A DNA stretch of 64,000 nt from Onthophagus taurus (lineage: Eukaryota; Arthropoda; Insecta; Coleoptera; Scarabaeidae): positions 2,852,001-2,916,000 of the forward strand of contig NC_091973.1 in the NCBI RefSeq assembly GCF_036711975.1. The letters are read 5' to 3'. This document shows positions 1-64,000 of the stretch, piece by piece. Each line of letters opens with the position of its first letter. Positions within the stretch are counted from its first letter, which is position 1. The notes beneath the pieces are model-generated. The model saw nothing but the letters and a program-made list of their open reading frames with translations, had not been told where the DNA came from and did no database searches. Position numbers and translations under genes: made by a program.

Positions 1-3000
1 AAGGTTAGTTTTGTTTACAAACATTAATTATACCGTGAAGTTTTCTTTAGTAATTAGTAACCGAGTGTAGAATATCGACGAGGCAGAACTTTTCTAGAAA
101 ATTTTTACAAAACTTCAAATTAGAGATCGACTCAAATCAAAATGAGACACCAGAATAGCTCTCTGGGTGGATAGAGTAACTAACAGAACAGTATTTTGGA
201 CATATTATGAGAAACAGAAAAAAATACCGCCTACAGAGACTTCACACTCAAGAAAAAGAACTGGCTTAATTCATTGAAGAATTCATTGAACTAAGATTGT
301 CACGCATAATTTTTAGATAGCAAAGTATAATGTTAAAAACAATTAAGTGGTGAATAAAAATAAAAAATTACTTACCTTGATAATAACTTATGATGCATCT
401 GGGTAAAAAAAATGTGTGATGAAAAAACTACCTTGAGACGTAATTTAGGATTTATATTTTATTGTATTGAGTTTTGTCAACATGGAAAAGTACAAATATT
501 GCATTACACCGACTCTAGCCTGGAATCACAATACATTGTGTGTAATGTAGTACTGGTTTCGTCCCGCAATTACTTGTGCACGAGGAATTCGCCTCCCTTC
601 GCCCTCATTGAACTTTCCCTTCGTTAAAAACGGTTCCGTAAAGAAAAACCGTTTCCCAGTACGATTGTGTACGTTTTCAATCGAGTTACTCGTTATCATT
701 TTTTTTTGTATATTTATTTTATTATTTCATTTTGTTTTTTTTTCTTATTTCGTTTGGATCTGAAGACCGATAACTTGTTTCGCGTTTACCAGCAATTCAA
801 CACAGCCATTCTAAATAACGTAACCAAAACCGAACAAAACCGCCCGATTCATTTTTTCGAGCAATATTTTTCTCCGTAATGTTTCCGTCGCGATGTTGTT
901 AAACGCCCTTCCATTTTTTTTTGTTTTTTTTTAAATTTTTTCGTCGATATAGATATCGCGTCGATTTTCATTTTACTAGACGTACTCAACTAATGTTAAT
1001 ATATTAGGTTATGGTCTATTATATCTAAATATCAATTTATGATACAATAATAGGTACAGGTTACAAATGACAATTATTACACACAAATGCGGCATGTGAC
1101 ACTGGACAGTAAGCATAATTAATAAACGACAATTAACGCTGAGTATGGTTTTTTTATAAACTAAACTAAATAGAGATAAGAGATATAGAAGAGAGGAATA
1201 GTCCGGAAACACGGATACTTTCAATCGATTTAAGTCCAGCACACAAATTATTTTCTTTTCTTTTCATTTTTTTTGTTTCGTTATTTATTTATATTTTTTT
1301 GCATTCAACCTTTTTCTCCGTGTACAGGATACCCCAAAGACATCGATCATGGGGCGTCCCGTCTATTTCATTTTATTTTCTTAAATAGTTTTTTTTACAT
1401 CAACCACGTCGCCGTTGACGAGATATTATCATTATTATTATTATTATTCAGCTGATGATGGGGACAAGGTGCACCGCTCCTTACTCTCGCTTATTTTTCG
1501 CTCAATTACTTAAATATTTTGCATCGATTTGGTTTTTTTTGCTGATATGTCGCTAACTTTTCACGTCCGAATTTTCGTCGGCTAAATGACGAAAACGCCT
1601 CAAATTTATTGAAATAAAGACGGTTGTGATGGTTATTTAGGTTGCGTTAAAAGATCCGCCGGAAGTACAGCTAAGTAACGATTTAATAATAAGTCGATTC
1701 TTCAACGCATGCGGAGTATTATTTTCACGTCCTGGAAAATGCGATTCGCAAGCGCGGAAGGATCTATTTGTATATCAGTCAGATCTTATTTTTTATTTAT
1801 TTTTTTTCGTTGTGTAACGTTTGTCGTCATTCGGCCGATCGTTTTACATTCACCTTTTTTTTAATCCTAAAGCTAAAAACATACTGTTTATAAGACGTCT
1901 CTTATAATTAAAAGTTATTGCATGAAATAGTAATGAGGTACTGTACTCCTAATAATATAACCTCTGTACATTTTACATCTTAAGAACTTTTTTTTCTCAT
2001 TTTTTTGCACTCGTTAATTAATAATAATAATAACCATTATCAAAACAGACTATATGAGAGCTTATATATGCAAAATTTTCTTATTTCATATAAATTTCGA
2101 CATGCTTATATATATAATGGAAATAAACCATATGTGCACTTCATTCGATTAATTCACATGTGGTTCTATGTGTAATTATATATATAGATATATCTATGTT
2201 TTTTTATATATATTTATATAAAATCAGTGTTTTTTTTTAATAATGGAATGTTCCTTGTCACAACAATATTTGAGCTATGAGTCTAGACAGAACCGTCGAG
2301 ACCATTAGAGCGAAATTTCTATTATCCATACGATTTGTTTTTTTTAAATGCGCATGTTCTAGAAATCGCGCTGTCTTTAACACAACAGCTACACACATAG
2401 AGAAAAATCAACTGACGTAACTATATCAATTTTCTTTATACATTTACGCTATAGGATCTACACAACACACAAAGATTTAAACTTTTTTTTCTTGTTAAAT
2501 GTAGATAGTGATATACGTAATATCGTAAAATATAAGCACGAAGGTATGTTACGTTTTTTTTCTTTTAGATAATTAGAAACAAGCAAATGCTGACAGACAT
2601 ATACAATAATCGCTATATATATCTTCCTTTTTATATAAGATCGTTGTTCTGTATATTGGTTTAGTCTACACAAGTTTCAGTTTTTAGGCCAAATATTACA
2701 TATAACCGAATAATCTTAAAACACAATTGCCGCTAGTTACATTTATATGTATACATTTATATATATATATATAGATCTTTTTTCTTTGTTCCTCATCTCT
2801 TTTTGTCTTACTTTGTGTACGACTGCATTTTATTTATTTATTACTTTCTTTAATTATTAATCAAATTAAAAAATCAACCCCAAACCTCGAGCTTCATCAA
2901 GATATCGTATTTACAAAGAAGTTTTAAACATTTGGAAGATAGCTTTTGTCAGCTACCACGGGCTCGTTTTAAATCTACAGCATTGTGAGTTAAAAGAAAT

Positions 3001-6000
3001 CAAATTTTCATGAAATGTTACTCCTTTTTAAACGATTTCAAACGAAACTTCTACTTTGTGCCATTTTCTTAACTCTCTTGTGCGTGTTTCATTTCATTTT
3101 CTTTTTATTCATTTTCTGCTACTCATTCTTGGCTTCTTTTTATTGCAAAAGTTTCAAATGGAATTGTTTTCATTTGTATTCATGACCCCCCTTTTTTTCA
3201 ATTATCATTAAACTATCTATAATATTTTTTTATAATATTATTGCGCACCGGAAACGACTTACTAAATTATTCAATAGAGTCGCTAATAATTATTAAGTTT
3301 TTTTTCCCTTTCAATTTAATTATTAACGCTGAGATCACTTCTCGAATCATCACAATCAACCCCCAATGATTTACGGACATTGAGCGCGTTACCTATTATT
3401 ATTATTATTATTATTAAATTGTAATCACAAACATTGCACCAGATTTTTCCAAAAAAAAACTTTTCAAATTTTTTTTTGTTCATATTTTTTATTTTTTTTT
3501 AATAACCATTTCCTTTTATTTGTCCGTTGATCTTTTACTACCTTTTTTTTGAAATTTCGTTTTTTGCTTATTCATTTAAAAAATCGCGTTAAAAATCAAT
3601 TATCAACATCTTGCTTTGAGCCAACATTCTTTAGGTCATTTAACATTCAACAAACAACCGTAACAATGTTCAATTACGTTGCAATAACAAAACGATAATT
3701 TTTTTTAATTAATTAAAACCACCGACCGATTATTATTCTTTATATTCAATTTATTTTTTAACTTTTTTATGTATTTATTTTTGTCTGTATTTATGCATTG
3801 TCCAACACTACATTGTTTATTATTTAGTGTTTAGGATATATTTGAGGTTCGTTTTATCCCTGATATGTGATGTTGCAACCAAAAAATTATAACAATGTTG
3901 TAATCAAAATTAACGTGCTTTAATTTAATGCATCACTAAAATTCGTGTACTATCTAATGATGAGGTAGACTCAACAATGATCAGAGTCATGAGAAATAAT
4001 AATTTTTCGATCATATTTTCAAACGTTGGATGTTAAGTAACCACAGACAATGTTAAGTCTATAATTTTAGACTCAATCATTCTTAGTGTCATTCAATTAC
4101 AAGGATAGACAGAGTAACAACTTTTCAAGGATCATTTGTGTACATCTAATTCAAGTTACATTGAAGCAAAGCTGTGATTTCATAGTTTTATCCAAATATT
4201 GCAATATCATAGAAACCAGTGCTTTTTACCAATGAGGTGCAGTATTTTTAAACCATAGTGTACACTCAAGATCTTGCAAGAATCAAATCACTCTTAATTT
4301 TGATTCTTATGAATGAAAGCAACTTCTATTGGATATCCATGAATTAGCACTCCCATTCTTTTAAGTGTTCATACATATTACGATCAGATCGCGCTTTACA
4401 AAGTCTTATATGTTTTTGTCAAAATATGTAACGGAATAATTAAGAATTTCTCTACAGCTATGTTGTTTCATTCATAATTCACTCAGAAATTTACTTCTTA
4501 TGAATGAAATCAACAAAACACTGAGTTTTTATAGATATTAATTAAGTCAAAGATCTCATCAATAACAGTGATGAATAGAATGATTGATAAATTGATTTAA
4601 ATTTAATCCGTGTTAATAATTGTGCTAAATTACTCCTTTTTTCTCGTTCGATTTTGGTATTGAATATAATCGGTCGATAATTTTAATTACCTTAGCCTAC
4701 GAAATTGTGCGTTTTCTTACTAACATTTTAAGTAATCGTTTTGTTTTAGAAAAAAAGAAATTGCAACGTTTTTGAAACGTGTTATCTCGGGTTGGGTCAT
4801 AAATGGAGTAAAATTTCGTTGTTTCAATGCTGTTTTTAACAATATATTTTTTTTCGATTTATTTTTTGTTTTCAGTCGGGGGCAAGTCGTACAGGGCAGC
4901 TCGTGGTAGAATAGTGGTGAAATCATATTCTTAATTTAATTAATTCTTAGTTCGCTATGTTCGTTTCTCTTATTTATTCTATGTACACTGCGTTTTTTGT
5001 TTATAGCGTTCTGTGCGCTTTTACAAACACTAACCAACCAACCAACCAGTTGAATACTCATTAATATTTCTTATCTCTTATTCGCAAGGTACTAGTGTTT
5101 CCATTTTTTTGTATTTATAAAAATAATAGATACGGTCCGTTGGAACTCGATGGAACGAGTTTTTGGATTATTTTATTTCTCTCAAATGTAGACAAACACT
5201 TGGGATGTAAGGATAGTGTGTATAAAGATACGAAAACAAAATAACAACAGAAATCATAAATTATTAATTAATAATATAATTAATGTTCAGAGAAAAAATA
5301 TAATTGTTAATGGTAGTAACTTATGTTTCTTTTTTTCTACAAATAAATAAAACAACCAAAACTAAACCTGTCGATAAGCAAAAATACAAAATAAATAGAA
5401 CGTAAAGAGAGAATTAATTAATTAATTAATTTCATTAATTGTTTAAAAGGTAAAACCTAAAAAAAAAGAAAAGAACTAAACAATAATGGTACTAAACTAA
5501 AAAGAAAATACTCTCGCAATAAAGGTAAGTCAGCTTAAACCGAAAAAAAAAATGTTATAAGGAATGGGGGGAAAATTCATTAATTAACAGAAGAAAAAAG
5601 AAAATAAAATTAAATAAATTCGGGACAATTAATTATTACCGTGGACATACAGGGTGGTTCACATTAAAAATTCCCGTTTCAATTCAAAATGTATGTACAT
5701 CACATCTAAAAAAAAACCATCATTATATTTAATCAACCTAGTTAATTAATCTTAGCTTATTTAAATTTAATTAACTATTTTAATTAACGTCGATCATACG
5801 CGTTCCTTTTCGGAAATTCTATACTCATCATTAATTTATTTAAATTCATTATTAAAAGACAATCAACAATCATGGTTTAATCGGAAAAGAATTCTATTTT
5901 AACGGAGAGATCCGGTGAACATTGCTTTGTTAACAACAATTGCTTCGATCACTAAGTAATATTTCTGTCGACTAGTTTATTGCACAAGGGTTCCTCTCCT

Positions 6001-7678
6001 TCATAAGATATTCATATAAGACATTCATATAAGATATTTATTTATTTAATATAGATTTCACCCAAACAGATCTCACCCTTCCTTCAGATCTAATTTTATT
6101 TTTAATATTTTTGCATCGCAGCTTCGCACACTTATCACAGTGGTCAAAAAAATTGTTTTTATTCGAACAAGTGATCCACCCTGTATACGAGTAGGGATCT
6201 CGTTTTTCTTTTGTATATCGTTTCGTTTCAATTTTATTTATATATGTATATATATATATAATTTTTTTTTTGTTTTAATATGCATTATGTACCTGGATGG
6301 CGACTTTCCTTTTCCACAAAAACTAACGGTGTTAATTAACTATTATAATTCGTGACTATTTTATAAAAAAAAGAAAGAAAAAAATTATTAAAACACAAAA
6401 CACACATAGTAAAAACGGGACTAATAAATTCTTTCCTTATTTATCTTCTCCTTCCATTTTTAATTTTTTTTTGTTTCTTATATGATTTTATACACGGTGT
6501 GCTTTAGCAACGCCGCAAAACCCCTTAATTTGTGTTTAAGGGTCCAGAAAAATTGGTACCAGTTTTTCTAACACGAGGGAGAAGTACAATTAGTTGATGG
6601 ACAGGCGTTGCGTATTTTACACGACTAGTTTCTTTTTTTCCATACACAATTATATAATTAATAATAATTAATAATGATAATTATGACCGAATATATGCAT
6701 AAGACACAAGACTACAGATAAATACATAATGATTAAACCGATTTTCTTTCTTTTTTTTCTTTTCGTTTTTAACAGTGCAGTTAAAAATTATTAATTGAAG
6801 AAATTTTTAAAGACTTGGTTAACAATGTCAACCATGTTTTAATATAAAATAAATAAAACGTATTTTCTTTTTAACTAAACATATATTTTTGGTCTTTACG
6901 TGTTTGTAAGATTGGTCATTTTAAAAATTAAAACTGTGTGAGAATTGAAAGAATTTATTAATAATTTTAAAGTGCACTGAAATTCCCGTAAAAAAAGCGT
7001 TATCGAGATAAATGATTGAATTACGATTAAATGAATTTAACCTCTACACAAATATAATGATAATAATAATTCACTACGCGTATGTATTCGTTTTGCATCC
7101 ATATTTCTCCGATTTTTTTTCTGACGATTCTATATTATTTAATATTTAAATGTTTGTGTATATATATATAATATATATATTTTTTTGTAAATATGATTTT
7201 TTTCTTATATCATTTGCCTTAACGATGGCACAATTAATCAGATAATAAAGATGTTATTATTTACTAGGTAATAATAGTTTCTTCTTTTTTAATAGGAAAT
7301 GCAAAATGCACCTCTGACTAGTTCCGTATGTTATGTATAAGTACTAATAATGAATTTGTCGCCCGGGTCTTGAAACCCCGGCTACAAAGTTTTTTTTACG
7401 ATCAGACAAACTGTGACAGACTGTTGTGTGTCGTCGGCCAGCCGCAGACTGTCGCACGCCGCCGTATTAAATATACCTTAACCATTTTACACCGACGTTT
7501 TTATATATGTTTTAAATCATATATATAATTATATTTATAAATTATATATATACTTTATATATACTTTTTTTAATTAATAATACTAGCAAAGAATAAATAC
7601 TAGGTTGCCGGCGGCGTGCGCAGCTTGCGGCGGCCCTCAAGCGGCCAGTTGGTTCTGAGCACCACCGGCCACTTCGCT
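1..7678 (-). other. AT-rich 3' flank, probable long 3'UTR of the ELAV/FNE-like gene
   Basis: No convincing coding exon is visible on either strand. The short ORFs here have no family resemblance and several begin at non-ATG codons. The segment lies directly downstream, in transcript sense, of the ELAV-family stop codon at 7679-7681. ELAV-family genes are known for very long neuronal 3'UTRs, so much of this could be transcribed. Many AATAAA signals occur on the minus strand, so the end cannot be placed. Islands of higher GC (about 1320-1480, 4870-4920, 7360-7470) stand out and may be conserved UTR elements. Simple repeats occur near 1425-1450, 3398-3416, 5036-5054 and 5413-5432. The UTR assignment is inference. 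Confidence 0.4.
5648..6187. mobile_element. TA-flanked element with CAGGGTGG inverted ends
   Basis: The left end reads TACAGGGTGGTTCAC and the right end reads GTGATCCACCCTGTA, an inverted match of about 15 bp with one mismatch, each flanked by TA. This fits a short non-autonomous Tc1/mariner-like (MITE-type) insertion of about 540 bp. No transposase ORF lies inside. The ends resemble those of the 100-bp element at 62024-62123. Family assignment is inference. Confidence 0.4.
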
Positions 7679-12784
<5,106 letters not shown>

Positions 12785-14810
12785 TTAAAACAAAATTAAT
12801 TATACATAAAAAATGTTTTATAATAATACATGTTTATATATTCTGGGTACGAATAATAAAAAAAGAAACATAAATAAACAAGATAGAACATGTGTGAAAT
12901 AGTTTGTTTTTGTTTCTATCAAATTCATCAGAAATTAATAATTTAAAGTATTCCATAGCAACGTGGAGGAAACTCAATCCAACTCAAATACAATTAATTA
13001 AACTTTATTATATAATTAAATTTATTTTATAAAGCTGTAACCATAGCAATAATTAGCTTTTACAATTTAGTGTTAGAGTTACTGCTCTAAAATGAATAAA
13101 ATGAGACTTAAACTAAAATTAATAAAATAGAGAAAGATACGGCAAAAGACGATTCAAACCAAAAATTAAATATTATTTAAAAAAAAAGTTTGTAAAATCC
13201 CACAAAAATAAAATAATATAATAAAAATAATAAATAAATGTGTAATAATATAATAAATTGTATTGTACTGTTTGATATTGACCCAATTTTCCACGATTAA
13301 TACTAAAAATAGACGAATGACACGAATTTTAGATCCTGGTTCTTCAAAAATACTAAAGTTAGTATTTGATTGATATGAACGGAAGCGATAGACAACATGT
13401 ATGTATTAGAGATATTAAAATCAATACATATTAATTACCAGGAAATTATATTATCACTATAAAATTTCTATGTAATCTTTCCAAAATGGACGCTTATCAT
13501 GCGTATTAAATTGTATCCTTAAGCAAAAGTATCTTAATCGCTTGCAAAAAGAATAGACTTCAACCGATCGTTCAATCAATTTTACAATCGCCGTGATCGT
13601 TATCAAGATGATACCCATCGATTTTTTGGTGGAGGCGAATTGGCACTTAGTCAGAAGGGGATATGGACCAAGTTACTAATTCAAATTAATGGACGATGAA
13701 GAGATTGGAAAATCACTTCTTGATGCAGATTTTGACCGACCGAGATGGTACAAATGTAAGTAAATAAATAAAAACTACAATTAGGACCGTGAAAAACAAA
13801 TTTAAGAGGTAATGTGCGAGTGGTGTCTATCAATATGAGAAGGGGAGTTGCGTTATCTCCCCTCAACCGAGGTCGTCGTCACCCATTTATTAAAAAAAAA
13901 GTGTAATACAAAAATAAAATGACCAAGATTTCAGTTTACGAAAGAAGTAAGCTTGTTAAGTTAATTGTAAGCCTTGAGTTAGATTCTATTGATGAAAAGG
14001 ATTTACCATCAAATCATCTAGCGGTAAAACATTGATTTGTGAAACCCGTTAATCGCACGTGCGAAATAAACCTCGATGTTATCCCTAGTTAATCGATAGT
14101 AAGGTTGGATTGGGTTGGAAGAATGAAAAATTAAATCGTAGATGAATTGAAAAATTGTAGAAGTTATTATTACTGAAGGCAAACTATTTAGACTCTTAAT
14201 TTTAAATTAAAATCAAAATGACTCAGTGTCTGGTTATTGCAATATATCTCCGCATCCGGTTACCAACCGTTGAGGGGTAGTAGAGTCGGGTTGTATTCAT
14301 GAAAACGATATCTTCCTATATCATGGTTTTTGGCAATTGAGGGTTGTATCAGATACTTTTCAAATATGTAGTAGGGTTGGGTTAGGTTCAGGGGGTGCTA
14401 TTAACACTAATAAGGTATAGGTATATATATTAATATATATTATTAGTATGGGCGGATATTACTAAATGCGACAATTTAGGTTCGATATTAAATTTGGTAT
14501 AGTATTGGAGATTCGAGTTAGGCCTTAGGTTTGTGTATCACATTGAAATCGACCCAGTTTTTAGTTATTGCCTATAATAAAATTGAAAAATATAACATTA
14601 TAAATCAAATAGCAGAACAAATACAAAACTAAATTATAGTACAGATCTCTGTCAATATCACTATAGCATCTATGAAGGAAAAAAAAATTTGGAATAAGCT
14701 AAGTCGCTCAGACTGAGAATAACACTTTTGTAAACACCACAGCTGTGCCGAACACACTAGTGAGAAACCAGATACAGAGCAGTTGATGGGATATCAAATT
14801 AAATGCTAAA

Positions 14811-14927
14811 TAATGTGGAGGAGCGCACTACTCATCGAGATAGAGGATTTATTCAACAAAATAAAACACACAAAAAGTGTACCAACCGAATGGAAAGAAA
14901 GCATAACAATACTAGTATTCAAAAAGT
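14811..14927 (+). mobile_element. Non-LTR retrotransposon (LINE) reverse-transcriptase remnant
   Basis: One frame reads ALLIEIEDLFNKI, then VPTEWKESITILVFKK and a stop. The VP-x-EW-K-x-x-I-x-x-x-x-KK pattern is the conserved N-terminal block of LINE-type reverse transcriptases. Only this block is readable and no flanking catalytic motifs are seen, so it is a dead fragment. Confidence 0.55.
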
Positions 14928-15185
14928 AATACTGAATAACTAGTTGCAAAGATTCCCGAGGAAGAAATTTCCGCTTCCTACATCTGTGAGGAGAGCAAGA
15001 AAAATAGGTCAACTATTCACTACACAACAAACACCGTTACAAAATGGCAGTACACAACAAGTCTATAGAACAAAATAGCCCTAAACAGGATACATTTTTT
15101 ATTACGAACAGTGTCCATAAATTCGATCAACTTTTAGTTAGCTACAAAATACATCGTTAAAGCAAAAAATGTACTTTGTTGTACT

Positions 15186-16731
15186 AAGTTGGGTTGAGTT
15201 GTTATTTCTGGCAATTAAGAGTGGTTGAAACGGGTAAGATCGTGGGCAGATAAAAACATTGACTTATACAATAAAATTAAGGTTGTATAAGAAAAATTTT
15301 AGTTTAGAAAAATATTGTTCGTTATAACTTTATCGTTATGACAAATATAACAAAAATCAAGGTTTGTAATAACACTGTGTAAGCTGAGGTTCATTGTGGG
15401 TCAACTAACAAATAAAAACTAATAAGAAATATACGTTGAACAGATTCATAACTTACTACCAGAAGCAATTTGAGGGAGTTGGCATTAATCGAAATGTAAG
15501 AAGGCGGGTTTTGATGTATGTACCAGAAATTAAATGAAGAAATCACAATAAATACAATGACTCAAAAAAATTGTTTCATTTTTATACCAAAACCCAGAGG
15601 TTCTCAATATTTTCAGCTAGATAAATATAAGCATGTTTTGGTTCACTTCTAGTACTTGTTTCAACTCGGCGCATACATATAGTATGCTATAGGCGTGTTT
15701 TGGTTCAAGATGTAGTTCTGAACTGGTCATATTGCATATTATAAGTATGCGCTGGTTCTTATTCCAAAAAGTCTGGCAATTCCTAGTTTATAACATTGAA
15801 ATTAGAAATATCCCGGCTACAAATCCAACATGATTAAGGTATTTTCAGATTTGGGTTTCTGTAAAAATGTGAAGATAAATTGAAATAATTTGATTTTCCC
15901 CAAAGAGGTGGTGTTAAAACTCTGCGAATGATGTCAAATACATGCTCTAGTAAAGGTTAAGTAAGAAAATGAGAAAAATTAAGTTGGGTTGAGTTGTTGT
16001 TTCTGGAATTTAAGGGTGGTTGAAACGGGTAAGATCGTGGGCAGATAAAAACATTGACTTATACAATAAAATTAAGGCTGGAATAAGAAAATTTTAGTTT
16101 AGAAAAACATGTTTCGTTATAATTTTATCGTTATGACAAAAAGAGAGAGGTTCATGAGGTTCATTGCGGTTCAACTAACAAATAAAAACTAATAAGAAAT
16201 ATATATTGAACACATTCATGAAGAATTTTAGTACTTGTTTCAGCTTCGCGCATACATATAGTATGCAATAGGTGCTTTGGTTCAAGAATTCTGTAGTTCC
16301 GACCAGTTCTGAATCTTTTTGCGCATAATAGGCCTGTTTTGGTTCAAAATGTAGTTCTGAACTGGTCATATTGCATGTTATAAGTATGCGCTGGTTCTTA
16401 TTCCAAAAAGTGATGTCAATGAGAAATGTGCCTGTTACAAATCCAACATGATTAAGGTATTTTCAGATTTGGGTTTCTGTAAAAATGTGAAGATAAATTG
16501 AAATAATTTGATTTTTCCAAAATGGCCGCTTGAATATATGTTGAAGTATTTCCCAAAAATGTTATTAAGGTCGAAGATATTGGATTAATATGAAGTCTGG
16601 CCAAAGAGAAGTAAATGTTGTATGATATTATTATAAGTATATACTTACTATAAGCATGAAATCTGGACTCACTGAAAGTTAAAACCGTACTAAAGGTTTA
16701 TAGCTTAGGTGGTGTTAAAACTCTGCGAATG
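15186..16731. repeat. Two direct copies of a ~0.75-kb segment
   Basis: The segment at 15186-15932 recurs at 15981-16731. Shared blocks include the start (AAGTTGGGTTGAGTTGTT), the stretch around ACGGGTAAGATCGTGGGCAG, the pair TAAGTATGCGCTGGTTCTT, and the end GGTGGTGTTAAAACTCTGCG. The copies differ by insertions of 100-200 bp. No ORF is shared. This looks like a local tandem duplication of unknown sequence. Confidence 0.7.
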
Positions 16732-16950
16732 ATTGATTGGTTATTGTTTCGATAGGCAACAAAGAATATGTAGTTAAGTTGTATAGGTTTAGATTACAAC
16801 TAGATTACATATACTGTAATGAAAGTAATTTTTGAATAAAATAGTTGAGACGTTTTAAATGGAATGATAGTGAATGACTACGTAGTATTAGTGAATATAA
16901 ACGAGAGGCCGAAAAACGGGTGTAAAAAACATAACTTCCGCGACATTAAT

Positions 16951-17085
16951 ATGAAATTCTGTATATTTTTAGTAGCTGTGGCTATTTTTGGAGTGGAAGT
17001 ATACACAATCCCACAAAATCTCGTTAGATATGCACGAAGTAATAGACTATCGGCGTTCCATCGAAAAATCTACATCGTTCGGTAG
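16951..17085 (+). CDS. Possible 44-residue secreted peptide ORF
   Basis: An ATG at 16951 opens a short ORF whose first ~19 residues look like a signal peptide: MKFC, then the hydrophobic core IFLVAVAIFGVEV, then YTIPQ. A basic tail follows, with RYARSNR and ending in FHRKIYIVR before TAG. The same frame extends upstream to 16864, but the internal Met fits the signal sequence better. There is no Cys pair and no recognised family. It could be a chance ORF, a small secreted peptide, or the first exon of a longer gene, although no obvious donor was found. Confidence 0.25.
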   Translation: MKFCIFLVAVAIFGVEVYTIPQNLVRYARSNRLSAFHRKIYIVR

Positions 17086-17099
17086 AGAGATCTAAATTT

Positions 17100-18700
17100 A
17101 AAACGGGTCGCACGCGAATCGGTCGAAAAGTGGTTGGTCACCCCATTTCGACCTATTTCCGTGCGGCGCACGTGGCTTTTAAGAGCACGAACGCGGAAAA
17201 ACTTGCAGACTAACAGACGTTACGCTTACGCACGTTTTTGAGGTTATGTTGTATTAAAAAGAAAAAAATGAGGAACGATCGATCGTTAAAGAAATATGGC
17301 AACATCGCGTTATTCTATATTCTATGGGTTTCGTTAGGAAATGAAAAGAAGGATCGTTTATGGTTAATTGGAAAATGTGTTAAGATAAAAGAGTGTTTAA
17401 GAAGAGGAAGAGTGACGGAGGTGGGAAAAAAATCGAGCGCGCAACGAAAAGAATGCGAGACAAACTGTGACGCTGGTAGCGTGGTGACATGACATTTTTA
17501 CCAATAGAAAACTAACCTAACGCGAGGCTGTCAAAATCCGTTTGGCATAAACGTCACTGCGGTTACGAACACACACGAAAAAATCACACTTTTTACTAAA
17601 AGCAGAAAAAAATGAACTAAAAACAAAACGGAACAGAAAAAAAAAGAAAATAAAACAAAAGCGGCGAGGTCGCGAACCGCTCCGAAAGCAACCCGAACTC
17701 GCACTGTTTTAAAAACATTTAAAATTACCGTGCGACCCAGACTCATGCGCAGTCATAACCTCACTTTAACGATATCGATTCAAGTTAGCGTCGGTTTGGT
17801 TTTTAAACAACTTCGTGGCTTTTTCCTTTTTTTTATACTACACCCTACCGCTTTTACTCCGCGTTATCGATTTTTTCACAAATCTATTATTAAAACAACA
17901 ACGACGCGAAGCGTAGTAGCGTCCCTTTTTTCCCCACGTCGTCAACTCTCAAACTCAACGTTACATAAACGCCACACGCGCTCCCTCTATCTATCTCACT
18001 TACTCTTCCCAAAAAAGGGCCAAAAATTCAATCAAACAACAAGAACAACCGTATACGTACAGTCAAAACTACCTACGCCAATGTCCGGTTCCCGGTTCCC
18101 TCTCTCGCCCCAAAAACGAAACGCGATTCCCCTTCACCCCACGTCACCTCGTCTCATATAATAAATGGATAATTTATTATAATTTCAAAGGAGGGTGCCA
18201 GACAAACAGCTGATGCCGAGCGTAAAAGATAAAAGGGGGCGACCGGATTCTCCCCTCGTCCTCGAAGGGCGTTCACCCCATCGAAAAACTAAGGCCCGTG
18301 GCCCTGTTTCATCGCCAACTATATTTTGGAAGCCAAACTTATAAAACTCACTATATCACGATATATATAGTTCCAAAAAAATACACATTCATCTAAATAT
18401 AAAATTTCGTACAGAATATAAAATCCACACCTAAAAATACCTTTACATCAAATTATTACAAAATTTAATTAACAAAAAAAAATTTCTTCCTAACCTAAAA
18501 CATAAAAGACCCCGATCGAACGTCTCGCCCCGTACAGGGGTCGTGTTATTGATCCGGAGGTGGTAGAGGAGAAAGACGAGGCGTCTCCCCCATTTCGAAT
18601 GCAACCCACGCTTGGGGAATAAGTGACGTTTTATGTTTCGGGGATTTTCATTTAAAAATCATTTTGTTTTTAATCAACAAAAAAAAATTTCAATTAATAT
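17100..18700. promoter_or_regulatory. GC-richer, promoter-like zone
   Basis: Against the AT-rich background this stretch has many CpG dinucleotides and mixed-sequence blocks (17090-17240, 17500-18330, 18500-18620), with no coding exon I can support. It lies upstream of the minus-strand ELAV-like gene and could hold its promoter and 5' exon. ORFs that cross it start at non-ATG codons and have low-complexity composition. Assignment is inference. Confidence 0.3.
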
Positions 18701-20600
18701 TAATAAAAACATTTTTTACAATTCATTTCATTTCGTTAATAAGAAATTAAAAGAAAAAAAAATGTTAATAATTGAAAATTTGATTTTGTAACAAAAAAAA
18801 ATGAAAAAGTTCTTGATGTGGGGGAGTTAATTCTGTAAAATTTTAGACAAGTTCGAAAGGGGTCGCTGGTGTTATCGTGGGTAGGGTGGCTTTATTGATC
18901 GAATGGCACCTCCCTGTTCTCAAATGCAGTCCACCCCTCCGAGGTTTACACGGAATGACATTTATTTTTGGTTTTGAATTTGGTAGCTTTGCAATTTAAA
19001 AAAATTCGAAATCAATTATTTTTGGAACTCACCCTTTTTTCGAAGGTTCCTTCGCCGATTGAGGAAAAATTAACTGAAGAAGTCTTCGGGAACGGTGACA
19101 CGTTAGAACTGCTTTAGTTTCGCTGAGGGGTTATGCCAGAGGGTTTGACTCGGTTCAAAGGACGAGACTCTTGGTGATTCGAAAGGTGGGAAACAAAACG
19201 AAACCAAATTGCACGTATTTACTGGGTTGTTTATAAAAAGACAAACTTCAACGATAAGTACCAAGCAACTTAGTACAACAATCTTGGGTCTCCGTGTGGT
19301 GTTTTCTTATTTTTTCCTTATTTTTTTTTCCTTAGGTTTTCTTTTTTACTTTCGGTTTAGAACTGATTTTTAAAGAACGTCAATTAAATACTTTAAATAA
19401 TTTATATATTTATACTATTTATTAAATATACTATATTAGTAGGAATTATTAGTAATAATTATGCAAGGAATTATATTATTACATAACGTACACTACCAAA
19501 CGTAACACAAGTGTTATTCAGAGAGTGCAGTAACTAAATGGTGTTGGTTCAGACTACGGCTCTAATCCAGGGGTGAGTTTGCATCGGGTCGATATCCGAC
19601 GCATGCGTGAAACCCTGCCCGGGCCACAACCACCTATTTACTACCCCCCATTCATGTAACGTTTCCTACAGATCTTCACCATCAACCCTCGGCCCTTTGC
19701 TCCTAGGATCTCCACCTGCACGTGCATCCAAAAAAAGAAGCCCCATTGTTCCGCACACAAAGTCAAAAATCACTAATTCTCAGTCGAATTGCATACACAC
19801 AAATTCTACTTTTTCAAAATTATAAAGCAATCTGTAGCACGCGCCTAATACTTTAATACTTTAGTAGGGCAGAAAAAAAAAACTCTAATTCTTCAACAAG
19901 TATTGATCAAAATAAACTTTTTATATTCATTCATGCATAAATTGCATAAATTCAATTTTTTTTAAGTTTCTAAGATTGTCTACAAATATCCGGGTTTTTG
20001 GTGGACCAGAAGTCGTTCGCTCCATAGAGCTTGAAACCCAGTTGCCCAGGATCGTAATGACGTCATTGCAGAGGAGAGACGACGCCTTCTACGTGCACCG
20101 TAAACATGCGCGCAACCGTCTGCATCCCAGGAATTGTGCCCTAAATGGTCGATAAACTAAATATTTCTTTGAACGAATGTTACGGTCATAATCAGGTTTA
20201 ACACCTTCAAAACACAATTAAACTACTAGGTGCCTTTTGTTACCTCGTTTATTGCTCAACGTGTGTAACATTCTTTTATAAGCCACTTTGCCGTCGACGA
20301 AGAGATTTATTACTTATTATTACTTAACGAGTACATGGTTTTATTTCAAAAAAACATTTTTATTAGTCGCACGTTATATTGAAGCTAGAGTATTTATTGA
20401 TTTTCTTACTGAAATGATTAGTTCAATCCCTCCCCCTTAAAAAAAGGGTGCAACCCCCTGTGTCAGATGAAACAGGGTGATATGAGCTTTCTTTGCATAT
20501 TAAATAACGTCCAATGACGTAACTAATAAATTTGTATTTCATAATTTTGTAGGTTATAGAATTAATTTATTGATCAAACTAGAAATATGTCACAGTTTGT
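18701..20600. other. Non-coding interval with a CRE-like site
   Basis: No supported gene. A palindromic TGACGTCA (CRE) sits near 20058-20065, followed by a GC-richer patch to about 20140. An inverted GCATGC-type motif lies near 19601. These could be promoter elements for the uncertain minus-strand or plus-strand genes nearby. Confidence 0.3.
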
Positions 20601-20639
20601 AAACAACCTAAGTCCAGTCAGAGCATCTTATACTCGGAG

Positions 20640-21866
20640 TTAATTTTTAATAAGAAAATGGGTGATTTTGGAGAAGGTAAATAAGTAGTAAACAAAAATA
20701 ATTAAAGTCATCAATGGCACTTGAAACTCGTAATTGGCAAAACATGCGATTGCATTCTCGACGCTTTTGGCGTTACTCGTTGATGTATCGGTGCGAAGAA
20801 TGTGTTTTTGGCATGTACACACATGCCAAAGCTATGCCGAACGCTGATCTTTAACCCAAATGAATGCCTCCTATCAAAAAGGCAAACCTTTAACCTTCAT
20901 AACTTAAAAAAAAATATTAATAACAAATTTTGGGTTTTTTATCACACCGATAAGTTTGCGTTTGGTGGAAATTATTATAAAAGTGACCACCATATGGTTT
21001 CAGGAAAAGACACACGTGGTGTTATTGAAAGAAAAAAAACACATGTCCCGGTTTTGGTATTAATTAACATAGAGTTACACGCGATTGTTAAAAATGGGTT
21101 ATTACACGGCGCTGTTAACCCTCCTTTTTTTGACCATCCAACTGAAACAGCTAAATATTAACAAAAAATCTTACTCTTTAAGTTTCGACGAAGGGGGTCA
21201 TCCTTTCAAAACGATCTCGAAACAACCCCTATTTTCAATCTCGTCAAAAAAGTGATGAATATTTTTTCTTTGTGCTACAAAATGGAGGAAAAGTAATTAA
21301 ATTTTTCTTGCACACGATTTCAACCCCTTTTTTTAAGTAGACTGGAAGGGGTTCAACCCCTTGTTTGAAACATCTGCGCATATCTAATCAAGTTGTATCC
21401 TAAAATGACACTACTGACATGTTTTAGTTGTCTTAGTTGAATTAAAAAATTTATTAATTAATAAAATCATCATAATATGTTGCAAGCATTGATGAAGCAG
21501 TCTTGACGATTTTTGGCCAAATCATTAATTATCACTTCTAATATATAAATAGTATTCCACAAGACGTATTTGATATCTATGTATAGAATAAACGGTTGAA
21601 GTTCCTCTTACGTACTGGTTCCTAATTGCACTTCAACATCATTGTTTGGCACGGTTCGCGTGTTTAAACAAGTTTCGCAACTGACAATTACGTTGGGTGA
21701 AAAACATGTGAAAGGTTTAGTTTTCGTGCAAACTGATCCATTCGGATAACAGTCGTAAATCCGGCAAAACGAAACGATTTCGTACTTGCGTGTGCAAGTG
21801 TCAGAGTCGGCATCATCATGTGCGATCCCCTCGATCATACCAGTATATATCAAAGAGCTATAGAAG
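20640..21866 (-). CDS. Unrecognised Cys-rich, possibly membrane-anchored protein (tentative two exons)
   Basis: On the minus strand an open exon runs from an acceptor (T-rich tract then CTTCTATAG) near 21867 to a GTAAGA donor near 21612. It encodes a Cys-rich stretch with FCRIYDCYPNGSVC and SCETCLN. A second open segment (about 20790-20640) could follow in frame. It reads NAKSVENAIACF, then a hydrophobic run around LMTLIIFVYYLFTF, then stop, like a GPI-attachment or transmembrane tail. The acceptor of this second exon is weak and no N-terminal signal exon was found. The cysteine spacing does not match Ly6 or any family I recognise. It lies just upstream of, and divergent from, the AGBL4-like gene. 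Confidence 0.3.
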
Positions 21867-21942
21867 GTTAAAAAAATTATTGTTGCAAAAATTTATTTAT
21901 AATTTATTTAAAAAGTTATCCTTTTTTTATTAATTTTCGTAG

Positions 21943-23914
21943 ATAGCGATGAAAGTGATGGCGAAGGATGTTTGGGAAATGTTAATAGAGTCATTATGAG
22001 ACCGCCTGGACATAGCGGGAAAGCAAAAAGAGGTCATTTGTGTTTTGATGCTTCTTTTGAAACTGGGAATTTGGGAAGAGTTGACTTAATCAACGAGCAT
22101 GAATACGATTTATTCATTAGACCGGATACTTGTAACCCAAAACTTCGATTTTGGTTTAATTTTACCGTTGACAACGTGAAACAAGATCAAGTAAGCATTT
22201 TTATATCACCCCAACTTTTTATGGCTTTATTTTTTAGAGAGTTATTTTCAACATAACAAACATATCCAAAGTAAGAAATTTATTTAATTTCAACTTAACC
22301 CCGTTGGTGAAATCGACATCGCGACAAAAATGGTAATTACACATTAAAATTAACCAAAAAAACTCCGTTTTAACATTTTTAGGCAAAGAATCCCGAAGAA
22401 AAGCGTTTTCTATCATCGATCTCCTTTTCACCAAAACAACTATGTATTAACATTTACGTTTGCCTTCGATAAAGAAGACGAAATCTATCAATTTGCTTTA
22501 TCGTATCCTTACAGTTATTCAAAACTACAAATGTTTTTGAAATCGTTGGAAACTAAAGGAAGTAAATATGTCAAAAGGGAAACTTTAGGGAATAGCATCG
22601 TAATTAAAAATTAATTTATTTAATACCTCTCTTTTACGCATTTATATTCCAGCAAAAACGTAAACTAGATTTGATTACTATTTCAAACGAAACTAGTGTC
22701 AAATCAAACAAAGTCAACGTTAAACAAAGAATTGTTATTATAATGGCGAGACTTCACCCTGGAGAGGCGGCGTCGAGTTTTGTTTGTCAAGGTTTAATGG
22801 AATTTTTAATCAGTTCCCATCCAATACCGACTTTATTAAGAGAACACGTCACCTTTAAAATCATCCCCATGCTAAATCCAGATGGCGTTTTCTTAGGAAA
22901 TTATCGAAGTACAGTTATGGGGTTTGATTTAAACAGGTTTTGGCATGTTTCTTCCGAGTGGACGCATCCTACATTAAAAGCCACTTTAGATATGGTCGTA
23001 AATATCGAAAATAACAAAGTAAGGAGTTAAATCGTCTTGAAAGGGTGTTATTTTGATGTTTTTTAGGATTGCCAATTAGATATTGTAATTGATATTCACG
23101 CACATTCAAGTTTAACGGGCTGTTTTATTTATGGAAACAGTTATGAGGATGTTTATAGGTTCTTTTTTATTTTATTATTAAAAAAAAATCAAACTTTATT
23201 TATTTTTTAGATATGAAAGGCACACAGTTTTCCCAAAAATTTTATCAACGCTCTGCGATGACTACGTCAAAGAAAACACCATGTTTAATTCGGACCAACA
23301 CAAATTAGGAACAGCTAGGAGATATTTATGCGCAGTTTTAAACAACAATGTAAATTGTTACACGTTTGAAGTGTCTCTATTTGGGTATAAATTGGAAGGA
23401 TCAAACGTAATTATTCCTTATACAGAAGAAAATTGTATCCTTAAAAAATTAAAATAAATTAATTAAAAATATATTCTTAACGATTAATTAAGATATGAGA
23501 TGTGGGCGAAATTTAATAAGAGCCCTCCTAGAATATTACAAAGCCATTGGGGCAATACCCGAACAATTATTATCAACGAAAAAGAAAAAATATCGGAGAA
23601 GAAGATCGCGGTCAACGCTAAGTTCGAGAAGAGTTTCCCCAACTCGAATTCCCGCTTCAATTTACTACAAAGAATTAAACATGAATTACGAAAGCGATTT
23701 TTCCGACGACTTTAATTCTTATAGGCACCCAAAAATTCCAAGCAAGTTCGCCGAAAAACAAGAAAAAAGAATCAAAAAGGTTGGAGGGGGCGGAATTATA
23801 TCCACCGGGATAACATCGCCCAAAATACAATATTTAGGAACCCCAGAACCGTATTTATCCATCGTAGACTTTAACATGCTTGTGGATGATTTAGATAAAG
23901 TTTCAAAAAAATAA
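21943..23914 (+). CDS. AGBL4: Cytosolic carboxypeptidase 6 / AGBL4-like tubulin deglutamylase (5' exon missing)
   Basis: M14-family metallocarboxypeptidase that removes glutamate side chains from tubulin and other proteins in the cytosol and cilia. Exons: 21943-22190, 22238-22332, 22383-22599, 22653-23018, 23067-23158, 23211-23434, 23493-23914; all phases agree. The N-terminal CCP domain carries GNVNRVIMRPPGHSGK, GHLCFDASFETGNLGRVD and DLFIRPDTCNP. Zinc ligands are the His and Glu of HPGE (codons 22755-22766) and the first His of DIHAH (23097-23099). The catalytic Glu is in FEVSLFGY (GAA 23368-23370). Substrate-site residues appear in MLNPDGVFLGNYR and FDLNR. The last exon adds a basic tail (KKKKYRRRRSRS) and a disordered C-terminus. 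The first exon with the start codon was not identified: exon 21943 begins inside a codon (phase 1) and has no in-frame ATG at its start. Confidence 0.93.
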
Positions 23915-24255
23915 ATGTCTACACAATTAGGAAAATAAACGCATCATTTAAGCAATAGTTTTTTATTTACTTTTTTTTACGATTCGCATCATACAAAAGT
24001 TCTCATCGGCACTTCTACGATTGAAGGAGAATTAATTAGTTATCCCATAGCCTTTGGCACGCTTTAAACATTAAATTAATATAAATGCCTAAAACAAACT
24101 TAATAATTAACGTAAAAACAAAACCTAATTTGCAGAAAAATGTGGGATAACAATATGTATAAAATAGAAAATATTAGAAAAAAACGCGACGGAAATCGTA
24201 AGGGGAAAATTAATGTATTTTAAATCAATAAGTTTTTAAATATTTAGCATGGAGG

Positions 24256-31651
<7,396 letters not shown>

Positions 31652-32098
31652 CGTCGTTTTACCTTTGGAGTGCTCCTTCTTTTTGTAATACTGTTACAAA
31701 ATTACAAGGCGTAATTTACGATTGCAGGTCATAGACATTTGACGAAACAACTACTTACTTGGCTGTCGCTATACATGTTAATTGTGGCTCGTTTTCCGCA
31801 CCAAATCGATCTAAATCCTCCCTAATACTATAATTTCGATATATTTCACGATTCCACCCGGAAATACAACAGCTTTATTGCATTTCTTAATCTTTGTCAC
31901 TTTACTGATAAAACGTTGTGTTCACGTTTCTCAAGTTGCATAAATCATTATTAGATGGCGCTACTTTCGCGATTTGTTTGTATGGTGCTTAATAGATGGC
32001 AGGATTTAATAAAACGCAAGGTTATGAGAATACGTGTATATTTCTATAAAAATAAATAATTACAAAATAAATTCTTATTCTTAACACAACTTTAAACT
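31652..32098. promoter_or_regulatory. Compact interval between Moody-like 3' end and RBM5-like start
   Basis: Both neighbours are transcribed on the minus strand, so this interval of about 450 bp must hold the 3' end of the GPCR transcript and the promoter and 5'UTR of the RBM5-like gene. A small GTAAGT donor at 31758 after ATG TAT AGC suggests a short 5' exon. No TATA box is evident. Confidence 0.4.
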
Positions 32099-33838
32099 TT
32101 ACTTTTTTTTTAATACATATTTTTGGTCATTTTGTTTATTTTTCGTGGAAGTAGAACACTGTTTGGTGTCCGAATTAACTCCACTTTTAGTTATTTTTAA
32201 TAATTTAGCGTAAGCTAAGCGATATTGTTTATTCGTGGCGGCATAAACGAACGGGTTAATAACGCTCGAGGCCCAAACTAGTATAGAAGCCAAAATATGA
32301 AAGAAAGGGTACTTTACATCGTCGTCGAATACATTTACGCACATCAATGGCAAAAAACACAAGATGAAACAAATAAAAATGAGTAACATTAACTTTGTTA
32401 AGCGATTATCGTCCCTTTGTCTTCGGGTTTGACGATCTAATGGGTGATTTTGCCTAAAAATATAATTATAAATTAAAACACCCCCATCTTTATTTTTGTA
32501 GTCGAAACGTTAACAAAATGTGGGATTCCCCGAATTATATATTTAGTGACATTTAGTGCTGTGAGAATCAGAGTCGTAGTTGTTGTAATGTTACTTACTG
32601 ATGTGCTTCTAACGTTTTCTTTGATGCGCGTACTTTTAAATAAATGCACGTGTATGAGATCACAATTATTATACAAGGAATAACGATTCCCACCAAGAAA
32701 AACATTTTTTTGGGTGACCCATTATTGTCTAGGATGGTACAAGAAAAAGTTCGTTTATCGAATCCGAGTTTGCCCCAAACTTCGAATAAAGGTAATATCT
32801 AAAAATGTATAAATAATTAGTAATAATCAAAAAATGTGTGTGTAATTACCATAATACTTGATGAAAGAGTCCAAATAAAAACAATTTGCGCCCAAATTGA
32901 GGTTTTTGAATAAATGGTGTTATAATAATTGCTATGCGAAATGATGGTGTACCTAAAAGATATTAATTTAGAGTAGAATTTTAATTGAAAATGTTAGTCA
33001 TCAATTAAGAAATAGATGGGGTCAAATGTCGCCCGGATATCGGAGTCATTCATTAAAGTAACCGAGCGTTGCTTAAAACAATTAAAACTTAACAGACTCG
33101 GTTAAGTGTTTATCGGCGCACAATATTAAAAGGACCTGAACAGTTCTTGCATGTGGTTTCATATCGGACATAAAACAAACACTATCTATAGAGGCTCCGC
33201 AAGCGTCGGTCGTCTTTAAATAAACTCTAAGTGACCGTATCAGTCAAACCGGAGGCGAACAGAGCTCTCTTGTAGCGAAATCCAAACAAAAAGAATTAAA
33301 AAATAAAAAAAATTAAACAAAAAAAAATTTCTCAATTCATTTTCTCCACCTTAGATACGATAACAAAACAAATGTTGAAAGAACATTTTTATCTTACCTG
33401 TTTAAAGTGATAGCTACCATGTTTAACAAAGATAAAGCGACGTTCCCATAAAGAACAACGGGGAATATTTTACACAAAGTATCCCCAAGAATCCAATCTT
33501 CATAAATATACCGAATTGCCATTAGAGGTAAATTGAAAACGCAAAATATCAAATCAGAGATGCATAACGAAAGCACAAAAAATGTTGTTGCATGTGTACG
33601 CAATTTCGGACATCGGATTAATGCTAAAATTGTTATCGAATTACCTGCAATACAAAAAAAAATCAATCTAAAAGAAATTCAATACAAAAAAATACAATAC
33701 GTATATAGGTGTGGATTGAATTCAAAAGAATTAAAAAAAAATTAACGTACCTAAAACTCCGAATACACAAAAAGTGATCGCACAAAATGCGGCAAAAATC
33801 GTGGCACTTCTTTGATAGGGGTTCTGTTGTGGGTGCAT
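32099..33838 (-). CDS. moody: Rhodopsin-family GPCR, Moody/Tre1 subfamily
   Basis: Seven-pass receptor; Drosophila Moody acts in blood-brain-barrier glia and Tre1 in cell migration. Exons (minus): 33838-33751, 33644-33398, 32952-32850, 32798-32599, 32453-32099; phases agree, 330 aa. TM1 spans the first junction (CAITFCVFGVLG then NSITILALIRC). The loop-2 entry LRTHATTFFVLSLCISDLIF is typical of this subfamily. The TM3 end is N111-R112-Y113 instead of DRY, as in Moody/Tre1. The ECL cysteines are in DTLCKI and FSCTIL (C166). TM7 carries SSVINPFVY (279-283) and NKQYRLAY. The C-terminal tail is short, basic and Ser/Thr/Lys-rich. The start is the only Met before TM1. Orthology to moody over Tre1 is from overall resemblance; the ligand is unknown. 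Confidence 0.9.
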
Positions 33839-34467
33839 GGCTTAAAAGTGACGATTTTCTTTGAGAAAACATGAATGGATTGAAGCGTAGGGTTTCAAAA
33901 TCCAACCGCTCCGAACAAATTCGCTGCAGTTAGTGAGTTTAGTGAGCGTTGGTTTGTGTTTTATCAATAGTGGGAGATGAACCAATCTGAAGCGTTCAAA
34001 TTTAAAGAAAAAAAAAAGTTACCTAAAGCACAGCCTAAAGTAAATGTTAAAAAAATTTTATTCAATTTATTTTGATTTATTTAAATCTTAAAATTTTTTT
34101 TTTTCAAAAATTTTTAAATCCAACTCTGCGCAAAACTCGATGCGTACCAGGTCTCCATAGGTACCAACCTAAATCAAAATCAAATTATTTATAAATCCTA
34201 TTTCAAACTTAAATTTATAATAAAAAGTTTGTAATTGATTTGTTATTCATATTTTAAGTTATTTAAATCAAAAATTTATAATAATTTAATGCGATTTAGT
34301 CAACGGTGATCGTCAATTGTTTTTCGGAGGTTATTTAAGGGGTGGGAAAGTGGTCGCCAGTTCACTTACGTTGAGTAAGTGGTCTGCTTCGGTTGTGATA
34401 GTGTTTTCCCTTCGAGGATTTTTAAAATTTTGCGAATTTGGCCGAAAATTATTATAAAAAGGAGAAA

Positions 34468-36959
34468 ATGGGGCTAATTGTTTGTAAGGAAGCACTTTTT
34501 TCGTTATTTTTTTTTGTTTGCGATGATTTCCTTGGTTAGGTTAATTTTCTTCGAGAATGTTCTAGAACATTCTCGAAGATTCCGCCATGTTTAAAAAAAT
34601 CGTTCAAAAAACGCGCCAAATTTAAAATTGTTTTTTTATTGATATCTAATATAAATATATTCATTATAGCGAAATTAGAAAAAACACCCGCACTGATGGA
34701 GGAATTTTTATTCCTCATAATGAACACGATGGGTAACTTTATTGGGAACTATATTGAGGTTGCTGATATCGTACTGTTTTTTGATGGTGCTGAAATGATG
34801 AATCGTTGTGAGGCAAGTCTCCAACGCCACATATCAGCGTAAGTACTCATCGCGATTAAAATTTATTTTGTTTTATAATGAAATGTTTCTTAATTTAGTC
34901 GTAAACGGGCTTTTCGATCAGAACTCCGCAAATATCAAGAAAATCACCGAAACTGCCAGTGCCAGGTTTGCATGACAAGGGCAATGTGTAATATTAACGA
35001 AATGCAGGAATACTGGATTCATTTTGAAGAAGTACTGCATAACATGTGTGAAAACGAGACGATGGAAATAGAGGCAGTTACCTTGATGGGCATCCTAATA
35101 GATTTTTACTTTTCCTTACAATTTGATTTGCCCATATGTTGCAGGCGTAAAGACAAAAACAGCGTTATTCGCAAATCCATCGAAGAAGATTTGTTACAAC
35201 CATTACGAGTTTTATTGGAAAAAGGAGTAAGTTAATTTATTTGTGTTAGCCTTAATAACAAATCTTTTTACTAGAAAAAAGAGAAGAAAAAGGCTGAACC
35301 GTCCAAAATGACTCAAGGAACTAAATCGTTTGAACTCCCAAAAACGTCAGAATCGAAATCACCGCCGAGGCATGATAAACGGAAGAAGCAACGAAGCAAC
35401 ATATCATTGAGCCCCACTTGTGGACTCCCAAAAGCACCCCAATCTACGTCACCTAGGAAATTTCAAATAAGTGCCGGAGATCCAACACCGTCTACTTCAC
35501 AAATGTTCATGCAAGAAGAGCGAGATGTGGAACTTGATCGTAAGTTAGATAATTCATAAAGTTGCAAAATAAATTAATAATAATAAATAATTAAGCAGCT
35601 GCAGCCGAAGAGGAACCAAGCGAGGTTGTCCTCAAAATGATCAAAAAAGGAGGAGTTTACATCCCAGCCAATTTCGATGACCTCCCCGACGAATTAAAAA
35701 GTGTATTTAGAAGAATCGAAGAGGCAGCGAAAATAATGGCAGATGCGCCTCCGAGCACTCCAAAATCTCCTGTAAAATCACCAAAACCTAAGAAAACGAC
35801 CAAAGTATTAAGAGATCCTGTTTTGATCATTCCACCACCACCTCAAAAGAAAATCCAAGTAATACCACAGGAAGTTCAAGAAGCCATGGATGTTTTTCCA
35901 AAAATGCATCATCACAGCTTATCTTCTCAACCTTCCAGTGTGAGGCTGACAGAACCCGATCCCGAAAGAATTAAATTGGAAGACTTAATGGCATCAGGTT
36001 CTTTCAAAAAGCATAAACAACCCGAAAATCCATTCAAATTAACACAAAAAAGACAGGCAGAGAGGGTGAAATTGTCACATGCTCTACATAGATCATCTTC
36101 CATCGAAAAGCTTCCTTCAGAATTTCCTGACGATGAACCAATTATGCCATTTAAATTACAACCTCCTCAACCAAAATCCCCTCCTGGTGCAAAGCAACCG
36201 GACACCACCAAACTTTTAAAAGACGAATTGGATAAAACAACCATCGGGAAGAAACTTTTTGAAACCGTTTTTGGAGTTCAAGATGATGACAAAATCTTTA
36301 AACTTGAAGAATTGATGAAATTAGAGCAAGAACCCCAATCTGCTCCAATTCCAAAGGAGACACAAAGAGAAGAGGAAAAAATTAGCTTCGATCAGAACGA
36401 CGAAAAAGATGTTTCCGGTAATTTTTTAATTTTAATTTTTTGATTTTTATTTAATTTCTTTTTTTTTTGTTTTCAATAAGAATATTCAGATGAAGATGAG
36501 GAAGAAGAAACGAGTTACGACGAAGAACTCGAAGAGGATACTCCACCGGATTCTCCGAAAACACCACCACCAGGTGGTTCAGACTCCGGTTCATATTTTA
36601 CAGCTGTTTCAAGCACAACAACAATCTCTTCACACAAAAAAGATAAGATAAATAAAGGTGATGATGTTGTCGAAAAAGAATCTAAAGATACTTCAACTTT
36701 AAAGTATAATCTGTTGGATATCTTTAAAAAGCCTTCTCAATTTAATCCTTGGAAAAGTAAATCGCAGGCAGGACACTCGATTAGTAAAATTAACAAACCT
36801 TCAGCGTCAAGGAAGTTCAGATTTCCTCCCAACAGAAAACTTCCTTCAATATTACCATTATTTCAACAATATCCTACCATAGCAGAAGACCCCACTAGTG
36901 AAGATTTTGAAAATGAACAAAAGTTGATGATGGAACAAACGAAAAAGAAACGTGATTAA
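34468..36959 (+). CDS. Unrecognised Cys-motif, Lys/Pro/Ser-rich protein, paralogue 1
   Basis: Family not recognised. Exons: 34468-34483, 34670-34838, 34899-35226, 35275-35539, 35599-36417, 36481-36959; all phases agree, 691 aa. Exon 1 encodes only MGLIV plus one base. A folded-looking N-terminal half follows: FLFLIMNTMGNFIGNYIEVA, then RKRAFRSELRKYQE, a Cys cluster CQCQVCMTRAMCN, and LQFDLPICCRRKDK. The remainder looks disordered (Lys/Pro/Ser-rich), with shorter conserved blocks VVLKMIKKGGVYIPANFDDL, IQVIPQEVQEAMDVFP, DPERIKLEDLM and TVFGVQDDDKIFKLEELM. An acidic EYSDEDEEEE block opens the last exon. No signal peptide or TM segment is seen. The Cys cluster might bind metal (inference). It has a tandem paralogue at 45144-48570 and an HSE array in intron 1. 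Confidence 0.85.
34550..34582. promoter_or_regulatory. Heat-shock element array, paralogue 1 intron 1 (7 units)
   Basis: TTC and GAA triplets alternate at exact 5-bp steps: 550-552, 555-557, 560-562, 565-567, 570-572, 575-577 and 580-582 (add 34000). Three units make a functional HSE, so seven is a very strong predicted HSF site. It lies 67 bp after the first exon. Confidence 0.8.
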
Positions 36960-37339
36960 GATATTTTTATAAGAAGTGAGATTTATTAATAATTGTAATA
37001 ATAAGTTATTGATCTCATAAGTTCTCGATACTGTAATAAGTTAATCCGATATGTTCCTGATATAGCAATAATTTTTTGATATTAAATAAGTTTTTGATAT
37101 TATAATGAAGTACTACAAATAAGTTTGCAATAATATAATAAGTTCTTGATGTTATAATAAGCTATTAACAATTTACCGATGTTTTATATAGGCGTTTAAT
37201 TTTGTTTTTTGTGTTAATAATGTTAAAAAAAAAATTCTCATTTTCCAATACATTAATAAACTAATAACAAAACTTAATTGTTAATTATTTAGATTAAAAA
37301 ATCACATTAATTCCTAAAATTTATATTCAAAAAATAATC
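36960..37339. other. 3' flank of paralogue 1, AT-rich degenerate repeats
   Basis: Short imperfect repeats of the type AATAAGTTCTTGATATTATA dominate 36990-37170. They resemble the 113-bp repeat downstream of paralogue 2. No gene seen. Confidence 0.6.
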
Positions 37340-40300
37340 GACCAATGAAGTCGTTTCAAATGATGGCCATGACGGGTGTTGGAATAGTTCACCATCTCGG
37401 CGCAGTTGTCACTACCGTCGAATAAGTGGACGGTTTTAGCTGTGAAAGTGTTGGTTCTTCGAAGATTTGTTGAAATTACCCGAATTTAGGTGAAAATTAT
37501 CATAAAAAAGAAGAAAATGGGGCTGATTATATGTAAGAAATCATTTTTTCATAAAATTTTTCTGTATTCGCGTTATTTTTCTTGGTTATGTCGGTAAATT
37601 AGGTTCCAAAACTTATTAAACGGAAATTTATTATGATTATTGCTAAAATAAGTGCTTTTATGGTGATTTTGAGTATTCTACGACTTTAGAATTAATATTT
37701 GTTGAAATTTTCGGGTTATTTTTTAAATTATTGTCTTAAATGTGTCCTTGGGATGCTAAAAAACCGTTATTTTCAAAAAAAAGAATCCGACCAATCAGAT
37801 AATCGCAAGTGGCGGCCATGACGTGTGTTAGAATAGTTCACCATCTTACCATATTTGGCATAACGTCACTTTCGTCGAAGAAGTGGTCGGTTTCGCGTGT
37901 GAAAGTGTTGCCTCTTCGAAAATTTTAGCAAATTATCCCAATTTCGGTGAAAATTATCATAAAAAGAAGAAAATGGGGCTGATTATATGTAAGAAATCAT
38001 TTCTTCATAAAATTTTTTTGTATTCGCGTTGTTTTTCTTGGTTATGTCGGTAAATTAGGTCCCAAAACTTATTAAACGGAAATTTATCACAATTATTGCT
38101 AAAATAAGTGTTTTTATGGGAGTTTTAAGTAATCTAGTACTTTCGGAACTAATTTTTGTTGAAATTTTCGGGTTATTTTTCAAATTATTGTCTTAAATGT
38201 GTCCTTGGAATGCCAAAAAAACCGTTATTTTCAAAAAAAGAATCCGACCAATCAAATGATCGCAAGTGGCGGCCATGACGTGTTAGAATAGTTCACCATC
38301 TTGCCATATTTAGCATCACGTCACTTTCGTCGAAGAAGTGGTCGGTTTCGCGTGTGAAAGTGTTGCCTCTTCGAAAATTTTAGCAAATTATCCCAATTTC
38401 GGTGAAATTTATCATAAAAAGAAGAAAATGGGGCTGATTATATGTAAGAAATCATTTCTTCATAAAATTTTTTTGTATTCGCGTTGTTTTTCTTGGTTAT
38501 GTCGGTAAATTAGGTCCCAAAACTTATTAAACGGAAATTTATCACAATTATTGCTAAAATAAGTGTTTTTATGGGAGTTTTAAGTAATCTAGTACTTTCG
38601 GAACTAATTTTTGTTGAAATTTTCGGGTTATTTTTCAAATTATTGTCTTAAATGTGTCCTTGGAATGCCAAAAAAACCGTTATTTTCAAAAAAAGAATCC
38701 GACCAATCAAATAATCGCAAGTGGCGGCCATGACGTGTGTTAGAATAGTTCACCATCTTGTCATATTTGACATCACGTCACTTTCGTCGAAGAAGTGGTC
38801 GGTTTCGTGTGTGAAAGTGTTGCCTCTTCGAAAATTTTAGCAAATTATCCCAATTTCGGTGAAAATTATCATAAAAAGAAGAAAATGGGGCTGATTATAT
38901 GTAAGAAATCATTTTTTCATAAAATTTTTTTGTATTCGCGTTGTTTTTCTTGGTTATGTCGGTAAATTAGGTTCCAAAACTTATTAAACGGAAATTTATC
39001 ACAATTATTGCTAAAATAAGTGTTTTTATGTGAGTTTTAAGTAATCTAGGACTTCCAGGACTAATTTTTGTTGAAATTTTGGGGTTATTTTTTAAATTAT
39101 TGTCTTAAATGTGTCCTTGGGATGCTAAAAAACCGTTATTTTCAAAAAAAGAATCCGACCAATCAAATGATCGCAAGTGGCGGCCATGACGTGTTAGAAT
39201 AGTTCACCATCTTGCCATATTTGGCGTTCACGTCACATTCGTCGAGTAAGTGGACGGTTTCGCGTGTGAAAGTGTTGCCTCTTCGAAGATTTATTGTAAT
39301 TATCCGAATTCTGGTAAAAATTATCATAAAAAGGAAGAAAATGGGGCTGATTATTTGTAAGAAATCATTTTTTCATAATATTTTTTATTATTCGCGTCGT
39401 TTTCTTTGGTTAGGTCGGTAAATTAGGTCCCAAAACTTATTAAACGGAAATTTATCACAATTATTGCTAAAATAAGTGTTTTTATGGGAGTTTTAAGTAA
39501 TATAGTACTTTCAGAACTAATTTTTGTTGAAATTTTCGAGTTATTTTTCAAATTATTGTGTTCAATGTGTCCTTGGGATGCTAAAAAACCGTTATTTTCA
39601 AAAAAAGAATCCGACCAATCAAATAACCGCAAGTGGCGGCCATGACGTGTGTTAGAATAGTTCACCATCTTACCATATTTGGCATAACGTCACTTTCGTC
39701 GAAGAAGTGGTCGGTTTCGCGTGTGAATGTGTTGCCTCTTCGAAAATTTTAGCAAATTATCCCAATTTCGGTGAAAATTATTATAAAAAGAAGAAAATGG
39801 GGCTGATTATATGTAAGAAATCATTTTTTCATAAAATTTTTTTGTATTCGCGTTGTTTTTCTTGGTTATGTCGGTAAATTAGGTTCCAAAACTTATTAAA
39901 CGGAAATTTATCATGATTATTGCTAAAATAAGTGCTTTTATGGTGATTTTGAGTATTCTACGACTTTAGAATTAATATTTGTTGAAATTTTCGGGTTATT
40001 TTTCAAATTATTGTCTTAAATGTGTCCTTGGGATGCTAAAAAACCGTTATTTTCAAAAAAAGAATCCGACCAATCAAATAACCGCAAGTGGCGGCCATGA
40101 CGTGTGTTTGAATAGTTCACCATCTTACCATATTTGGCATAACGTCACTTTCGTCGAAGAACTGGTCGGTTTCGCGTGTGAAAGTGTTGCCTCTTCGAAA
40201 ATTTTAGCAAATTATCCCAATTTCGGTGAAAATTATCATAAAAAGAAGAAAATGGGGCTGATTATATGTAAGAAATCATTTTTTCATAAAATTTTTTTGT

Positions 40301-41186
40301 ATTCGCGTTGCTTTTCTTGGTTATGTCGGTAAATTAGGTTCCAAAACTTATTAAACGGAAGTTTATCACAATTATTGCTAAAATAAGTGTTTTTATGGGA
40401 GTTTTAAGTAATCTAGTACTTTCGGAACTAATTTTTGTTGAAATTTTCGGGTTATTTTTCAAATTATTGTCTTAAATGTGTCCTTGGAATGCCAAAAAAA
40501 CCGTTATTTTCAAAAAAAGAATCCGACCAATCAAATGATCGCAAGTGGCGGCCATGACGTGGTAGAATAGTTCGCCATCTTGCCATATTTGGCGTTCGCG
40601 TCAGTTTCGTCGAAGAAGTGGTCGGTTTCGTGTGTGAAAGTGTTGCCTCTTCGAAGATTTCTTGAAATTATCCGAATTTCGGTGAAAATTATCATAAAAA
40701 GGAAGAAAATGGGGCTGATTATTTGTAAGAAATCATGTTTTCATGATATTTTTTATTATTCACGTCGTTTTCTTTGGTTAGGTCGGTAAATTAGGTCCCA
40801 AAACTTATTAAACGGAAATTTATCACAATTATTGCTAAAATAAGTGTTTTTATGTGAGTTTTAAGTAGTCTAGGACTTCCAGGACTAATTTTTGTTGAAA
40901 TTTTCGGGTTATTTTTTAAATTGTTGTCTTAAATGTGTCCTTGGAATAAAAGTGGCGGCCATGACGTGTTAGAATAGTTCACCATCTTGCCATATTTGGC
41001 GTTCGCGTCACTTTCGTCGAGTAAGTGGTCAGTTTCGGGTGTGCTCCTCGAAAATTTATTCAAATTTTCCGAATTTCGGTGAAAATTGTTATAAAAAGGT
41101 GAAAATGGGGCTGATTGTTTGTAAGTAATCATTTTTTCATACATTATCTTTTGATTCGCGATATTTCTTGAAGTAGGTTGATTTTC

Positions 41187-41224
41187 TTCGAGAATGTTCG
41201 AGAATGTTCTAGAACATTCTCGAA
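41187..41224. promoter_or_regulatory. Heat-shock element array in the module array (8 units)
   Basis: Eight alternating TTC/GAA units at exact 5-bp steps (TTC at 41187, 41197, 41207, 41217; GAA at 41192, 41202, 41212, 41222), 67 bp after the module exon at 41105-41120. Predicted strong HSF site. Confidence 0.8.
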
Positions 41225-44120
41225 GGAAATCAACTTACTTGCCATATTTGGCGTTCGCGTCACTTTCGTCGAGTAAGTGGTCAGTTTCGGGTGTGCTCCT
41301 CGAAAATTTATTGAAATTTTCCGAATTTCGGTAAAAATTATCATAAAAAGGAAGAAAATGGGGCTGATTATTTGTAAGAAATCATTTTTTCATGATATTT
41401 TTTATTATTGTCGTCGTTTTCTTTGGTTAGGTCGGTAAATTCGGTCCCAAAACTTATTAAACGGAAATTTATCACAATTATTGCTACAATAAGTGTTTGT
41501 ATGTGAGTTTTAAGTAATCTAGGACTTCCAGGACTAATTTTTGTTGAAATTTTCGGGTTATTTTTCAAATTATTGTCTTAAATGTGTCGTTGGTATGCTA
41601 AAAAAACCGTTATTTTCAAAAAAAGAATCCGACCAATCAAATAATCGCATGTGGCGGCCATGACGTGTTTTGGAATAGTTCACCATCTTACCATATTTGG
41701 CGTTCGCGTCACTTTCGTCGAGTAAGTGGTCGGTTTCGCGTGCAAAAGTGTTGCCCCTTCGAAAATTTGTTGAAATTTTACGAATTTCGGTGAAAATTAT
41801 CATAAAAAGGTGAAAATGGGGCTGATTGTTTGTAAGAAATCATTTTTTCATGATATTTTTTATTATTCGCGTCGTTTTCTTTGGTTAGGTCGGTAAATTA
41901 GGTCCCAAAACTTATTAAACGGAAATTTTTCACAATTATTGCTAAAATAAGTGTTTTTATGTGAGTTTTAAGTAATCTAGGACTTCCAGGACTAATTTTT
42001 GTTGAAATTTTCGGGTTATTTTTTGAATTATTGTCTTAAATGTGTCCTTGGGATGCTAAAAAAAACCGTTATTTTCAAAAAAAAAATCCGACCAATCAAA
42101 TGATCGCAAGTGGCGGCCATGACGTGTTAGAATAGTTTGCCATCTTGCCATATTTGGCGTTCGCGTCACTTTCGTCGAGTAAGTGGTCGGTTTCGCGTGT
42201 AAAAGTGTTGCCCCTTCGAAAATTTGTTGAAATTTTACGAATTTCGGTGAAAATTATCATAAAAGGAAGAAAATGGGGCTGATTATTTGTAAGAAATCAT
42301 TTATTCATGATATTTTTTATTATTCACGTCGTTTTCTTTGGTTAGGTCGATAAATTAGGTCCCAAAACTTATTAAACGGGAATTTATCACAATTATTGCT
42401 AAAATAAGTGTTTTTATGTGAGTTTTAAGTAATCTAGGACTTCCAGGACTAATTTTTGTTGAAATTTTCGGGTTATTTTTTAAATTATTGTCTGAAATGT
42501 GTCCTTGGAGTGCTAAAAAAACCGTTATTTTCAAAAAAAGAATCCGACCAATCAAATGATCGCAAGTGGCGGCCATGACGTGTTAGAATAGTTCACCATC
42601 TTGCCATATTTGGCGTTCGCGTCACTTTCGTCGAGTAAGTGGACGGTTTCGCGTGTGAAAGTGTTGCCTCTTCGAAGATTTGTTGAAATTATCCGAATTC
42701 TGGTAAAAATTATCATAAAAAGGAAGAAAATGGGGCTGATTATTTGTAAGAAATCATTTTTTCATGATATTTTTTATTATTCGCGTCGTTTTCTTTGGTT
42801 AGGTCGGTAAATTAGGTCCCAAAACTTATTAAACGGAAATTTATCACAATTATTGTTAAAATAAGTGTTTTTATGGGAGTTTTAAGTAATCTAGGACTTC
42901 CAGGATTAATTTTTGTTGAAATTTTCGGGTTATTTTTTAAATTATTGTCTTAAATGTGTCCTTGGAGTGCTAAAAAAACCGTTATTTTCAAAAAAAGAAT
43001 CCGACCAATCAAATGATCGCAAGTGGCGGCCATGACGTGTTAGAATAGTTCGCCATCTTGCCATATTTGGCGTTCGCGTCAGTTTCGTCGAAGAAGTGGT
43101 CGGTTTCGCGTGTAAAAGTGTTGCCCCTTCGAAAATTTGTTGAAATTTTATGAATTTCGGTGAAAATTATCATAAAAAGGAAGAAAATGGGGCTGATTAT
43201 TTGTAAGAAATCATTTTTTCATGATATTTTTTATTATTCGCGTCGTTTTCTTTGGTTAGGTCGGTAAATTAGGTCCCAAAACTTATTAAACGGAAATTTA
43301 TCACAATTATTGTTAAAATAAGTGTTTTTATGGGAGTTTTAAGTAATCTAGGACTTCCAGGATTAATTTTTGTTGAAATTTTCGGGTTATTTTTTAAATT
43401 ATTGTCTTAAATGTGTCCTTGGAGTGCTAAAAAAACCGTTATTTTCAAAAAAAGAATCCGACCAATCAAATGATCGCAAGTGGCGGCCATGACGTGTTAG
43501 AATAGTTCGCCATCTTGCCATATTTGGCGTTCGCGTCAGTTTCGTCGAAGAAGTGGTCGGTTTCGCGTGTAAAAGTGTTGCCCCTTCGAAAATTTGTTGA
43601 AATTTTATGAATTTCGGTGAAAATTATCATAAAAAGGAAGAAAATGGGGCTGATTATTTGTAAGAAATCATTTTTTCATAATATTTTTTATTATTCGCGT
43701 CGTTTTCTTTGGTTAGGTCGGTAAATTAGGTCCCAAAACTTATTAAACGGAAATTTATCACAATTATTGTTAAAATAAGTGTTTTTATGGGAGTTTTAAG
43801 TAATCTAGGACCTCCTGGACTAATTTTTGTTCAAATTTTCGGGTTATTTTTTAAATTGTTGTCTTAAATGTGTCCTTGGAATAAAAGTGGCGGCCATGAC
43901 GTTTAGAATAGTTCACCATCTTGCCATATTTGGCGTTCGCGTCACTTTCGTCGAGTAAGTGGTCAGTTTCGGGTGTGCTCCTCGAAAATTTATTCAAATT
44001 TTCCAAATTTCGGTGAAAATTGTTATAAAAAGGTGAAAATGGGGCTGATTGTTTGTAAGTAATCATTTTTTCATACATTATCTTTTGATTCGCGATGTTT
44101 CTTGAAGTAGGTTAATTTTC

Positions 44121-44158
44121 TTCGAGAATGTTCGAGAATGTTCTAGAACATTCTCGAA
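44121..44158. promoter_or_regulatory. Heat-shock element array in the module array (8 units)
   Basis: Eight alternating TTC/GAA units at exact 5-bp steps from 44121 to 44158, in the same position relative to the module exon at 44039 as in the other HSE-bearing modules. Confidence 0.8.
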
Positions 44159-45143
44159 GAAAATCAACCTACTTGCCATATTTGGCGTTCGCGTCACTTT
44201 CGTCGAGTAAGTGGTCAGTTTCGGGTGTGCTCCTCGAAAATTTATTGAAATTTTCCGAATTTCGGTGAAAATTGTTATAAAAAGGTGAAAATGGGGCTGA
44301 TTGTTTGTAAGAAATCATTTTTTCATGATATTTTTTATTATTCGCGTCGTTTTCTTTGGTTAGGTCGGTAAATTAGGTCCCAAAACTTATTAAACGGAAA
44401 TTTTTCACAATTATTGCTAAAATAAGTGTTTTTATGTGAGTTTTAAGTAATCTAGGACTTCCAGGACTAATTTTTGTTGAAATTTTCGGGTTATTTTTTG
44501 AATTATTGTCTTAAATGTGTCCTTGGGATGCTAAAAAAAACCGTTATTTTCAAAAAAAAAATCCGACCAATCAAATGATCGCAAGTGGCGGCCATGACGT
44601 GTTAGAATAGTTTGCCATCTTGCCATATTTGGCGTTCGCGTCACTTTCGTCGAGTAAGTGGTCGGTTTCGCGTGTAAAAGTGTTGCCCCTTCGAAAATTT
44701 GTTGAAATTTTACGAATTTCGGTGAAAATTATCATAAAAGGAAGAAAATGGGGCTGATTATTTGTAAGAAATCATTTATTCACGATATTTTTTATTATTC
44801 ACGTCGTTTTCTTTGGTTAGGTCGGTAAATTAGGTCCCAAAACTTATTAAACGGAAATTTATCACAATTATTGCTAAAATAAGTGTTTTTATGGGAGTTT
44901 TAAGTAGTGTAGGACTTCCAGGACTAATTTTTGTTGAAATTTTCGGGTTATTTTTTAAATTGTTGTCTTAAATGTGTCCTTGGAATAAAAGTGGCGGCCA
45001 TGACGTTTTAGAATAGTTCGCCATCTTGCCATATTTGGCGTTCGCGTCACTTTCGTCGAGTAAGTGGTCAGTTTCGGGTGTGCTCCTCGAAAATTTATTC
45101 AAATTTTCCGAATTTCGGTGAAAATTGTTATAAAAAGGTGAAA

Positions 45144-48100
45144 ATGGGGTTGATTGTTTGTAAGTAATCATTTTTTCATACATTATCTTTTGATTCGCGA
45201 TATTTCTTGAAGTAGGTTGATTTTCTTCGAGAATGTTCTAGAACATTCTCGAACAAATTTAAAAAAGCCGTTACGTTCAAAAAGCCAAACTTAAAAAAAA
45301 CCGCGGAATGACATAATTTTGAAATAGGTAGCCATAATAGGTACTAAAACATTTTGCCATCTTATTCATCATTTTGAATGCATTATGAGTTATTATTTTA
45401 ATTAACATTTCGTAATTATCGTTTAAATAATGATAATTAGACTATTTTCGAATGTTTATGAATCTAATTTTTATTTCTTTTTTTAATAAATAAATTTTAA
45501 AACGTTTTTAAAGAAACAAAAATAAATTTAAAGTAAAACTAATACTAGTTTGGGTTAAGCCGTGCGTCTTTTGAAAAAGTGTTTGACGTTTCGGATGCCA
45601 TGTTGCAACCTTCGTCAGAAACAAGTTCGAAGTGACGAAATCGGTGAAGAAAACTTCATGGTATAATTAATGTTTGTAAACAAAACTAACCTTACTTAAC
45701 ATTCCTTCATGCTATAATTGACAGACTGAGTTCCCAGCCCTTTTCTCTATTCATTTTATTCCCATATCGCCTCTCTCGTCATTCTTTGGAAGTAATGTCC
45801 GGTTCTTGCTATCACTTTAGTTTTGTCACCCTCCATGGTGTGTCCTCCTTTGTGGCAATACTGTTGGATTTTATTCAGTCGGACGTCCCACTTGTGTTTC
45901 TTGATGCAGCATTCGATGTTACGTCCAGTTTGGCCAACGTAATAGTTGATGGAATGAAGCCTACAGGTATTTATTCGTATGCGTCTTCTTTCGATATACT
46001 CCCAGTTCCATGCCACCATCTGTCTTCCTAGTGACCAACACATCCCAGAATTGTAACTGCTTTGCAGTTTCCATTTCCATAAATTTGATCATGAATTGTT
46101 GTGAGTTTAGGTGGTCTCGAAATTCCTGGAGTTTCTCTTTTCATGATAGACAGTACTGTACTAGTCCTGGGACATCCTTCTGCTAACCCTCCGGGATGAG
46201 TTTCTGGCGAAGACCATTCCATCTCTGGTGAATAGAGATTCCACATCGAAACTTACCAAGATATCCTGGGAGTCTAATTTCATACTCTGTTTTACCTGTA
46301 AAAGGAGACAGAATCTTGGCGAGGTGTTTTGCTAGTTGCTAGGTGGGGGCGTACTGGGACATCTGGTTTATGGATTTTGGGTAATCCATATATCCTTGGA
46401 GGTACTGGGGCCTGTACAAATAAGCTTCTCTGTGATTCTGCTGGGATAAATATATTTATAAATACATTCTTTATAGCACAATTAGAAAAATCCCCCGCAC
46501 GGTTGGACGAATTTTTGTTCCTCATAATGAATAGTATGGGAAATTTTATTGGGAACTATATTGAGGTTGCCGATATCGTGCAGTTCTTCAGTAGTAATAC
46601 AGACGTGATGAGGCGTTGCGAATCAAGCCTCGAACGCCATATATCAGCGTAAGGACTCATCCCAAATAAGATAAATTTTTTTATAATGACATGTGTTTCT
46701 TAATTTAGTCGTAAACGAGCTTTTCGCCCAGAGCTACATAAATATCAAGAAAATAGTAAGAATTGCCAGTGCCACGTTTGCACAGCAAGGGCGATGTGCA
46801 ATATTGATGAGATGCATGAATACTGGTGTTGCTTAGAAGAATTATTGCTTAAGCTGTGTGCAGATGAAACGATGGAAGAAGAGGCAGCAAACGTGCTTGA
46901 AACCCTGAGAGAATTTTATTTTACATTACAATTTGATCTGCCAGTATGTTGCAGACGCAAAGATAAGAAAAGTGTCATTCGCAAATGTATCGAGGAAGAG
47001 TTGTTGCGACCATTAAAAAAATTAGTTTTAGCAAGCGTAAGTTAATTATTAATAATAAAATTTAAATTTGTTACCCTTAATAATAAATCTTATTAGAAGT
47101 ATGACAAGAAAAAGACTGAACCAGCTAAATCAATTGAACACCCAGAATCTTCAAAACCAAAATCACCGACGAAGGACGACAAACGGAAAAAACAGCGGAG
47201 TAAAATATCGTTGAGTCCTACTAGTGAAGGACTTCCAAAAGCACCCCAATCTACATCACCTAGGAAGAAGGTTCAAACAAGTGGCGGAGACGCAAAACCG
47301 TCTACGTCTAAAATGCTCATGCAAGAAGAGGAAGATGTGACAGTTTACGAACTAGCACTTGATCGTAAGTTCTCTCATAAATTAATTTATAAACTTAAAA
47401 AATCAATAAATTTTTTTCTTATATAAGACGAAAGTGAGGGTGATGAAGAAGGTGCCACAGCCCAAGAGGAACCAAGCGAGTTTATCCTCAAAATGGTCAA
47501 AAAAGGAGGAATTTACATGCCATCGAATTTAGAAGAGCTTCCCGAAGAATTAAAAAACGTATTTAAAAGAATCGCAGATGCTGCAAAAATGATAGTGGAT
47601 GCTCCTCCGAGCACTTCAGCAGCTGCATCACCTGCGAAATCACGAAAACATAAACCAAAGAAAACGACCGAAGTATTAACAAAGCCTGTTCTGGTCGTCT
47701 CACCACCAGTCGAAAAGAAAATCCAAATAATTCCTCACGAAGTACAAGAAGCTATGGATGTTTTCCCACAACTGCAACGTTACGGCTTATCTGCTAAGCC
47801 TTCCAGTGTGAAGCTGACAGAACCCGATCCCGAAAGAGTAAAGTTGGAAGACTTAATGGTGTCAAGTTCTTCTAAAAAACACAAACAACCGACTGAAAAT
47901 CCTTTTAAAATAACTGAAAAAAGACATGGAAAGAAAATCGTTTCGAAGGAATCTTCACATGCTCTACACAAAACAGCTTCTGTAGAAAAGCTTCCTTCAG
48001 AATTTCCCGACGATAAACCAATCACGCCACTTAAATTGCAATCCCCTCAAAAAGCTGCTTCTAAACCAAAATCCCCTCCGGATTCAAACCAACCGAACCC

Positions 48101-48570
48101 CACCGAGCTTTTAAAAAGCGAATTGGATAAAACAACCATGGGGAAGAAAATTTTTAATACCGTTTTTGGAGTTCAAGATGATGATAAAATCTTTCAACTT
48201 GAAGAATTGATGAAAATAGAGCAACCAGCTATCGAAATGCAAAGACCTGTTCCAGTTCCGAAGGAGCCTCGAGCAGAAGAGAAGAAAGTTAGCAAACAGT
48301 CACGCTTAGATCCGAATCTTGCAAGCAGTTCTAAGCAGACCACCCAAGCTCAGTATTACCCACAAGATGTGAAGCCCCAAATAACTTACGACGAAAAGGA
48401 CTTAGAAGTTGTCGATCTATCCGAAGCTTCATACGAATACGGATTTGGTAAATTTTTTTATTTTAATTTTTTTTATTTTTATTTAATTTATTTATTTTTT
48501 TTAATAAGAATATTCAGATGATGATGAAGAGGAGGAATTAACTTACGATGAAGCTTCTGGATCAAAGTAA
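45144..48570 (+). CDS. Unrecognised Cys-motif, Lys/Pro/Ser-rich protein, paralogue 2
   Basis: Tandem paralogue of the gene at 34468-36959; function unknown. Exons: 45144-45159 (or any upstream module exon), 46477-46648, 46709-47036, 47097-47364, 47428-48447, 48509-48570; phases agree, about 621 aa. Intron positions and phases are the same as in paralogue 1. The Cys cluster is kept as CQCHVCTARAMCN and the second as LPVCCRRKDK. Conserved blocks include FILKMVKKGGIYMPSNLEEL, IQIIPHEVQEAMDVFP and TVFGVQDDDKIFQLEELM. The last exon is much shorter: EYSDDDEEEELTYDEASGSK, then stop, so the ~140-residue C-terminal tail of paralogue 1 is missing. Intron 1 holds a Penelope-like remnant. Both copies are intact, which suggests that both are functional. 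Confidence 0.85.
45226..45253. promoter_or_regulatory. Heat-shock element array, paralogue 2 intron 1 (6 units)
   Basis: Six alternating TTC/GAA units (TTC 45226, 45236, 45246; GAA 45231, 45241, 45251), 66 bp after the native exon 1. The downstream sequence resembles paralogue 1 intron 1 (AAATTTAAAAAAGCCGTTAC), which identifies this as the original copy. Confidence 0.8.
45545..46440 (-). mobile_element. Degenerate Penelope-like retroelement inside paralogue 2 intron 1
   Basis: Read on the minus strand, a reverse-transcriptase block PPRIYGLPKIHKPDVP appears near 46430-46370. A broken stretch follows, then FWDVLVTRKTDGG and VYRKKTHTNKYL, then in another frame the GIY-YIG-type endonuclease motif YVGQTGRNIECCIKKHKWDV. 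The 3' tail carries the typical GCAACATGGCATCCGAAACG. Frames change several times and the RT palm is absent, so it is dead. Order RT then GIY-YIG is diagnostic of Penelope-like elements. Confidence 0.85.
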
Positions 48571-48597
48571 TCAGTTTAATATTTAATAATTTTGAGT

Positions 48598-49130
48598 TAA
48601 TTTGATTTGATTTTGTGATTATTTTGAGTTCCTACAAAGATGTTTGTAATAGTTTAATAAGTTTTTGATATAACTAGGATATAAGTTTGAGTTAATTTTT
48701 TTATTTACTAAGTACGTTTTTGATATTATGATTATTTTGAGTTCCTACAAAGATGTTTGTAATAGTTTAATAAGTTTTTGATGTAAGTAGGATATAAGTT
48801 TGAGTTAATTTTTTTATTTACTAAGTACGTTTTTGATTTTGTGATTATTTTGAGTTCCTACAAAGATGTTTGTAATAGTTTAATAAGTTTTTGATATAAT
48901 TAGGATATAAGTTTGAGTTAATTTTTTTATTTACTATGTACGTTTTTGATTTTGTGATTATTTTGAGTTCCTACAAAGATGTTTGTAATAGTTTAATAAG
49001 TTTTTGATATAACTAGGATATAACTTTGAGTTCATTTTTTTATTTACTAAGAACTTTTTTGATATTGTGATTGGTTTGAGTTCCTACAAAGATGTTTGTA
49101 ATAGTTTAATAAGTTTTTGATATAACTATT
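48598..49130. repeat. 113-bp tandem repeat downstream of paralogue 2
   Basis: GAGTTCCTACAAAGATGTTT recurs at 48626, 48739, 48852, 48965 and 49078, an exact 113-bp period in five copies. The sequence is AT-rich and non-coding. It starts within ~30 bp of the stop codon, so it may form part of the 3'UTR. Confidence 0.9.
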
Positions 49131-51340
49131 TAATGATGTTTAAAACATCGTTGTGCTCGTTTTTTGGATTAATAAAGTTAATGTTCTAAGTTCTAAATGA
49201 TTTTTTTTTTAATTAAAGTATAAAATTTAAAATTGATTGCAAAAGAATTATATAAAGTAAGATTTTTTACTTCTAACCGAACAACACACGGTACACAAGG
49301 ATCTTTATTACATGTAATTTGTTAACTTGTGCTACTCTAAGGTAGGGTGGGTGTATTAATAAAATTTTTGTTTTGATTAAGATTTTAGGGGCAGTATTTC
49401 CATTGATCACTCGTTCAGTTTTATTACGAGATCAATGGAAATACATACTCCCATATGGAGAAATGACACGACAAATTAATATTTTATATTAAATTAACAT
49501 TTACGATAAGAAACACCTACCGCCATCTATCGATTATAAGCGTCACTCTCTCAAGTCGGTAGATTAGTGTTGTTTAAAGAGACATCATGCATGTTGTTGT
49601 AAATTTTATGAGTCACATTTTAAATTTATTGTCTATTTCAATCTGTAGTGGTAGCACTTGCTGTTTTATGTGAAGTAATCATCCGTCAAAGCTGAGTTGC
49701 TGTTATTGTTTTACTTCTACTTCTTAAAAAAATAATAAGATTACGAAATTAAATACATCATCAAATGGTGTCCGATGTTGAAGGGGGATTTTTATTTTTT
49801 ACGTAAGTACATGCAATTTTTTTTATTTTTCTTACTTTGATCTAGTTTTAATGATTCAATATTACAAGTACTTATATACTTGTACGCCTTTGATATATTT
49901 ATTATCACTTGATCAATTTCGTTGGTATTTGCGGATTGACGAACCTCCTGGAACGTCAAGGTCATGATTGAGTAACTATGACCTTGAAGTTCGGTAATGA
50001 GAAGTGAAGGTCAATAACTGTATTTGTTCTTCAAGATTAATATCATTGAAGTCGGCCAAGATTATTTCTTTCATGATGCTGTTAATGATATCATTCGAGA
50101 TTCGGAGCGTGCAACGAAGTATTGCTCATGATACTTATCTTCAGTTTTAGAAAGTATGGTGTACACTTTCTTAGCTAGATTTAGTTGCACTAACTAAAAG
50201 AGAGGAATTAAGAATGTAGACCTATTCCAGTTTCTTCCTCCATCCCGATTTGCTTCTTGCGGATTTTTGAAGGAGAGTTGAGACTTCGTGGAGGTGAGAG
50301 ACGATATTAAGAAGAATAGAGTGTAACAAGGATAATGGACGAAATAAGAGCGAGAGAAAACATTTAATAACTAATAAGTAAAAATAAAACTAAGATTAGG
50401 ACAACTAACTAAGTTAAGAATGAACGTAAACGACTTGGTCAAAGAGATATGGGATTTATTTTTATTTTTAATTTTATTTCTATATTTTGATCAAAGTAAA
50501 CTACTCTCAAAACATTAGTGTTTAAATATAAATTTAAAAAAGTATATGGAGCAATTTGTAATAATTTTAATCTTAAATCTCGTCCAACTTTATATTTATG
50601 GATATGACTTGTTCATGAACGCCTACTTAAACGATTATAATATTTTTATGAATTTTATAAAATTTGAATTTAAAAAAAAATTATTTATTACAATAATTTT
50701 AATTATAAAAATAGATAGTATTTTTTTAATTGGTTTAAATATTAAGTTATGTATTCGTTGAAGCATTAGTGTGAGTAGGGTTGCATAAGAACACAATATA
50801 AATATAGTAAATTATAGTCCTGCTTCCGCAGCGTATTATTGGACCTATCCATGTATATTTTAGGGAGATAGGCGGTCTAAAGCGGGTCATTCTTAAAATT
50901 GACGTACTACATTCGCACGTCCGTATACATACATTTTTTTTAATATATATTTTTTGATTCATTCAAGGGGAAGTGTTTGATATTTTTAATCAGATTCGTT
51001 GGTATCCTTTAAAAAAAATGGAGTCCTCCGGATTGAGTGGGTAAGAAAGCAAAAGTGTTGTATATAATAACAATAAAAATAATGAAAACTACTAATCATT
51101 TTTTGTTACGATTTTCCAATCCGACTGATTTTAGTAATAATAATCCAATGACTAATAGCAAGGTTTTTTTGAGTGGAAAAAAATTTCAGGTTATGAACGG
51201 GTTATTTTTAGAAAGACTTTTCACGAAAACGTCGGTATCTTAGTTTTCTATGAATCATTTTATGTTTGTTGGTTAGCGTTAGAGGGCGCCGATAAAAACG
51301 TGACGATTTCTTATTGCCAGTTAAGTTTGCTTCGATAGAT
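49131..51340. other. Intergenic interval upstream of the calcium-channel gene
   Basis: No gene supported. A foldback pairs TATTTCCATTGATC (about 49396-49409) with GATCAATGGAAATA (about 49430-49443). A single relic of the calcium-channel intron repeat (GAAGTCGGCCAAGATTATTTC) lies near 50050. ORFs at 50546-50761 and 50747-50962 are AT-driven and have no recognisable content. Confidence 0.5.
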
Positions 51341-51543
51341 GGCGCCAATTGTAGCCGGCGTCGCGACGTCCGACGTCGTTTCTGTGGATACGTCAAATTG
51401 TCAAATAGTAGTTCGGGCGGAGACCGAAAATACTTGGAGTATTACCCGTTTCGTCGGGTGTACGATGTAAAGGGCGAGGGTAAATAGTGCCGTTCCGTTC
51501 CGTTTACGGGTGGTGCGTCTGTAATGCTTATAAGTGGCCGAAT
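51341..51543 (+). promoter_or_regulatory. CpG-rich promoter-like region of the calcium-channel gene
   Basis: A sharp rise in GC and CpG (for example GGCGTCGCGACGTCCGACG near 51358) directly precedes the first candidate coding exon. It is probably promoter or 5'UTR. No canonical TATA was identified. Confidence 0.4.

Positions 51544-64000
<12,457 letters not shown>

Follow-up and report, generated by a model that had tools for sequence, protein, structure and literature searches.

The window analysed here is a 64,000-nt stretch of the Onthophagus taurus genome (GCF_036711975.1, NC_091973.1:2,852,001-2,916,000, forward strand), and all positions given are those within this stretch. It contains two paralogous genes, P1 and P2, separated by an array of 19 modules, each of which comprises the leader, the 16-nt exon 1 and the GTAAG donor of this gene family. 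The exon borders of P1 and P2 are predictions, picked by hand from splice signals; the placement of P2 exon 2 at 46477 is supported by the P1 and P2 models, each of which stays open to the stop over six exons. The features are as follows.

34332..36959, +, paralogue 1 (P1), 6 exons, 691 aa
34468-34483, 34670-34838, 34899-35226, 35275-35539, 35599-36417, 36481-36959, +, P1 exons
34550..34582, unstranded, heat-shock element of 7 units within the first intron of P1
37340..45260, +, the 19-module array (leader, exon 1 and donor each), from the P1 3' end to P2, outer limits approximate and set by reading
37517..37532, +, module 1 exon 1, A type, with the diverged initiator TCACTA
37973..37988, +, module 2 exon 1, A
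38428..38443, +, module 3 exon 1, A
38885..38900, +, module 4 exon 1, A
39341..39356, +, module 5 exon 1, A, with the diverged initiator TCACAT
39797..39812, +, module 6 exon 1, A, leader with one upstream ATG
40252..40267, +, module 7 exon 1, A
40709..40724, +, module 8 exon 1, A
41105..41120, +, module 9 exon 1, B type, then heat-shock element
41187..41224, unstranded, heat-shock element of 8 units, at -75 to -38 relative to the predicted module 10 start (41262)
41358..41373, +, module 10 exon 1, A type downstream, closely preceded by a heat-shock element
41816..41831, +, module 11 exon 1, A
42273..42288, +, module 12 exon 1, A
42730..42745, +, module 13 exon 1, A
43187..43202, +, module 14 exon 1, A, leader with one upstream ATG
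43644..43659, +, module 15 exon 1, A, leader with one upstream ATG
44039..44054, +, module 16 exon 1, B
44121..44158, unstranded, heat-shock element of 8 units, at -75 to -38 relative to the predicted module 17 start (44196)
44291..44306, +, module 17 exon 1, A type downstream, closely preceded by a heat-shock element
44748..44763, +, module 18 exon 1, A
45144..45159, +, module 19 exon 1, the nearest exon 1 of P2, B
45226..45253, unstranded, palindromic heat-shock element of 6 units within the first intron of P2
45530..46450, -, interspersed repeat inside P2 intron 1, boundaries approximate
46477-46648, 46709-47036, 47097-47364, 47428-48447, 48509-48570, +, paralogue 2 (P2) exons 2-6

With exon 1 taken at 45144, P2 has 6 exons and encodes 621 aa; by its open exons it is an intron-bearing protein gene, not an rRNA gene (rRNA genes are transcribed by polymerase I). 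The P1/P2 dN/dS of 0.33 (NG86) or 0.43 (YN00) indicates that the pair is under net constraint. A search of the assembly with the exon-1 pattern revealed a third paralogue, P3, 0.29 Mb from the array. The N-terminal 260 aa of P1 matched no Pfam family above the cut-off (the best, DUF2652, fell below it with an E of 0.024), and a PDB search for the identity of the protein gave a best E of 0.76. All 28 HSP70 matches lie on contigs other than that of the array, and no Rfam family was found in the window. The YVGQTGRNI stretch of the repeat in P2 intron 1 has what we take to be a Penelope-like look, without Pfam support.

The modules are arranged head-to-tail and all in the orientation of P2, with ATGs from 37517 to 45144. 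Thirteen of the 18 spacings are 455-458 bp, three are 395-396 bp and two are 252-253 bp. ATGGGG, the single exon-final T and GTAAG are kept in 19/19 modules, which bears out the sequence-only reading that each carries the 5' leader, the ATG, the same phase and the donor. That reading also held that each module could be joined to P2 exon 2 at 46477 with the same MGLI[I/V]S start: in-silico joining gives MGLI[I/V]SQLEKSP in frame for all 19, and the modules appear, as judged by sequence, splice-competent. Differences in exon 1 are synonymous or exchange Ile and Val, and the encoded N-termini are MGLII or MGLIV only. There are 17 distinct leader-plus-exon sequences (95+16 nt) among the 19 modules, the identical pairs being 42273/44748 and 43187/43644. 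Over -105..+65, pairwise identity of the units is 77.5-99.4% (171 pairs), and module 19 matches the two remaining B modules at 99.4 and 98.2% identity. A block of the array is also copied (41687-42509 and 44172-44984, 97% identity): with head-to-tail similar units and a local block duplication, the array has the makeup of satellite or tandem-repeat DNA.

Chance or mis-reading as the source of the array is excluded by several controls. The 21-mer ATGGGGCTGATTATTTGTAAG, allowing up to 4 mismatches, has 20 sites on the + strand (34468 in P1 and 19 in 37517-45144), none on the - strand and none in 30 dinucleotide-Markov 64-kb sequences. Across the whole 290.8-Mb assembly, a degenerate exon-1 pattern has 21 matches, namely the 19 modules, P1 and P3, and the reversed pattern has none. 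We rejected a simple assembly echo because the compared stretch of the units differs by up to 22.5%, and a transposable element as the unit because an 881-bp double unit matches this locus alone (at least 17 matches, P1 leader included).

The start region of P1 has TATTTAAGG at -32 and the initiator TCACTT, with A+1 at 34364. An initiator-like TCA[CGT]T[TC] lies 95-106 bp 5' of the ATG in 17/19 modules, and such a site is also found in P1 (104 bp) and P3 (85 bp). The TATA box TATTTAAGG, common to P1 and P3 at -32, is in 0/17 of the modules scored, P2's own included; CCATATTTGG is found 19-20 bp 5' of the predicted start in 15 of these 17. In modules 6, 14 and 15 the leader contains an upstream ATG. 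The description of the modules as promoters is thus only partly supported: the leader and the initiator-like site speak for it, but the TATA box of P1 and P3 is missing. By reading, TATAAAAAGG directly 5' of some ATGs was dismissed as a TATA box as it is too near the ATG, and AATAAAAG upstream of the B modules was dismissed as a deletion junction.

The locus has a further feature, absent from the earlier account of the array: perfect heat-shock elements of 6-8 units directly follow exon 1 in P1, P2, P3 and two array copies. The elements of P3 and the array differ at 0/21 trimer bases and 4/12 spacer bases. A heat-shock element follows 3/19 modules and precedes 2/19, whereas the leader is present in all 19; the one at 41187..41224 falls within a predicted hairpin (41171-41240). 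No run above 4 units occurred in 60 Markov windows. In 291 Mb, a TTC-first six-unit pattern has 9 sites (12 matches), 5 of them in the P1/P2/P3-array family, and its reversed control has 1 match. The other four sites adjoin reverse-transcriptase, esterase or unnamed ORFs, with no visible heat-shock gene alongside as judged from 20 ORFs, 7 of which were scanned. As a check of the motif, 4- or 5-unit runs were found at -172/-182 of the open frame in 4 of 12 HSP70 loci fetched, or in 4 of 7 when counting only loci whose single frame is near full-length; 8 of the 12 had no run of at least 3 units.

The proposed check of whether the ATG and donor are more conserved than the rest of the unit gave a modestly positive answer for exon plus donor and a negative one for the leader, whose conservation does not exceed that of the spacer. 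The 16 A units have 2 changes in the 21 exon and donor sites, where 21-site windows average 10.1, and all 19 modules have 4 versus 11.7 (6/165 windows as low). Compared with the number expected from the 60-bp flanks, these are 2 versus 10.9 (Poisson 0.0014) and 4 versus 13.7 (Poisson 0.0023); site permutation in three unit sets gave 0.008, 0.026 and 0.009. The signal is only modest, since 26/370 windows of the A units reach the same level of conservation, as do 46/435 when the set is restricted to the 13 full A units. Gene conversion could mimic it. In a tree of the modules, P1 and P3, the B clade has support of 100/100 and the P3 branch is very long; P1 is not resolved from the array (33.8/38), and the proposition that the array is younger than the P1/P2 split is therefore unsupported by this tree. 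The 16 A modules are slightly nearer P2's own module (78.1-92.4%) than P1 (75.0-83.6%).

Several known systems share part of this arrangement. At Drosophila melanogaster 87C, alpha-beta repeats and the alpha-gamma element lie between Hsp70Ba and Hsp70Bb, and are described as transposable-element nests with a chimeric non-coding RNA from an Hsp70 promoter fragment (PMC1794594). Both are tandem arrays between gene copies, and the present one resembles that of 87C in part in carrying 5' control sequence of the flanking genes and heat-shock promoter sequence, with the leader in all modules and heat-shock elements beside a few. The present units, however, are gene-derived, found at a single locus and still carry a donor and a coding first exon, and their flanking genes are other than Hsp70. 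Duplicated rDNA spacer promoters, for which more promoter copies reportedly mean more activity (PMC1215480), are tandem copies of a promoter region between gene copies, 5' of the gene. The present array resembles them in part, with the initiator-like site in 17/19 modules and the P1/P3 TATA box in none of the 17 scored; the rDNA copies belong to rRNA genes and have neither coding exon nor splice donor, and our array is described from its sequence. The UGT1 and clustered protocadherin loci have variable first exons, each with a specific promoter in the published description (PMC3325998). They too place tandem first exons with compatible donors (19/19 by sequence here) 5' of common exons; unlike theirs, the present first exons are nearly identical, 16 nt long and encode the same N-terminus. 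Typical heat-shock elements within intron 1 are also found in human HSP90AB1, where they are reported as the key HSF sites (PMC4980810), in one gene with no array and with elements of ~3 units rather than 6-8 perfect ones. Among literature titles and abstract openings we found no array of near-identical first exons described, which proves little.

We favour, at a probability of roughly 0.45, a local array derived from the 5' end of P2 whose modules would act as at least partly redundant, heat-responsive starts and enhancers for P2. The P2 5' end, comprising the initiator-type start, leader, exon 1, donor and start of intron 1, would have been multiplied in place. Exon 1 is predicted to encode MGLI[I/V] and the first base of Ser6; a transcript from any module would pass over the donors further on and be spliced to P2 exon 2, and every start would yield the same N-terminus, of the MG-x3-S myristoylation type. 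Heat-shock factor probably drives the family by binding the perfect elements just past exon 1, and tandem duplication would have made two of these elements promoter-proximal for the next module. The sequence-only reading, which offered alternative promoters, a dosage or decoy device or a young satellite, is partly supported: its structure, phase and donors hold, and the missing TATA box and the leader conservation speak against it. The missing P1/P3 TATA box, the small number of elements and the other tandem arrays nearby all count against a full promoter bank. A bolder version, in which this is the protein-gene counterpart of rDNA spacer promoters, with 19 interchangeable heat-responsive first exons that each add the same myristoylation-type N-terminus, P2 output set by copy number and seeding by template switching at the palindromic element, which would then have turned into the upstream promoter element of the following copy, seems to us doubtful.

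Nearly as likely as redundant starts for P2 is a young, passive satellite: the P2 5' end would have been amplified by template switching or unequal exchange, only module 19 would be used, and the other 18 would be bystanders, still similar through conversion and their young age. Array growth appears common here, as Tandem Repeats Finder detected three more long-period arrays in the window, one of which begins 36 bp past the P2 stop. The range of unit identities, the block copy and the lack of the TATA box are all in keeping with this origin, as is the predicted hairpin at the B junction with template switching, and with so little divergence few losses of ATG or GT would be expected. Against it, exon and donor changes are ~18% (A units) or 29% (all 19) of the immediate-flank expectation, and the exon differences are conservative. 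We consider it improbable that modules adjoining the elements yield heat-induced array RNA that is mainly not P2 mRNA, in the manner of the alpha-gamma element at Drosophila 87C: elements at -38 to -75 of two module starts and a position between two gene copies, as with Hsp70Ba/Hsp70Bb (PMC1794594), would suit this, but upstream elements occur in 2/19 modules, and the donors and frames, which non-coding use would not need, are all intact. Least probable is a decoy or sink for HSF or another unit-binding factor. Repeated sites, such as CCATATTTGG in most modules scored, would serve it; however, a sink needs many, the array adds two heat-shock elements to those of P1 and P2, and low change is seen at the exon and donor, not the leader.

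If several modules are used, P2 would be a protein gene with a natural, copy-number-tunable bank of start sites, and the locus would illustrate how a heat-shock element within an intron can become a promoter element through tandem duplication. Should use be limited to the last module, the array would be a snapshot of a satellite born from the 5' end of a gene.

Nineteen head-to-tail modules, each a leader, a 16-nt exon 1 with its ATG and phase, and a GTAAG donor, lie between two paralogues, P1 upstream (exon 1 at 34468) and P2 downstream (exon 2 at 46477). The sequence-only reading had claimed this first-exon array, and it is borne out: exon 1 plus donor occurs 19 times on the + strand from 37517 to 45144, with P1 as a twentieth copy, and is absent from 30 Markov sequences of window length. 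The array structure and reading frame are certain. Thirteen of the 18 intervals measure 455-458 bp, with shorter ones around 41105 and 44039 and before 45144. Across the 290.8-Mb assembly a degenerate exon-1 pattern has 21 matches, namely the 19 modules, P1 and a third paralogue, P3 (C8:3186995; the window spans C8:2852001-2916000); a double-unit query found the array locus as the sole match among those listed.

P1 (691 aa) and P2 (621 aa), each modelled as six exons with open frames, encode proteins 67% identical across 546 aligned codons, with a dN/dS of 0.33 (NG86) or 0.43 (YN00). P3 lies 0.29 Mb from the array on the opposite strand, and its gene model covers only the stretch fetched around it, L013. 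Its exon 1, encoding MGQIT + S, agrees with those of P1 and P2 in length, phase and GTAAG donor, and its exon 3 matches that of P1 at 52% (P2, 66%). A fourth copy on contig 11 (C11:14669001-14679000) is partial and broken, with 49 aa of exon 3 matched and containing stops. All three paralogues begin MG-x3-S, a start consistent with a myristoylation-type pattern; the N-terminal 260 aa of P1 match no Pfam family above cut-off. Neighbours in the window include an M14 carboxypeptidase, an OCRE/G-patch protein, a rhodopsin-type receptor and an ion-channel gene (Pfam), a gene content that points to an animal, probably insect-like genome. By eye, P3 intron 1 (L013:5600-7000) is partly filled with palindromic tandem repeats. 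P2 intron 1 holds a minus-strand interspersed element (45530-46450; 40 scored of 2468 first-look genome candidates).

The modules fall into two classes, A (n = 16) and B (n = 3: 41105, 44039 and 45144, the last being P2's nearest exon 1). The B modules form a clade (support 100/100) and are nearly identical, 41105 and 44039 sharing 99.4 and 98.2% identity with 45144. A line-up covered P1, P3, all three B modules and a single A module. A TATA box, TATTTAAGG, stands at -32 relative to TCA[C/G]TT in both P1 and P3, which match a downstream element consensus at 6/6 and 5/6 positions. Seventeen of the 19 modules have the initiator pattern; the other two, 37517 and 39341, were left out of scoring. 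Among the 17, none has the TATA box of P1 and P3, five match the downstream element at 5/6 positions and 12 at 3-4, 15 carry CCATATTTGG at -19/-20, and three have an upstream ATG within the leader. The intron part of one A unit looks like gene sequence, because it resembles the P3 intron between exon 1 and heat-shock element (local score matched by 1/500 shuffles).

B exons 1 are followed by a heat-shock element, a run of alternating TTC/GAA units. Only four runs of at least three units occur in the whole window; the list adds that of P3, which lies outside it:

Heat-shock elements of the array and the gene family
34550, 7 units, P1 intron 1
41187, 8 units, array, 38-75 bp upstream of the start predicted for the module that follows
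44121, 8 units, array, 38-75 bp upstream of the start predicted for the module that follows
45226, 6 units, P2 intron 1
P3, ~180 bp after exon 1, 8 units

Sixty Markov windows gave 71 three-unit runs, two four-unit runs and none longer. Genome-wide, a TTC-first six-unit pattern yields 12 matches, which partly overlap, at nine sites, five of them in the family and array; the reversed control yields one match. The P3 and array elements differ at 0/21 trimer bases and 4/12 spacer bases. A non-systematic look around the other four sites (C1:4803457, C2:3437173, C3:4443800 and C3:5366770) revealed no heat-shock gene among 20 ORFs, seven of them Pfam-scanned; these seven gave a reverse transcriptase, a carboxylesterase and a DUF7869 protein above cut-off, one weak match below it and three without match. 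To test the motif, 12 HSP70 loci were fetched: four, all belonging to the seven whose single frame is nearly full-length, show 4- or 5-unit runs at -172 or -182 relative to the open frame, and the other eight show no run of at least three units. For human HSP90AB1, the main sites of heat-shock factor are reported to be first-intron elements (PMC4980810).

The sequence-only reading had proposed comparing the ATG and donor with the rest of the unit, and changes were counted by parsimony. In the 16 A units, exon plus donor shows two changes over 21 sites, against 0.65-0.72 per site in the leader, 0.38 in the following 60 bp and 0.31-0.73 in the spacer (26/370 windows as low; site permutation 0.008). 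The 13 full A units also show two (leader 0.37-0.43, spacer 0.28-0.85; 46/435 windows; permutation 0.026) and all 19 modules four (6/165 windows; permutation 0.009); with a minority-letter count, 6/440 windows are as low. Against 60-bp flanks the deficit holds (Poisson 0.0014 for 16 A units, 0.0023 for all 19), but the signal is modest, since ATG plus GT alone, with ~2.6 changes expected at the flank rate in A units and none observed, would do so by chance ~7-8% of the time.

Blocks 41687-42509 and 44172-44984 are 97% alike. At the B junction (41171-41240) the heat-shock palindrome lies inside a predicted hairpin of 32 pairs (-27.5 kcal/mol, z -11, 0/200 shuffles), which suggests that template switching may have acted there; hairpins at the P1 and P2 elements are weaker, and the P3 element folds poorly (5/200 shuffles equally good). 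Other tandem arrays lie nearby:

Further tandem arrays in the window
29748-31438, 280 bp x 6, some parts inverted on visual inspection, in the midst of a gene on the minus strand
48606-49128, 113 bp x 4.6, starting 36 bp past the P2 stop codon
56358-56812, further array

Arrays thus border P2 at both ends. By eye, the 3' region of P1 resembles related repeats in degenerate form, and 55737-57110 holds nested palindromic repeats (GGCGGCCGACGTCTTCGAAGTCGGCCGAG) in an apparent intron of the ion-channel gene. Because array growth is common in this window, the existence of a first-exon array requires no selection, and a passive satellite is a serious contender, if somewhat short of even odds. The constraint on exon and donor and the heat-shock elements tip the balance slightly towards a functional bank of start sites, in line with the earlier proposal of alternative promoters; the absence of the TATA box and the small number of elements in the array weigh against it.

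In kind, the array stands between variable-first-exon clusters (PMC3325998), rDNA spacer promoters (PMC1215480) and the 87C heat-shock array (PMC1794594), and belongs to none, because one defining feature of each was found lacking when tested. Judged from sequence, with a probability of about 45%, the modules may be used in part as redundant heat-responsive starts.
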